DNA of 54,697 bases from Bacteroidales bacterium (GTDB lineage: Bacteria; Bacteroidota; Bacteroidia; Bacteroidales; UBA7960): assembly GCA_012521995.1 (NCBI GenBank), contig JAAYLH010000010.1, positions 1 through 54,697 of the forward strand. Direction: 5' to 3'. The position numbers and the translations under genes are program-made. Within the stretch, counting starts at the first letter, position 1; each line of letters begins with the position of its first letter. The notes under the pieces were generated by a model. It searched no databases. It saw nothing but the letters and a program-made list of their open reading frames with translations, and had not been told where the DNA came from. Positions 1 to 54,697 of the stretch are shown in pieces.

Positions 1-454
1 CACGCGAATTTTGGGCGAATTAACCCGAAAAAGAATCGTCCACTGATTGAATCTGATGAAGACTCAGATGTTCACTGATTAAAAACAGTATTTATCTGTG
101 TTTTCATCAGGGTTTTTCAGTGGAGGGTTTTTTGGAACGCTGATGCCACGGATGAAATCCGTTCAACGCGGATTTTTACGGATCTACCTATCTGCTAATC
201 CCCAAATCCCTCAACTCGTCAACTTCTCAACTTCTCAACCATTCTGCTAATCAACCAAGCGATTTGATTCCTGTAAGGCAAGGAAGGGGGCAGTGGATCC
301 TTCCCCGGAAGGGGGCTTTGGAGGGATGTAGTAAAAATGTATGATCAAATTTCATAAAAATGATGACCCTGGCAGATGGCATGGCGTGCTGAGCATCGGC
401 ATATTTTTTTAATTTTACTCCCGTTGAAAAATTCGCTGATCCATTAAATACAGA
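1..454. other. Non-coding, repeat-bearing leader region
   Basis: No convincing open reading frame lies here. The stretch holds short direct repeats: an 8-base unit TCAACTTC or a variant at 211-240, TCTGCTAATC at about 191 and again at 243, and GGAAGGGGGC at 282-291 and 307-316. It also has several copies of the CGGAT / ATCCG words that recur in the repeat regions at 3730-3765 and 54575-54615. No TAnnTTTG promoter box was seen in front of the gene at 455. I see no RNA gene. Confidence 0.6.
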
Positions 455-3400
455 ATGATGAAAAAACTGCTGGTTCTTGTTGGTATTCTTGCAGGGATGC
501 TAAGCCCTTCGCTGGCCGATACGCCTGCGCGATTTATATCCGATCCCGTCCTTTCGCCCGACGGGCGCCACATTGTCTTCAGCTATGAGAACGACCTCTG
601 GCGGGTGGCTGTGGACGGGGGCACGGCCTGGCGCCTTACTGCCCTGCAGGGACGGGAGTTTTTGCCAAGCTTTTCACCGGATGGTCAATGGATTGCCTTT
701 TCAGCAAGCCTCGACGGGAATACCAATGTGTTCATCATGCCGGCCGAAGGCGGGGAGATCCGCCAGCTGAGCTTCCACGAGGCCGATGACCTGGTGGACG
801 GCTGGTCGTGGGACGGGCAGCGTATCTATTTTCATTCCTCGCGCTATAACATGAGCTCGGTCTATGCCGTGGAGCGGGAGGGAGGCACGCCCGAAAGGCT
901 GTTTGAACATTATTTCAATCTTCCGCACCACCTGGTTGAGCACCCTTTGACGGGCGAGCTGATCTTCACCGAGTCGTGGGAGAGCCTCCGCTTTCCTGAG
1001 CGCAAGCGCTACCGCGGGGCCCACCGCCCCGACCTGCTCGCCTATAACCCCGCCACGGGCGCCTTCCGCAAGCTGACAGACTTTGAAGGCAAGGACCTCT
1101 GGCCCACGACTGACCAGGCGGGTAATCTTTTTTTCGCTTCCGCGGAATTCAATGATGAGTACAACCTCTATACCTTCAGGGATGGCCAGAAGATTCGGCT
1201 GACGGGCTTCGGGACCTCCATCGGGCGGCCAAGGGTCAGCGCGGATGGCAGCAAGGTAGTTTTTGAAAAAGACTACCAGCTGATGGTATATGATGTTACC
1301 AGCGGCACGACCACGGCCCCCCGGATCAGGCTGTTCCAGAGCAATACCCTGCCGCTCGACCAGGCCTTTGAAGTGAAGGGCAACATCACCTCGTTCGACG
1401 TTTCGCCCGACAATAAGAAGCTGGCTTTCGTGGCCCGCGGCGAATTATTCGTGTCGGACATAGAGGGCAAGTTTGTAAGGCAGTTGCTGACCAATCCCCG
1501 TGAGCGGGTGCTGGAAGTGAACTGGGCCGCCGACAACCGGACCCTGTTTTATACCCGTACGCGCGATGGCTGGGCCAACCTATACAGCATGGCCGCTGAC
1601 GGCTCGGGCACCGAACAGCAGATCGAACAGCGCGATGCCACCAGCCGGCTGATGACCCTGAGCCCCGACCGCAAGATGGGGGTGTACTTGAGCGGCCGCG
1701 ACCAGGTGATGTTGCTCGACCTGGAGAAGAAAACCACCCGCACCCTCGTGACCGATGAGCTGTGGGGCTTCCAGAACTCGGTGCCACGCTTCTCGCCCGA
1801 TGGCCATTACGTGGTGTTTACGGCCTACCGCAATTTTGAGCAGGAGATCCTGATCCACGACATCCGTGAAGGGAAAACCATAGAACTCACCAATACCGGG
1901 GTCACCGAGCGTTCGCCCTACTGGTCGCCCTGCGGGAGGTATATCTATTTCACCACCGACCGCACCCAGCCCAGTTATCCGGGCGGTCAGGCCGAGGATC
2001 GCCTGTACCGCATACCCCTGTACAGCTTTGCCGGTGAGCTGAAATCGGAGCGGTTCGACGCCTTGTTTGAGGCTGAGAAGAAAGATACGCTGGCCCCTTT
2101 GATCCGGATTGACCTGGAGGGCATCCCGGACCGCTGGGAGCCTGTCCGCGTGGCCGGTATCGGCCGTCAGTTTGCCCCCCAGGCCTTCAGGGTGAAGGGC
2201 AAGGACGTGCTGCTCTTCGGCTCGAACCACGAGCGCGGCGAATGGGCCCTGTGGAAGCTGGAGATGGAACCCTTCGAACGTAACCGTCCGGTTAAAATTG
2301 AAGGGCCCTCAGCAGGGATGAGCCCCTGGATCGTTACTGCCAAGGACGATTTCTACGTGCTGGCGGGGGGTAACATCCAGAAAATGAACCTGGGCAGCAA
2401 CAAGCTGGAAGCCATAAACATCGATCACAGCTTCACGCGCAAGCTCGAAAATGAGTTTTCGCAGATCTTTTATGAGACCTGGGCGGCCCTGGCCGAGAAC
2501 TTCTACGAGGAAGGCTTCCACGGGGTGGACTGGCCCGCGATGCGCGACCGTTATGCGGCCCACCTGCCCTTTGTCAGGACCCGCGAGAACCTGCGCAGGC
2601 TGACCAATGATATGCTGGGCGAACTCAACTCCTCGCATATGGGCTTTTCCAGCAATGGCGAGGAAGAAAAACCTTTCTATTCGGCCAAAACCGCCGAAAC
2701 GGGACTGCTGTTCGACCGTGAGAACCCTTACCGGGTGGAGCGCATCATCGGAAAGAGCCATCTCGACCTGAGCGATGTTCCGGTAAGGCCCGGTGATGTG
2801 CTGGTGGCCGTGAACGGGCAGGAGGTGGACCCGCTTCAGGACCGCAACCGTTATTTCTATTTTGCCAGGATGCCCGAGGAGGTGTCGCTCACCTTTCAGC
2901 GCGGCAATGAAAGGGTGGAGGTGCGCACCAGGCCTCACACCCCCGGGCAGATCAGTGACCTGCTGTACGACGAATGGATCGCCGCCAACCGCCGCTATGT
3001 GGACGAGCAGACCCATGACAGGGTGGGTTATGTGTTTATGAAGGATATGGGCGGGGCTTCGCTCGAACAGTTCCTGATCGATATGACTACCCACGTGCGG
3101 GAAAAAGAAGCGCTGATCTTTGACATCCGCTTTAACCGCGGGGGCAATGTCCACGACCAGGTGCTGCAGTTCCTGTCGCAGCGCCCCTACCTGAGCTGGA
3201 AATACCGCGGCGGGGCCCTGGCGCCACAGCCCAACTTCTCGCCTGCAGGCAGCCCCATCGTGATGCTCATCAACGAGCGCAGCCTCAGCGATGCCGAGAT
3301 GACGGCCGAGGGCTTCCGCCGCCTGGGGCTGGGCACCATCGTCGGCACCGAGACCTATCGCTGGATCATCTTTACCTCGGGCAAGGCCATGGTGGACGGC

Positions 3401-3574
3401 TCGTTTTGCCGGCTGCCCAGCTGGGGGTGCTATACCCTTGACGGGGAGAACCTCGAGTTTACCGGCGTGGCTCCCGACATCGAGGTCCACAACACCTTCC
3501 TCGACCGCCTGAACAACAACGACCCCCAACTGGACCGGGCGATCAGGGAAGCGATGGAAAGGATAGGGGAGTAA
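455..3574 (+). CDS. Secreted tricorn-like S41 serine protease with beta-propeller and PDZ domain
   Basis: A periplasmic or secreted protease of the tricorn family (MEROPS S41), which trims peptides. Residues 1-21 form a clear signal peptide (MMKK, then a Leu/Val-rich core ending SLA). Residues 22 to about 640 are TolB/WD40-like propeller blades with repeated SPDG-type turns (LSPDGRH, FSPDGQW, VSPDNKK, FSPDGHY). A helical domain follows, containing S726-S727-H728 (the tricorn Ser-His pair), then a PDZ-like segment at about 770-820 (RPGDVLVAVNGQEV) and the S41 core with nucleophile S945 in SLSDAE and the GVAPDIEV ending. Length 1039 fits bacterial tricorn homologues. A second ATG lies directly after the first, at 458. 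No neighbour on the same strand suggests an operon. The catalytic set looks intact, so an active enzyme is expected. The substrate is unknown. Confidence 0.93.
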   Translation: MMKKLLVLVGILAGMLSPSLADTPARFISDPVLSPDGRHIVFSYENDLWRVAVDGGTAWRLTALQGREFLPSFSPDGQWIAFSASLDGNTNVFIMPAEGGEIRQLSFHEADDLVDGWSWDGQRIYFHSSRYNMSSVYAVEREGGTPERLFEHYFNLPHHLVEHPLTGELIFTESWESLRFPERKRYRGAHRPDLLAYNPATGAFRKLTDFEGKDLWPTTDQAGNLFFASAEFNDEYNLYTFRDGQKIRLTGFGTSIGRPRVSADGSKVVFEKDYQLMVYDVTSGTTTAPRIRLFQSNTLPLDQAFEVKGNITSFDVSPDNKKLAFVARGELFVSDIEGKFVRQLLTNPRERVLEVNWAADNRTLFYTRTRDGWANLYSMAADGSGTEQQIEQRDATSRLMTLSPDRKMGVYLSGRDQVMLLDLEKKTTRTLVTDELWGFQNSVPRFSPDGHYVVFTAYRNFEQEILIHDIREGKTIELTNTGVTERSPYWSPCGRYIYFTTDRTQPSYPGGQAEDRLYRIPLYSFAGELKSERFDALFEAEKKDTLAPLIRIDLEGIPDRWEPVRVAGIGRQFAPQAFRVKGKDVLLFGSNHERGEWALWKLEMEPFERNRPVKIEGPSAGMSPWIVTAKDDFYVLAGGNIQKMNLGSNKLEAINIDHSFTRKLENEFSQIFYETWAALAENFYEEGFHGVDWPAMRDRYAAHLPFVRTRENLRRLTNDMLGELNSSHMGFSSNGEEEKPFYSAKTAETGLLFDRENPYRVERIIGKSHLDLSDVPVRPGDVLVAVNGQEVDPLQDRNRYFYFARMPEEVSLTFQRGNERVEVRTRPHTPGQISDLLYDEWIAANRRYVDEQTHDRVGYVFMKDMGGASLEQFLIDMTTHVREKEALIFDIRFNRGGNVHDQVLQFLSQRPYLSWKYRGGALAPQPNFSPAGSPIVMLINERSLSDAEMTAEGFRRLGLGTIVGTETYRWIIFTSGKAMVDGSFCRLPSWGCYTLDGENLEFTGVAPDIEVHNTFLDRLNNNDPQLDRAIREAMERIGE

Positions 3575-3765
3575 GGTTCGGAGTTAGGGGTTTGGAGTTT
3601 GGGGTTCAAGGTTCAAAGTTCAAGGTTTAAGGTTTAAAGTTCAAGGTTTAAGGTTTAAGGTTTCGGGTTTCGGGTTTCGGGTTTTGCTCCAAACCCCAAA
3701 CCCCAAACCCCAAACCCCAAACCCCATGCCTTTTTCCGTGTAATCCGCCCCAATCCGTGCAATCC
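3575..3765. repeat. Heptad-repeat composite element with G-quadruplex-capable tract
   Basis: The region between two convergent genes is almost wholly built of 7-base words. On the plus strand GGTTCAA / GGTTTAA variants run from about 3600 to 3660, then GGTTTCG copies to about 3683. These are followed by five perfect AAACCCC units at 3691-3725, so the minus strand carries five GGGG runs, enough for a G-quadruplex. The G-rich left part and C-rich right part are loosely complementary and could fold back. The end (3726-3765) carries CATGCC and two copies of ATCCGTG(T/C)AATCC-like words. The same order of parts recurs in reverse at 54575-54697. Confidence 0.85.
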
Positions 3766-4257
3766 TCACTTCTGGAATTCAACCACTTCCATATCCTTAA
3801 TATCCTTACCATCAATGGAAAACCTTATCACCGTGATGGCTTTATGGAATCCGCTTTTGCCGGCGGCGCCGGGGTTGATGGTTAGCATGTCGAAGCGCTT
3901 ATCGTACATCACCTTGAGGATGTGGGAGTGGCCGCAGACAAAGAGTTTAGGGGGATGGACCTGCAGGACCGGGCGGACTTCAGGGCTGTAATGGCCGGGG
4001 TAGCCGCCGATGTGGGTCATCAGCACGTCCACCTCCTCGCAGTGAAAGCGCAGGGTCTTGGGGTAGGTGATGCGGAGGTCCTGCCCGTCGATGTTGCCAT
4101 AGACGCCCCGCAGGGGCTTGATCTGGCTTAAGGCTTCTGCCACCTGGTGGTTGCCGAAGTCGCCTGCATGCCAGATCTCATCGCATTGTTCAAAGATGCG
4201 GGGCAGCTCGGGGTGAACAAAGCCGTGGGTGTCGGAGAGGAGTCCGATTCGTTTCAT
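3766..4257 (-). CDS. YfcE/MJ0936-type metallophosphoesterase
   Basis: A small cytoplasmic calcineurin-like phosphodiesterase of 163 residues. The metal-binding motifs appear in order: LLSDTHG (residues 6-12), HAGDFG, YGNIDG, MTHIGG and CGHSH. Members of this family hydrolyse phosphodiesters such as bis-pNPP in vitro; the physiological substrate is uncertain. The start is set at 4257 because its ATG overlaps the TGA of the upstream repeat-protein gene (ATGA, 4254-4257). A longer reading frame runs back into that gene but lacks a family-like N-terminus. The overlap implies translational coupling and a two-gene operon. Its 3' end abuts the heptad-repeat element. Confidence 0.92.
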   Translation of the reverse strand: MKRIGLLSDTHGFVHPELPRIFEQCDEIWHAGDFGNHQVAEALSQIKPLRGVYGNIDGQDLRITYPKTLRFHCEEVDVLMTHIGGYPGHYSPEVRPVLQVHPPKLFVCGHSHILKVMYDKRFDMLTINPGAAGKSGFHKAITVIRFSIDGKDIKDMEVVEFQK

Positions 4258-5711
4258 TCTTCTTCCCCTTCCTGGCCCAGGCCCGCCCATTTATCCTTTT
4301 TCTTCAGCAGCGTTTCTTTCTCCTGCAGCAGTTCCTCCAGTAATTCCTGCTTGCTGGCCAGGGCGGCTTTCAGCACCTCCGCCTGGTTGTGGATGTCATC
4401 GGAGGGGTCTGCTTCCCCACCTTTAAACAGGGGATTATCGCCCGTCTCTGATAGTTCTTCAATTTGCAGCAGGTCCTTTTTAATCTCTTTTTCAAGATCT
4501 TCCAGGCGTAGTTCCACGTCCGAGAGCTGGTAGTCGACCCTCAGCTCCATCTTTTCTTTTTTGGTGGCCAGGTATTCGTCGTGGCGATGGTTGAGGATGT
4601 CGAAGGCCTTCTGCAACTGGCTGTAGAGCTCTTCGCGGCGTTCGGCCTTCATGCGGATGCCCTTGAATTCGGCCTGGACATTCTTGAGCATCTCGCGGGT
4701 TTTCTTGAATTCATTGGAGGTGCGGGCACGTTCCATGGCGTTGATCACCAAGGGCTTCAGCCTGTTGTAGTTGATGGTGGTTTCCCTGTCGCGCTCGTTG
4801 AACCAGGCCTCTTGACGGCCTTTCAGGGTGTCGAAGGCCTGTTGCAGGCGCTGGTAAAGGCCCTCGCGTTCTTCGCGGGGCAGGCTGAGCACGCGGAAGG
4901 CCTGCTGTATTTGCTTCAGGCGGTCGAAAGCCATCCTGAAATCCTCTGCTTCAGCGGCTACGACTTCACCCTCGGCAATCGTTTCCTCCAGGCTCAGTGC
5001 ATTGGTCAGGCTTTCCTCCTCCAGGGCGCTCTGCCTTTCTTCGCGGCGGGGTTTCAGGGCGTCGAAGGCCTGCTGGATCTTTTCGAGCAAGCCTTTGCGG
5101 GCCTCATAGGTCAGCTCCTGATCCCTGATCTCCTGTTGAAGGGCAATGAGTTTGCTCCAGAGGGTATTCACATCATCAGAGGTTTCCGCTTCACTGACCA
5201 GTTTCTCGACCTCTGGCATCAGTTCTCTTTGAGCTGAAAGCGACTTTTTCTCAAGGATGCCCTGCTCCTGCGAACGCCTTTGCTTCAGCAGGTCGAAGGC
5301 TTCCTGCAATTGCTGGTACAGCATTTCGCGGATCTCCTTTTGCAGTCTGATTCCCCTGAACTCGTGCTGTACGGAGATGCAAAAGTCCCAGGCCTGACGC
5401 GTATCTTCATTATAGCGGGCTTCGAACAGGGCTTTTTCAACCAGGGGGCTAAGCTTTTCGCGGTTCTGCTCTGAGGTCTCCTCAAAGGCTTTTTGTTCGC
5501 TTTCGCGTAAAGCCTTGATCTTTTCAAAGCACTGATCAATCAGCATCCTGAGCTCATTTCGCTGATCGCGCTCCAGATCCATTGCCCTCAATTCCCTTTG
5601 GCGATCTATCAGCAGGTTTTTCAAATCCCTGTAATTGGATTCAGCCAGGCTTTTTTTAATGCCGGTCAGTTCATCCCTGATCAGGGAAAAGGTTTTATTG
5701 CCGTTTTCCAT
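4254..5711 (-). CDS. DUF349-like protein with five 77-residue helical repeats
   Basis: A 485-residue, highly charged, all-helical protein with no signal peptide or membrane segment. It contains five copies of a helical unit whose landmark (C/A-F-E/D followed by a charged helix) falls at residues 61, 138, 215, 292 and 369, an exact 77-residue period. Each unit has a helix with a WK-like or LxxLQxEFR segment, then EExLYxxLQxAFDxLKxR. The pattern resembles the Pfam DUF349 family, which is about 77 residues long and occurs in tandem. The C-terminus (390-485) is a coiled coil without the repeat. Function is unknown. Coupling by ATGA overlap to the phosphodiesterase downstream suggests a joint role. 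A possible TAnnTTTG box (TAATTTTG) lies at 5733-5726. The DUF349 assignment is from pattern memory and needs a profile search. Confidence 0.8.
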   Translation of the reverse strand: MENGNKTFSLIRDELTGIKKSLAESNYRDLKNLLIDRQRELRAMDLERDQRNELRMLIDQCFEKIKALRESEQKAFEETSEQNREKLSPLVEKALFEARYNEDTRQAWDFCISVQHEFRGIRLQKEIREMLYQQLQEAFDLLKQRRSQEQGILEKKSLSAQRELMPEVEKLVSEAETSDDVNTLWSKLIALQQEIRDQELTYEARKGLLEKIQQAFDALKPRREERQSALEEESLTNALSLEETIAEGEVVAAEAEDFRMAFDRLKQIQQAFRVLSLPREEREGLYQRLQQAFDTLKGRQEAWFNERDRETTINYNRLKPLVINAMERARTSNEFKKTREMLKNVQAEFKGIRMKAERREELYSQLQKAFDILNHRHDEYLATKKEKMELRVDYQLSDVELRLEDLEKEIKKDLLQIEELSETGDNPLFKGGEADPSDDIHNQAEVLKAALASKQELLEELLQEKETLLKKKDKWAGLGQEGEEE

Positions 5712-5847
5712 AAACTGCCTTTTTTCAAAATTAATAAATCTTTCCTGTCTTGCTGGTCTTTATTGCAGGGGTGAGGACCTGGCTCAGGATAAAAAAGCAA
5801 TAAAATATTTCATTAATTCACAATTTGTTGATACTTTTCCATAGTTT

Positions 5848-5881
5848 TTTGACCTTGGGCAAGGGCTTTCCCTTATTTTTG
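5848..5881 (+). promoter_or_regulatory. Bacteroidota-type promoter for hpt
   Basis: TTTG at 5848-5851 and TATTTTTG at 5874-5881, separated by 22 bases, match the Bacteroidota -33 / -7 consensus (TTTG, TAnnTTTG). The predicted transcript starts about 30 bases before the hpt ATG. Confidence 0.6.
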
Positions 5882-5918
5882 CATAATTTCACGAATGTAA
5901 CAGACTTTTTTCCTGTTT

Positions 5919-6455
5919 ATGAATACGATTAAAATCCTCGATAAAACCTTTGCGCCTTTCATCGGCCACGAAAAGATACAGGAGGCCGTGATGAAGATCG
6001 GCCGGCAGATGCAGGCCGATCTTAAGGACACGGCCCCTTTGTTTCTCTGCGTGCTCAATGGCTCCTTCATCTTTGCGGCCGACCTGTTTAAAGTGTATGA
6101 AGGCCCTGCGGAGATCAGTTTCATCAAGCTCTCTTCCTACAAGGGTACCGCGACCACCGAGGAAGTTAAGACCGTCATCGGCCTCACGGAGGACATAACG
6201 GGCCGCGACCTGGTGATCCTGGAGGACATCATCGACAGCGGCATTACCGTTACCCACCTGGTCAATGATCTTCAGAAATACAAGCCGCGTGCCATAAAAA
6301 TTGCCACCCTGCTGCTGAAGCCGGCAGCCCTGCGGACAGCGGTTCGCCCCGATTACGTGGGGATGGAGATCCCCAACGATTTTATTGTGGGCTATGGCCT
6401 GGACTACGATGGCTTTGGGCGCAACCTGAAGGATATCTATAAGATTGTTGAATAA
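5919..6455 (+). CDS. hpt: Hypoxanthine phosphoribosyltransferase
   Basis: Purine salvage enzyme that converts hypoxanthine (and often guanine) plus PRPP to the nucleotide. The 178-residue length is typical. The PRPP-binding loop is seen as LVILEDIIDSGIT near residues 93-106, the flexible loop region as FIKLSSYKGTATT, and the C-terminal purine-contact segment as DFIVGYGLDYDG. Cytoplasmic. It is followed after 35 bases by adk and then obgE in the same direction, an order I recall from other Bacteroidota. A good promoter lies at 5848-5881. Start chosen at the first ATG, in line with family length. Confidence 0.95.
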   Translation: MNTIKILDKTFAPFIGHEKIQEAVMKIGRQMQADLKDTAPLFLCVLNGSFIFAADLFKVYEGPAEISFIKLSSYKGTATTEEVKTVIGLTEDITGRDLVILEDIIDSGITVTHLVNDLQKYKPRAIKIATLLLKPAALRTAVRPDYVGMEIPNDFIVGYGLDYDGFGRNLKDIYKIVE

Positions 6456-6490
6456 ATCATTAACATCCTCTATAGGAAAAATTCAAAGCT

Positions 6491-7093
6491 ATGCTGAATA
6501 TCGTGATTTTTGGACCTCCGGGTTCAGGTAAGGGTACCCAGTCGGCGAAGATTGTGGAAAAATATGGATTGGTGCATTTGTCCACCGGTGATCTGCTGCG
6601 TGAGGAGATGGCCAGGAACTCCCCGCTGGGCATTGAGGTCAGGAAGTTCATAGACAAGGGCCTGCTGGTGCCGGATGAGATTATCATGCGTGAGTTGTAT
6701 GAGAAGGCTTCGGAGTACCTGGATGCCCAGGGGATGATCTTTGATGGCTTCCCACGCACCATCATACAGGCTGAAATGCTTGACCGTATGCTGGTTAAGC
6801 GGGAGATTCCTGTCAGCATTGTGCTTTCGGTAGAGGTGGAGGAGGAAGAGCTCTTCAACCGTATGATGGGCCGTGCGCAGGATTCTGGAAGGAGTGACGA
6901 CCAGGCTCACATCATCAGGCATCGGATTGAAGTGTATAAGAACCAGACCCTTCCCCTGATGGATTATTACAAGAAACAGGGCAAGATCGCTGTCATAAAT
7001 GGTATGTCACCTGTTGAAATCGTGTTTGAGCGGATTACCAGGGCCATTGACACCTATTTGTCAACAGAAGTGATCCTTCCTGAAATCAATTAA
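6491..7093 (+). CDS. adk: Adenylate kinase (short-lid type)
   Basis: Catalyses ATP + AMP to 2 ADP. The P-loop [10 protein letters not shown] is at residues 8-17, the AMP-binding part includes STGDLLREE and FDGFPRT, and the lid is short ([11 protein letters not shown]) with no zinc-binding cysteines, as is usual in Bacteroidota. The protein has 200 residues, within the family range. It lies 35 bases after hpt and 47 bases before obgE on the same strand, so all three may be co-transcribed. No promoter box was seen just upstream. Confidence 0.96.
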
Positions 7094-7140
7094 ATGCTTG
7101 CACCAGCCAAGGCCTTTCGTGCGGGCCGGGAGATGAAAGG

Positions 7141-8127
7141 ATGAATTCAAACTTTATTGATTACGTAAAGATTTTCTGCACCTCAGGAAAGGGAGGAGCA
7201 GGCTCGGCCCATTTACGCCGCGAAAAGTTCGTGCCCAAGGGAGGTCCCGACGGGGGCGACGGAGGGCGTGGAGGAAACGTGATCATGAAAGGCAACAGCC
7301 AGTTGTGGACGCTCTTGCATTTACGCTATACCAGGCACGTGCACGCCGAGGCAGGCCAGGCAGGCGGGAAGCAGCAACGTAGCGGAGCCGCAGGCAAGGA
7401 TGTGCTCATTGAAGTGCCCCTGGGTTCTGTGGCCAAGGATGCCGAGACAGGCGAGTTGCTGGCCGAGGTGATGGAGGATGGACAGACCATAGTGCTGCTC
7501 CCGGGTGGACGCGGTGGACTGGGTAATACCCATTTTAAATCGAGCACCTTTCAGACGCCCCGCTTTGCGCAACCCGGTGAGCCGGGACAAGAGCTGTGGG
7601 TGATCTTTGAACTGAAGGTGCTGGCTGATGTAGGGCTTGTGGGCTTCCCCAACGCCGGGAAATCGACCTTGCTGTCCGTGGTTTCGGCTGCAAAGCCTGA
7701 GATCGCCGATTATCCCTTCACTACTTTGGTGCCCAACCTGGGGATGGTGGCCTATCGCGACATGCAGTCGTTTGTGATGGCCGACATCCCCGGCATTATC
7801 GAAGGGGCCCACGAAGGCCGCGGACTGGGATACCGCTTTCTGAGGCATATTGAACGCAACTCAGTGTTGCTGTTTATGGTCCCCGCCGATAGCGAGGACA
7901 TTGGAAAGGAATACGACATCCTGCTCAGCGAACTGGGGCAGTATAACCCCGAACTTCTGGATAAGAAACGCCTGCTGGCCATCAGCAAATGCGATCTGCT
8001 GGATGAGGAAGGCCTCGCGGCATTGGAGAAGAAAATTCCCAAAGTGCCTTTTGTGATGATCTCATCGCATACACAGATGGGCATTGTCAAGCTCAAGGAT
8101 AAGCTATGGCAGATGATGAATGAATAA
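7141..8127 (+). CDS. obgE: Ribosome-assembly GTPase Obg
   Basis: Essential GTPase acting in large-subunit assembly and stress responses. The glycine-rich Obg fold occupies about residues 1-158 ([20 protein letters not shown], then [10 protein letters not shown]), followed by the G domain with G1 GFPNAGKST, the switch [11 protein letters not shown]3 DIPGIIEGA, and a G4-type SKCD. The 328-residue length lacks the extra C-terminal domain of some Obg proteins, normal for this phylum. Last gene of the hpt-adk-obgE run. The heptad-repeat region starts right after its stop. Confidence 0.96.
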
Positions 8128-8390
8128 GTTAGGGGTTTGGGGTTCAAGGTTCAAAGTTTAAGGTTTAAAGTTTTAAGGGGGTCTGGTGCTTCATTTATTG
8201 CAAATCGTTAATCTCTGTCTGCCGGAAGCCAGGCTTCTTCCCAAAAAAAAATTACACTATTAACCCGACCGCCAACTCCTGGAAGGATTAAACCTACCCA
8301 AGATCCTCTAATAAAGGGAAGTAAGACTAAAAAAACCTTAACTTTTATCTCCGAACCTTGAACCTTGAACTCCAAACTCCAAACCTAACA
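8128..8390. repeat. Heptad repeats in inverted arrangement between obgE and PAP2 gene
   Basis: The left edge (8128-8180) is G-rich heptad sequence, GTTAGGGGTTTGGGG followed by GGTTCAA and GGTTTAA units. The right edge (about 8331-8390) is the C-rich complement, with AACCTTGAACCTTGAAC then TCCAAACTCCAAACC. The two arms can pair over roughly 40 bases with mismatches and enclose about 150 bases that show no ORF and no RNA I recognise. The same words occur at 3575-3725 and 54660-54697. Confidence 0.75.
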
Positions 8391-8391
8391 T

Positions 8392-8979
8392 ATGCTGGAT
8401 TTCCTTCTTGACCTTGACAAGCAACTGTTTCTGGCACTGAACGGCCTTAACAATGGCTTTTTCGACCAGGTGATGTATTACATCAGTGAGAAGGTCACCT
8501 GGATTCCCTTGTATGCCCTGTTGCTATTCCTGATCTTCAAGCGCTTCCGCTGGCGGGGCTTGGTGGTGCTGTTGCTTGTTGTGGTGCTGGTGACGCTGAG
8601 CGATCAGTTATCGGTGCTGATGAAGAACAGCTTTTTGCGTTTGCGCCCTTGCCATGAGCCGGCGTTGGAAGGGCTGGTGCACATCGTCAGGGGGCATTGC
8701 GGGGGGCGATATGGCTTTGTGTCTTCGCACGCCGCCAACACCTTTGCCCTGGCCACCTTCATGACATTTCTGCTGGGGGACAGGTTTCAGTGGGTGCTTC
8801 CCCTGATGTTTGCCTATGCCGGCCTTAACGCCTACAGCCGCATTTACCTGGGCGTCCATTACCCTGGCGATGTAATCTTCGGGGCTTTGTTGGGCGTGTT
8901 TATCGGGTTATTGGTCTGGTGGCTTTGGGATATCTTCCTGGGGTTTTTTCCCGAACACAAAACGGATAAAACAGTCTGA
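8392..8979 (+). CDS. PAP2-family membrane phosphatase
   Basis: Integral membrane phosphatase of the PAP2 / undecaprenyl-diphosphatase (BcrC/PgpB-like) superfamily, 195 residues with about five hydrophobic segments. The three signature motifs are present: KNSFLRLRP (KX6RP), the SSHAANTF segment equivalent to PSGH, and SRIYLGVHYPGD (SRX5HX3D). The active site faces the periplasm in this family. Likely substrates are undecaprenyl diphosphate, phosphatidylglycerophosphate or lipid A phosphates; the sequence alone does not decide. Its stop codon is separated by only 3 bases from the stop of the convergent PPOX gene. The upstream region consists of heptad repeats with no clear promoter. Confidence 0.9.
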   Translation: MLDFLLDLDKQLFLALNGLNNGFFDQVMYYISEKVTWIPLYALLLFLIFKRFRWRGLVVLLLVVVLVTLSDQLSVLMKNSFLRLRPCHEPALEGLVHIVRGHCGGRYGFVSSHAANTFALATFMTFLLGDRFQWVLPLMFAYAGLNAYSRIYLGVHYPGDVIFGALLGVFIGLLVWWLWDIFLGFFPEHKTDKTV

Positions 8980-8982
8980 GGG

Positions 8983-9444
8983 CTATGAGCCTGATACTTT
9001 TCCTTCAATTTTTACGGGCTCCAACTTATAGATCTCCACATTATTCACCGCAGGCGCATTAAATGGAAATTCCTTTCCCGTGTATTTACGCATGATGATG
9101 TTGAGGGCGCGCACCTTTTCATCGTAATCCTCAATGAAAGCCACTTTGCCAAAGGCCAGCACACTGCGGTAATCCATTCCATAGCTGCAGGCCACGGTTT
9201 CATGCCTGAAATAGATCTTGTGATCTGTGCTGAAAGCAATGCAGGTTTCGGGATTGTTCTTCAGGATATCCAACTTGTGGCCCGTTTTCCCCGAGTGCAG
9301 GTAAATGATCCCATCCTCATAGCCAAAGTTCATGGGCACCACATAGGGCAGGCCTTCCTGATCCACCATTGCGGTGAAGCAAGTGTCGCACTTCTCGATG
9401 ATGTCTTTGATCTCCCTGGAGTCAGTGGTCATTCTGGTTCTCAT
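8983..9444 (-). CDS. Pyridoxamine 5'-phosphate oxidase family (NimA-like) flavin-binding protein
   Basis: A 153-residue split-barrel FMN-binding protein of the PNPOx-like superfamily, closest in style to NimA / MSMEG-type proteins. Typical stretches are CDTCFTAMVDQEGLPYVVPM (first strands), NFGYEDGIIYLHSGKTGHKLD and the later YRSVLAFGKVAFIED. Such proteins are flavin reductases or heme/F420-related proteins and some reduce nitroimidazoles; the role here is not fixed by sequence. ATG at 9444 is used; a second Met follows four residues later. A TAnnTTTG box (TATTTTTG) sits at 9468-9461, giving a short leader that overlaps the T-tract of the preceding gene's terminator. Confidence 0.88.
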   Translation of the reverse strand: MRTRMTTDSREIKDIIEKCDTCFTAMVDQEGLPYVVPMNFGYEDGIIYLHSGKTGHKLDILKNNPETCIAFSTDHKIYFRHETVACSYGMDYRSVLAFGKVAFIEDYDEKVRALNIIMRKYTGKEFPFNAPAVNNVEIYKLEPVKIEGKVSGS

Positions 9445-9460
9445 ACCGATTTTTTTTTAA

Positions 9461-9468
9461 CAAAAATA
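9461..9468 (-). promoter_or_regulatory. -7 promoter box for the PPOX-like gene
   Basis: TATTTTTG on the minus strand matches TAnnTTTG, 17 bases before the ATG at 9444. It lies inside the A/T tract of the subtilase terminator, so the end of one transcript and the start of the next almost coincide. The A-richness of the tract lowers certainty. Confidence 0.35.
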
Positions 9469-9511
9469 AAAAAAAAGAAGCCGCAAAAGCTTTTGCTGAT
9501 ACGGCTTCTTT
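9465..9511 (-). terminator. Rho-independent terminator after the subtilase gene
   Basis: A perfect 9-bp stem, AAGAAGCCG (9475-9483) with CGGCTTCTT (9502-9510), encloses the loop palindrome CAAAAGCTTTTG. On the minus strand it is followed by a run of T. It begins about 18 bases after the subtilase stop. Confidence 0.85.
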
Positions 9512-9528
9512 ACAATTTTATCCGTTGA

Positions 9529-12500
9529 TTAATAAATGCTCAGGGGTTTGACCAATCGGCCCTTTTGGGTTTCCACCATCAGGAAGTACAGGCCTGCATT
9601 GAGTCCGTTGATATCCAGCTCATGGTTAAGGCTTCCCGATTTCTGAACATTTTCGGAGCGCACCACTTGCCCGCGCTGATCAACAATGCGAATGATAGCT
9701 GGAGTGGATCCTCCATTAAAGAAGGAAACATGGACCCTGCTGTTTGCTGGATTGGGGAATATTACCAACTGTTCTTCGGGACTTTCAGGCAATTCTGCAT
9801 TAAGGCAGGAGTCAAAGGTGACGATTACAGAATCAAGTGCAATACAGCCAAATTCATTGGTGACTTCCACCCAGATCGTGGCTTCCTCCCCGAACTCTTC
9901 GTGAGTGATCCAAAGGTAGGGTTTTGTCTCTCCGTTTGACCAAAGATAGCTGCTGTATCCTGTACCGGCATTGAGTAGTGTCACGTGATCGACACAAAGG
10001 GTGAAGTCGTCTCCCAGATCCACTTCAGGGGCAGGGATGAGGGTCAGCAGCATGGAGTGTTGGGCTTTCACATCATTATCTCTGAAAGCTTTAAGCGTAA
10101 GGGTAACCTGTCCAATGATGATGTCCTGGGGTCCCGGCGTGTAGGTTGTCTCAACCTGGCTGGAGTCGCCAAAAGAACCATCCCCACTGGTGGTCCAGGA
10201 TACCTCTTCATACTGGCTGGCAAATCCTTCCAGAATAAAGGGCTCTGAACCGCATTGCTGGTTGTCGAAGCCTGCAAAGGCCACTGTATGAATGGTGGCA
10301 GGCATTTCAATGTTATCGATCCAGGCGGCATCCGCTCCACTCGAAACAGAATAATCCTTAGTATAAATCCAGCTGAAGGTATGGTTGCCTTCTGAAACGG
10401 CATACGAGAACTTTTCCCATTCCTTGATGCCCGACCAGCGTTCGATGCGCACCCCGTCCACGTGAAACTCGAGCCAGTCGTAATTATTCTCGGAAGACAC
10501 CTTGCGATAGAAGGAGATGGTGTCGTTGGCCACCACGTCGAGGGTGATTGATAATCCCGAAGTGGAGCTGTGGCTGATGCTGCCGCTCCTGGCCGCATAA
10601 CCGCCTTCAAAGACTTCATCTGAAACGATCTGCCATCCTGCACTTCCTGTCTCTTCCCATTCAAACTGCTCAAAATCGGCAGTCTCCCAGTCTTCCACAA
10701 TCAAGCCCACCTTCAGAAAATAATCCTTGTTAATGTAGTAAGGCCCTGAAACCAGGTCAAGGTTGATGGTGGAGGTGGTCCCCGGAGGAATGGAACCGTG
10801 AGCGGTGACTTCAAAATTGGCCAGGAAGGTGCCATCCTGTGCAATTGGGCCTGCCGTGATTTCCTGATTGTCGATTACCACCAGTGGATCATTGGCAATA
10901 AGGCTAAGGTTTAAGCTTTCAGAAATAACCTGTCCCGAGTTTTCTATCCTGAACTGCAGGGTGGCTGATTCCCCCGGATCCAGTCGCCCGTTGCCGTTGC
11001 CGCCCTGGTTGTCAATGATCTTGAGTTGGGTAACAGCCAGTTTTGGGGCATAGCCCGTTTCGGTGAAACGGCTCCTCCAAATGGTCTCCTCTCCCTCAAC
11101 AAAAGCTTCGATGATAAAGGAAAGCTCGTGCTTTCCGGGCATATCCTCTGAGGTTTGGAAGCTGAAAACATTGGAAATGGTTTTTACTTCCCCTGCAAGA
11201 AAATCACCGAAAACAGCCATGCTGTCCACAAGTTCAGCATACTCAGAACTGAGGAGCAGGCGGGCTTCCACGCCCTGAATATCCTCATCAGTGGGGTTTT
11301 CCATGATCAGGTTCAGGGTGATGAGCTCACCCGGGTTCACCAGGCTGTTGTTGTTGCCCTCGGTTTCCTCAATCTCATGCGAAACGTAGCGAATGCCCAT
11401 ATAGGGTGTCTCTTCCACTGCAGCCAGGGCGTTGATCCTGCCGCTGCCAAAAGTGTTGCTTTTTCCCAGTGACATGGGCACTGCGGTGGTCTCGAGTATC
11501 TCGCTGATCAACTCAGGAGTGATTCCGGGGTTCTTTGAGATCATCAGGGCCATCAAGCCTGCAACCGCAGGGGTGGCCATTGAGGTACCGCTTTTGTTGG
11601 TATAGCCTGTATTGTTGTTATAAGTCAGTGAAGTGATGCTTGAACCTGGGGCTACAATATCGGGGCGGATCAGTCCTATACCGGGGTTGTAGGGGTAATC
11701 GTTAAAGGGGGCGATGGCTTGCCATGTCACAGGTCCGCGACTGGAGAAACTCGAGATGGCATCGGTGTTGGTGGTGGAGCCAACCGAAACAACGGCTGAA
11801 TTACCCCCCGGGGCTGTTTGGTTGGGGTGGGTCCATGGGGGCGGGATGTCCCCGGGTGTCCTCACCTGGCTGGGAGGACTATCTGAATAAGAGTCGCCTT
11901 CATTGCCGGCAGCTACCGAAGCAACAACGCCTGCCGCCAGGGCATTGTTCATGGTGGTGCGCCACATACTTCTGTCGGGGTTCCAGGCGTGTTTCCAGCC
12001 CAGCGAAAGGCTCATGATCCTTGCGCCATGCTCCACAGAGAATTGTATAGCTGCCCATACTCCGGCTTCTGTCCCGCTGCCGCCCGAGTCGAGTACCTTC
12101 AGCGCCATGATGGTGGCCGAAGGGGCTACCCCTGTTTGCGTGCCTGCCGTTCCATTTCCTGCAACAGTACCGGCGCAGTGGGTGCCATGGCCGTTGTCAT
12201 CCATGGGGTTATTGCTGTTGTTAAGGAAGTTGTATCCGTGAAAGGGAAATGCCAGGCTGGTCCACATATTGGCGGCAATGTCCTGGTGGTTGTAATTCAC
12301 TCCGCTGTCGATCACCGCAACGATCACATCCTCGCCTGTATAACCCTCTTCCCACACCTGGGGGGCATTGATAAGGCTCAGGCTCCATACGATGGCTTTG
12401 CCATTGCGCAATTGGTCGGGTTTGGCCTCCGGAACTGGCTCGTCCAGGATAGTGGTGTCGAGCACCTGCTGCATCCTGTTATAATCCAAGCGGGCCAGGT

Positions 12501-12894
12501 CTTTACGGGTCGAAAGCAAGCCCACTACCTCGGGCAATACCTGGCAGGTGACCAGGTTGCCGATCCAGAGAGCCTGGATTTCCTTTACCTTAGCTTGGGA
12601 TTCAAGGTCCCTGAGCAGGGCCAGCAGCCCCGCTTGCTCACGCTGGCTATATTCCTTTAGGGTATTCACTACATATTCTCTTCGCTCCGAAGCTTGCCTG
12701 ATGCGACGACTGTCCTTAAGCAGCTTCGTCTCATCATACTGGGCGCTGAGCCTGATGTTGATCGAAATAAACTCATCAGCCGATTTTTCGCTTACGGCTC
12801 CCTGAAGGGAAGGGGTAATCTCAGGCTGGGCCAGCAGGGGCTGAACCCATGCCAAACTGAATAGCAAAACAAAAGCAAAGTAGAATTTTTTCAT
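9529..12894 (-). CDS. Secreted subtilisin-like (S8) protease with T9SS C-terminal sorting domain
   Basis: A 1121-residue exported protease. Residues 1-22 are a signal peptide ending AQP. A prodomain-like region precedes the S8 catalytic domain (about 185-495), with D196 in VIDSGVNY, H236 in NGHGTHCAGT and S438 in SGTSMATPAVAG; the triad is complete. After it come beta-sandwich segments (about 510-950), including CARDB-like stretches (NGNGRLDPGE) and a jelly-roll-like region, then a Por-secretion C-terminal sorting domain from about residue 1040 (IFPNPANSRVHV ... LNAGLYFLMVE). That tail directs export through the type IX secretion system and anchoring at the cell surface. A -7 box lies at 12993-12986 and a strong terminator follows the gene. 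Substrate unknown; degradation of external protein is a fair inference. Confidence 0.95.
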   Translation of the reverse strand: MKKFYFAFVLLFSLAWVQPLLAQPEITPSLQGAVSEKSADEFISINIRLSAQYDETKLLKDSRRIRQASERREYVVNTLKEYSQREQAGLLALLRDLESQAKVKEIQALWIGNLVTCQVLPEVVGLLSTRKDLARLDYNRMQQVLDTTILDEPVPEAKPDQLRNGKAIVWSLSLINAPQVWEEGYTGEDVIVAVIDSGVNYNHQDIAANMWTSLAFPFHGYNFLNNSNNPMDDNGHGTHCAGTVAGNGTAGTQTGVAPSATIMALKVLDSGGSGTEAGVWAAIQFSVEHGARIMSLSLGWKHAWNPDRSMWRTTMNNALAAGVVASVAAGNEGDSYSDSPPSQVRTPGDIPPPWTHPNQTAPGGNSAVVSVGSTTNTDAISSFSSRGPVTWQAIAPFNDYPYNPGIGLIRPDIVAPGSSITSLTYNNNTGYTNKSGTSMATPAVAGLMALMISKNPGITPELISEILETTAVPMSLGKSNTFGSGRINALAAVEETPYMGIRYVSHEIEETEGNNNSLVNPGELITLNLIMENPTDEDIQGVEARLLLSSEYAELVDSMAVFGDFLAGEVKTISNVFSFQTSEDMPGKHELSFIIEAFVEGEETIWRSRFTETGYAPKLAVTQLKIIDNQGGNGNGRLDPGESATLQFRIENSGQVISESLNLSLIANDPLVVIDNQEITAGPIAQDGTFLANFEVTAHGSIPPGTTSTINLDLVSGPYYINKDYFLKVGLIVEDWETADFEQFEWEETGSAGWQIVSDEVFEGGYAARSGSISHSSTSGLSITLDVVANDTISFYRKVSSENNYDWLEFHVDGVRIERWSGIKEWEKFSYAVSEGNHTFSWIYTKDYSVSSGADAAWIDNIEMPATIHTVAFAGFDNQQCGSEPFILEGFASQYEEVSWTTSGDGSFGDSSQVETTYTPGPQDIIIGQVTLTLKAFRDNDVKAQHSMLLTLIPAPEVDLGDDFTLCVDHVTLLNAGTGYSSYLWSNGETKPYLWITHEEFGEEATIWVEVTNEFGCIALDSVIVTFDSCLNAELPESPEEQLVIFPNPANSRVHVSFFNGGSTPAIIRIVDQRGQVVRSENVQKSGSLNHELDINGLNAGLYFLMVETQKGRLVKPLSIY

Positions 12895-12985
12895 TCGGAA
12901 TTAATTATGGGGTGTTTGTAACTGGAATTGCAGAAGACAAAAGGATCGTTTTCCGATAAGTGGGGCTTTATAATCATGGATATTA

Positions 12986-12993
12986 CAAAAGTA
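12986..12993 (-). promoter_or_regulatory. -7 promoter box for the subtilase gene
   Basis: TACTTTTG on the minus strand matches TAnnTTTG. The predicted leader is about 85 bases. No clear TTTG -33 element was seen. Confidence 0.45.
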
Positions 12994-13062
12994 TCATTTT
13001 TGTTTTAATTGGTTCAGTTTTTGCACTGAAAAACTACGGGTGGTTGTTTTATTTAAATAAAA

Positions 13063-13105
13063 AACTAAGGAATTAGTTGTATAACTAATAATTTAGTTAC
13101 CTTTG
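13063..13105 (+). promoter_or_regulatory. Phased four-half-site operator overlapping the blaI promoter
   Basis: Four half-sites alternate in orientation with an exact 10-base period: AACTAA 13063-13068, TTAGTT 13073-13078, AACTAA 13083-13088, TTAGTT 13093-13098. They form nested dyads, the longest being ATTAGTT-N4-AACTAAT at 13072-13089. The last half-site touches the -7 box TACCTTTG at 13098-13105. BlaI/MecI repressors bind dyads as dimers, often in pairs, so this is a likely autoregulatory operator. Confidence 0.75.
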
Positions 13106-13131
13106 GTCTGGTATTTGGAGCTTAATAGCAA

Positions 13132-13512
13132 ATGAATATGAAAGAACTTACGAAAGCTGAAGAGCAGGTCATGCAGATCCTTTGGGAGATCAAAACGGGT
13201 TTTGTAAAGGACATCCGCGACAAGTTTCGCGAACCCCGTCCTGCCATCACCACGGTTTCCACAATCGTGCGCATACTCGAGCAAAAAGGCTTTGTAAAGC
13301 ACAAGGCCTTTGGGAAATCTCATGAATACTATCCTGCCGTGGAAAAGAAAACCTATACCCGCGTCATGATGAAGGGGATCCTGATGAAGTACTTCAGTAA
13401 TTCTTTAAGACAAATGGTCTCCTTCTTCTCTCAGGAGAAGGGACTTACAGTCTCTGAATTGGAAGAACTCAAGCGGATCATCGATGAAGAAATCAGGAAA
13501 CAGGAAGAATAA
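13132..13512 (+). CDS. BlaI/MecI-family transcriptional repressor
   Basis: A 126-residue winged-helix repressor. The DNA-binding domain (residues 1 to about 75) shows the family pattern KAEEQVMQILWEI, then RPAITTVSTIVRILEQKGFVKH and the wing FGKSHEYYPAV. The C-terminal helices serve dimerisation. In Staphylococcus and relatives such repressors are cleaved after a membrane M56 protease senses a signal; here an M56 sensor is encoded two genes downstream, separated by a TPR gene. A phased operator and a good -7 box lie directly upstream, which points to autoregulation of this cluster. No beta-lactamase is adjacent, so the signal need not be an antibiotic. Confidence 0.94.
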   Translation: MNMKELTKAEEQVMQILWEIKTGFVKDIRDKFREPRPAITTVSTIVRILEQKGFVKHKAFGKSHEYYPAVEKKTYTRVMMKGILMKYFSNSLRQMVSFFSQEKGLTVSELEELKRIIDEEIRKQEE

Positions 13513-13559
13513 GAAGCGAGAGGTGAGGAGTGAGAGATGAGAAATAGGCAGTTGCAGAA

Positions 13560-13587
13560 ACTGTCAAATAAAAATGAAACTGACAGT
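13560..13587 (+). other. Hairpin between blaI and the TPR gene
   Basis: ACTGTCA (13560-13566) and TGACAGT (13581-13587) form a perfect 7-bp stem with a 14-base loop, 16 bases before the next ATG. No T-run follows, so it is not a standard terminator; an mRNA processing or stability element in the operon is possible. It is preceded by a purine-rich stretch of GAG(A/G)TGAG-like words at 13514-13545. Confidence 0.5.
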
Positions 13588-13602
13588 AAAAAACTTAACA
13601 AA

Positions 13603-14766
13603 ATGAGGGCATTGCTTAATTTCGGGTTGGTCTTCATAATTTCCTTCCAGGTGATTGGGCAGGATCGCATGGACTTACGGGCTCAGATCAGGGCATTGCA
13701 TGACCTGGAGGACCATCGTTCAATCATTCTTTTGCTTGATTCTGTTTTCGGAAGGACTCAACCCTCGGAAGAATTTACCTTTTATAAAGGCAGGGCTCTT
13801 TTTAATACAGGCCAGATTACAGAGGCCCGCGGGTTGCTTATTCCCCTTGAAACCGACAGTATTCTGGGCCCCGGGGCCACACAGCTCCTGGCTGTCATTG
13901 CCCAGCAACAAAGGAACAATACGGAAGCCCTTGGCTATTTGCTTAAATTAAGTCAATATTACCCTGATAACCCCCTATATCTTCAGCGGGTGGCACGGAT
14001 CTTTTATTCGGAAGGGAATTTTCCTGCAGCCATGAATTATATGCTTTCTGCTTATCGGTGCGACACCTTAAACCAAACTTCCATAGCCGAACTGGCTGAA
14101 ATATGGATGAAACTTGAGATGCCCGGGAATGCCTATCGCTTGTTAAGCGATGGGATTAAAATTTTCCCGGAGAGCTTACTTTTCAGAAAACAAATGGTTC
14201 CCGTTTGTTACCGGCGAAATAAGATGGTTGAAGTGATTGATCATGGTTCTTTCTTAACTGCGAGGGGCGATACCACTCCAACCGTGGTGAGGTTAAAGGC
14301 CTTTGCCTATTTCGATCTTGGTGAAATGGATAAATCGGAATTCTGGCTGGATTATCTTTTAAACAAAGACCTGACCAGCGAGGATGTTTGGTTTTATAAG
14401 GGGAAGGTGACCGATGCCAGGGGGAATAAAAATGAGGCCCTGGGGTATTATGAAAAGGCGGTGCACATGACCCTTTCGCCCAACTTTAACCCCTTCCTTC
14501 TACAATTGGCTATTACACTTGGGGAGAACCAGCAATACCAGGAATCCATCAGATGGCTGCAAACCGGACGGCTCTTTAAGGATAGCCCTGAACTGATATA
14601 CCAGCTTGCCAGAAACTTCGACCTGTTTTACCAGGATAAGCAGCCAGCTCTGCAACATTACCAAATGTTCATAGAATTGGCAGGTGAGAACTCTGAAGAC
14701 CAGCGTGCCTATGCCATTCAGCGGGTCAGGGAGCTACGTGAATTGTTGCATCTTTTGGGACAATAA
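13603..14766 (+). CDS. Exported TPR-repeat protein in the blaI-M56 cluster
   Basis: A protein of 387 residues from the ATG at 13603. That start gives a normal signal peptide (MRALLNF, hydrophobic core, cleavage near VIGQ); the longer reading frame from 13537 would prepend a polar, Lys/Asn-rich stretch. The rest is a helical solenoid with tetratricopeptide-like units, for example around GNFPAAMNYMLSAYRCD, LGEMDKSEFWLDYLL, KNEALGYYEKAVHM and QQYQESIRWLQTGR. It probably acts as a periplasmic scaffold. It sits between the BlaI-like repressor and the M56 sensor, 13 bases before the latter, so it may be a partner in signal sensing. This role is inferred from position only. Confidence 0.85.
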   Translation: MRALLNFGLVFIISFQVIGQDRMDLRAQIRALHDLEDHRSIILLLDSVFGRTQPSEEFTFYKGRALFNTGQITEARGLLIPLETDSILGPGATQLLAVIAQQQRNNTEALGYLLKLSQYYPDNPLYLQRVARIFYSEGNFPAAMNYMLSAYRCDTLNQTSIAELAEIWMKLEMPGNAYRLLSDGIKIFPESLLFRKQMVPVCYRRNKMVEVIDHGSFLTARGDTTPTVVRLKAFAYFDLGEMDKSEFWLDYLLNKDLTSEDVWFYKGKVTDARGNKNEALGYYEKAVHMTLSPNFNPFLLQLAITLGENQQYQESIRWLQTGRLFKDSPELIYQLARNFDLFYQDKQPALQHYQMFIELAGENSEDQRAYAIQRVRELRELLHLLGQ

Positions 14767-14779
14767 AAAAACTTTGATC

Positions 14780-16348
14780 ATGGAAACCTTTTTCAAATTT
14801 CTGTTCTGGACCTCTGCCTATTTCTTCCTTCTGGGCCTTACCTATCAATTCCTGGTAAAGCCGCAGGATAATCCAGCCTTCTCAAGGGCTTTTATCCTGG
14901 GAGGGCTGATGCTCTCCTTGATTTCAGGTCTGGGTTTCCTGCTTAGGACCTCCCTGATCACGGTCTTACCTTCGCCCGGAGCCCTTACCTTGCCTGAAGT
15001 TATTGTATATGCCTTTGATGGACTTGAAAAATCAAGCGGGGAGTTACTTCTGCGCCTATTCTCGGTTAAGGGCCTGGTGATTTTGACCTTAGTAGTGAGT
15101 GCCCTGATTGCCCTACGCTTTATGGGTAGTCTTTTTTATCTGCTGGGTATGGGAAAAATTCAGAAGAGAATAAGGATTGACGGCCTGTGGGTAATCCCGA
15201 TCCGGGGAGAGCGCTCTCCCTTCAGTTTCTTTCGTATGGTTTTCATTCCTGAGCGACTGATCGGTGAGCCTTCCCTTGAACAAGTGTTGCTCCATGAACA
15301 AGCCCACATTCAAAAGCTGCATTCCTTGGATCTGATCTTTACCGAATTTCTGACAATCATATTCTGGTTTCATCCTGCCATCTGGTACCTGAGGCGGGAA
15401 CTTAAACTCCAGCACGAATACGAAGCCGACCGCTACGTCCTCAGGTTTTCCGACAGGCTGGAATATCAGCAATTGTTGCTTAATTTTTCCTTTAATAACG
15501 ATGGCTTGCCCATCACCAACCCATTTAATTTTTCACCCTTAAAAAAACGAATTAAGATGATGAACAAGACAAGTATGGAATCCCGCAACAAGGCCGCGCT
15601 AAGTCTTTTTGCCTCGCTGGTTATGTTTGCCGGGATGTTCCTTCTGCAATCAATGGATTTGCAGGCCAATCAGTTGAGCCTCAACACCTCCGCCCTTTTA
15701 GAGGTATCGGTTCAGTCCCTGGATTTTCTCAGTGCCCCCCCACCTGGACGTGCTGCTGAAACCCAGGTCCCTCCCCGGGAGGCCAAACCGGACAATGAGG
15801 AGTTCTTTGTCGTTGTGGAAAACGCGCCAAAATTCCCCGGGGGAATGGAAGCCCTGGGTCAATTTATGTCACAAAATGTCAAGTATCCCCCCGAAGCACG
15901 TCGGGCTGGGGTTCAGGGGACTGTTTTTGTTTCCTTCATCGTTGAAAAAGACGGGAAAGTTTCCACAGTCAAGGTTATTCGCGGAGTCTCTGAGGCCCTC
16001 GACATGGAAGCCGTCAGGGTGGTCAGTGCCATGCCCGACTGGGAACCCGGCACTCAGCGAGGAGAAAATGTACGGGTCCAGTTTAACCTGCCTGTCCGCT
16101 TTGCCCTGGATGTGGATAAGGAATCGGGTTCAGCCTCTGTTGAGGAAAGCATCAATGTTAGGATTTCTGACCAGCCTGTCTTCTTTATTGATGGGGTCAA
16201 AGTAGATACCGGCAACAAGAGCCTCGATGAGGTCATTACCCCTGATGAGATCGAAAGCATTACGGTTTATAAGGATGGGAAGGGCCGCGAGTTGTTTGGC
16301 TATGATAATGTGATTGCCATTACCCGCAAAAAGACCCGTGAAGAATAA
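14780..16348 (+). CDS. BlaR1-like M56 metalloprotease sensor with TonB C-terminal and receptor-plug-like tail
   Basis: A 522-residue membrane protein, start set at ATG 14780 (13 bases after the TPR gene stop) because it begins with the expected first membrane helix. Four membrane helices flank an M56 zinc protease domain with H172-E173-Q-A-H176 and a downstream QHEYEAD segment. After a further hydrophobic helix near 275-300 and a Pro-rich linker comes a TonB C-terminal domain (about 350-440: PKFPGGMEALGQFM ... YPPEARRAGVQG). A tail (about 464-515) resembles the plug motif of TonB-dependent receptors (FIDGV ... ITPDEIESITVYKDGKG ... VIAITRKK). In the BlaR1 paradigm the protease inactivates its partner repressor, here the BlaI-like protein upstream. 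The extra modules suggest contact with outer-membrane or envelope proteins. Convergent with the next gene, 17 bases apart. Confidence 0.93.
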   Translation: METFFKFLFWTSAYFFLLGLTYQFLVKPQDNPAFSRAFILGGLMLSLISGLGFLLRTSLITVLPSPGALTLPEVIVYAFDGLEKSSGELLLRLFSVKGLVILTLVVSALIALRFMGSLFYLLGMGKIQKRIRIDGLWVIPIRGERSPFSFFRMVFIPERLIGEPSLEQVLLHEQAHIQKLHSLDLIFTEFLTIIFWFHPAIWYLRRELKLQHEYEADRYVLRFSDRLEYQQLLLNFSFNNDGLPITNPFNFSPLKKRIKMMNKTSMESRNKAALSLFASLVMFAGMFLLQSMDLQANQLSLNTSALLEVSVQSLDFLSAPPPGRAAETQVPPREAKPDNEEFFVVVENAPKFPGGMEALGQFMSQNVKYPPEARRAGVQGTVFVSFIVEKDGKVSTVKVIRGVSEALDMEAVRVVSAMPDWEPGTQRGENVRVQFNLPVRFALDVDKESGSASVEESINVRISDQPVFFIDGVKVDTGNKSLDEVITPDEIESITVYKDGKGRELFGYDNVIAITRKKTREE

Positions 16349-16365
16349 AGCTTTTTGATGGATTT

Positions 16366-17955
16366 TCAGATCATACTCAGCACCTGCGAGAAGATGATCA
16401 TCAGCACCAGCGCCATGGGATATACGGTGGCATAGCCCACCGAGGCAGCATCAGTCTCGGTTTTCGAGTCGGCTGCCGCAAGTCCCGGGGTGCTGGTCAT
16501 GCTTCCTGCCACCACACCAAGCAGGGTGAGGAAATTTAGCTTAAGGAAGTAATGCCCAATCAGGGTGGTAAAAACCATTGGCACCACGGTAATGGCCATC
16601 CCGATCCATAGCAGCTTCCAACCGTGCTCGGCCAAGGTTTCCACAATATGCGCCCCGGCATCAGTCCCTACCGCAGCCAGGAACATCAGCAGCCCCAGCT
16701 TACGCAGCAACTGGTTTCCGCTGCCCGACATCGACCATACGATGGGCCCTGTCTTCCCGATGCGGCTTAATAGTAAAGCAGTTGTGAGCACTCCGCCAGT
16801 TAATCCCAGCGAAAAATCGAACAGCCCGAAAAAAGGAATATTGACCGAACCCACCAGGATGCCTAAGACGATCCCCAGGCTGATGGGCAGGAAATCAGTC
16901 TCACGCAGCCTTTTCTCATCATTGCCCAGCAGTTTCATTACTTTGCTCATGTTTTCTTTCCCGCAGGCCAGCAATACCTTGTCGCCAAAGCGAAGGGTGG
17001 AAGTCCTCTGGGGGCTCAGGTCGATGCCGCTTCGACGGATACGGGTAATGGTGCCCCCGTAATATGCGGTCAGGTTCAGGGCGTTCAGGCTTTTGTTGAT
17101 CACCTCCTTATTGGTCACCAGCACCCAGTTCACATCATAATCTTCCGCTAGAGATATTTCTTCTTCCGAAACCTTTCCGATCAAAAATTCTACTTGGTGC
17201 AGGGCTGCTTCTGTTCCCACCCCTTTAACGATATCGCCCAGGAACAGACAAGTATCTGCATTAGGGGTGAAGGCTTGGTTCTCGTGTTTCACACGCGAGA
17301 TGACCGCTTGGGTCATGGTGCCGATCTTCAGTTCTTTCAAACTCTTTCCGTGGATGTTCTGGTTTTCAACCACGAAGTTTTTGTTGATAACCCGGGGGAA
17401 CTCCTCGGTGATTTTATCAATGTATTTCTTTTCTTCCTTCTTCAAATCAACCCCCATCACCACAGGCAAGAAGTGGATGATCAGTATGGTCAGCACCGCC
17501 CCTGCAGGGTAGGCTACCCCGTAGCCAATGGATGCCAGAGGCGAGCCCGTGATGTCAATGGCTGCTGCAAGGCCGGGGGTGCTGGTCAGGGCGCCGTTGA
17601 ACAAGCCCACGCCCAGGAAGGGATCGATATCATAGGTGTATCCCAGGATGTAGCCAATTCCCGCCGCCAGGGTAACCAGGATAATACATACAATCAACAA
17701 CTGCCGTCCGAACTTCTGGAAGGCGCCAAAAAAGCCCGGCCCCGCCTGTATCCCTATGGCAAAGATAAAAAACAACAGTCCGATGGTCTGAAATGCAGGG
17801 GGTACAATAAAGCCGTAATGCCCCAGGATCAGTGCTACAAATATCACGGCCGAAATGTCGAGCGAAAAGCCCCTGAACCTGATATTCCCAAGCACAATCC
17901 CAAGGGTGATGATCAGAAACAGTACAAAATATCCTTCAAAAACAACCTGGCTCAT
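16366..17955 (-). CDS. AAE-family (aspartate:alanine exchanger-like) transporter with RCK/TrkA_C domains
   Basis: A 529-residue inner-membrane transporter of the aspartate:alanine exchanger family (also called YidE/YbjL duplication family). It has two homologous blocks of about five membrane helices each, at residues 1-165 and 365-529, each ending with the family signature GSMTSTPGLAA or GALTSTPGLAA. Between them lie two TrkA_C-like cytosolic domains (about 190-350) with RIRRSGIDLSPQ and LRFGDKVLLACG. Members exchange amino acids or dicarboxylates; some remain uncharacterised. A minus-strand TAnnTTTG box at 18049-18042 is the likely promoter, with a leader of about 80 bases that covers the promoter of the divergent gene. 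Confidence 0.9.
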   Translation of the reverse strand: MSQVVFEGYFVLFLIITLGIVLGNIRFRGFSLDISAVIFVALILGHYGFIVPPAFQTIGLLFFIFAIGIQAGPGFFGAFQKFGRQLLIVCIILVTLAAGIGYILGYTYDIDPFLGVGLFNGALTSTPGLAAAIDITGSPLASIGYGVAYPAGAVLTILIIHFLPVVMGVDLKKEEKKYIDKITEEFPRVINKNFVVENQNIHGKSLKELKIGTMTQAVISRVKHENQAFTPNADTCLFLGDIVKGVGTEAALHQVEFLIGKVSEEEISLAEDYDVNWVLVTNKEVINKSLNALNLTAYYGGTITRIRRSGIDLSPQRTSTLRFGDKVLLACGKENMSKVMKLLGNDEKRLRETDFLPISLGIVLGILVGSVNIPFFGLFDFSLGLTGGVLTTALLLSRIGKTGPIVWSMSGSGNQLLRKLGLLMFLAAVGTDAGAHIVETLAEHGWKLLWIGMAITVVPMVFTTLIGHYFLKLNFLTLLGVVAGSMTSTPGLAAADSKTETDAASVGYATVYPMALVLMIIFSQVLSMI

Positions 17956-18003
17956 AAGCTGAACAATTTACTGAAATTAAGTGTTTTACTTCCTGAAAAA
18001 AAT

Positions 18004-18049
18004 TACCTTTGCAGGCCGTAATTGGAACATTTTTTGCTGTCCAAAGGTA
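18004..18049. promoter_or_regulatory. Two facing -7 boxes forming an inverted repeat
   Basis: TTACCTTTG (18003-18011) on the plus strand and its exact complement CAAAGGTAA (18042-18050) are both TAnnTTTG boxes that point toward each other. The plus box would drive the gene at 18101 and the minus box the gene at 17955, so the two 5' leaders would overlap as antisense RNAs. The 9-bp inverted repeat might instead be a regulator site. Confidence 0.5.
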
Positions 18050-18100
18050 AGCTTAACTCACATAATGTAATTGCGCTTTCTGTAATATTTTTCTGAATTA

Positions 18101-19375
18101 ATGATCCTGAGATTCCTCCTGATTGCGCTTGTCCTGGTTTTTGTTGACATCTATGCCTTCCGTGGCCTCCGCCAGCTTTTTGCCCACAACCGGCTTACCC
18201 CATTCCGTAAATTGGTTCTGAAAAGCTATTGGCTGCTGGATTTGGCCCTTGTGGCATTTGCTTTTTTCTGGGTTCTTTTTGTGCACAGCTCAGGGGTCGA
18301 AGATTATGTGAAGTATCGCAGGTTTTATGTCCTGATAGGAGCATTCCTCCTTGTGATCATCCCCAAGGTGAGTTTCTTCTTTTTTGTGTTCCTGAACGAC
18401 TTCAGGCTGTTGGGTGGACGTGTGTTTGACAAGGTTTTGCCATACAGGGCAGGTTTCCTTCGCCCCCTTAAAAATATGCGCCTTGGATTGCTGTTTCCCG
18501 TCCTGGGGCTGGTCTTTGCCACCTATATGTTTTCGGTTACAGTCTATAGTTTCAGCTTTGGCAGGTTGAACTTTCAGGTAGAAGAAGTCGAGATATGGTA
18601 TGATGACCTTCCCGCAAGCTTTGATGGCTATCGGCTTGTACAATTCTCTGATGCCCACCTGGGCAGCTTCACCCGTGAGGAAAAAGTTGCCCGGGGCTTG
18701 GAGGTGATTAATAGTCTGAAACCCGACCTTATCCTATTTACGGGCGATCTGGTCAACAACGGAGCCCTTGAGGCCGAGAAGTTCATCCCTGTGTTTCGCA
18801 ATCTGCAAGCCCCTGATGGGATTTTTTCAATACTGGGTAACCATGATATTGGCGACTACCGCAGCTGGGGTACCATTGAAAAGAAAGAGCCCGATACCCA
18901 ACGCCTTCTTGAAGTGCAAGCCCAAATGGGTTTCAGGGTGCTGCTCAACGAACACGTCTTTATAAGGCAGGGCAACGATTCCATTATGCTGGCCGGGGTC
19001 GAGAACTGGGGCATCCCTCCCTTTGGACAACATGGCGATCTGCAGAAAACCCTGGGCGATAATGCCGGATTCCCTTTTAAGATACTCCTCTCACACGACC
19101 CCTCGCATTGGCGACAGGAGATCATCCCCAATACGGATGTGAACCTGACCCTTAGTGGCCACACTCACGGAATGCAGTTTGGCATCAGTAACCAGTTAAT
19201 CAACTGGAGCCCAGTGCAGTATAAGTACAATGAATGGGCAGGGCTTTATTCCGAAGGCGATCAAAAACTCTATGTCAACCGGGGCTTTGGATTCCTGAGC
19301 ATCCCTGGCAGGGTGGGGATGCCGCCTGAAATCTCCCTGATTGTCCTCAGAAAGAGCAGTAAGCCAGTTCTTTAA
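18101..19375 (+). CDS. Membrane-anchored metallophosphoesterase (YkoQ/YaeI-like)
   Basis: A 424-residue protein with an N-terminal membrane part (about residues 1-150, four hydrophobic helices) and a C-terminal calcineurin-like phosphoesterase domain. Motifs in order: VQFSDAHLG (D-x-H), LFTGDLVNNG (GD), ILGNHDIG (GNHD), LLSHDPSHW, and LSGHTHGMQFG (GHTH). Relatives include YaeI and YkoQ, some of which cleave lipid-linked or UDP-linked pyrophosphates; the substrate here is undetermined. The next gene (photolyase) follows on the same strand after 98 bases, and no terminator is seen between them. Confidence 0.92.
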   Translation: MILRFLLIALVLVFVDIYAFRGLRQLFAHNRLTPFRKLVLKSYWLLDLALVAFAFFWVLFVHSSGVEDYVKYRRFYVLIGAFLLVIIPKVSFFFFVFLNDFRLLGGRVFDKVLPYRAGFLRPLKNMRLGLLFPVLGLVFATYMFSVTVYSFSFGRLNFQVEEVEIWYDDLPASFDGYRLVQFSDAHLGSFTREEKVARGLEVINSLKPDLILFTGDLVNNGALEAEKFIPVFRNLQAPDGIFSILGNHDIGDYRSWGTIEKKEPDTQRLLEVQAQMGFRVLLNEHVFIRQGNDSIMLAGVENWGIPPFGQHGDLQKTLGDNAGFPFKILLSHDPSHWRQEIIPNTDVNLTLSGHTHGMQFGISNQLINWSPVQYKYNEWAGLYSEGDQKLYVNRGFGFLSIPGRVGMPPEISLIVLRKSSKPVL

Positions 19376-19473
19376 TCAAGCCTGGATGGTACAGGGTTTT
19401 GGTCAGCCCTTTTTGATCAATTTACCCCCTTCCTTTGTTTATCCCTTTTTCAAACAAACATAGATACACTTCC

Positions 19474-20766
19474 ATGCCGATATCCGTTTTCTGGTTCCGA
19501 CGCGACCTGCGACTGCACGACAACAAGGCTTTTTTCAAAATTTTGAAAGAATCCTCTGGGGTATTGCCCCTGTTTATCTTCGATGAGAATATCCTGGAAC
19601 CCTTGCCCCGCAATGACCACAGGTTAGAGTATATCCTCAATGCCCTTACGGGAATGAACAAAATACTGGGGAAGGAGGGTAGCGGCATCCTTGTAAAAAA
19701 GGGTAAATCCCTTGATGTGTTCAGTCAACTCATTGAAAATTACGATATTGAGGCAGTATACAGCAACTCCGACCATGAACCTTACGGCATGGAACGCGAC
19801 GAGAAGGTGCGCGCCCTGCTGGCCTCTCATGGCATTGCTTTCGAGCAGGAACTCGATCACCTGATCTTCGGGAAAAGCGAGGTGCTGAAAAGCGACGGCA
19901 CGCCTTACCTGGTCTTCACCCCCTACAGCAGGCGCTGGAATGAGTTGCTCGACGACCGTCACCTGGCAAGGTATTCTTCAGAAACCCTCCTGAAGAATTG
20001 CCTGAAAGAACCTTTTCCTGAGTTGCCATCCCTTGAAGAACTGGGGTTTAAACCCTCAGGCATGCCGATGCCTGCTGCCGGGATCCGCGAAGATATCATT
20101 AGGCATTATGACAAGACCCGCGATTTCCCGGCCCTCGATGGTACCTCGCGTCTGGGAACTGCCCTGCGATTTGGATTGATCAGCATTCGCCAACTCGTGC
20201 GGCAGGCAAAACAATGGAACAATACTTTCCTGAACGAACTGGTATGGCGCGAGTTTTATGCCATGATCCTGGCGCACTTCCCCAAGGTAGTCAGCGCCTC
20301 CTTCAAGCCTCAATACGACCGGATTGAATGGCGCAACAATGAACAGGAATTTGAACGGTGGAAGGAAGGGCGAACAGGCTATCCCATGGTGGATGCCGGG
20401 ATGCGGCAACTCTCGGCCACCGGGTATATGCACAACCGCCTGCGCATGATCACAGCCAGCTTCCTTACCAAACACCTGCTCATCGACTGGCAATGGGGCG
20501 AGGCTTGGTTTGCCGAAAAACTCTTTGATTTCGAATTATCCTCCAACAATGGCGGCTGGCAATGGAGCGCCGGGACCGGAACCGATGCCGCCCCCTATTT
20601 CCGCATCTTCAATCCCATCGAGCAAAGGAAAAAGTTCGATCCCGATGAGCTATTCATCAGGCATTGGATTCCTGAACTGAATACGCCCGGCTATCCCGAG
20701 CCAATAGTGGACCACAAGTCCGCTCGCGAAAGATGTCTGGCTGCCTTTAAAAAAGCCCTTACCTAA
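19474..20766 (+). CDS. phrB: Deoxyribodipyrimidine photolyase (cryptochrome/photolyase family)
   Basis: Light-driven repair of cyclobutane pyrimidine dimers using FAD. The 430-residue form from ATG 19474 starts MPISVFWFRRDLRLHDN, the standard N-terminus of the antenna-binding domain, so the 13 extra residues of the longer frame are not used. The FAD-binding domain shows WREFYAMIL, GYPMVDAGMRQLSATGYMHN and RLRMITASFLTKHLLIDW, followed by ELSSNNGGWQWSAGTGTDA and YFRIFNP. The pattern fits class I CPD photolyases and leaves open a cryptochrome-DASH or (6-4) function only weakly. Its stop overlaps the convergent YiiX-like gene by 8 bases. Confidence 0.95.
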   Translation: MPISVFWFRRDLRLHDNKAFFKILKESSGVLPLFIFDENILEPLPRNDHRLEYILNALTGMNKILGKEGSGILVKKGKSLDVFSQLIENYDIEAVYSNSDHEPYGMERDEKVRALLASHGIAFEQELDHLIFGKSEVLKSDGTPYLVFTPYSRRWNELLDDRHLARYSSETLLKNCLKEPFPELPSLEELGFKPSGMPMPAAGIREDIIRHYDKTRDFPALDGTSRLGTALRFGLISIRQLVRQAKQWNNTFLNELVWREFYAMILAHFPKVVSASFKPQYDRIEWRNNEQEFERWKEGRTGYPMVDAGMRQLSATGYMHNRLRMITASFLTKHLLIDWQWGEAWFAEKLFDFELSSNNGGWQWSAGTGTDAAPYFRIFNPIEQRKKFDPDELFIRHWIPELNTPGYPEPIVDHKSARERCLAAFKKALT

Positions 20767-21424
20767 GGTTGGTCAGCCGATGATGATTGATGATCACCTC
20801 GAAGTGATCAGGGTCAAAAAAAGAGGCAAAACTAAGACGTTCTTTTCGTTCCTCTAAGTTCATCTTTTCAAAAATATCCACGCCTGCTTCTTCCAGGAAC
20901 AGGCGCCAGACAAGCTCCGAACAAAAGAATCGGCTGCTGTCTTCCAGGCTGAAGCTATGGTCGAAGGGAACCTGCCGTTCCAGGTATTTTCGGGCTGCCT
21001 GCTCCACGCGCAGGTTCAGCCCAGGCTGAGCAGCATATCCCTTAAACCTGACCACCACGATGCTGTGGGTTTCGCTTTCGCGCATAAAAGAGGGGAGGTC
21101 TTGCTTCTGCATTCCATCCACTTGCGAGACCCGTTTGGAGATGGACTGTATGACCTGCCACTCGCCCCGGCGGTTTTGACTCAGCAGGGCCACATGGGAG
21201 ACCCCGGATTCTTCATTCAAATACTCGCGTATGGCCTGGCTCACTACCCCAAAACCCTGTCGCAGGATCAGATCTCCCGGCTCCAGCATGGCCAGCTCCT
21301 GCTCCGATAGCCGGTAGTCCTGATTCTGATCCTCCTTCCCTGCAATGATGCTGCAGGAATGGATTGCCGGCATCAGTGCCAGGCAAAGAATCAGAAAACG
21401 GGCAAACAAAGCACCGGGCTTCAT
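20759..21424 (-). CDS. YiiX-like permuted NlpC/P60 lipoprotein
   Basis: A 221-residue exported protein with a signal peptide and a possible lipobox ending IHSC (Cys near residue 24). The mature part fits the YiiX/DUF830 group, circularly permuted relatives of NlpC/P60 cysteine peptidases: LEPGDLILRQG, then SGVSHVALLSQ with the putative catalytic His, and FFCSELVWRLF with the Cys. In this group the order of His and Cys is reversed compared with NlpC. Activity on lipids or peptidoglycan peptides is possible. A TAnnTTTG box on the minus strand (TACATTTG, 21473-21466) overlaps the promoter of the divergent NUDIX gene. Confidence 0.82.
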   Translation of the reverse strand: MKPGALFARFLILCLALMPAIHSCSIIAGKEDQNQDYRLSEQELAMLEPGDLILRQGFGVVSQAIREYLNEESGVSHVALLSQNRRGEWQVIQSISKRVSQVDGMQKQDLPSFMRESETHSIVVVRFKGYAAQPGLNLRVEQAARKYLERQVPFDHSFSLEDSSRFFCSELVWRLFLEEAGVDIFEKMNLEERKERLSFASFFDPDHFEVIINHHRLTNLR

Positions 21425-21458
21425 TGTTCCTTTTTTGGATGATGAAAAACTTTTTCCT

Positions 21459-21473
21459 TATTTTGCAAATGTA
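21459..21473. promoter_or_regulatory. Back-to-back -7 boxes of the YiiX-like and NUDIX genes
   Basis: The 15 bases TATTTTGCAAATGTA hold the minus-strand box TACATTTG (21473-21466) and, abutting it, a slightly short plus-strand version TATTTTG (21459-21465) sharing the palindromic core TTTGCAAA. Polymerase could bind only one way at a time, so the two genes may exclude each other's transcription. Confidence 0.45.
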
Positions 21474-21501
21474 AACCTTTTGAACTTCTCCGGGAGCCCT
21501 T

Positions 21502-22176
21502 ATGCCTGTCATTGAAAAACACCCTGTCCCTGATCAGATAAGCCTGTTCAGCACTTTTGTCCCCTTCCTGAAAAGTTTGCCCTTTGACCGGCTTCCCGGC
21601 CTGGAGTCACAGCTAAAAATGGCCCCCCTGAATCGAAAGCAGGATATCATGACCCTGGGCAAAGGCATGGACGCAACGCTCAGCGCTGTGCTTTTCCTTT
21701 TCTATCCTCTCGAAAACGGCCATACCGCCACTGTTTTTATCCAACGGCCAAGTTACAACGGGGCCCATGGCGGGCAAATCTCCTTTCCAGGAGGCCGGCT
21801 CGAGCCCACCGACCCTGGCCTTGACTTCACCGCCCTCCGCGAAACCCACGAAGAAGTCGGGGTGCCGCCTCATACCGTCGAAATCCTGGGAAAACTTTCC
21901 GAACTGTTTATCCCGCCCAGCAATTTTATCGTCAGCCCTTACGTGGGCATCACCCAAAAAAGGCCCCGCTTCATTCCCGATGAGAAGGAGGTGGAAAGCA
22001 TCCTGGAAATTGAGCTAAGCGATTTCTTCCAACCTGCCCATTGCCAGACACGCGAACTCAGCCTCATTGGAGGATACCGTCTCACAACCCCATGCTTTGT
22101 CATCAACGGCCGTATTATCTGGGGCGCCACAGCCATGATGATCAGCGAATTCCTCGAGCTTGTCAGAAAAGGCTAA
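21502..22176 (+). CDS. NUDIX hydrolase, CoA-pyrophosphatase type
   Basis: A 224-residue cytoplasmic NUDIX enzyme. The Nudix box is visible as FPGGRLEPTD ... ALRETHEEVGV, and the preceding RPSYNGAHGGQISFPGG matches the coenzyme A diphosphatase (NuCoA) motif pattern of an Arg/Ser-rich stretch followed by HxGQxSFPGG. Such enzymes cleave CoA and its thioesters to 3',5'-ADP and phosphopantetheine. The start at 21502 gives normal length. It is transcribed divergently from the YiiX-like gene. No partner gene follows; a 435-base gap lies downstream. Confidence 0.9.
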   Translation: MPVIEKHPVPDQISLFSTFVPFLKSLPFDRLPGLESQLKMAPLNRKQDIMTLGKGMDATLSAVLFLFYPLENGHTATVFIQRPSYNGAHGGQISFPGGRLEPTDPGLDFTALRETHEEVGVPPHTVEILGKLSELFIPPSNFIVSPYVGITQKRPRFIPDEKEVESILEIELSDFFQPAHCQTRELSLIGGYRLTTPCFVINGRIIWGATAMMISEFLELVRKG

Positions 22177-22365
22177 AGGCAGAATCTGCTAAATAAGCCC
22201 GCCCGGATGCTTTTCTTCTGCAAGTCCAACCTTTATTTATTTTTTCTAAAATTTTCTTAAACAATAACTTATGTTGTTGATCCCGAATATTTAGCGGTTT
22301 TTAAAAATGAAATTTTCATATTTTTTAAAGCTATCTGTTTAATGAATAATATAGTGCCTTCTTCA

Positions 22366-22417
22366 TACCATGGTCGTACCATGCTCGTGTAAGATTCGAG
22401 CACACACGGCCGTGGTA
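22366..22417. repeat. Imperfect inverted repeat (hairpin) in the gap after the NUDIX gene
   Basis: The left arm starts TACCATGGTCGT and the right arm ends ACGGCCGTGGTA. They pair over 12 positions including two G-T pairs, then after a small internal loop over 6 more (TGCTCG with CGAGCA), leaving a 9-base loop. There is no T-run after it in either direction, so it is not a standard terminator. A structured small RNA or protein site is possible. Confidence 0.5.
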
Positions 22418-22561
22418 GGTCTGTTGCAGGTCTTTGGAGGGGAATAAATGAAAAGCTAAAAATGAAAAAATAAAAATGTGGGGGCGGTTGAAGGGGGAAA
22501 GCAATAGAGGGATTTTTGGGAAGGCCTCTTCTTTTTGTTTTTCAAGCTTGCCGGTTATTCC

Positions 22562-22592
22562 AAAAAAAAGGGAACCTGTCCGGTTCCCTTTT
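22562..22592 (-). terminator. Terminator of the thrS-infC-rpmI-rplT operon
   Basis: AAAAGGGAACC (22566-22576) pairs perfectly with GGTTCCCTTTT (22582-22592) around a 5-base loop. On the minus strand it ends in eight T. It lies 20 bases after the rplT stop. Confidence 0.9.
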
Positions 22593-22611
22593 CACTAATG
22601 TTCTTTACAGG

Positions 22612-22959
22612 CTATTTCTGAACAGAATCGACGATGGCTTTGAAAGCCTCGGGATTGTTCATGGCCAGATCGGCAAGGACCTTGCGGTTGATCTGGATAT
22701 CCCTGGCGTTTAATTTCCCGATAAATTGCGAGTAGCTCAGGCCATGCTGGCGGGCACCTGCGTTGATACGCTGGATCCATAGTTTGCGGAATTCCCTTTT
22801 CTTGTTGCGCCTGTCGCGGTAGGCATAGGTTTGCCCTTTCTCCCAGGTGTTCTTGGCTACGGTTAATAAGTTTTTACGACCCCCAAAGTATCCTTTGGTG
22901 AGTTTCAGCAGCTTCTTGCGCTTAGCTCTTGAAGCAACCTTGTTGACTGATCTTGGCAT
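22612..22959 (-). CDS. rplT: 50S ribosomal protein L20
   Basis: Large-subunit rRNA-binding protein needed for early 50S assembly. The 115 residues show the full L20 pattern: [19 protein letters not shown], then [31 protein letters not shown] and [16 protein letters not shown]. It ends the thrS-infC-rpmI-rplT operon and is followed by a strong terminator. The 83-base gap to rpmI contains no promoter box that I can see. In E. coli L20 represses its own operon by binding the leader; whether this occurs here cannot be read from the sequence. Confidence 0.98.
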
Positions 22960-23042
22960 AACTTTTTGTTTTTGGTTCGTTTAGCGCTTTCCTCACGCGG
23001 GAAAGACTTTTCTGGCTAAACAAAGGTTCATGTTAAATTTTA

Positions 23043-23237
23043 CTACTTGACGAGCATCGCTTTGACGTTCTTCTCATCTGCCTTACTGACTAATCCAGTT
23101 TTGGTCAGATTTCTTTTCCTCTTCTTGCTTTTTTTGGTCAGGATGTGACTTTTGTAAGCATGTTTACGCTTCACGCGCCCGGTAGCGGTAAGAGCGAACC
23201 GCTTTTTTGCACCGGATTTGGTTTTCATTTTAGGCAT
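23043..23237 (-). CDS. rpmI: 50S ribosomal protein L35
   Basis: A 64-residue, very basic ribosomal protein, with the typical start [20 protein letters not shown] and the segment [20 protein letters not shown]. It lies between infC (35 bases upstream) and rplT, the classical order. Nothing unusual in length or composition. Confidence 0.98.
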
Positions 23238-23272
23238 TACAAAACAATTTACGGGTTATTATTCAGTGAACA

Positions 23273-23842
23273 TTAGGTTTTTTTTTGTGGTTTCTTGGGA
23301 GCGATCAGCATGATCATTCGTTTCCCCTCCAGTTTGGGCAATTGTTCTACCTTTCCAACTTCTTCCACCTCCTGGGCAAAACGCAGCAGGATGACTTCAC
23401 CCTGTTCCTTGTAAATAATGGAACGTCCTTTGAAGAAAACATAGACCTTCAGTTTGGCGCCTTCTTCAAGGAATTTGATGCCATGCTTGAGTTTAAAGTT
23501 GAAGTCGTGTTCATCGGTGTTAGGCCCGAGCCTGATTTCTTTGACTACAATTTTGGCGGCATTGGCTTTGATTTCTTTCTGTTTCTTTTTTTGTTCGTAA
23601 AGAAACTTCTTGTAATCCATGATCTTGCACACGGGCGGGTTGGCCGTTGCGGCGATCTCTACAAGGTCGAGGCCAAGTTCTTCGGCTTTGGTCAGGGCCT
23701 CACGGATGGGGATAATGGCGGGTTCCACATTGTCGCCAACCACACGGACAACGGGTGCTTTAATCCTTTCGTTAATGGCGTGCGGGTCTTCCTGTTTTAC
23801 AAAGCGCCTGCCACCGTGGCGGGGTTTGAATGGTGCTGCTAT
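23273..23842 (-). CDS. infC: Translation initiation factor IF-3, probable AUA start
   Basis: IF-3 prevents premature subunit joining and checks start codons. The conserved core from VVGDNVEP onward (156 residues from a GTG at 23743) would lack the IF-3 N-terminus. Reading further upstream in frame gives [18 protein letters not shown], the standard IF-3 beginning, preceded by a basic stretch and no ATG, GTG or TTG before an in-frame TAG. The best start is ATA at 23842-23840: AGGAGG lies at 23856-23851, exactly 8 bases before it, and gives 189 residues starting [11 protein letters not shown]. Rare non-AUG starts are known for infC (AUU in E. coli), where IF-3 represses its own translation. Strong Shine-Dalgarno sequences are uncommon in this phylum, which adds weight. 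The gap to thrS is 36 bases. Confidence 0.9.
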
Positions 23843-23850
23843 ACTTCGTT

Positions 23851-23856
23851 CCTCCT
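23851..23856 (-). promoter_or_regulatory. Shine-Dalgarno AGGAGG that fixes the non-AUG infC start
   Basis: A full AGGAGG on the minus strand sits 8 bases before ATA at 23842. No ATG follows within the normal distance in any frame that gives a conserved protein. It decides the infC start. Confidence 0.75.
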
Positions 23857-23878
23857 ATCTTTAGTTAATATTTAAGCA

Positions 23879-25816
23879 TTAAAATTCAATGACACTGTTG
23901 ATGTCATCACGAATTAATTTTTCAAATTCTTTTATGGTGAAGGTTCCCAGATCACCATGTCCGTGTTTCCTTACAGAAACCGTGCCATTGGCTTCTTCCT
24001 TCTCTCCGACGATCAGCATATAGGGAATTTTGCGTGTCTCGGCATCGCGAATCTTCTTACCGGTTTTTTCGCTGCGTTCGTCAATGAGGGTGCGAATTTC
24101 GGAATTATTCAGCAAATTTAAAACATTTTTCGCATATTCCTGGTATTTGTCGCTGATAGGCAAGATGATAGCCTGGTCGGGGGCGAGCCATAGGGGGAAT
24201 TTCCCGGCGCAGTGTTCGATCAAAACGGCCACGAAACGTTCCATAGACCCGAAGGGGGCCCTGTGGATCATCACGGGTCGGTGTTTTTGGTTGTCGCTGC
24301 CGATGTATTCCAGCTCGAAACGATCGGGCAGGTTGTAGTCGACCTGGATGGTTCCCAATTGCCATTTGCGGCCCAGGGCATCCTTTACCATGAAGTCGAG
24401 CTTGGGTCCGTAGAAGGCTGCTTCTCCCGGTACAATGCTTGCCTGGAGGCCCTTCTCGCGGGTTGCCTCGATGATGGCTTGTTCGGCTTTCTCCCAGTTT
24501 TCGTCGGTGCCAATATACTTTTCGTGATTATCGGGGTCACGCAGTGAAATCTGAACGCTGAAGTCCTTGAAATCGAGGGCTTTGAAAATATATAATACGA
24601 TGTCGATCACCTTGATGAACTCTTCCTTCACCTGGTCGGGGCGGCAGAAGATGTGGGCATCGTCCTGGGTGAAGCCACGTACCCGGGTAAGGCCATGCAG
24701 TTCACCACTCTGCTCGTAACGATAAACAGTTCCGAATTCAGCAAAGCGAACAGGCAGGTCCTTATAGGAATATTGCTTGGTTTTAAAGATCTCGCAATGG
24801 TGGGGGCAGTTCATGGGTTTGAGCATGAACTCCTCGCCTTCAGCGGGGGTAGAGATAGGCTGGAACGAATCCTTGCCGTATTTCTCATAATGGCCGCTTG
24901 TAATATAAAGGTTTTTCCCTCCGATATGAGGAGTGATTACGGGCTGGTAACCTGCTTTGCGCTGTACTTTCTTGAGGAATTTCTCGAGGTTTTCGCGCAG
25001 CTCGGCGCCCTTGGGAAGCCAAAGGGGCAGTCCTTGCCCTACGTTTGCCGAGAAGGCAAACAGTTCAAGTTCCTTGCCGATTTTGCGGTGGTCGCGTTTC
25101 TTGGCCTCCTCAAGCATTGCCAGGTATTCATCGAGGTCTTTCTGCTTGGGGAAAGTGATGCCATATACGCGGGTAAGCTGTTTGCGGCTTTCGTCGCCAC
25201 GCCAGTAAGCGCCTGCCAGGGCAAGCAATTTTACGGCTTTGATGGGGCTGGTGTCGGGCAGGTGAGGGCCACGGCACAGGTCGGTGAAGTCTCCCGATTC
25301 GTAGAAACTGATGGTGCCGTCTTCAAGGTCACTGATCAGGTCTACCTTGTATTCATCCCCTTTTTTTGAATAAAAATCAAGGGCTTCCTGCTTGGGCACC
25401 TCGCGGCGCACAAAAGGCTGTTTCTCGCGGGCAATTTCGAGCATACGCTTTTCAATCTTTTCAAAGTCATTGCTCGAAAGGACCTGGTCGCCCAGGTCGA
25501 TATCGTAATAAAAACCGTTTTCAATATCGGGGCCGATGCCAAATTTGGTTCCGGGGTAAAGCGATTCGATGGCGCTTGCCATGATGTGGGCCGAGGAATG
25601 CCACATGGTGGCTTTGCCTTCCTCGTCGTCCCAGGTGTATAGCTTCACGCGCGCATCATTCATAATGGGGCGGGTAAGGTCTTTTACCTCGCCATTGACG
25701 CTGATGGAGAGCACTTTACGTGCAAGTCCTTCACTGATGCTCTGTGCGATCTCCAATCCGGTGATGCCTTCAGGAAATTCGCGAACGGAATGATCTGGAA
25801 ATGTTATTTTTATCAT
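23879..25816 (-). CDS. thrS: Threonine--tRNA ligase
   Basis: Charges tRNA-Thr. The 645-residue protein has the full domain set: N-terminal TGS domain (residues 1-60), the second additional domain with the HxxxH-type motif [13 protein letters not shown] near residue 71 and [12 protein letters not shown] near 180, the class II core ([63 protein letters not shown]) and the C-terminal anticodon-binding domain. The cysteines and histidines of the zinc site are present. An AAGGAG sequence precedes the ATG by about 5 bases, and a TAnnTTTG box lies at 25850-25843. First gene of the infC operon. Confidence 0.98.
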
Positions 25817-25842
25817 AGTTCTCCTTTCGGATTTTCAGGGCG

Positions 25843-25850
25843 CAAAAATA
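25843..25850 (-). promoter_or_regulatory. -7 promoter box for thrS-infC-rpmI-rplT
   Basis: TATTTTTG on the minus strand, a full TAnnTTTG match, 27 bases before the thrS ATG. The predicted leader is about 20 bases, too short for a leader-based attenuator. Confidence 0.55.
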
Positions 25851-25906
25851 CAAAAAATTAGCCGATTATTTCAGCTATTCATGAAAAAATGCCAAAGGAA
25901 AAACAT

Positions 25907-26707
25907 TTATCCAAGGATATTGTTTGGATTTGGCTTGATTCTCTTGATCAGCCGGAGGGAATGAGTGTAACGACGGATGTCGCGGCTGAAGATTCCGTTG
26001 TGGTCCACCAGGTCAACGCGCACCTTTCCGTGGGCATGGATGATGTGTCCTTCATTGATGAGCATTCCCACGTGGGTGATTTGTTGTTCCTCGTTGTCGA
26101 AAAACAGCAAGTCGCCGGGCAGGGCTTCGTTGATCAGGTGAACAGTATCGCCTTGAGTAGCCTGGACGGAGGCATCGCGGGGGATTCGCATTCCGCCCAT
26201 CTTAAAGACCAGTTGCATGAATCCCGAGCAGTCGATTCCAAAGGGTGAGCGGCCACCCCAAAGGTATGGAGTGTTGAGAAAAAGAAGGGCCAGTTCGGTC
26301 AGTTGTAGGGGCTTTGCCGGGAATTGTTTGTTTACAGTTCCTGCATATTGGAACACCTTGCCCGCCATCGACAAGCTTCCCCTTTCGTAGAAATAGAATG
26401 TGCTTCCAGCCCCAATTGCAAAGCTGGTATTGTGGGTGCGGTCTTCTAAAAGTTGAATCAGGTCCGTGCTGATTGTCAGGGGGCTTTCCCGGAGGTCCGA
26501 AAAATCAGAGTCCGAAAGTAAATGCACCTGGTTGGCACTTACCCAACCCAGGTAATGGTCATAATGCATACGAATCTGCAGCCAGTCCTTTTGGGTGTCA
26601 ACGACCTCAAATAAGTCGCCAAATACAAGTTGGCTGACCATCTCACTCCGTGAATCGGGCTCCGCCCGCAAGGCCGCTACACTTAAGAGGCAAATACCTT
26701 GCTTCAT
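25907..26707 (-). CDS. NlpC/P60 cysteine peptidase with SH3-like N-terminal region
   Basis: A 266-residue protein of the C40 family, which cuts D-gamma-glutamyl bonds in peptidoglycan stem peptides. Residues 1-130 form SH3b-like segments (ALRAEPDSRSEMVSQLVFGD, WLQIRMHYDHYLGWV) that bind cell-wall peptides. The catalytic domain has YLWGGRSPFGIDCSGFMQ with the catalytic Cys, GDLLFFDNEEQQITHVGM with the His, and HAHGKVRV. A lipoprotein or classical signal peptide is not clear at the N-terminus (MKQGICLLSVAALRAEP is short and ambiguous), so the location is uncertain; some relatives (YkfC type) work on recycled cytoplasmic peptides. A -7 box lies at 26746-26739. Confidence 0.9.
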   Translation of the reverse strand: MKQGICLLSVAALRAEPDSRSEMVSQLVFGDLFEVVDTQKDWLQIRMHYDHYLGWVSANQVHLLSDSDFSDLRESPLTISTDLIQLLEDRTHNTSFAIGAGSTFYFYERGSLSMAGKVFQYAGTVNKQFPAKPLQLTELALLFLNTPYLWGGRSPFGIDCSGFMQLVFKMGGMRIPRDASVQATQGDTVHLINEALPGDLLFFDNEEQQITHVGMLINEGHIIHAHGKVRVDLVDHNGIFSRDIRRYTHSLRLIKRIKPNPNNILG

Positions 26708-26738
26708 AATTGAATGGCTTATTCTGTTAATATTTTTA

Positions 26739-26746
26739 CAAAGATA
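26739..26746 (-). promoter_or_regulatory. -7 promoter box for the NlpC/P60 gene
   Basis: TATCTTTG on the minus strand, exact TAnnTTTG match, 32 bases before the ATG at 26707. Confidence 0.55.
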
Positions 26747-26848
26747 AAACTAAAAGAAGATAAACCGATTTTTGAAAAAAAGGTTTAATAGATATAAGAA
26801 ACCAACTTTATGATAAATTGTTAAATTCGTGGTTACAATTGCCAGGCT

Positions 26849-28921
26849 ATGGATAAAGTATCAAAATGGGTTCAGAGGCATTATAAAGATTTATATAAGG
26901 TGGCTCTTTTTGTGGGGAGCATTCTTTTGATTGTTCAGTTTTTCCCTCGTCAGACGCGTTTTGCCTATGACTTTCAACAAGGCAGGCCCTGGCTGCACGA
27001 TGACCTGATCGCTCCCTTTAACTATGCCGTTCTGAAAAGCGAAGAAGAACTTGAAAATGACCTCGGGGAAGCTCTGAGTGATTTCAGGCCATTCTTTCGC
27101 AGGATCCCTGAAATGGCCGAAGAACAAGAGATGAGGTTTGTGCAGGAGTTCGACCGCAACTGGCAGGAGCGCTTTGGGAAAACCGATGGCCGGGCCAGGG
27201 CGCGCAACCTGGAAGAGGGATTTCGTTTGCTTGACTCAGTGTTCAACCGCGGGGTAATCTCCTGGGAGGGAGCCCCCGCTGAGGGGAACCCTGATTATTC
27301 CTTCCGGCTTATTGAAGGTCGTACGGCCACACGCCACCGTATCTCTGATTTTCTCACCATGCCCGAGGCTTATCTGTGGATATTTGAACAACTGGAGGCC
27401 AACCCGGGGCTTGAGAAAGAATTGCTGCTGTCGCTTATTGAAAATGCCATGGCTGCAAATATTGTGTATGACGGACAGTATACTGACCTGACGCGTGAAG
27501 CAGAACTGGACAAAATCCCATTGAGCAGGGGGATGGTACAGCAGGGGGAGAAGATTATTTCGCGGGGAGAGCTGGTTACTGCTGAAAAGTTTCAATTGCT
27601 TGAATCGTTCAAGGCTGAGTTTCAGAAGCAGGCAGGGCAGACCTCCATTGAGTATGTGCTGTATGCAGGGCAATTCCTCCTGGTAAGCATTTCCATCGTG
27701 GTGCTGGCCTTGTTTTTGTGGTTTTTCAGGCGAGAAGTCTTTTTTGACAACCGCAGGCTGGTGCTGATCCTGCTTTCGGTGTCCTTTATGGTGTTCATCA
27801 CCAGCCAAGTGGTGAAGGCCGAAGTGGACTGGTTGTTCCTCTTGCCTGTGTGTATTGTGCCCATCATTATTCGCGCATTTTTCGATAACCGCCTGGCCCT
27901 GTACGTGCATATTATCACCATCATCATCATCGGCTTCCTGGTGCCGCGATCCTTTGAGTTTGTATTTATGCAGTTTGTTGCCGGCATCGTGGCAATCTTC
28001 AGCATGGTCCACCTGAGGAGGCGCTCACAGTTATTTTTTACTGCCATGCTGGTTTTTCTTACCTATTCTGCTATTTACTTCGGGCTTTCGCTGGCACATT
28101 CAGGAACCGCTGCCGGTATCGACTGGCTTAATTTTGCCTATTTTGGCGGGGCCGCTACCCTCACCTTGTTTGCCTATCCGCTCATCTTCCTTTTTGAACG
28201 CCTTTTTGCCCTGCCCACCGATTTTTCCCTTTTGGAACTGGCCGATACCAACAACCCGCTCCTGCGAGAATTGAATCTTAACGCTCCAGGCACTTTTCAG
28301 CATTCTCTGCAGGTTGCCAACCTGGCGGAGGAAGCTGTAATTCAAATAGGTGGCAGTAGCCTGCTGACCCGTACAGGAGCATTGTATCACGACATCGGTA
28401 AGATGAACAACCCCATGTATTTCACTGAGAACCAGGCCACGGGCTTTAACCCCCATGATGACATCCCGCGTGAGGAAAGCGCCAGGATCATCATCAACCA
28501 CGTGATTGAAGGCATTGAAATGGCAAGGAAAAAGAATATTCCTGAGTACATCATTGATTTTATCAGAACACATCATGGCACCACCACGGCGCGCTACTTT
28601 TTTTCCATGTACAAAAAGGAAAATCCCGGGATGGAGACCGACATCAAGGTCTTTTCCTATCCCGGCCCGCGACCTTTCAGCAAGGAAACGGCGGTGGTGA
28701 TGATGGCTGACTCGGTGGAAGCCGCTTCACGCAGCATGCGCAAGCCTGATGAGCGAAGCATCAGCGAACTGGTAGAAAAGATCATCGATACCCAGATCAC
28801 TGAAAAACAGTTTGAAAATGCCAACATTACCTTCAAGGATATCACTGTGGTAAAGAAGATCTTCAAACGACGGCTGATGAATATGTATCACGTGCGGATC
28901 GTTTATCCCTCCCTGAACTGA
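26849..28921 (+). CDS. 7TM-HD phosphodiesterase, PgpH-like
   Basis: A 690-residue membrane HD-hydrolase of the 7TMR-HD family. A first helix (about 16-33) leads to an extracytoplasmic 7TMR-HDED domain (about 40-265), then seven hydrophobic segments (about 268-455), then a cytosolic HD domain with FQHSLQVANLAEE, LYHDIGKM (H514-D515) and IINHVIEG, HHGTTTARYF. PgpH of Listeria, the best known relative, degrades cyclic di-AMP to pApA, so this is the probable reaction. No diadenylate cyclase gene lies in the window. The gene end overlaps the convergent WbqC-like gene by 19 bases. An imperfect -7 box (TAAATTCG) occurs near 26822. Confidence 0.9.
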   Translation: MDKVSKWVQRHYKDLYKVALFVGSILLIVQFFPRQTRFAYDFQQGRPWLHDDLIAPFNYAVLKSEEELENDLGEALSDFRPFFRRIPEMAEEQEMRFVQEFDRNWQERFGKTDGRARARNLEEGFRLLDSVFNRGVISWEGAPAEGNPDYSFRLIEGRTATRHRISDFLTMPEAYLWIFEQLEANPGLEKELLLSLIENAMAANIVYDGQYTDLTREAELDKIPLSRGMVQQGEKIISRGELVTAEKFQLLESFKAEFQKQAGQTSIEYVLYAGQFLLVSISIVVLALFLWFFRREVFFDNRRLVLILLSVSFMVFITSQVVKAEVDWLFLLPVCIVPIIIRAFFDNRLALYVHIITIIIIGFLVPRSFEFVFMQFVAGIVAIFSMVHLRRRSQLFFTAMLVFLTYSAIYFGLSLAHSGTAAGIDWLNFAYFGGAATLTLFAYPLIFLFERLFALPTDFSLLELADTNNPLLRELNLNAPGTFQHSLQVANLAEEAVIQIGGSSLLTRTGALYHDIGKMNNPMYFTENQATGFNPHDDIPREESARIIINHVIEGIEMARKKNIPEYIIDFIRTHHGTTTARYFFSMYKKENPGMETDIKVFSYPGPRPFSKETAVVMMADSVEAASRSMRKPDERSISELVEKIIDTQITEKQFENANITFKDITVVKKIFKRRLMNMYHVRIVYPSLN

Positions 28922-29577
28922 GCTATTAGCTCCTCTCCGCACTGTTGCAGGTATGCCGGCGTATCAGGTCCCAGGTTGAACAAAAGGTCGATAATACTTT
29001 GGTTGCCAAAAAAGCCATGGCGATCCAAAAAGGGCTGAAAGTATTCCTTAAAGGCTTCATGGGTTTTGACATCTCTGTTTTTTGCCTTAGGCGACAGGAG
29101 GAATCGGAGATCCGTTTTCCCGCTCGATTCCCTTTCAAAATTCCTGGTATATCTTATAGGCAGCGACAGGCCCAGGGCTTCCAGCAATTGATCCAGAATA
29201 AGCTGGTTCCATTCTGTCAGTTTTTCAGGAGGCTCTTTTTGGAATAGGGGTTCCAGGACCTCTTTGTAATACAAAAAAAATGCCGATTTGCTGTAGGCTG
29301 ACTCTATGGACCTCCAGTGTTGTTTTTGCCAGGGCAGGTGCTTGCTGATTCTCACCATACCCGTGGGGCTATGGTTTCCCAGAGGCTTTTCCACAGGGAT
29401 GCTTAAGGCAAGAGGCCCGTTTGCCGTGAGGATGCTGCAGCGGTTGCGCCAGGTCTGCTTGGGGTAGGTCTCGTGAAGCTCAATCTCTGCACTTTCGGCC
29501 ACGGCCAGCCAGGCCATATACTCAATGGGGGGCAGATAGGCCGTGGGAAGCAGCAAGATGGGAGCCTGAGATTTCAA
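28903..29577 (-). CDS. WbqC-like protein, TTG start
   Basis: A 224-residue protein of the WbqC family: LLLPTAYLPPIEYMAWLA at the N-terminus, then HETYPKQTWRNRCSILTANGPLALSIPV, matching the Bacteroidota WbqC-like pattern. The family is linked to polysaccharide or glycan biosynthesis, but no reaction is established. The reading frame has no ATG before the conserved start; TTG at 29577 is the only candidate, preceded by a -7 box at 29602-29595. The next in-frame Met is residue 21 and would remove the conserved part. The end overlaps the PgpH-like gene by 19 bases, convergently. Confidence 0.85.
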   Translation of the reverse strand: MKSQAPILLLPTAYLPPIEYMAWLAVAESAEIELHETYPKQTWRNRCSILTANGPLALSIPVEKPLGNHSPTGMVRISKHLPWQKQHWRSIESAYSKSAFFLYYKEVLEPLFQKEPPEKLTEWNQLILDQLLEALGLSLPIRYTRNFERESSGKTDLRFLLSPKAKNRDVKTHEAFKEYFQPFLDRHGFFGNQSIIDLLFNLGPDTPAYLQQCGEELIAQFREG

Positions 29578-29594
29578 GGGTTCTTGATTTTTTG

Positions 29595-29602
29595 CAAAAG
29601 TA
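29595..29602 (-). promoter_or_regulatory. -7 promoter box for the WbqC-like gene
   Basis: TACTTTTG on the minus strand, exact TAnnTTTG match, 18 bases before the TTG start. It supports that start. Confidence 0.5.
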
Positions 29603-29704
29603 AAGAAAAATCAGGACCAGGCAGGCAGAAGGGAAAAGCAGGCCTATGCGGGACATCCACATTGACATATTTTGTAACTTTATCCTTCAGAAAAGCCTGA
29701 ACCC

Positions 29705-31219
29705 ATGAAAATACTCGACGCCCCCCAGATCCGAAAACTGGATGCATGGACTATAGAGCATGAACCCATTAAATCCATTGATCTGATGGAAAGGGCAGCC
29801 AGGCAGTGCTTTCATCGCATCAAAAGGTTGCTGAAGCCCGGACTGGCCATCAGGGTCTTTTGCGGGATGGGAAACAATGGGGGAGATGGCCTCGCCATTG
29901 CACGGATGATTGCGGGTTCAGGATTTCCGGTAAGCGTTTATAAGGTAGTGCATTCACAACAGCCTTCTCCCGATTTTCTGATCAATGAAGAGCGGCTGAA
30001 GAAGGTCAGAAGAGCTGAGTTAAAAGAGATCACCAGCGATTCAGACCTTCCTGACATTGGCCCTGGCGAACTGGTTGTGGATGCGCTGTTTGGCACAGGT
30101 CTCAATCGTCCACTCAAGGGCCTTCCTGCAAAAGTGGTGCAGCACATCAACCAGTCAGAAGCTTTCGTGGTTTCCATTGACTTGCCCAGTGGCTTGTTTT
30201 GCGAAGATAATCGTGGAAATGACTTTAAAAAGGTGATCGGGGCCCGGCTCACGCTGACCTTCCAATTGCCCAAACTTGCCTTGCTGCTGCCCGGCTATTC
30301 AGCCTGCTCAGAAAACTGGGAAATGCTGGACATCAAACTGCATCCTGAAGCCATAGATGCTGCTGAAACCTTAAATTTTTATCTTCAGGCCGGTGACATT
30401 CGTTCCTTTTACAAACCCCGCAATAAGTTTGACCATAAGGGCCATTTCGGGCATGCCCTCTTGCTGGCCGGAAGCTATGGCAAGGCAGGTGCAGCGGTGC
30501 TTGCTGCCAGGGCTGCCCTCAGGACAGGGGCAGGTCTGCTTACAGCCCACCTGCCTGCAGGCCTGGTACCGGTCATGCAGACCTCTTTACCCGAGGCCAT
30601 GTGTGTTGCTGATGAGGGCCACTCGATCCTTACCCACCCCGGCGATGTTTTGCCATACAACGCAATCGCGGTAGGCCCCGGAATTGGAAAGGACCCGCAG
30701 ACTGCCAATGCCCTGAAACTGCTGATCCAGAATACCCAAATGCCACTGGTGCTGGATGCCGATGCCCTGAACATCCTTTCGGAGAACCCAACCTGGCTGT
30801 CCTTTTTGCCCGGAGGATCTGTGCTTACCCCCCATCCCAGGGAATTTGAACGCCTAGTGGGGAAATTTGCCGATGATTACGAGCGGCTGGAGATCGCCCG
30901 TGCATTTGCACTTAAATACCAGGTCTACCTTGTTCTCAAAGGCGCCCATACGGCAATTATTAGCCCTGACGGCCGCATATTTTTTAATTCTACAGGCAAT
31001 CCGGGGATGGCTACAGCGGGAAGCGGCGATGTGCTGACGGGCATTATCCTTGGGTGGATGGCCCAGGGATATACCCCCCTGCAAAGCGCACTGGCAGGGG
31101 TTTATATCCATGGCCTTGCAGGTGATATGGCTGCCTCCAGACAGGGGCCTGAAAGCCTGATTGCGAGCGATATAGTTGCTCACCTGCCGAAGGCCATTAA
31201 GAAGGTTTTTCATTCCTGA
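29705..31219 (+). CDS. nnr: Bifunctional NAD(P)H-hydrate epimerase / ADP-dependent NAD(P)H-hydrate dehydratase
   Basis: Repairs hydrated NADH and NADPH. The N-terminal epimerase (YjeF_N, about 1-215) shows CGMGNNGGDGLAIARM and VDALFGTGLNRPL. The C-terminal ribokinase-like dehydratase (about 225-504) shows GHFGHALLLAGSYGKAGAAVLAARAALR, the motif LDADALNIL, TPHPREFERL and NPGMATAGSGDVLTGIILG. The 504 residues equal the usual fused form. Cytoplasmic. The promoter is not clear: TAACTTTA near 29673 is one mismatch from the TAnnTTTG box. Confidence 0.96.
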   Translation: MKILDAPQIRKLDAWTIEHEPIKSIDLMERAARQCFHRIKRLLKPGLAIRVFCGMGNNGGDGLAIARMIAGSGFPVSVYKVVHSQQPSPDFLINEERLKKVRRAELKEITSDSDLPDIGPGELVVDALFGTGLNRPLKGLPAKVVQHINQSEAFVVSIDLPSGLFCEDNRGNDFKKVIGARLTLTFQLPKLALLLPGYSACSENWEMLDIKLHPEAIDAAETLNFYLQAGDIRSFYKPRNKFDHKGHFGHALLLAGSYGKAGAAVLAARAALRTGAGLLTAHLPAGLVPVMQTSLPEAMCVADEGHSILTHPGDVLPYNAIAVGPGIGKDPQTANALKLLIQNTQMPLVLDADALNILSENPTWLSFLPGGSVLTPHPREFERLVGKFADDYERLEIARAFALKYQVYLVLKGAHTAIISPDGRIFFNSTGNPGMATAGSGDVLTGIILGWMAQGYTPLQSALAGVYIHGLAGDMAASRQGPESLIASDIVAHLPKAIKKVFHS

Positions 31220-31286
31220 AATGGCTTAATGCCTTTGATTACATCCTGACTCCCCTGGGTGGAGCCAGGCCCTTCTTCTCTTCTTA

Positions 31287-31321
31287 TTTAGACTGAATAA
31301 AAATAAATTTTCCTATCTTTG
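31287..31321 (+). promoter_or_regulatory. Promoter for the fused 2-oxoacid dehydrogenase E1 gene
   Basis: TATCTTTG at 31314-31321 matches TAnnTTTG exactly, with a weaker TTTA at 31287-31290 in the -33 place. The leader to ATG 31411 is about 85 bases and contains a small dyad (ACCATCAGTGATGGT, 31354-31368). Confidence 0.6.
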
Positions 31322-31410
31322 CACCCCTTTTAAGGGTAGCGGATGATTAAACAAAACCATCAGTGATGGTGTTAATGAAGTGCGCATAAAAACCAGAAAA
31401 ATTGACAATA

Positions 31411-33471
31411 ATGAAAGATACTGTAACCAAAGAATTGCAGAAAAAATATAGTGTTGACACGGTGGACAAAGAAACCCTGAAGAAGTGGTACCGCCTGATG
31501 ATTTTGGGAAGGAAGCTTGACGAAAAAGCCCCGAATTATTTAAAACAGGCCCTTGGGTGGTCGTACCATGCACCCTATGCGGGTCATGATGGCATACAGC
31601 TTGCCATCGGGCAGATATTTAACCGGGAGACCGATCATTTATTCCCCTATTACCGTGATATGCTCACCGCTATTTCAGCGGGTCTGACGGCTGAAGAGAT
31701 CATTCTGAACGGAATCTCGAAAGCAACCGACCTCTCCAGCGGGGGGCGCCATATGTCGAACCATTTTGCAAAGCCTGAGTGGAATATCCACAACGTATCC
31801 TCGGCTACAGGCAATCATACCCTTCATGCCGTTGGGGTAGCCCGCGGGATGAACCGATACAAGCACAAGGGAGTGGCAATCAGTTCGCAGGGCGAATCCT
31901 CGGTTTCGGAAGGTTATGTATATGAAGCCATCAATGGTGCCAGCAACGAAAAGTTGCCCGTGATTTTCGTTTTCCAGGATAACGGATATGGGATCTCCGT
32001 TCCTAAGAGCGACCAGACTGCTAACCGAAAGGCAGCCGATAACTTCACAGGCTTCAAGAATCTGAGGGTCATTCATTGCAATGGCCGCGACGTCTTCGAT
32101 TCGATGAATGCCATGCAGGAAGCCCGTGATCATGTTTTAAAAGCTGGCGAACCCGTGATTGTCCACGCCAGCGTGGTGCGTATCCATTCCCATTCAAACA
32201 GCGACCGCCACGATCTTTACCGCGATGAGCGCGAACTGCATTGTGCACAGGCCAGTGACCCCCTGCCCAGGTTCGAAAGGGCACTCATTGGAAATGAGGT
32301 CTGTACCGAAGCCGAGCTGAAAACCATTGAGGATGAAGTAAACAAGGTGGTCACTGATGCCCACAAAAAGGCTATGGCAGCTCCCGATCCAAGTCCTGAG
32401 TCCATCTTCGACTTTGTAATCCCCGAGCCTTATGTGAGTAAGAAATACCCCGGAGGGATTCATACGGTCGATGGTCCCAAAAAGAAACTCATTACAGCCC
32501 TGAACGAAACCCTGAAAGCTGAATTTGAGCATAACCCCGATACTTTTATCTGGGGACAGGATGTGGCCCATAAGGATAAGGGCGGGATTTTCAACGTTAC
32601 CAAGGGTATGCAGCATAAATTTGGCAAAGCCAGGGTATTCAACGCGCCCATTGCCGAGGACTTCATCCTGGGCACTGCCAACGGGATGAGCCGTTTTAAC
32701 GAAAAGATCCGCATTGTTGTGGAAGGCGCCGAGTTTGCCGACTATTTCTGGCCTGCCATGGAGCAGTTTGTGGAGATGACTCACGACTACTGGCGGAGCA
32801 ATGGAGCGTTTGCTCCCAACGTGACCATCCGGCTGGCTTCGGGGGGATATATTGGGGGTGGCTTGTATCACTCACAGACTATCGAAGGGGCCCTGGCAAC
32901 TTTCCCGGGCATGCGCATCGTATATCCCTCCTTCGCTGACGATGCAGCAGGACTGCTGCGAACATCCATGCGTTCAGAGGGACCGACCCTTTTCCTGGAA
33001 CCCAAGGCCCTGTACAATGCCAAAGAAGCCGAGACCCCAATCCCCGAAGACTACGAGGTCCCCTTTGGCGTGGCACGCATTCGTCGCGAAGGTAAGCACC
33101 TGACCATCATTACATACGGAAATACAACCCATATGAGTATCAGGGTGGCTGAAAAGCTAGCCCGGGAAACAGGCAAGGAAATAGAAGTGGTGGACATTCG
33201 TTCGCTCATTCCCCTGGATAAGGAAACCATCCTGAAGTCTGTTCAGAAAACCAGCCGCGCTCTTGTGGTACATGAAGACAAGGTGTTTGGCGGTTTTGGC
33301 GGAGAACTCTCAGCAATTATTGCCGAAGAGGCCTTCCAATACCTGGATGCCCCTGTGAAGAGAATTGGATCTACCTTTACTCCCGTAGGATTCCATCGCA
33401 ATCTTGAAAAAGCCATCCTGCCTTCCGACGAGAAGATCTATGAGGCAGCAAAAGCGCTCCTCAAATTTTAA
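31411..33471 (+). CDS. Fused alpha-beta 2-oxoacid dehydrogenase E1 component (branched-chain type)
   Basis: A 686-residue thiamine-diphosphate enzyme joining the E1 alpha (about 1-345) and E1 beta (about 355-686) subunits of branched-chain 2-oxoacid or pyruvate-type dehydrogenases. The ThDP/metal motif is GESSVSEGYVYEAINGASN followed by NGYGIS in the alpha half. The beta half has AEDFILGTANGMS, VVEGAEFADYFWPAMEQF and a transketolase C-terminal part (VVDIRSLIPLDKETI, VHEDKVFGGFG). ATG 31411 is chosen over the TTG three codons before. E2 and E3 genes are not in the window, so the complex is encoded elsewhere. Substrate (2-oxoisovalerate versus others) is not certain. A hairpin terminator follows. 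Confidence 0.93.
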   Translation: MKDTVTKELQKKYSVDTVDKETLKKWYRLMILGRKLDEKAPNYLKQALGWSYHAPYAGHDGIQLAIGQIFNRETDHLFPYYRDMLTAISAGLTAEEIILNGISKATDLSSGGRHMSNHFAKPEWNIHNVSSATGNHTLHAVGVARGMNRYKHKGVAISSQGESSVSEGYVYEAINGASNEKLPVIFVFQDNGYGISVPKSDQTANRKAADNFTGFKNLRVIHCNGRDVFDSMNAMQEARDHVLKAGEPVIVHASVVRIHSHSNSDRHDLYRDERELHCAQASDPLPRFERALIGNEVCTEAELKTIEDEVNKVVTDAHKKAMAAPDPSPESIFDFVIPEPYVSKKYPGGIHTVDGPKKKLITALNETLKAEFEHNPDTFIWGQDVAHKDKGGIFNVTKGMQHKFGKARVFNAPIAEDFILGTANGMSRFNEKIRIVVEGAEFADYFWPAMEQFVEMTHDYWRSNGAFAPNVTIRLASGGYIGGGLYHSQTIEGALATFPGMRIVYPSFADDAAGLLRTSMRSEGPTLFLEPKALYNAKEAETPIPEDYEVPFGVARIRREGKHLTIITYGNTTHMSIRVAEKLARETGKEIEVVDIRSLIPLDKETILKSVQKTSRALVVHEDKVFGGFGGELSAIIAEEAFQYLDAPVKRIGSTFTPVGFHRNLEKAILPSDEKIYEAAKALLKF

Positions 33472-33514
33472 TCTCCCGATTGTGTTTGTTGATTAATTTT
33501 GGTTTCTTAGCAGT

Positions 33515-33553
33515 AGGCTGCCCCAAATCACCGGGGCAGCCTCTGTTGTTTTT
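33515..33553 (+). terminator. Terminator of the E1 gene
   Basis: AGGCTGCCCC (33515-33524) pairs perfectly with GGGGCAGCCT (33533-33542) around an 8-base loop. A T-rich tract follows on the plus strand. It starts 44 bases after the E1 stop. Confidence 0.8.
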
Positions 33554-33701
33554 CCGGGTCTGAAAAAACAGAAGATCCCTTTTCTGACGCTTTTTATTTC
33601 GATTCTTTTTGATACTATTTCCTGTCGTGGCCCGATTGGAAAGAAGCCTTTTTTTCGCCCTTTTAAAACCGGATATAAAATGAATCTGACACGGACATTA
33701 C

Positions 33702-33791
33702 ACGTACTTAAAACGTATCTTAAACGTATTTTGTTCGTCTAAGGTACGTCTAAGGTACGTCTTAAGTACGTCTAAGGTACGTCTTAAGTAT
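33702..33791. repeat. Tandem array of 11-bp units (GTCTAAGGTAC / GTCTTAAGTAC)
   Basis: Five contiguous 11-base units run from 33737 to 33791: GTCTAAGGTAC twice, GTCTTAAGTAC, GTCTAAGGTAC, GTCTTAAGTAT. They are preceded from 33702 by looser units (ACGTACTTAAA, ACGTATCTTAA, ACGTATTTTGT). Units are close to palindromic around CTTAAG and GTAC. An 11-bp period places every unit on roughly the same face of the DNA helix. It lies in the convergent gap between E1 and the fluoride channel. Confidence 0.85.
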
Positions 33792-33945
33792 TGTTTTGAA
33801 CCAGTCCAAAGGGGATTCGGGAACCTACTGAAAAGGAGGTCAGGCCAAAGTTAAAAGGAGTGCATCTTGAAGGTCAGAAAAGTGAACTCCTGAAAAGAAA
33901 ATCCATGAAAGAAATGGCTTAAAAAACGTGATCGGGTGTTTTCGC

Positions 33946-34332
33946 TTATTTCCTTACGAAGCTTGTCGAAAGTATGAATCCGGTGTAAACGGCCAGCAGG
34001 CCCAGGAATAGACTCAGGGAGGTGTACAGAAAGAACTGGGAATAGGCCCCGTGTCGGAGCAGTGTCATATTTTCAAGGCTGAAAGACGAGAAGGTTGTAA
34101 ACCCACCGCAGAATCCTGTGGCCAGGAAAAAACGCCAGGATTTGGATAAATGGTGGGGCTTTTCGGTGAGCCCCCAAAGGAAGCCAATGACAAGGCAGCC
34201 TGCAATGTTTACCAATAATGTCCCCAAAGGGAAGGACCAATGGAAATGCTTTGTGACCAACCATTGCACCCCATAGCGGGAGATGCTTCCAAGGAATCCT
34301 CCCGAACCGATCAGCAGCAGGTATTTAAACAT
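33946..34332 (-). CDS. crcB: Fluoride ion channel CrcB/Fluc
   Basis: A 128-residue membrane protein with four hydrophobic helices that exports fluoride as a dual-topology dimer. Signature stretches: GGFLGSISRYGVQW, GTLLVNIAGCLVIGFLWG with the conserved Asn, and GFCGGFTTFSSFSLE. A single gene suggests a homodimer. I looked for a fluoride riboswitch in the short upstream gap and saw none. A -7 box lies at 34358-34351, directly after the fabG terminator. Confidence 0.95.
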   Translation of the reverse strand: MFKYLLLIGSGGFLGSISRYGVQWLVTKHFHWSFPLGTLLVNIAGCLVIGFLWGLTEKPHHLSKSWRFFLATGFCGGFTTFSSFSLENMTLLRHGAYSQFFLYTSLSLFLGLLAVYTGFILSTSFVRK

Positions 34333-34350
34333 AGGAGCAGTTTATCGGGT

Positions 34351-34358
34351 CAAAGGTA
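34351..34358 (-). promoter_or_regulatory. -7 promoter box for crcB
   Basis: TACCTTTG on the minus strand, exact TAnnTTTG match, 19 bases before the ATG. With the terminator at 34375-34416 just before it, crcB is probably its own unit. Confidence 0.55.
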
Positions 34359-34374
34359 ATATTTCCCCGACTTA

Positions 34375-34416
34375 AAAAAACACCCCGTTAACTCAGGAAG
34401 TGACGGGGTGTTTTTT
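34375..34416 (-). terminator. Terminator of fabG
   Basis: A 14-bp perfect stem (AAAAAACACCCCGT with its complement ACGGGGTGTTTTTT), extendable by two pairs, around a 10-base loop. T-runs exist on both strands, so it could work in both directions. It lies 17 bases after the fabG stop. Confidence 0.92.
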
Positions 34417-34433
34417 ACGGGGTTGAACGAAAC

Positions 34434-35180
34434 TTATTTGGTCATGCCACCACAAACCGGAATTACCTGTCCTGTGATGTAAGTCGACAAGTCGGAGCCC
34501 AGGAAGATGCAGGCATTAGCCACATCCTCAGGGGTTCCCGCCCTGCGGAGGGGGATCTTCTCTGCCCAACCCTTCTTCACCTCTTCGGGAAGGACGGCAG
34601 TCATTTCGGTTTCAATAAAACCGGGGGCTATTGCATTGCAGCGAATGCTGCGCGGGCCCAGTTCCTGGGCCACCGATTTGGTAAAGCCGATCATGCCTGC
34701 CTTGGAAGCCGCATAATTTGCCTGCCCTGCATTGCCTCCCAGACCAACCACCGAACTCATATTAATGATGCTGCCGCTGCGCTGCTTGAGCATATATCTT
34801 TGCACGGCCTTGGTAAGGTTGAACACCGATTTGAGGTTCACCTGGATGACAAGGTCCCATTGTTCTTCGGTCATACGCATCAGCAGGGTGTCGCGGGTGA
34901 TTCCTGCGTTGTTAACCAGGATGTCGATGCGGCCAAACTCGGCTGCAACCTCGTCAGCCAGTTTCTCGCTGGCGGCCAAATTGCTTGCATCGGAGGCATA
35001 GCCTTTGGCTTTCACCCCAAAGCCCTGAAGCTCTTTTTCCAAAGCCTGGGCCGGTTCATCATATTTCAAATCGGAAAAAGCAAGATGGGCGCCTTGCTGT
35101 GCAAAGGCCACGGCAATGGCTTTACCGATTCCCCTGGCACCTCCTGTGATCAGGGCTGTTTTTCCTTCCAATAGTTTCAT
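34434..35180 (-). CDS. fabG: 3-oxoacyl-ACP reductase FabG
   Basis: NADPH-dependent reductase of the fatty-acid elongation cycle. The 248-residue SDR shows the cofactor motif TGGARGIGKAIA (residues 12-23), NNAG near 90, the catalytic Ser in INMSSVVG and the Tyr-x3-Lys in ANYAASKAGM, plus the C-terminal CGGM. The 44-base gap from the glycogen synthase/phosphorylase gene upstream on the same strand has no clear promoter, so co-transcription is possible; a functional link with glycogen is not evident. Confidence 0.93.
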   Translation of the reverse strand: MKLLEGKTALITGGARGIGKAIAVAFAQQGAHLAFSDLKYDEPAQALEKELQGFGVKAKGYASDASNLAASEKLADEVAAEFGRIDILVNNAGITRDTLLMRMTEEQWDLVIQVNLKSVFNLTKAVQRYMLKQRSGSIINMSSVVGLGGNAGQANYAASKAGMIGFTKSVAQELGPRSIRCNAIAPGFIETEMTAVLPEEVKKGWAEKIPLRRAGTPEDVANACIFLGSDLSTYITGQVIPVCGGMTK

Positions 35181-35224
35181 AATCTTAGGTTTTGTTAATG
35201 ATTTCTATTATGAAATGACACCGC

Positions 35225-38200
35225 CTAGATCCACCTGACCAATGGCAGGTCCTGGCGGTGGGCCAGGTATTTTCCTTTAGGGAATACCCTGAAGGCATAG
35301 TTGTACACGCCTGCTTTTTTGCTGGGCACCTCACAATGGAAAGTCACAAGGATGTTGTTCTTGTCTATTCCCTTTTTTTCCATTTCATAGACCGAGATGA
35401 CCTCATCAGTCTCGTCAGCCAGCGACTGGCGGACAAATACTACTTCGATACCCAGGTCTTCATGGTCCAGTTCGTTGACGTCAAGGACAATCTCTGCCTT
35501 AAATTTATCACCCAGCATCATGGAATTGTCGGCGGTATTCATCATGTCGATTTTCTCCACTTCAATGCTGTCCCAACTGCGGATTACCTGCGATTTCCAT
35601 CGCCATTTCCCGCGGGCGTTCTCAAAGTTGTTTTCGTGAAAGCGTTTTGAACTTTCAAAAAGCTTGTTGTAGAAACGCTCGAAGTAATCGTCCATCATTC
35701 GCTTATTGGTGTAATGGGGGGCGATGCGATAGATGTTGTTTTTGATCCATCGGATCCACTCCACGGGGACATCTTTTTTGTCGCGTTTGTAGAACATGGG
35801 GGCGATCTCGTTTTCCAGGGTGCTGTATATGGTTTCGGCATCGAGTTCATCCTGGAAGGCCTGGTTGTCGTAGGTACGTTCTTCCTTGACAGCCCATCCT
35901 GCCTCAGGGACATAGCCTTCGGCCCACCATCCGTCAAGGACGCTGAAGTTCATCACCCCGTTGAGTACGGCCTTCATGCCGCTGGTGCCTGAGGCTTCCA
36001 GCGGGCGGGTAGGGGTGTTGAGCCAGATATCGACCCCCTTGGTTAGGGCTGCCCCTAGTTGCATGTCGTAGTCTTCCAGGAAGAGGATCTTTCCTTTAAA
36101 CTCAGAACGCTTGGAGATATCCACAATGTGCTTGATCAGGTCTTGCCCTGCTTTGTCGGCAGGGTGGGCTTTCCCTGCATACAGAAGCTGGACGGGCATT
36201 TTGGGGTTATTGAGGATTTTTGAAAGTCGTTCCAGGTCATTAAAGAGCAGGTGGGCACGCTTATAAGTTGCAAATCGCCTTGCAAAGCCAATGGTGAGCA
36301 CCTTATCATCTATCCCTTCAAGGGTTTGATAGATCTTCCTTGGCGTCTCTTGTCTGCGGGAAAGGTTTCTGAGCATGCGCTCGCGAATATATTCCATGAG
36401 CTTTTTTCGTTGCTCATTGCGAAGGTCCCAGATCCTTTCATCGGGCACCGAATAAATCTTCTCCCAGGCGTTGGGATCCGCTACACTTTTCTGGAAGTCC
36501 TTGCCAAAGGTCTCTTCATATAGCTGCTGCCACTCCTTAGCGGTCCAGGTTCCATAATGAACCCCGTTTGTTACATAGCTGAGGTGGAGTTCATCAGGAT
36601 AATAGCCGGGATAAAGGTCTTTGAACATATCGCGTGATACCTTCCCGTGCAGGCGGCTGACTCCGTTGACCTCCTGTGAGAGCTTGGCGGCCAGCACACT
36701 CATTGAATAGGGCTCATCAGCATTGCCAGGCTTCATCTTGCCGAGGCTCATGAAGGTTTCCCAACTGACCCCCAGCCGATCGGCGTAGTGGGGCATATAG
36801 GTGCGGAGCATGTCTTCGCTGAAGTGGTCGTGGCCTGCAGGTACAGGGGTGTGGGTGGTAAACAGGCTGCTCGATCTGACCACCTCCAGGGCTTCGTAAA
36901 ACGAGAGCTTCTGGTCCTGAACCAGTTTGCGCAGCCTCTCGAGACCTGCAAAGGCAGCATGCCCTTCATTCAGGTGATAGACAGCGGGGGTGATTCCCAG
37001 GGCATCCATAAGCCTGATACCCCCAATGCCCAGCAGGAATTCCTGCTTGAAACGGTTTTCCCAGTCACCCCCGTAAAGCTGATGGGTGATAAAACGGTCA
37101 GCGGAATTGTTTTCTGGGATATCAGTGTCCAGCAGGAACAAGGGGACACGTCCCACATCAATCTTCCAAATCTTGGCCTGCAGGGTGCGCCCCGGGAAAG
37201 CAATGCTGATTCTGATCCATTCCCCTTTTTCATTGCGAACGGGCACTGCCGACATATGCGAGAAATTGTGGCTGCTGTAACTGGCAAGCTGTTCGCCGGT
37301 CAGGGAAAGGTTTTGCGAGAAATATCCATAGCGGTAAAGCAGCCCAATCCCGATCATATTGATGTTGTCGTCGCTGGCCTGCTTCATGAAGTCACCTGCC
37401 AGCACCCCAAGTCCTCCTGAATAAATCTTAATTGAGGTGTGCATCCCATATTCCATACTTAAGTAGGCGATGGGAGGGGTGTTCTTTTGCTGACCCACCT
37501 TCATGTATTCGTCGAAATCCAGAATCACCTTCCGGTACTTTTCCATAAGGGTCTTATCGGCAAGCATGGCTTCATAGTCCTCCAGCGAGAGCTGGTCGAG
37601 CAACATATTGGGGTTTTGATTGCATTTTAGCCAGAGGTCGTTGTTGATGGCCGAGAATAATTCCTCAGCCTCATAATTCCAGGTCCACCAGAGGTTCTTG
37701 GCGAGCCTTTGCAGGTCGGCCAGTTCTTCGGGAATCCTGACCTCCACAAGCATTTTCTTCCATTTGGGCTTGGCTGCTGGCACCACTGGTTTTTCAGTAA
37801 CGAGGGGTTGTTTCTTCCCTTTGAAGAGCTCGTAACGCTGGCTCACTTTGAGCAGGATCACGTTAAAGACCTCGAAATAGTTTTGTACCAGGCTGTCCCA
37901 AAGGGCATTCGAGGCAATCCTGGCTGCCGTCTCCCGGTCCTCCAACAGGTTTAGATGGGCATGGGCATTCAGCTCATCGGAAGGATCGGCAAGTTCGTTG
38001 GATTTATCGCCGCTGAAGCAATCCAGGAAATGCTCAGCCATTTTTTTGGCCACTTCTTCGGCATTATCATCATTGCGCTCAATTACGGCAAGGGCTTTCC
38101 CCTTTTCGGGGAAGGCATTCCTGGCCCAGATTCCGAAACCTGCCAGGGAGGTGGTCACGGAAGGCACCCTGAAGGCCAGGCTCTCAAGCGGGGTATAACC

Positions 38201-39523
38201 CCAGGGTTCGTAATAGGAGGGGAATGCCGTCAGGTCAAGCCCAATAAGGGCATCATAGTAATCAAGGTTTATCACCCCATCGCCTCCATTGAGGTAGGCA
38301 GGAACGAAGACTACCTTCACCTTGTCAGAGGGGGCATTGTGCAGCCTGACCTTTTTCAGTTGGTGAAGGATCGGGTCAAAGCTTTCATCCACCAGTTTAT
38401 GGGTGGCATATTCGTGTGAAACCGGCTGGTTAAAGTCTGGCTTTTCGATGCGGTCCAGTACTTCGGTACGCGTGCCTGTTTGGTTGGCCGGGATCAGGAT
38501 AAATGCCACCACCGTGCTGTTCAGCCGCTTGTCGAGGTTTAACTTACCCAAAGATTCAATGAAAAGGTCAATGCCCTTATTCTTGAATTCGTACCTTCCG
38601 CTGGTGGCCACAAGAAAAGCATTTTCAGGGATTTCCTGGTTTAAAAGACCTTCAGCCACCTTGCGGAGGCGTTTGCGGGCTTCCATTCTTTTGGTGGCAA
38701 ACAGGCTTGGCTCAGGGATAAAGGAGTTATCAAATCCGTTGGGGGTTACTTTGTCGACGGCTTTTCCCAGCAAAATCTCACATTCCCGGGAAGTGATTTC
38801 GCTCACCGAAGTGAAGGCGTCTGAATTTCTGGCTACGGTGGTTTCCATGCTATGCTTTGAGCTGACGCCCAGTTCGTTGGCCTTGCTCTCGGGATTGATC
38901 GACTTAAGGTCGCGGTAGAGGGGCATGCCATGTCCTGCAACGGAACGTGCAAGGGTGGTGGCATGGGTGGTAAAAAGGGTGCCAGCCTGGGGTACGCGGT
39001 CTCGCAAATACAGGGCGCCCGAGCCAGTCATCCACTCATGGAAATGGGCAACGATCTTGTCATATTCCGACAAGTGGAAATTGTAAAAGCTTTCGATCAC
39101 CTGCCCTGCTGCATAACCAAACATGGCGGGCTCGGTGTAATCCCATTGGCCGCTGAGTGAATTCAGGCCGAATTTCAGCCATAGGTCGGAGAATATCTTG
39201 TCCTTTTCCGAAAACAAGGGGGTAAAGTCCACCAGAACGGCAATGGGCCGGCTTGGAATATTCCACCGCCCGATACGGAAGTGCAAACCTGATTTATTGG
39301 CCTGCTTGCGCCAGGCACGATACAGGTATTTGTCTTCAATAAACTCAGGGTTCCCGTGAGTCTCCTTCCATACATCCGGGCCGATGGTGATATATTTATC
39401 CTGGAACTGATCTACCAGCGATTTGGCTTTGGTGCTGATTACGGTGTGTATTCCACCAATCTTATTGCATACTTCCCAACTGACCTCAAAGAGGTAATCG
39501 GGTTTTATTAATTTTTCTGACAT
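35225..39523 (-). CDS. Fusion of GT3-like glycogen synthase and GT35 alpha-glucan phosphorylase
   Basis: A 1432-residue cytoplasmic protein with two opposite activities. Residues 1 to about 560 match eukaryote-type (GT3) glycogen synthase: YLFEVSWEVCNKIGGIHTV near the start and the acceptor-site signature FPSYYEPWGYTPLESLAF with the conserved Glu. After a Lys/Pro-rich linker (about 566-588), residues 590-1432 match the Thermotoga-type alpha-glucan phosphorylase, with YLSMEYGMHTSIKIYSGGLGVLAGD, HLNEGHAAFAGLE, FARRFATYKRAHLL and EASGTSGMKAVLNG containing the cofactor lysine K1184. The family makes or phosphorolyses glycogen. Separate proteins exist in many relatives; this form is joined. A hairpin terminator precedes it (39617-39661), separating it from the GH57 gene. 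Confidence 0.92.
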   Translation of the reverse strand: MSEKLIKPDYLFEVSWEVCNKIGGIHTVISTKAKSLVDQFQDKYITIGPDVWKETHGNPEFIEDKYLYRAWRKQANKSGLHFRIGRWNIPSRPIAVLVDFTPLFSEKDKIFSDLWLKFGLNSLSGQWDYTEPAMFGYAAGQVIESFYNFHLSEYDKIVAHFHEWMTGSGALYLRDRVPQAGTLFTTHATTLARSVAGHGMPLYRDLKSINPESKANELGVSSKHSMETTVARNSDAFTSVSEITSRECEILLGKAVDKVTPNGFDNSFIPEPSLFATKRMEARKRLRKVAEGLLNQEIPENAFLVATSGRYEFKNKGIDLFIESLGKLNLDKRLNSTVVAFILIPANQTGTRTEVLDRIEKPDFNQPVSHEYATHKLVDESFDPILHQLKKVRLHNAPSDKVKVVFVPAYLNGGDGVINLDYYDALIGLDLTAFPSYYEPWGYTPLESLAFRVPSVTTSLAGFGIWARNAFPEKGKALAVIERNDDNAEEVAKKMAEHFLDCFSGDKSNELADPSDELNAHAHLNLLEDRETAARIASNALWDSLVQNYFEVFNVILLKVSQRYELFKGKKQPLVTEKPVVPAAKPKWKKMLVEVRIPEELADLQRLAKNLWWTWNYEAEELFSAINNDLWLKCNQNPNMLLDQLSLEDYEAMLADKTLMEKYRKVILDFDEYMKVGQQKNTPPIAYLSMEYGMHTSIKIYSGGLGVLAGDFMKQASDDNINMIGIGLLYRYGYFSQNLSLTGEQLASYSSHNFSHMSAVPVRNEKGEWIRISIAFPGRTLQAKIWKIDVGRVPLFLLDTDIPENNSADRFITHQLYGGDWENRFKQEFLLGIGGIRLMDALGITPAVYHLNEGHAAFAGLERLRKLVQDQKLSFYEALEVVRSSSLFTTHTPVPAGHDHFSEDMLRTYMPHYADRLGVSWETFMSLGKMKPGNADEPYSMSVLAAKLSQEVNGVSRLHGKVSRDMFKDLYPGYYPDELHLSYVTNGVHYGTWTAKEWQQLYEETFGKDFQKSVADPNAWEKIYSVPDERIWDLRNEQRKKLMEYIRERMLRNLSRRQETPRKIYQTLEGIDDKVLTIGFARRFATYKRAHLLFNDLERLSKILNNPKMPVQLLYAGKAHPADKAGQDLIKHIVDISKRSEFKGKILFLEDYDMQLGAALTKGVDIWLNTPTRPLEASGTSGMKAVLNGVMNFSVLDGWWAEGYVPEAGWAVKEERTYDNQAFQDELDAETIYSTLENEIAPMFYKRDKKDVPVEWIRWIKNNIYRIAPHYTNKRMMDDYFERFYNKLFESSKRFHENNFENARGKWRWKSQVIRSWDSIEVEKIDMMNTADNSMMLGDKFKAEIVLDVNELDHEDLGIEVVFVRQSLADETDEVISVYEMEKKGIDKNNILVTFHCEVPSKKAGVYNYAFRVFPKGKYLAHRQDLPLVRWI

Positions 39524-39616
39524 ATTATTTGAATGATATTAATAATCAATTTTTAAAGGGCCGTGAAATTACAAAAAATTACGCAAAAAGGACTCATCGC
39601 CCTTCTGATTGTGGGT

Positions 39617-39661
39617 TGGAAAAACACAGCACACTGGTTTTCATGTTGTTAACCAGTGTGC
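39617..39661 (-). terminator. Hairpin terminator between GH57 and the synthase/phosphorylase gene
   Basis: GCACACTGGTT (39629-39639) pairs perfectly with AACCAGTGTGC (39651-39661) around an 11-base loop. On the minus strand a TGTGTTTTT stretch follows. It lies 35 bases after the GH57 stop. Confidence 0.8.
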
Positions 39662-39696
39662 GGGGAGGTGTTACAAAATCTCTGGGCTGTCAGGAC

Positions 39697-41016
39697 TTAT
39701 TTGCCTTGGGCCTTTGATTTGGGGGCAGCCTTAGTGACGGCTTTCACGGATTTTTCTGGCCTGGTCTTTGCTGCAGTTTTTTTTGCTTTTTGGGTCTCCT
39801 CTGGCTTAATTGCTGCAGAATCCCTGCCTTGACAGGCTTGCTCAACACGAATGACGAAATCGGATAACACATTCATATAGTTTATGAAGGCATCGTAGGG
39901 AGAATTGTAAGGATTGATTTTCCTGAAGACCATTCCATCCGAGAACCATTTAGTGGACATAAAGAAAAAGTGGTCGCTGGTTTGCAGGCGTTCCCATTCC
40001 TTCATCAGGCTTGCCTCATTGCATCCCTTTAACATTTGTTCCAACTTGTACACCTTATCGAATGCTTCCTGCTGCAATTCATTCCCGAGCCAGGCAGTGA
40101 GGTCACGTTCTTCATCAGCCCAGGAGATTGGATAGGGAGTATTCAGCCCCGATACAGGCTGAAGGCTGGCAGCCACCTCTGCAGGGGTTTTGAAACTATT
40201 TTTGTTTTCTTCAATAACCATCCGGGTAAAGGCTTTCAGGAAATCGAAGATGCCTGTCTCAGCCCACTGATATTCGCCAAAGGTCTCATAGTTGAGAAAC
40301 AGGTTCACTACTTCCTCGTTGGGATTCATATTGTTGATCCAACCCAGGAATTTGTCGGCTGTCAGGGGCCACTCGCTCCACTTTTGCTCAGAGAAGCGGA
40401 AGGACAAGTCATCCGACAATTGGAAATTGCGCAGCAACAGTTTCAGCTTGGGGTTTACTGCACTGCAATACAGGAAATTCGGACTCTTCCAGCCCAGCAC
40501 GTGCTTGGCGCCTTCGGTAAGCATGGCCCGATAGCCCAGTTCATAAACCAGGTTGCCAATGTCGTCAGAGTATACCATCTCGGTATTCCTGAATGTCTTG
40601 GGTTTTTGGCCAAAGAGTTCCTCCATCTTTTCTGAATGTTTTTTTACCTGGCGTTTGAACTCATCGGGGCTCTTCAGGGAAGCCAGGGTGTTGCCATAGG
40701 TCTCGGCAAGAAATTCCACACAACCCGTTTTGGCCAATTCCTGGAAGCTCTTCAAGACCTCAGGGGCATACAACTCAAACTGCTCCAGGGCCACTCCTGA
40801 AATACTGAAGCTGATCCTGAATTTCTTGCCGTGCTTGCGTATCATTTCCAGAAGCAGGGCATTGGCTGGCAGATAGGACTTCTCGGCCACCTGTTGCATT
40901 AAAAAACGGTTGGCATAATCATCGAAATAATCATGCTTGTGTCCGATGTCGAAAAAACGGTAGGTCCTGAGCCTGAATGGTTGGTGAATCTCAAAGAATA
41001 AGCAGATAGACTTCAT
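39697..41016 (-). CDS. GH57 alpha-amylase-like protein, catalytic Asp replaced by Asn
   Basis: A 439-residue GH57-family protein with a (beta/alpha)7 barrel. Conserved region 1 is EIHQPF (H11-Q12-P13), and region 3 FRNTEMVY supplies the expected nucleophile E146. In region 4, where the family has a catalytic Asp two residues before a Glu (D-x-E-x-FG), this protein reads LNYETFGEYQW, with Asn at 242 and Glu at 244; the DNA codon is AAC. The acid/base therefore seems lost. The C-terminus is Lys/Ala-rich (about 400-439) and probably disordered. The gene follows the GT4 and debranching genes, so a glycogen-related role (scaffold, branching or trimming) is likely. GH57 proteins lacking catalytic residues have been described in Bacteroides, as I recall. 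Confidence 0.87.
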   Translation of the reverse strand: MKSICLFFEIHQPFRLRTYRFFDIGHKHDYFDDYANRFLMQQVAEKSYLPANALLLEMIRKHGKKFRISFSISGVALEQFELYAPEVLKSFQELAKTGCVEFLAETYGNTLASLKSPDEFKRQVKKHSEKMEELFGQKPKTFRNTEMVYSDDIGNLVYELGYRAMLTEGAKHVLGWKSPNFLYCSAVNPKLKLLLRNFQLSDDLSFRFSEQKWSEWPLTADKFLGWINNMNPNEEVVNLFLNYETFGEYQWAETGIFDFLKAFTRMVIEENKNSFKTPAEVAASLQPVSGLNTPYPISWADEERDLTAWLGNELQQEAFDKVYKLEQMLKGCNEASLMKEWERLQTSDHFFFMSTKWFSDGMVFRKINPYNSPYDAFINYMNVLSDFVIRVEQACQGRDSAAIKPEETQKAKKTAAKTRPEKSVKAVTKAAPKSKAQGK

Positions 41017-41067
41017 GGCTTTGGTTTTGGTTTTTTAATGCATTTTGGTTTATTTCCCCCCGGGGTG

Positions 41068-42351
41068 TTATTTCTGGAGGTCCTGGTAAATATCCTTAAC
41101 TTTTTTTCCTGCCTGGTCCCATTTGATGTTTTCTACTTCGGTTTTCCCGTATTTCTTAAACATTTCGGGCAGGGCATTGAAATGCAGCAGGGCATAAATG
41201 GCGTCGGCCATGGCGTCAATGTCCCAGAAATCAATCTTAATAGCATAGTCAAGGACTTCAGCCACACCCGACTGCTTGGAGATGATCACTGGCACATTTG
41301 AGCGCATGGCCTCCAGGGGCGAAATGCCAAAGGGTTCGGAGACAGAGGGCATCACATATACATCGCTCATGCCAAACATTTTGTCCACGTCATCTCCTTT
41401 CAGGAAGCCGGTAAAATGGAACTTGGTGGCCATTCCCAGCTTGGCAACCCTGCGGATCATCTTCGGAAGCAGGTCTCCGCTGCCTGCCATGACAAAGCGT
41501 ACGTTCGGATCACGTTGAAGCACTTTATGGGCGGCTTCAATAAAGTATTCGGGGCCCTTCTGAAAGGTGATCCTGCCAAGGAAGGTGACGATCTTCTCAC
41601 GCACCTTTTTTTCAGTGTCGAGGTATTTATTGGGGCTCGCAGGCTCTACCCCATTGTGCACGGTGATCACCTTCTCAGGGGGAATGCCGTAGCGCTTGAT
41701 CACAATGTTGCGGGTCAGGTTGCTCACGGCAACCACCACATCGGCAGCTTCCATTCCCGCCTTTTCAATGTCGTAGACCAGCTGGTTGACGTGCTCTCCC
41801 GAGCGGTCAAATTCGGTCGCATGCATATGCACCACCAGGGGCTTGCCGCTGATACGCTTGGCTTCTGCGCCAGCCATATAGGTCAGCCAGTCGTGCGCGT
41901 GGATGATGTCGAATTCCTGCTGCCGGGCCACCTCGGCACCAACCAAAGCATAACGCTTGACTTCTTCCATCAGGTTCTTCCCGTAGCCTCCCGAAAAACT
42001 ATACTTCTGGGTTTTTAAACTCAGCTGTTCGGCTTTCACCCCTTTCTCCAGTTGCTCGGTGATACGGAAATATTCCTCATCATCGGCATAAGGGATCAGG
42101 GTAGAGTCAATTTCCAGGTAGCTGAGTTTGGAGATCATTTCACGGAAATGCTCATCCCTGATGTCAATCAGGACATCCGAGGCATTCACCAGCCTGATGC
42201 TTTCCTTTTCTTCATCACCGTAAGCCTTGGGAACAACAAAGATGATGTCGAGCCCGTGCTTCATCAAGGCCTTGGTCAGACCATAGCAAGCCGTTCCGAG
42301 GCCTCCCGAGATATGGGGCGGAAATTCCCATCCAAACATCAATACCTTCAT
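41068..42351 (-). CDS. GT4-family glycosyltransferase (glycogen synthase-like)
   Basis: A 427-residue retaining glycosyltransferase with a GT-B fold. N-terminal MKVLMFGWEFPPHISGGLGTA resembles the GlgA/MalP-type acceptor loop (KxGGL pattern, here SGGLG). The C-terminal nucleotide-binding domain has FLGRITFQKGPEYFIEAA and VMPSVSEPFGISPLEAM with the E-x7-E motif. It probably transfers glucose from a nucleotide sugar to a growing glucan, in line with its neighbours. It starts 6 bases after the debranching enzyme stop, a tight operon. GT-B enzymes of this kind also act on other glycans, so the acceptor is inferred. Confidence 0.92.
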   Translation of the reverse strand: MKVLMFGWEFPPHISGGLGTACYGLTKALMKHGLDIIFVVPKAYGDEEKESIRLVNASDVLIDIRDEHFREMISKLSYLEIDSTLIPYADDEEYFRITEQLEKGVKAEQLSLKTQKYSFSGGYGKNLMEEVKRYALVGAEVARQQEFDIIHAHDWLTYMAGAEAKRISGKPLVVHMHATEFDRSGEHVNQLVYDIEKAGMEAADVVVAVSNLTRNIVIKRYGIPPEKVITVHNGVEPASPNKYLDTEKKVREKIVTFLGRITFQKGPEYFIEAAHKVLQRDPNVRFVMAGSGDLLPKMIRRVAKLGMATKFHFTGFLKGDDVDKMFGMSDVYVMPSVSEPFGISPLEAMRSNVPVIISKQSGVAEVLDYAIKIDFWDIDAMADAIYALLHFNALPEMFKKYGKTEVENIKWDQAGKKVKDIYQDLQK

Positions 42352-42357
42352 ATGCGG

Positions 42358-44343
42358 TTATTTTTTTGAGTTCTTCTTGTTTTGTTTTTTCTTGTCTTCC
42401 GAATAGACCACTTCAGTAAGATAAATCATACGCATCAATTCTGCAACACTAGCCGCAAATGAAATGGCCCCGCATCCTGCATGGGGAGGATCGCCTTCAT
42501 AAATTTCAGATACCGTACCAATGCCATCCTCCATCATGGTCTCTTCGAAGCCGTGATAAAGACTCCTGATTTCTCCCACACCTTGTGCTCCGTGGAGCCT
42601 GAGGAATCCCTCAGCGTAATGGCCCAGCAGCCATGGCCACACGGTTCCCTGGTGGAAAGCCTGGTTGCGCTCCTGCTCATTCCCGCTGTAACGGCCCTTG
42701 TATTGAGGATCCTTGGGCGAAAGGCTCCGCAAGCCCCTTGGCGTCAGCAGTTCTTTTCTTACCGCGTCTACCACTTTGTTTCTGAGATTGGCCTCAAGGG
42801 GGCTGTAAGCCAGGGATGTTGCAATGATTTGATTAGGCCGGATTTGATTGTTTGACCCGTTATCCGTAACAAAATCCGACAGGCAATTGTTTTCCCCGTT
42901 CCAGAATATTTCAACGAAATTCTTATCAATCCTTTCGGCTACGCTTTCCCATTCACGCACAAAGGCTTCGTTCTTCCCTGTGCGGGCCAGCTCCAGGGCG
43001 AAGTGAATGGCGTTGTACCAAAGGGCATTTACCTCAACAACGTAGCCGTAACGGGGTGTCACTGTCCTTCCGTGCACCTCTGCATTCATCCAGGTGAGGT
43101 TGGGCGAGATGGCGTCAATATACAGCAGCCCGTTTTCGCGCATTCGGATGCCGTTAGGCGTGCCCTGGGCATAGGTTTCAAGAATGGTGCGGATATTCTT
43201 TCCGTGGGCTTTCCACAGGCGGTCGGGGCGTTCACCCTTTTCAGCGCAGTGTTGAAGGGCCCAGAAATACCACAGGGAAGTATCGGCCGACTCATAGGAA
43301 GTAGCGAGTCCCCGTCCAAATTCCGGGAAAAAGGCCCCTTTCATTTCGGTGATCATTGTCTGCAGCACTGCTTTGCAGGCACCAATCCCTGAGGGCTCAA
43401 GGCTGAGGCCCGGCAAGGAAATGAAGGTGAAACGGCCCATCCGGTCATACCAGGGATAGCCCGCAATGATATCCGCTTTCTCGTCATGGCGGTTAATGAA
43501 CTGCTGTGCTGAATTGCCCAGGCAGTTTTCAAAAGTGCTTCTTGGAGTGCGCCGCTTCAGCTCATTGGTATACAGCCTGGATAAGTTCCCAGGATTAACC
43601 TCACGCGTGGAAACGCAGAAAATGATGCTTTCACCCTTCTTGATGTCTGCCTCAAAAAATCCGGGGACATAAAGGTCTTCGTGGTGCTCAAAGCCCCTTT
43701 CCTTTTCCTGGGTGTATTCAATGTCTTTATACCAGTCGGGAACATGGGTGTACTCCACCCCCTTTTTTGAAAACTGCATATAAAGGTTGGAATAGCCAGC
43801 ATACATGCGGGTCCTTATTCCATTTGGAACTTCGTCGTAACGGGTCTCCAGGTCAATGTTCTGCTTGCTCAGGCGGTGCATGCTGCGGAAGGCCAGGAAT
43901 GGCTTCAGCCTGATGCGGGTGGGGGAGTGGGCATCCAGCAAGGTATAGCGGATAAGCACCATCTCTTCTTCGGTAACAAACATCGTTTCCTTGCTTAGGA
44001 TCACTCCGCCAACCCGAAAGGTTACCTGGGGAATGATGTCGGCAATAAAATCCCGCACATATTTGTGCCCTTTGGGGTTGTACGTCCCGGGATACCTGTT
44101 CACCCCAATGTTGAACTCGGCCTCGTGCTGAATAACGGTCTCATCCACCTTCGACAGCAGGACATGGTTGTCATTGTCCAGGGTAGGCTGGGGGCAGATC
44201 AGCAATCCGTGGTATTTTCGGGTATTGCAACCAATGATCGTGGTGCAGGAAAAAGAGCCTGCTCGGTTCGACCTGATCATTTCCTTGCTGAGTGAATATT
44301 CCAGGTTGATCAGTTGGTTTTTGTCAAACTTGATGTATCCCAT
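42358..44343 (-). CDS. Glycogen debranching enzyme (amylo-alpha-1,6-glucosidase family)
   Basis: A 661-residue enzyme with the bacterial/archaeal type N-terminal GDE domain (about 1-230, including RSNRAGSFSCTTIIGCNTRKYHG split over two segments) and a C-terminal (alpha/alpha)6 barrel of the GH133-like amylo-1,6-glucosidase type (PWYDRMGRFTFISLPGL, AEVHGRTVTPRYGYVVEVNALW, NQAFHQGTVWPWLLGHY, SEIYEGDPPHAGCGAISFA). It cuts alpha-1,6 branches of glycogen. It is first in the operon debranching - GT4 - GH57. A TAnnTTTG box is at 44413-44406. Confidence 0.95.
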   Translation of the reverse strand: MGYIKFDKNQLINLEYSLSKEMIRSNRAGSFSCTTIIGCNTRKYHGLLICPQPTLDNDNHVLLSKVDETVIQHEAEFNIGVNRYPGTYNPKGHKYVRDFIADIIPQVTFRVGGVILSKETMFVTEEEMVLIRYTLLDAHSPTRIRLKPFLAFRSMHRLSKQNIDLETRYDEVPNGIRTRMYAGYSNLYMQFSKKGVEYTHVPDWYKDIEYTQEKERGFEHHEDLYVPGFFEADIKKGESIIFCVSTREVNPGNLSRLYTNELKRRTPRSTFENCLGNSAQQFINRHDEKADIIAGYPWYDRMGRFTFISLPGLSLEPSGIGACKAVLQTMITEMKGAFFPEFGRGLATSYESADTSLWYFWALQHCAEKGERPDRLWKAHGKNIRTILETYAQGTPNGIRMRENGLLYIDAISPNLTWMNAEVHGRTVTPRYGYVVEVNALWYNAIHFALELARTGKNEAFVREWESVAERIDKNFVEIFWNGENNCLSDFVTDNGSNNQIRPNQIIATSLAYSPLEANLRNKVVDAVRKELLTPRGLRSLSPKDPQYKGRYSGNEQERNQAFHQGTVWPWLLGHYAEGFLRLHGAQGVGEIRSLYHGFEETMMEDGIGTVSEIYEGDPPHAGCGAISFAASVAELMRMIYLTEVVYSEDKKKQNKKNSKK

Positions 44344-44405
44344 GTGTAAAAGAAATTTTTGTAAGTTTGAGGAAGGAAACTAAGCGTTAATATGCTGGTT
44401 TGGTT

Positions 44406-44413
44406 CAAATTTA
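44406..44413 (-). promoter_or_regulatory. -7 promoter box for the glycogen operon
   Basis: TAAATTTG on the minus strand, exact TAnnTTTG match, about 60 bases before the debranching enzyme ATG. No clear -33 TTTG. The T/A-rich surroundings keep the confidence moderate. Confidence 0.4.
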
Positions 44414-44487
44414 CAGATTTTTTTCATTTAAATTTTTATATCTTTCCTTAAATAAAAAATAAATATTCCTGCTATGTGTTCTTTAGC

Positions 44488-44520
44488 AAAAAAAAATAGC
44501 TGCCTGAATCCAGGCAGCCA
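44488..44520 (-). terminator. Terminator of the 44540-49032 operon
   Basis: GCTGCCTG (44499-44506) and CAGGCAGC (44511-44518) form an 8-bp stem with a 4-base loop. On the minus strand nine T follow closely. It is 21 bases after the stop of the membrane-protein gene. Confidence 0.85.
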
Positions 44521-44539
44521 TTTTTATAACCGAAATATC

Positions 44540-45340
44540 TTATTGCATCCCTTCCTGGGTGAAATCAATTTCTGATCCCAACAGGCTATGGGGTATCATA
44601 TAGGCAATTAGGGTAGCCACAGCAGCCACGATGATCCAAGTGCGATGGTAGGGGTTTTTGCGCACCTTAATGAAGGCGAAGAGCCAGAACAGAAACATCA
44701 CCAGGGTCTTGTTGTCGGTGAGGTCTGTTCCGAAGGGCCATCCCGTCCAGAAGGCTCCAAAGGCATATTTCTGGACGATGGGTCCAAAGATCAGACCCCC
44801 TCCAAGAAGAAGCAACAGGGTAGCCAGGCTCAGCCCATAGGTCCTATGCCTGAATACACCTGCCATTCCTGCACGCGTGCTTAAGAAGATGGCTGCAAAC
44901 ATCAGGAGGATATGCGGAATCATTGCCCAGGCGGGTACGTCATTGCGGAAACGGATCACTATGGGCTCTTCACTCAGCACAACCTGTGCGCCGTCTTTTT
45001 CAAGGGTGACCTGGTAGGCTACCTTACCCGCCGAGGGTTGCTGGGGGATGTAGGCAATCAGTTCATCTCCTTCCCTCAGCAGGGGCGCCTGGGTCCATTC
45101 ATCGTGGCTGGGGGTGCGCCTGTAACGGTAATGCCCGCTGATAGAAGTATCAGGCACCACTACCTTGGCTGGGGCATCCGCGGGTTTATTGTAGGTGCGG
45201 ATCAGGCTGAAGTGGATGGTTTTCTGGCCAAGGGCAACACTGCCCTTGTAAGGCTTGGTTGGCCCTGTCAGCCGGGTGTAATATACAGCTCCAAGGGTTA
45301 GCAGTAATGCAAAACCCCACAATAAGGTCTTCTTTAGCAT
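44540..45340 (-). CDS. Membrane protein of unknown function with an extracytoplasmic beta domain
   Basis: A 266-residue protein I do not recognise. It has an N-terminal hydrophobic helix (about 7-24), a soluble mostly beta region on the outer side (about 30-135, rich in Pro and charged residues, YRRTPSHDEWTQ, LIAYIPQQPSAG), then four membrane helices (about 137-155, 167-187, 209-226, 233-252). The C-terminus SEIDFTQEGMQ is short and acidic. It is the last gene of a tight run (15-base gap) with the YgjV-like fusion and the GH3/beta-lactamase gene, so a cell-envelope role is possible. No catalytic motif was seen. Confidence 0.8.
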   Translation of the reverse strand: MLKKTLLWGFALLLTLGAVYYTRLTGPTKPYKGSVALGQKTIHFSLIRTYNKPADAPAKVVVPDTSISGHYRYRRTPSHDEWTQAPLLREGDELIAYIPQQPSAGKVAYQVTLEKDGAQVVLSEEPIVIRFRNDVPAWAMIPHILLMFAAIFLSTRAGMAGVFRHRTYGLSLATLLLLLGGGLIFGPIVQKYAFGAFWTGWPFGTDLTDNKTLVMFLFWLFAFIKVRKNPYHRTWIIVAAVATLIAYMIPHSLLGSEIDFTQEGMQ

Positions 45341-45355
45341 GGTACTTTTTAAGAA

Positions 45356-46015
45356 TTAATTATCAATGGTTTTTATTAAAATATTTTCCTGCCCTGGGCC
45401 TTGTTGTTCAATAAACCCCATATGCTTTAAATAGTTCTGATGCTTGCTGTTTTTTACCTGGCTCACGATGCGCTTCACGCCCCTCTTTCGAAAAAAATGA
45501 AGGTTCTTTTCAAACAGGAATTGCCCGGGTTTCATGTCCCTGTATTCGGGAATTACAAAGTCAAGGTCTACCATCACCTCATCCTCCTGCTGGTGTCCCA
45601 GGAAAATGCCTGCTACAGCCGCATTGCGCAGGGTAATCAGCGAAATGGGATCCTCGCGCTCTTCCATCCTCTTTTTGGCGTGTTCATCAAAATCGGGAAA
45701 AAAATTCCTGATTTCTGACTGGTAATAATCCAGGAAATACCTTACATAGGCATTGTCGCCCTTGATGGATAAAAGTTTATAGGCATCCTTGCGGGAATAG
45801 ATCGAGATCAGGTAATATATATTGACGATGACGATAAACAGGTTAAGCAAACCAACGGGGAGGGATCCAATGGCAAAGCCGTAAAAGGAGAATACTGCTG
45901 AGCCTGCCAGGTTCAGCCACCTGAGCCTGACGATGGAGCTCATCGTCAGGGAAATGGCAACCACAACTGAGCCAATATAACCGATCCATTCAATGAGGGG
46001 AATGTTTAAAAACAT
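45356..46015 (-). CDS. YgjV-like membrane domain fused to acetyltransferase-like domain
   Basis: A 219-residue fusion. Residues 1-75 hold three membrane helices with the pattern of the E. coli inner-membrane protein YgjV (EWIGYIGSVVVAISLTMSS, RLRWLNLAGSAVFSFYGF). Residues about 85-219 look like a GNAT-type acyltransferase core: LRNAAVAGIF, VDLDFVIPEYRDMKPGQFLF, FRKRGVKRIVSQVKNSKHQNYLKHMGF, the last part resembling the acetyl-CoA-binding end. The substrate is unknown. Gaps of 15 and 11 bases to its neighbours imply one operon. The GNAT assignment is from pattern only. Confidence 0.8.
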   Translation of the reverse strand: MFLNIPLIEWIGYIGSVVVAISLTMSSIVRLRWLNLAGSAVFSFYGFAIGSLPVGLLNLFIVIVNIYYLISIYSRKDAYKLLSIKGDNAYVRYFLDYYQSEIRNFFPDFDEHAKKRMEEREDPISLITLRNAAVAGIFLGHQQEDEVMVDLDFVIPEYRDMKPGQFLFEKNLHFFRKRGVKRIVSQVKNSKHQNYLKHMGFIEQQGPGQENILIKTIDN

Positions 46016-46026
46016 GGCTAAAGATT

Positions 46027-49000
46027 TTAAAAAATGAGTTCGTTCAATTCAGGGTTTTCTTTGGGGCGTGATTGTTCAATTGCATCATAAATGGCCTGCT
46101 GAATCTTTATCCTGATGTCCAGTTCCATTAATTTCCCATTGGAAGGATAGGGAAAGGTTCTGTTGGAAAGGAAGACATAGACCAGTTGTTCGGTAGGGTC
46201 AACCCAGGTGAAAGTTCCCGTGAAGCCACTGTGGCCATAGCTCAGGGGTGATGCCGACTCGCAGGCCGGGCTACCGTTGGCGGGGGTGATGGAAGGCTTG
46301 TCGAAGCCCAGGCCGCGGCGGTTTCTGTTACCCGCAAACTGCACCCTTGTGAACTCCCTGATGGTGGCAGGGTTTAGGTATTGCTGCCCCCCGTATTCAC
46401 CGTGATGAAGAAACATTTGCATCAATACTGCAAGATCCAGGGCATTGGAGAACAGCCCTGCATGCCCCGACACACCGCCCAGCATAGCTGCATTGGGATC
46501 GTTGACAAAGCCCCTTATGATTTCCTTGCGCATCACCGTATCGTTCTCTGAAGGGACAATCCTTTGAACAGGGATTTTCCCAAGGGGGTTGAAAGTCATT
46601 GTTGCCAAGCCAAGGGGCTCATAAAAGGTCTTCGCTGCATACTGATCCAGGGGTATACCGCTCTGGCGCTCAACGACTTCTGTGAGCAAAATGAACCCAA
46701 GGTCGCTGTATCGGTAACTACGCTTGCGAAGCCTGTTCGACTCCCTGATCTGATTGAAAATGGTGTCGCGGTAGTCTTTATGGATGAACAGCTTTTCACC
46801 CACCCGCACAGGAAACTCGGCCGAAGGTTCCGGGCTGAAGATGCCCGGCCTGGGCTTCCCGTCGGTAAGCGTGCTGTTGTACATAGGGATCCAGGGTAAA
46901 AATCTCCCCTGGTGAGACAGTAAATCGCGCATGTCTATCTTGTCCTTGTCGCTCCCCTTAAGCCAGGGAAGATAATCACCGATGTACCTGTGGAGGTCAA
47001 GCTTTCCCTCATCCGTTAAACGCATCACTGAGGCTGTAGTGGCTGCTATCTTGGTAATGGAGGCCAGGTCGTAAATGTCGTCCAGGCTTACTGCCTGTTG
47101 CTTGAAATAGGTGTGGTGACCAAAAGCCTTGTGGTAAATGAGCTTCCCGTCCCTGACAATGGCAATCTGGCAACCGGGATAGGCCAGGCTGTCGATGCCC
47201 ATCCTGGCCAAACTGTCGATGGCACCCAGGTATTGGGGCAAAATGCCTGCCTCTTCAGGCTCGGCAAATGTGATCCTGAATCTTTCAGGAGTTTGTATGC
47301 CTTTATAAACGGGGAAGTGGGGCGTTATGGATACCGGCAGTCGGCCCTTTGCCGGAAGTCCTCCAAAGATCACCTGGGCGGCAGCCTCCTCAAAATCCTT
47401 CCCATCCTGGTAAGCCACCAACAGGCCGTCCACTTCCAGGGCCACTGCTCCAAAGCCTTTGATGCTGTATGGGTTGGCGAATACCGAAACCACGACCTTT
47501 TGCCTGCGGGCCAGGCTTCGGATGATTTCGATGTGTCCGTTATGTATGCCATAATTCCTGCCCATGTTGTGGTGGTTGCGGTGAAGACCCACCACAACCA
47601 GATCATAATCCTTCAGGCGCCGAAGCATTTCAGTGGTCTGGGCCTCGCTGGGGTTTTTAGGCAGTGAGAATTCCTCCACACAAGCATAGTTCCCCAGCAT
47701 TGCCTGAAAAGGGTTTCCTTTCTCATGCCCTATCGACAGGGCTGCTATGCGGGTGTTATGGATATCCCCCAAGGGGATGATCTCTCCTTCGTTGTGTATC
47801 AGGGTGATGGCAGCCTGGGCCAGTTGTTTGTTCAGCACATCCACCTGCCGCCCATTCAGATCGTCGACCAGGTGCTCCGGCTTTATTTGCCTGTGTTGGG
47901 CAAGACCCGCCCGTTGCTTGTAATACAACACCTTGCGCACCTTTCGGTTGATCAGTCCCTCTTCAATTTCCCCGTTTCTGACGGCATCCCCGATGGTGCG
48001 GATGGCCAGGGGAATGTTCGAAGGCATCAGCAGCAAGTCATTCCCAGCCTTCAAAGCCCTTAGCTCAAGGGCCCCTGCCTTATAATGATCGCTGACCCCT
48101 TTCATATTCAGGGCATCGGAGATAACCAGCCCCTGGAAGCCCATGTCATTGACCAGCAACTCCTCAATAACATTCCTGGAAAGGGAAGTAGCCAGGTGCT
48201 GGGCAGGCTCAAGGGAGGGTACCTCGAGGTGGGCCACCATGACCGACTGCAGGCCTTTTTCAATAAGTTTTCTGAATGGGTACAGGTGTATGGAGTCCAT
48301 CTCCTCGCGGCTATGGTCCATTAGGGGCAGGGTGTGGTGCGAATCAGTATGGGTGTCGCCGTGCCCGGGGAAATGCTTGGCTGAAGCAATAATGCCTGCA
48401 TCCTGCAAGCCCTGCATATAGGCAATGCCTTTCACGGCCACATTAAAGCGGCTTTCGCCAAATGACCGGTAGTTGATCACCGGGTTGTCTGGGTTTGTGT
48501 TTACATCCACCACGGGCCCGAAACTCATATGCACCCCCAGCCTTCGAAGCTGCAGACCTGCCTGATGGCCCATCTCATATACCAGGCGCTCCCCTGCAAT
48601 GGCCCCCATTGTGAGGTGGTAGGGGAAAGCCTTAACGCTGTCAAGGCGCATGGCAGCGCCCCATTCGGCGTCCATTGCCACCAGCAGTGGAGTTGCAGCC
48701 GCTTCCTGAAGCCTGTTGGTGATCTTCACCTGCCGCAAGGGGCCTCCTTTGAAAAAAACAATACCGCCAAGGTTGTTTTCGGCCACCTGACGCTCAATAA
48801 GGTTGTAATAGTCGCTCCCCTGGTCGGTGTGCACGGCGATCAGGATCAGCTGGGCAATGCGCTGTTCCAGGCTCAGGCTGGTAAAGACTGAGTCCACCCA
48901 CAGGGTGCTGAACTCCGGATCGGAGTTTTTCACTCCTTCAGGCTGCAGAAACTTGGGCTGAAGGGGCTGGGAACTGACCGGTAAAAGAAAGAATAATACG

Positions 49001-49032
49001 AGAAGGGGGAGATATATGAATAACCTGCGCAT
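46027..49032 (-). CDS. GH3 beta-N-acetylhexosaminidase (NagZ-like) fused to a serine beta-lactamase-type domain
   Basis: A 1001-residue exported protein. Residues 1-22 are a signal peptide. The GH3 domain (about 45-590) has the NagZ-type KHFPGHGDTHTDSH loop with the catalytic His and the nucleophile D306 in VISDALNMKG. The C-terminal domain (about 600-990) is a class C beta-lactamase-like fold with S658-I-T-K661 (SxxK), YSDLGF (YxN-like) and HSGFTG (KTG-like). Fusions of this kind occur in Bacteroidota and may combine GlcNAc removal from muropeptides with an amidase or DD-peptidase step. First gene of a three-gene operon with a -7 box at 49084-49077. Confidence 0.95.
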   Translation of the reverse strand: MRRLFIYLPLLVLFFLLPVSSQPLQPKFLQPEGVKNSDPEFSTLWVDSVFTSLSLEQRIAQLILIAVHTDQGSDYYNLIERQVAENNLGGIVFFKGGPLRQVKITNRLQEAAATPLLVAMDAEWGAAMRLDSVKAFPYHLTMGAIAGERLVYEMGHQAGLQLRRLGVHMSFGPVVDVNTNPDNPVINYRSFGESRFNVAVKGIAYMQGLQDAGIIASAKHFPGHGDTHTDSHHTLPLMDHSREEMDSIHLYPFRKLIEKGLQSVMVAHLEVPSLEPAQHLATSLSRNVIEELLVNDMGFQGLVISDALNMKGVSDHYKAGALELRALKAGNDLLLMPSNIPLAIRTIGDAVRNGEIEEGLINRKVRKVLYYKQRAGLAQHRQIKPEHLVDDLNGRQVDVLNKQLAQAAITLIHNEGEIIPLGDIHNTRIAALSIGHEKGNPFQAMLGNYACVEEFSLPKNPSEAQTTEMLRRLKDYDLVVVGLHRNHHNMGRNYGIHNGHIEIIRSLARRQKVVVSVFANPYSIKGFGAVALEVDGLLVAYQDGKDFEEAAAQVIFGGLPAKGRLPVSITPHFPVYKGIQTPERFRITFAEPEEAGILPQYLGAIDSLARMGIDSLAYPGCQIAIVRDGKLIYHKAFGHHTYFKQQAVSLDDIYDLASITKIAATTASVMRLTDEGKLDLHRYIGDYLPWLKGSDKDKIDMRDLLSHQGRFLPWIPMYNSTLTDGKPRPGIFSPEPSAEFPVRVGEKLFIHKDYRDTIFNQIRESNRLRKRSYRYSDLGFILLTEVVERQSGIPLDQYAAKTFYEPLGLATMTFNPLGKIPVQRIVPSENDTVMRKEIIRGFVNDPNAAMLGGVSGHAGLFSNALDLAVLMQMFLHHGEYGGQQYLNPATIREFTRVQFAGNRNRRGLGFDKPSITPANGSPACESASPLSYGHSGFTGTFTWVDPTEQLVYVFLSNRTFPYPSNGKLMELDIRIKIQQAIYDAIEQSRPKENPELNELIF

Positions 49033-49076
49033 TGATATTTAGCCGAAAAAAGTAACACAACAAAATTTCCTGTCTG

Positions 49077-49084
49077 CAAATATA
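49077..49084 (-). promoter_or_regulatory. -7 promoter box for the GH3 operon
   Basis: TATATTTG on the minus strand, exact TAnnTTTG match, with a leader of about 40 bases before ATG 49032. Confidence 0.6.
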
Positions 49085-49230
49085 AATGATTTTAACGCTT
49101 TCCTGCCTAAAAGCTTACATTCCGTAACATAAAACTTACCCATTAAAATTTCGGGATTGAAAAGGAATAATGGCGGCCAGGATGCCCGGATTAATGGCTC
49201 GGGAAGAGAGGCTATCCCGGGGAGGGTTCC

Positions 49231-50577
49231 TTACACAACAAGTTCCTTCCAGGTGCCCCGTTTGAGGAAAATGTAGGCGAAGACCCCGATGACGGTAAAG
49301 TATAAAACTTCAACAAACCAAACGCCGCTGGCAGGGGCGTCGAAACCCACGGCCAGGATGAAAGCAAAGAGCAGGTACAAAATGATAGAGATCACCTCAA
49401 TGCGAAGGGCCGTGCCTGTTTTGCCCGTTCCCGAAAGGGCGCTGAAGATGATCATGCTTACCGAAAAAACGGTTAGCGACAGGGTGATGACCCGCAGCAG
49501 GGGAAGGGTGGCTTCCACCAGTTCAGGACTTTGGGTAAAGAAAGAAATGACGGTGCGGGGAAAGAAAATCAGCACCTGGATAAGCAAGAGGTTGGCTATG
49601 AAACTTATGGTCATAATTTTCTTGATCATGGGCATCACCTCATCTGATTTTCCCTGCCCGATGATATTGCTTACCAGGGTGGTGGTGGCCGAACTCAGCC
49701 CCCAAACCGGGATCATCAGCAGCATATATATGCTTCGTGTGATGTTGGAAGCTGCAAGAGCCGTTTCGCCAATCTTTTCAAGGATCATAAAGAAAATGAA
49801 CCAGGCCGAGAATGAGATGAAATGCTGTAGCATCACGGGCAGGCTCAATTTTAACAGGTCATCGTACAGCCGTTTTCGGGGCTTATGGAAGCGTAAAAGC
49901 CTGAAGGAGGAGATGCACTTGTTTTTAAATGACCAGAGCAAATAAAACAAAAAAGTGATGAATTCGGCCAGGTTGGTGGCAAGGGCTGCCCCTGATATGC
50001 CCATTTCAGGCAGTCCCAGCTTGCCGAATATCAGCCCGTAATCAAGAACGATGTTGCTTGTGGCCATAATGATTGTGGCCACTGAGACCATCCGGGTGCG
50101 CACAATCCCTACATAAAAGGAATTAAACACCATGATAAGGAAGCCGAAAAAGTAGCCAAAGCGGCGGTAGCTGATAAATACAAGGCTTTGCTCAAGGATG
50201 GCAGGTGAGCTGATGAAGCGGCCCAGGAGGGAGGGACCGGCAAGGCTCAGGAACAGGATCAGCAGCAGGGCCATCCCCACCATAAAATACAAGCCGTGGT
50301 CAAATATCCTTCCAATGGTGCGCTGCCGGCCTTCTCCGTTTCGGCGTCCGATAATGATTTGCATCCCAATAGCAAACCCCGCGCCAAACATCACAAGGGT
50401 CAGGTAAAACAACCCCCCGATGGCAGCCGCCCCAAGCGATACCTCCCCAAGGCGGCCCAGGAAAGCAGTGTCGATCACCACCATCAGGTTCTGCGCCACC
50501 AAACCAATGATGATCGGGTAGGAGATGTTCCAGATACTGCGGTAGGTATTGCTGACAGCTGAGTTGGGGGTTGGCAT
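49231..50577 (-). CDS. MATE-family efflux transporter
   Basis: A cation-coupled multidrug or metabolite exporter with 12 hydrophobic helices in two homologous halves (448 residues from ATG 50577). Family pattern: SIWNISYPIIIGLVAQNLMVVIDTAFLGRLGE at the N-terminus split over the first helix, and GLSSATTTLVSNIIGQGK at the start of the second half. A longer frame begins with TTG at 50634 and adds a polar stretch unlike the family, so the ATG is preferred. The substrate cannot be read from sequence. It is 207 bases after the RlmI-like gene; the gap holds no strong promoter. Confidence 0.92.
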   Translation of the reverse strand: MPTPNSAVSNTYRSIWNISYPIIIGLVAQNLMVVIDTAFLGRLGEVSLGAAAIGGLFYLTLVMFGAGFAIGMQIIIGRRNGEGRQRTIGRIFDHGLYFMVGMALLLILFLSLAGPSLLGRFISSPAILEQSLVFISYRRFGYFFGFLIMVFNSFYVGIVRTRMVSVATIIMATSNIVLDYGLIFGKLGLPEMGISGAALATNLAEFITFLFYLLWSFKNKCISSFRLLRFHKPRKRLYDDLLKLSLPVMLQHFISFSAWFIFFMILEKIGETALAASNITRSIYMLLMIPVWGLSSATTTLVSNIIGQGKSDEVMPMIKKIMTISFIANLLLIQVLIFFPRTVISFFTQSPELVEATLPLLRVITLSLTVFSVSMIIFSALSGTGKTGTALRIEVISIILYLLFAFILAVGFDAPASGVWFVEVLYFTVIGVFAYIFLKRGTWKELVV

Positions 50578-50784
50578 CCTTGGTATTGTTATCCGGTTCG
50601 CGTTCTTAGCCTGCTTATTCTCTTCAAAAATCAAAAATCGTTATTCCCTGTCCCTCATTCAAATCTCACTGGATTGCTCAAACACCGCTCTTCTGAAAAA
50701 CCAAATACCATCCCTACAATCCCCTGGCCGGCAGAACAAGCAGGACAACATCCACAAGTACAACATTCACAACGCTTCCAACCC

Positions 50785-51984
50785 TTAGTCCACCGTAAGC
50801 ACCAGTCCCTTCAGGTATTCCCCTTCAGGATGGAAGATGTTTACGGGATGGTCGGCAGGCTGGGTCATCTGGTGAAGGATCCTGACGTTTCTGCCTGATT
50901 CAATGGCAGCGGCCAGCACGGTGCCCCTGAAAAGGGACCTATCCACCACCTGTGAGCAGCTGAAGGTGAACAGCAGGCCACCGGGCCTGATTCGTTTCAT
51001 GGCCTCAAGATTAAGGCGTTTATAGCCCTGAAGGGCGTTGTGGCGGGCGTGGGTGTGCTTGGCATAAGCAGGGGGATCCAGAATGATCACATCATAAGTC
51101 TCATCCGTATGCTTCAGATACTTAAGCGTGTCCTGAATGATGGAACGGTGAGGGGCATCCTCCCCAAAGTTCAGGGCGATGTTGCGTTCGGTCAGCTCAA
51201 TGGCCCTGGCCGAGCTGTCGAGCGAATGCATTTCTGCCGCGCCCTCATCCAGGCCATACACCGAAAAACCGCCTGAATAGCAAAAAGTGTTCAATACTTT
51301 TCGCCCCGCGCAATACTGCCCGAGCAACTGCCTGTTTTCACGCTGGTCGATGAAGAAGCCGGTTTTCTGCCCCTTCTCAAGGTCAATCAGGAACTTATGG
51401 CCATGTTCCAAAACCTCTGCCAGCCCTGCTTCGCCAAACAAATTGCCTTCAAAGGTTTTTCCTTGCCAGAAGGCGTCGGGCAGGGTATCGCGGCTTTTGT
51501 CGGTAATGCTTTTGAGGCTTTTTCCGTAAATCTTTTTCAGCGCCCCGGCAATGACCTCCAGGTAAGGATACATCCCCGTGGCGTGTACCTGGATTACCAG
51601 GTGGCCGTTGTAATGATCGATGATGAGCCCTGACAGATGGTCACCCTCTCCGTGTACCAAACGATATACGTTGGTTTCCTTGCTTTCGGTCAGTCCGGCG
51701 TCCTTCCGCAGTTGGAAGGCCTGCTCAATTTTTTTTGTCCAGAAAGTATCATCCAGATGTTCAGGACGAGCCGGTGGAAATGCCAGGATGCGCACGGCTA
51801 TGGTGGCATCCTGGTAAATGCCGGCGCCCAGGTAATCGCCATGATGGCTGAATACTTCGGCCTGCATGCCATCCCCGGCTTCACCTTCAATTTTTTTGAT
51901 GGCCCCGCTGAATACCCAGGGGTGAAAGCGCCTGATTGCCCCGTCTTTGCCGGGATGCAATACAATTTTCAGTTTTCCTTGCAT
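50785..51984 (-). CDS. RlmI-like 23S rRNA (cytosine-5) methyltransferase
   Basis: A 399-residue SAM-dependent RNA methyltransferase of the RlmI/YccW group. The N-terminal PUA domain starts MQGKLKIVLHPGKDGA and contains RFHPWVFSGAI. The Rossmann domain shows KTGFFIDQRENRQLLG, NTFCYSGGFSVYGL (SAM motif) and DPPAYAKHTHARHNAL followed by FTFSCSQ with the catalytic-type Cys. The probable target is a cytosine in 23S rRNA. ATG 51984 is chosen over a TTG four codons earlier. The -7 box at 52001-51994 lies so close that the message would be nearly leaderless. Confidence 0.93.
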   Translation of the reverse strand: MQGKLKIVLHPGKDGAIRRFHPWVFSGAIKKIEGEAGDGMQAEVFSHHGDYLGAGIYQDATIAVRILAFPPARPEHLDDTFWTKKIEQAFQLRKDAGLTESKETNVYRLVHGEGDHLSGLIIDHYNGHLVIQVHATGMYPYLEVIAGALKKIYGKSLKSITDKSRDTLPDAFWQGKTFEGNLFGEAGLAEVLEHGHKFLIDLEKGQKTGFFIDQRENRQLLGQYCAGRKVLNTFCYSGGFSVYGLDEGAAEMHSLDSSARAIELTERNIALNFGEDAPHRSIIQDTLKYLKHTDETYDVIILDPPAYAKHTHARHNALQGYKRLNLEAMKRIRPGGLLFTFSCSQVVDRSLFRGTVLAAAIESGRNVRILHQMTQPADHPVNIFHPEGEYLKGLVLTVD

Positions 51985-51993
51985 AATAATTTG

Positions 51994-52001
51994 CAAAAGT
52001 A
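51994..52001 (-). promoter_or_regulatory. -7 promoter box for the RlmI-like gene, nearly leaderless
   Basis: TACTTTTG on the minus strand, exact TAnnTTTG match. It ends 10 bases before the ATG, so only about five bases of leader are expected. It also rules out the upstream TTG as start. Confidence 0.5.
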
Positions 52002-52120
52002 AGCATTATCACGCTTGAGAAAACGTTTTCAGGATAGATTATATGAAATCAAAGGGGGCAGCCCGGGTGCTGGCCTTTTAACCTTGAAAGTAATACGCCT
52101 CCAGGGGACTGGCTAAGGAA

Positions 52121-52333
52121 TCAGTCGCCTAAAAACCACATAATATGGGTGCATTCCGAACATACATAGCAGTCGGCATTTCGGTTGACCCAATCAAGGT
52201 CGAACAGGGTGGCCCAGAACGTGTTCAGCATGGCTTTCCGGGTCCTGAAACGCCTATTCCCACATACCGGGCACTTTAATTCATTTCCCTTTACGGTGAA
52301 TTCCTGGGGTATTTGTTTGCTGAATTTGCTCAT
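52121..52333 (-). CDS. Small zinc-ribbon protein
   Basis: A 70-residue protein with two metal-binding knuckles, C21-x2-C24 and C58-x2-C61 (with C55 nearby), so one zinc ribbon is expected. Residues 25-54 contain a hydrophobic-basic stretch (RFRTRKAMLNTFWATLFDLDW). Similar short zinc ribbons are common and often of unknown role. It lies alone between two minus-strand genes, 70 bases after the HEAT-like gene. Codon use looks normal. Confidence 0.8.
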   Translation of the reverse strand: MSKFSKQIPQEFTVKGNELKCPVCGNRRFRTRKAMLNTFWATLFDLDWVNRNADCYVCSECTHIMWFLGD

Positions 52334-52403
52334 CTTGAAAGGATTAAAATGTTTTTTGAAAGCTGATTCCTTTTTTCGATCCCTGCTTCTTCAATAAAAA
52401 GCA

Positions 52404-52916
52404 TCATTTCTTTAATAAACGGCCTGTCATTCTTGTCACGATCTGTCTCACGCCAGGCGATAAATTTTCCAGGTAATGGTCCTGGGTGAGAAAAGCCATT
52501 TCATTGCCCAGCTCAGGATATTTGCCAGCTAATTTAGCCATTATTCTGAAAGCGTGAAGCCTTACCCCGGGTTTCTTGCCAACGCTTTCCCAGATTCGGA
52601 TACAGGCATCCAGCAGCAGGCCTTCGTATTCCTGGCCGATTTCCATTTTCTGGAGGATGATCAGCCATTCGCGCTGACGGTTCTCCTTCACAAGCGCTAG
52701 CTGGCGGATCATGTCGCCAACAAATGGCCTGATCCTTGCATCGTTGTCTTCCATGCAACTCCAAAGAATCCAGGAGGCCCTCCAGGCCCGGGGCGACTCC
52801 TCGCCAAGAGCCAGACCGACCGCCGCCTCAAAGGCCTCAGGATGCGCATCCATATAGGCAAGGATGTCGGCCTTATAATGTTTAACCAGGATTTCCCGAA
52901 GCTCAGTTTCGGGCAT
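52404..52916 (-). CDS. HEAT-like helical protein of unknown function
   Basis: A 170-residue soluble protein of helical hairpins, with repeats of the HEAT/ARM sort visible around RAWRASWILWSCMEDND, EWLIILQKMEIGQEYEGLLLD and VRLHAFRIMAKLAGKYPEL. No signal peptide, membrane segment or catalytic motif. I do not recognise the family. Such proteins usually serve as scaffolds. The next gene downstream on the same strand is the zinc ribbon. The start ATG 52916 is the first in frame. Confidence 0.75.
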   Translation of the reverse strand: MPETELREILVKHYKADILAYMDAHPEAFEAAVGLALGEESPRAWRASWILWSCMEDNDARIRPFVGDMIRQLALVKENRQREWLIILQKMEIGQEYEGLLLDACIRIWESVGKKPGVRLHAFRIMAKLAGKYPELGNEMAFLTQDHYLENLSPGVRQIVTRMTGRLLKK

Positions 52917-53295
52917 ATGCTCTGTATTATTGGGAAATGGGCGGATGTCTCTGTTTCAGCCGTTTTTTCTTTGTGCCTGCAATTTAATAAATAATTGAAA
53001 AATAAAGATTAAGCAATTCAGAAAATTTGCCCTCAGCAGTACCCCGGTCTAAAGGTTCCTTATATCAATTCCAGGTTTTCTTTTTAGTTAAACCGTACTT
53101 TTACCAATTACAATTGGTTAAAATACGGTTAACCCTTGAGTCAGGATACCCGATGCATGGTTAATGAATCCTTTGTGGAAAAGATGGGGCCCGGGCCGTT
53201 TTTTCCCGGAATAAAAGGGGTGCTGAATGCTCAGGCAAGGTCTATTACCGATGGTTTTATTCTGGATGCCGGAGTCGGGTTTAATTGCTTTTTGT
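52917..53295. other. Gene-free stretch containing a long inverted repeat
   Basis: This 379-base gap before the HEAT-like gene holds the palindrome at 53087-53133 and AT-rich sequence. A reading frame on the plus strand (53136-53411, TTG start) runs into the antisense of the glycosylase gene and has no family features; I do not call it a gene. No RNA gene seen. Confidence 0.5.
53087..53133. repeat. Near-perfect 22-bp inverted repeat
   Basis: The left arm (53087-53109, starting GTTAAACCGTA and ending CCAATT) is the complement of the right arm (53112-53133, starting AATTGG and ending GGTTAAC) except for two single-base insertions and one mismatch. Only two bases separate the arms. There is no T-run on either side. 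It could be a protein-binding site or cruciform. Confidence 0.75.
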
Positions 53296-53913
53296 TCAGG
53301 TTTTTGAAAGAGGGAGTTGTTCAGATTCAGGGAGGGATTTCATCAGGAAGCGGTAAGGCCAATGGGCGTGCTCGCCCGCGTAATCCACCCCTATGCGGGG
53401 GGCTGCAATGATATGGCCTTTTGTCTGACCGGGATTGGAGTCTTCTATCCAGATGAGGTCGCTGCCCAGGGAGGTTTTATCGTGCCGCGTGGTGATCCCC
53501 AAGGCTTTGGTGAGTTTCCCGGGGCCGTTGAGCAATTGAAGTTTCTCTGTTGGTTTACCTGTCCGGTGGGCCATCAGCTCTTGCCCGACAGTGGGCATAA
53601 GGCCCCTGATCAGGATGGCATGCGGGATGCCCTCAATATTGGTGACTACATTGAACAGGTGGTGCATGCCATAGCACAGGTAAATATAAGCAATCCCTCC
53701 TGTATTGTACATTGTTTCGGTGCGTTGGGTTCGGCGGCCCCCATAAGCGTGTGATGCGCGGTCGATTTCCCCTGCATAAGCTTCAGTCTCCACAATCATT
53801 CCGCCCGTTACGCCCTGCCCGTCAATGCTGGTAATCAGTGACTTACCCAGCAGGTCCCGGGCCAGGAAAACCACGTCGGGATTCAGGTAGTATTCGGGGG
53901 AAAGCCTTTTCAT
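53296..53913 (-). CDS. 3-methyladenine DNA glycosylase (AAG/MPG type)
   Basis: Removes alkylated purines in base-excision repair. The 205-residue form from ATG 53913 (MKRLSPEYY) matches the family; a longer frame only adds a translated pyrimidine-rich repeat. Signature stretches: VFLARDLLGKSLIT, MIVETEAYAGEIDRASHAYG with the catalytic Glu, TQRTETMYNTGGIAYIYLCYG and HHLFNVVT, and LLNGPGKLTKALGI. Cytoplasmic. It follows the FAH-family gene on the same strand after 43 bases of purine-repeat sequence, so the two may be co-transcribed. Confidence 0.93.
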   Translation of the reverse strand: MKRLSPEYYLNPDVVFLARDLLGKSLITSIDGQGVTGGMIVETEAYAGEIDRASHAYGGRRTQRTETMYNTGGIAYIYLCYGMHHLFNVVTNIEGIPHAILIRGLMPTVGQELMAHRTGKPTEKLQLLNGPGKLTKALGITTRHDKTSLGSDLIWIEDSNPGQTKGHIIAAPRIGVDYAGEHAHWPYRFLMKSLPESEQLPLSKT

Positions 53914-53953
53914 GGAAATGAAAAATGAAAAGTGAAAAATGAAGAATGAGAGG
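53914..53953. repeat. Purine-rich AAAAATGA repeat
   Basis: GAAATG, AAAAATG, AAAAGTG, AAAAATG and AAGAATG words follow each other with a period of 6-7 bases, filling the gap between the FAH-family gene and the glycosylase gene. Weaker versions occur near 22457 and 13514-13545. Confidence 0.6.
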
Positions 53954-53956
53954 AGC

Positions 53957-54568
53957 TTATTTAACTTTGATGTCGAGCATTTTTTTGTCTTCAAGAAAGG
54001 CTTCGAGGCGGTCGCCCGGCTTTACGGGACCTACGCCCGAGGGGGTGCCTGTAAATAGCATATCGCCCATTTTGAGGGTGGCGTATTTTGACACGTAGGA
54101 AATCAGTTGGTTGAAGTTAAAGATCATATCGGATGATCGGCCTTGCTGCACCAGCTCGCCGTTCTTTTTCAGGCTGAAGGAAATATCGGAAGGGTTCTCA
54201 AGGTTTGTCAAGGGTATAAACTTGCTGACAGGCCCGGATCCGTCAAATGCCTTTGCCTTCTCCCAAGGGAGGCCTTGTTCACGGCACATCCGCTGGACAT
54301 CACGTGCAGTGAAATCGATGCCAATGCCAATCTCTTGGTAATAGGTATGGGCAAAACGTTCCTGGATGTGTTTGCCTAACTTCGAAATGCTCAGCACCAG
54401 CTCCACCTCATAATGTACCTCGTTTGAAAAATCCGGAACAAAAAAAGGCAGCCCTGCCCTGATCAGGGCAGTCTCGGGTTTCATAAAAAAAACAGGCTCC
54501 TCAGGCAGGGGATTGTTCAGCTCGGCCAGGTGCGCGGGGTAGTTCATTCCGATGCAAATGATCTTCAT
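53957..54568 (-). CDS. Fumarylacetoacetate hydrolase family protein (YcgM-like)
   Basis: A 203-residue enzyme of the FAH superfamily, whose members cleave C-C bonds or decarboxylate acylpyruvates and oxaloacetate. Seen are the N-terminal CIGMNYPAHLAELN, the metal-site region EVHYEVELVLSISK, IGIDFTARDVQRMC, KAFDGSGPVSKFIPL and the ending TGTPSGVGPVKPGD. The length equals that of YcgM/FAHD1-type acylpyruvases. The exact substrate is not set by sequence. The ATG at 54568 is close to the repeat element at 54575-54697. Confidence 0.93.
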   Translation of the reverse strand: MKIICIGMNYPAHLAELNNPLPEEPVFFMKPETALIRAGLPFFVPDFSNEVHYEVELVLSISKLGKHIQERFAHTYYQEIGIGIDFTARDVQRMCREQGLPWEKAKAFDGSGPVSKFIPLTNLENPSDISFSLKKNGELVQQGRSSDMIFNFNQLISYVSKYATLKMGDMLFTGTPSGVGPVKPGDRLEAFLEDKKMLDIKVK

Positions 54569-54574
54569 GGATTT

Positions 54575-54697
54575 TATTGATTACACGGATTGCTATTGAT
54601 TATACGGATTGTGCATGGTGCATGGGGCATGGAGTAAAATCCGCTGGTAAGCGGACAAGCTCTGAAACCCGAAACCTGGAACCTTAAACCTTAAACC
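54575..54697. repeat. Composite heptad element, inverted copy of 3600-3765
   Basis: Read on the minus strand the parts appear in the same order as at 3600-3765: GGTTTAAGGTTTAAGG and GGTTTCGGGTTT heptads (54697 to about 54665), then CATGCC / GCATGGT words (about 54640-54615), then two copies of ATCCGTGTAATC-like words (about 54612-54580). The window ends inside the element, so its full length is unknown. It lies just upstream of the FAH-family gene. Confidence 0.75.

Follow-up and report, generated by a model that had tools for sequence, protein, structure and literature searches.

Operators of BlaI-type repressors have been described in Clostridium thermocellum. According to the accessible parts of that study, BlaI_1845 recognizes four GACTAT-type half-sites, arranged as inverted pairs, ahead of its own blaI-blaR1 operon, and each target of BlaI_0696 carries two GTCTAT dyads, with repeats five nucleotides apart (PMC8457756). 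Binding was followed by DAP-seq and by EMSA with single-site probes, and the four-protomer pattern is called by the authors an apparently strict requirement (PMC8457756). As presented in excerpts of two reports, the BlaI/MecI repressors of Staphylococcus aureus are controlled by the M56 peptidases BlaR1/MecR1 in a repressor-protease logic (PMC9834060, PMC7593790). The S. aureus-type operator core is TACA/TGTA, as stated in the available part of a study of the CopY repressors (PMC7253601). In that same part, the cop operator of CopR-CopY is given the consensus RNYKACANNYGTMRNY, a 16-bp palindrome, and CopY promoters are said to carry often two operators, proposed to block the -35 element and the polymerase; in Streptococcus pneumoniae, two operators gave CopY no significantly higher affinity (PMC7253601). 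A search of the open-licence PMC literature (titles and abstract openings) returned no operator, signal, binding or expression data for a BlaI of the Bacteroidota. In Porphyromonas gingivalis, a BlaI-family regulator gene and an M56 gene bearing the following locus tag occupy separate rows of a table; no operator is given in the accessible part of this article (PMC10470040), nor in PMC9780415 or PMC4757040.

The promoter region and operon of the window

The window is the whole stretch of DNA that was analysed, 54,697 nucleotides from a Bacteroidales bacterium. Its positions 13063-13105 read AACTAAGGAATTAGTTGTATAACTAATAATTTAGTTACCTTTG. A sequence-only reading had described here an array of four half-sites with exact 10-bp phasing, the last one lying at the -7 box, and direct reading bears this out: the half-sites start at 13063, 13073, 13083 and 13093, each 10 bp further on, and the fourth shares one base with the -7 box. 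The features are the following, all read from the sequence.

13063..13078, + strand: dyad 1, AACTAA-GGAA-TTAGTT (half-sites AACTAA 13063-13068 and TTAGTT 13073-13078), conserved in the promoter consensus
13076..13079, + strand: putative -33 element GTTG, 18 bp ahead of the -7 box
13083..13098, + strand: dyad 2, AACTAA-TAAT-TTAGTT (half-sites AACTAA 13083-13088 and TTAGTT 13093-13098), occupying the -33/-7 spacer
13098..13105, + strand: -7 box TACCTTTG (TAnnTTTG), found at a fixed offset at many loci
13132..13512, + strand: blaI, BlaI/MecI-type repressor of 126 aa with recognition helix ITTVSTIVR (PF03965, E 2.3e-30)
13537..14766, + strand: TPR protein, operon member (TPR_2, E 6.6e-12)
14780..16348, + strand: BlaR1-type M56 metallopeptidase with a TonB C-terminal domain (PF05569, E 2.2e-13; PF03544, E 1e-19)

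The -33 and -7 elements are putative ones, assigned by the Bacteroidota promoter consensus. The upstream side of the promoter is partly covered by dyad 1, whose last half-site enters the -33 TTG. The same arrangement is seen in the consensus of the promoters compared below, where dyad 2 fills the -33/-7 spacer, dyad 1 reaches into the -33 TTG and the G following TAGTT recurs across loci. A hairpin in the mRNA leader would be unlikely, because both dyads precede the -7 box.

Exact AACTAA-N4-TTAGTT occurs twice in the window, both times at this site, and three times in the whole 3.26-Mb genome. When up to two mismatches are allowed, the window contains four sites against 1.23 expected, a number reached in 5 of 100 shuffles. 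Local GC content is 30%; with this local base composition, the 24 specified bases have a log10 P of about -12.6 at a given place.

Behind the operator, the order of genes is blaI, TPR gene, M56/TonB gene. The BlaI protein belongs to the Penicillinase_R family, the PF03965 match spanning positions 1-115 of 115, and it matches MecI (1okr) with E 8.7e-10. Its S97-F98-F99 segment, nearly invariant in our alignment A1, presumably corresponds to the S. aureus cleavage site. The M56 translation contains HEQAH, and with this adjacent M56 gene the locus has the composition of a BlaI-BlaR1 pair. The M56/TonB peptidase is presumed to be the sensor/protease that inactivates BlaI. Within it, Pfam (E 0.001) finds M56 and TonB_C only, with no transpeptidase-like beta-lactam sensor or penicillin-binding domain; thus, the peptidase of the window is not a beta-lactam BlaR1. 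Among the 73 group-A loci defined below, an M56-like gene is found in the downstream DNA examined at 63, and a TPR-like gene similar to that of the window at only three.

Conservation of the double dyad ahead of blaI genes

A first set of loci was chosen by protein. A PF03965 search of 98 genomes (97 relatives besides that of the window) gave a match in 81; 30 loci from this search, 80 further regions, a second locus of the window's genome (L002) and the window itself provided 113 BlaI proteins, L003 yielding none at threshold. According to their recognition helix, they were divided into group A (73), group B (35) and others (5). All 4- and 5-base inverted repeats were then enumerated without bias in the 400 bp upstream, with five dinucleotide-preserving shuffles for comparison. 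In group A, ACTA-N6-TAGT tops the list (51/73 loci, shuffled mean 1.0) and AACTA-N6-TAGTT is the top 5-base inverted repeat (47/73, shuffled mean 0), while TAGTT-N4-AACTA is present at 37 of the 73 loci (shuffled mean 0). Group B, characterized by a TTTLK helix, has TACGA-N6-TCGTA at 34 of 35 loci. The A dyad ACTA-N6-TAGT occurs at none of the 35 B loci, and the B dyad at one of the 73 A loci.

A second set was obtained by a protein-only scan with alignment A1, from which the best 80 of 587 loci were retained, chiefly from Bacteroidales and Cytophagales, with some Sphingobacteriales, Ignavibacteria and others. Four of them (L278, L279, L280, L293), with the same coding DNA as earlier loci, were dropped, leaving 76 further loci. 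Within 300 bp upstream, ACTA-N6-TAGT was found at least once at 62 of these 76 and at least twice at 51, against one dyad in 7 and two in none of 423 control windows located downstream. Exact AACTA-N6-TAGTT lies upstream at 58/76, and a pair with 20-bp spacing at 41/76. Before removal of the repeats, the 80 loci gave 64 with at least one dyad, 53 with at least two and 43 with a 20-bp pair (controls, 8 and 0 of 439). One genome assembled from a metagenome and labelled Candidatus Aminicenantes (L286) encodes a BlaI 59% identical to that of the window and has the same 20-bp dyad pair, through either transfer or misbinning. Among cultured bacteria, arrays of this kind occur in Mangrovibacterium marinum DSM 28823 (L326, with three dyads) and Pontibacter chinhatensis (L356).

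Starting from the pattern, 395 genomes of the phylum were scanned for a double dyad with a gap of 1-9 bp, the reversed word being used as a control. The double dyad was found in 54 genomes and the reversed control in none. At E 1e-15, BlaI is present in all 54 pair-bearing genomes versus 190 of the 395 overall (Fisher p 7e-20, the genomes not being independent); no pair occurs in the 205 genomes that lack BlaI at this threshold. Of 67 pairs, 60 lie at most 200 bp upstream of a BlaI domain, four at 446-513 bp and one at 2,580 bp. The two other double dyads, L276 (G215:C1:1976531) and L277 (G409:C9:138333), have no BlaI near them among the matches listed. In most family genomes, single dyads are outnumbered by the reversed control word (three versus 13 in the window's own genome); because the control word is the commoner, a single dyad says little by itself. 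The sequence-only reading had staked its proposal on conservation of the pattern upstream of other blaI-M56 clusters, and the proposal survived in both protein-chosen sets (47/73 and 58/76) as well as in the phylum scan. The same comparisons (47/73, 62/76 and 60/67 pairs near BlaI) support its assignment of the two dyads on the promoter to the adjacent BlaI.

Exact ACTA-N6-TAGT is missing within 400 bp at 22 of the 73 group-A loci. Several of these belong to other helix subclasses, L030 is truncated by a contig end, and six carry the pair at the head of the operon. At L016, L017, L026 and L051, a 20-bp pair is located 0.9-1.2 kb upstream, ahead of an intervening lipoprotein-like gene (Fib_succ_major at L017). 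At L019 and L045, the pair stands ahead of a gene whose product is a similar, long protein (L368, L369), that of L368 with a thioredoxin-like domain. Therefore, the operator need not lie right beside blaI; its place can be the head of the operon. A gene also intervenes at L013, with no pair in the 1,006 bp examined. At L047 and L075, both from a single genus, the gene just ahead of blaI encodes a ParA-like ATPase, and the 400 bp upstream contain no dyad that can be recognised. The pair of G041 stands in front of an M56/TonB gene; none of the listed ORFs of at least 100 aa there is a blaI.

Recognition-helix classes and operator words

One hundred further regions were added, 98 of them picked as BlaI loci, and the recognition helix then served to class 211 family-selected proteins. 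The 98 added loci were hand-picked from the matches listed, favouring BlaIs without a listed pair, and the class counts below are not population rates. The counts leave out 27 pattern-selected proteins, and the BlaI set leaves out L001, L004-L007, L118 and L148-L177. The shuffles used for the helix classes permuted 2-mers, which makes them weaker than the dinucleotide-preserving ones of the first set.

Ser class: AACTA-N6-TAGTT, 56/78
Met class: TACTA-N6-TAGTA, 44/51
Ala class: TTCTA 9/21, TACTA 7/21
TLK class: TACGA-N6-TCGTA, 37/38
TTxAS class: TACGA-N5-TCGTA, 5/5
H[FY]N subclass of Ser proteins: AACTA-N7-TAGTT 5/13, N6 4/13

For helices having both Ser and Arg, the outer base is A in 60 cases and T in none, 28 having no exact N6 dyad; for Met helices, it is T in 44, with seven lacking a dyad. 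Exceptions exist: AACTA is read without the Ser and Arg combination by L059, L243 and the pattern-selected L120, and TACTA by L239, L244 and L275, which have Ser with Lys. An independent-contrast test of helix against operator base was underpowered, with one independent pair on supported branches and seven on the best tree; exceptions amounted to 5/120 rows for Ser and 4/120 for Arg, these rows being related and partly hand-picked. In these sequences, the operator word appears to follow the class of the BlaI recognition helix, as a correlation with exceptions, and Ser43 and Arg47 probably help to set the AACTA word.

The geometry of group B is of another kind. Its first dyad occupies the spacer; the second follows the -7 box, and in 32 of 33 cases the centres are separated by 25-27 bp. 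The window's own genome contains such a BlaI-M56 paralogue (L002:1400-1480; G000:C90), where TACGA-type dyads flank TAnnTTTG, their centres 27 bp apart. We lean towards the view that the BlaIs of Bacteroidota are diversified paralogues with mutually exclusive words set by the helix, xT[V/I/L]ST..R reading AACTA, xTxMT TACTA, non-Tyr xTxAT TTCTACA, TTTLK TACGA-N6 and TTxAS TACGA-N5, and that two of the classes also differ in how their two dimers are placed (AACTA, 20 bp apart and upstream of the -7 box; TACGA, 25-27 bp apart and around it). If so, paralogues in one cell would be insulated from each other and operators would be predictable from protein sequence. The helix-to-word table offers a testable recognition code, and an AACTA/TACGA paralogue pair in one genome would be a natural case of repressor insulation.

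The BlaI of L096, whose helix core is preceded by an Arg (KPARTTIATILN), is associated with two GTCTA-N6-TAGAC dyads; they are spaced by 40 bp and lie at most 90 bp before the BlaI domain. These dyads resemble the GTCTAT half-site of C. thermocellum BlaI_0696, as given in the accessible part of its description (PMC8457756).

Repression model and comparison with known operators

We hold with high confidence, on comparative sequence evidence, that the two-dyad array serves the adjacent BlaI as an autoregulatory operator, where two dimers would block the promoter until released by the M56/TonB peptidase. Very probably, a BlaI-type repressor would shut off its own operon at this switch site. One BlaI dimer would bind each 16-bp dyad, the distance of 20 bp between centres corresponding to about two turns of the helix. 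RNA polymerase would be excluded jointly by dimer 2, placed in the -33/-7 spacer, and dimer 1, covering the -33 side. Upon an envelope signal, the M56/TonB peptidase encoded on the same transcript would cleave BlaI, and expression of blaI, the TPR gene and the M56 gene would be released. This repressor-protease logic is modelled on the S. aureus pair, as far as the accessible parts of the reports describe it (PMC9834060, PMC7593790). Binding by the BlaI of the window, cooperativity, repression, proteolytic release and the signal are inferred; what the computation shows is the site with its conservation, favoured spacing, place in the promoter, link to blaI and operon heads, and correlation with helix class.

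Consecutive dyads are spaced by 20 bp in 37 of 46 cases in the first set and 48 of 73 in the second. Among the 67 phylum pairs, the gap is 4 bp in 48, 2 bp in 14, 1 bp in three, 8 bp in one and 9 bp in one. The pairs with 18-bp (14/67) or 17-bp (3/67) spacing, together with some third dyads at 32-99 bp in the first set, indicate that exact 10-bp phasing is not universal. At loci with a 20-bp pair, the start of the -7 box has an offset of 34 or 36 relative to dyad 1 in 30/36 cases of the first set; a consensus -7 box is found at these offsets at only 17/41 of the second-set loci, TAnnTTTG being absent there in the rest. Cooperation between the dimers is proposed because of the preferred spacing, its independence of the shift between offsets 34 and 36, and the triple arrays, and the conserved spacing suggests that the dimers may be coupled.

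Less likely, the dyads are indeed a BlaI operator to which dimers bind independently, 20 bp reflecting only the room left by the -33 and -7 elements. That dyad 2 fills the spacer and dyad 1 supplies the -33 TTG of the consensus would agree with this, as would the 25-27-bp spacing of group B, which sets the dimers on roughly opposite faces of the helix; the pneumococcal CopY affinity result, from the accessible part of PMC7253601, is likewise a caution on cooperativity here. It should, however, be noted that the 20-bp spacing is kept for either offset of the -7 box, although the box moves by 2 bp between them (13 loci versus 17). Moreover, several triple arrays retain the 20-bp step outside the promoter core (three dyads in 20-bp steps at 3/76 second-set loci), and none of the 67 pairs has a gap of 3, 5, 6 or 7 bp, even if 2 and 1 bp are represented.

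That the dyads are an element of another regulator or a general promoter feature, BlaI being merely nearby, is improbable. What could speak for it is the third exact dyad of the genome (L004:1501-1516; G000:C99:90536-90551), which lies between purN and acpP, 139 bp upstream of acpP. Thirty acpP loci were fetched, 26 of them with more than 300 bp upstream. Twelve of these 26 family genomes have exact AACTA-N6-TAGTT ahead of acpP, at a distance of about 138-143 bp; five more have it with one mismatch, two of which (G032, G044) are genomes without a BlaI match. The dyad has two mismatches in G005, and none is found at this place in 8/26 (G001, G014, G021, G024, G025, G027, G035, G037). Nevertheless, nearly all phylum pairs (60/67) adjoin blaI, pairs are absent where BlaI is (205 genomes, E 1e-15), and the word changes with the class of the BlaI recognition helix. 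The search elsewhere in the genome, by which the earlier reading hoped to define a regulon, gave only this one further exact site; a wider regulon in the window's genome is not supported. Chance palindromes in AT-rich DNA, for which one could invoke the 70% AT of the region and the two-mismatch matches to single dyads that arise by chance in the window, are refuted by all conservation tests (group-A loci, second set, phylum scan).

The AACTA word, the 20-bp rule, the fit to the promoter and the helix table appear undescribed so far in the open-licence PMC literature; the four-site layout is already known from one Clostridium. A confirmed operator would give a handle on the regulons and on the envelope signal read by M56/TonB sensors, in a phylum where 190 of 395 sampled genomes have BlaI at E 1e-15, the M56 partner having been checked only at the first-set loci.

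With respect to the CopY consensus given in the accessible part of PMC7253601, AACTA-N6-TAGTT fits all ten outer positions RNYKA-N6-TMRNY of RNYKACANNYGTMRNY, with no outer mismatch in either dyad of the window. The inner CA/TG of the core is replaced by A/T and free bases, and the CopY repressor is metal-sensing. Neither dyad has the Gram-positive TACANNTGTA core: both differ at consensus positions 6, 7 and 11, and dyad 1 also at position 10. The TTCTA class of Bacteroidota (nine sites) reads TTCTACAnnTGTAGAA, with C (83%) and A (89%) beside the half-site; it contains TACA-NN-TGTA in the same register, and the TACA core overlaps the CTA of the window site. The idea of a distinct operator type thus stands only in part: the word departs from the core inside the CopY consensus, but its frame is in CopY register, and GACTAT pairs already occur with the Gram-positive BlaI_1845.

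The S. aureus pairs provide a homologous repressor and M56 peptidase, as far as the parts of PMC9834060 and PMC7593790 at hand describe them. In alignment with repressors of known structure (1okr, 1sax, 1sd4, 1xsd), Ser43 of the window BlaI aligns with an Arg of the MecI helix. Unlike S. aureus BlaR1/MecR1, the peptidase of the window has TonB_C and no Pfam-detected penicillin-binding domain. The C. thermocellum BlaIs, as described in the accessible parts of PMC8457756, differ from the window in coming from a Firmicute and in their other outer bases and spacing; no 20-bp rule, overlap with the -7 box or helix correlation is found for them in these parts. Like the window system, for which autoregulation is proposed and where two inverted repeats upstream of the BlaI's own operon match the four-protomer layout at the level of sequence, they are autoregulatory, with BlaR1 in the operon, a shared CTA core and four half-sites forming two inverted pairs.
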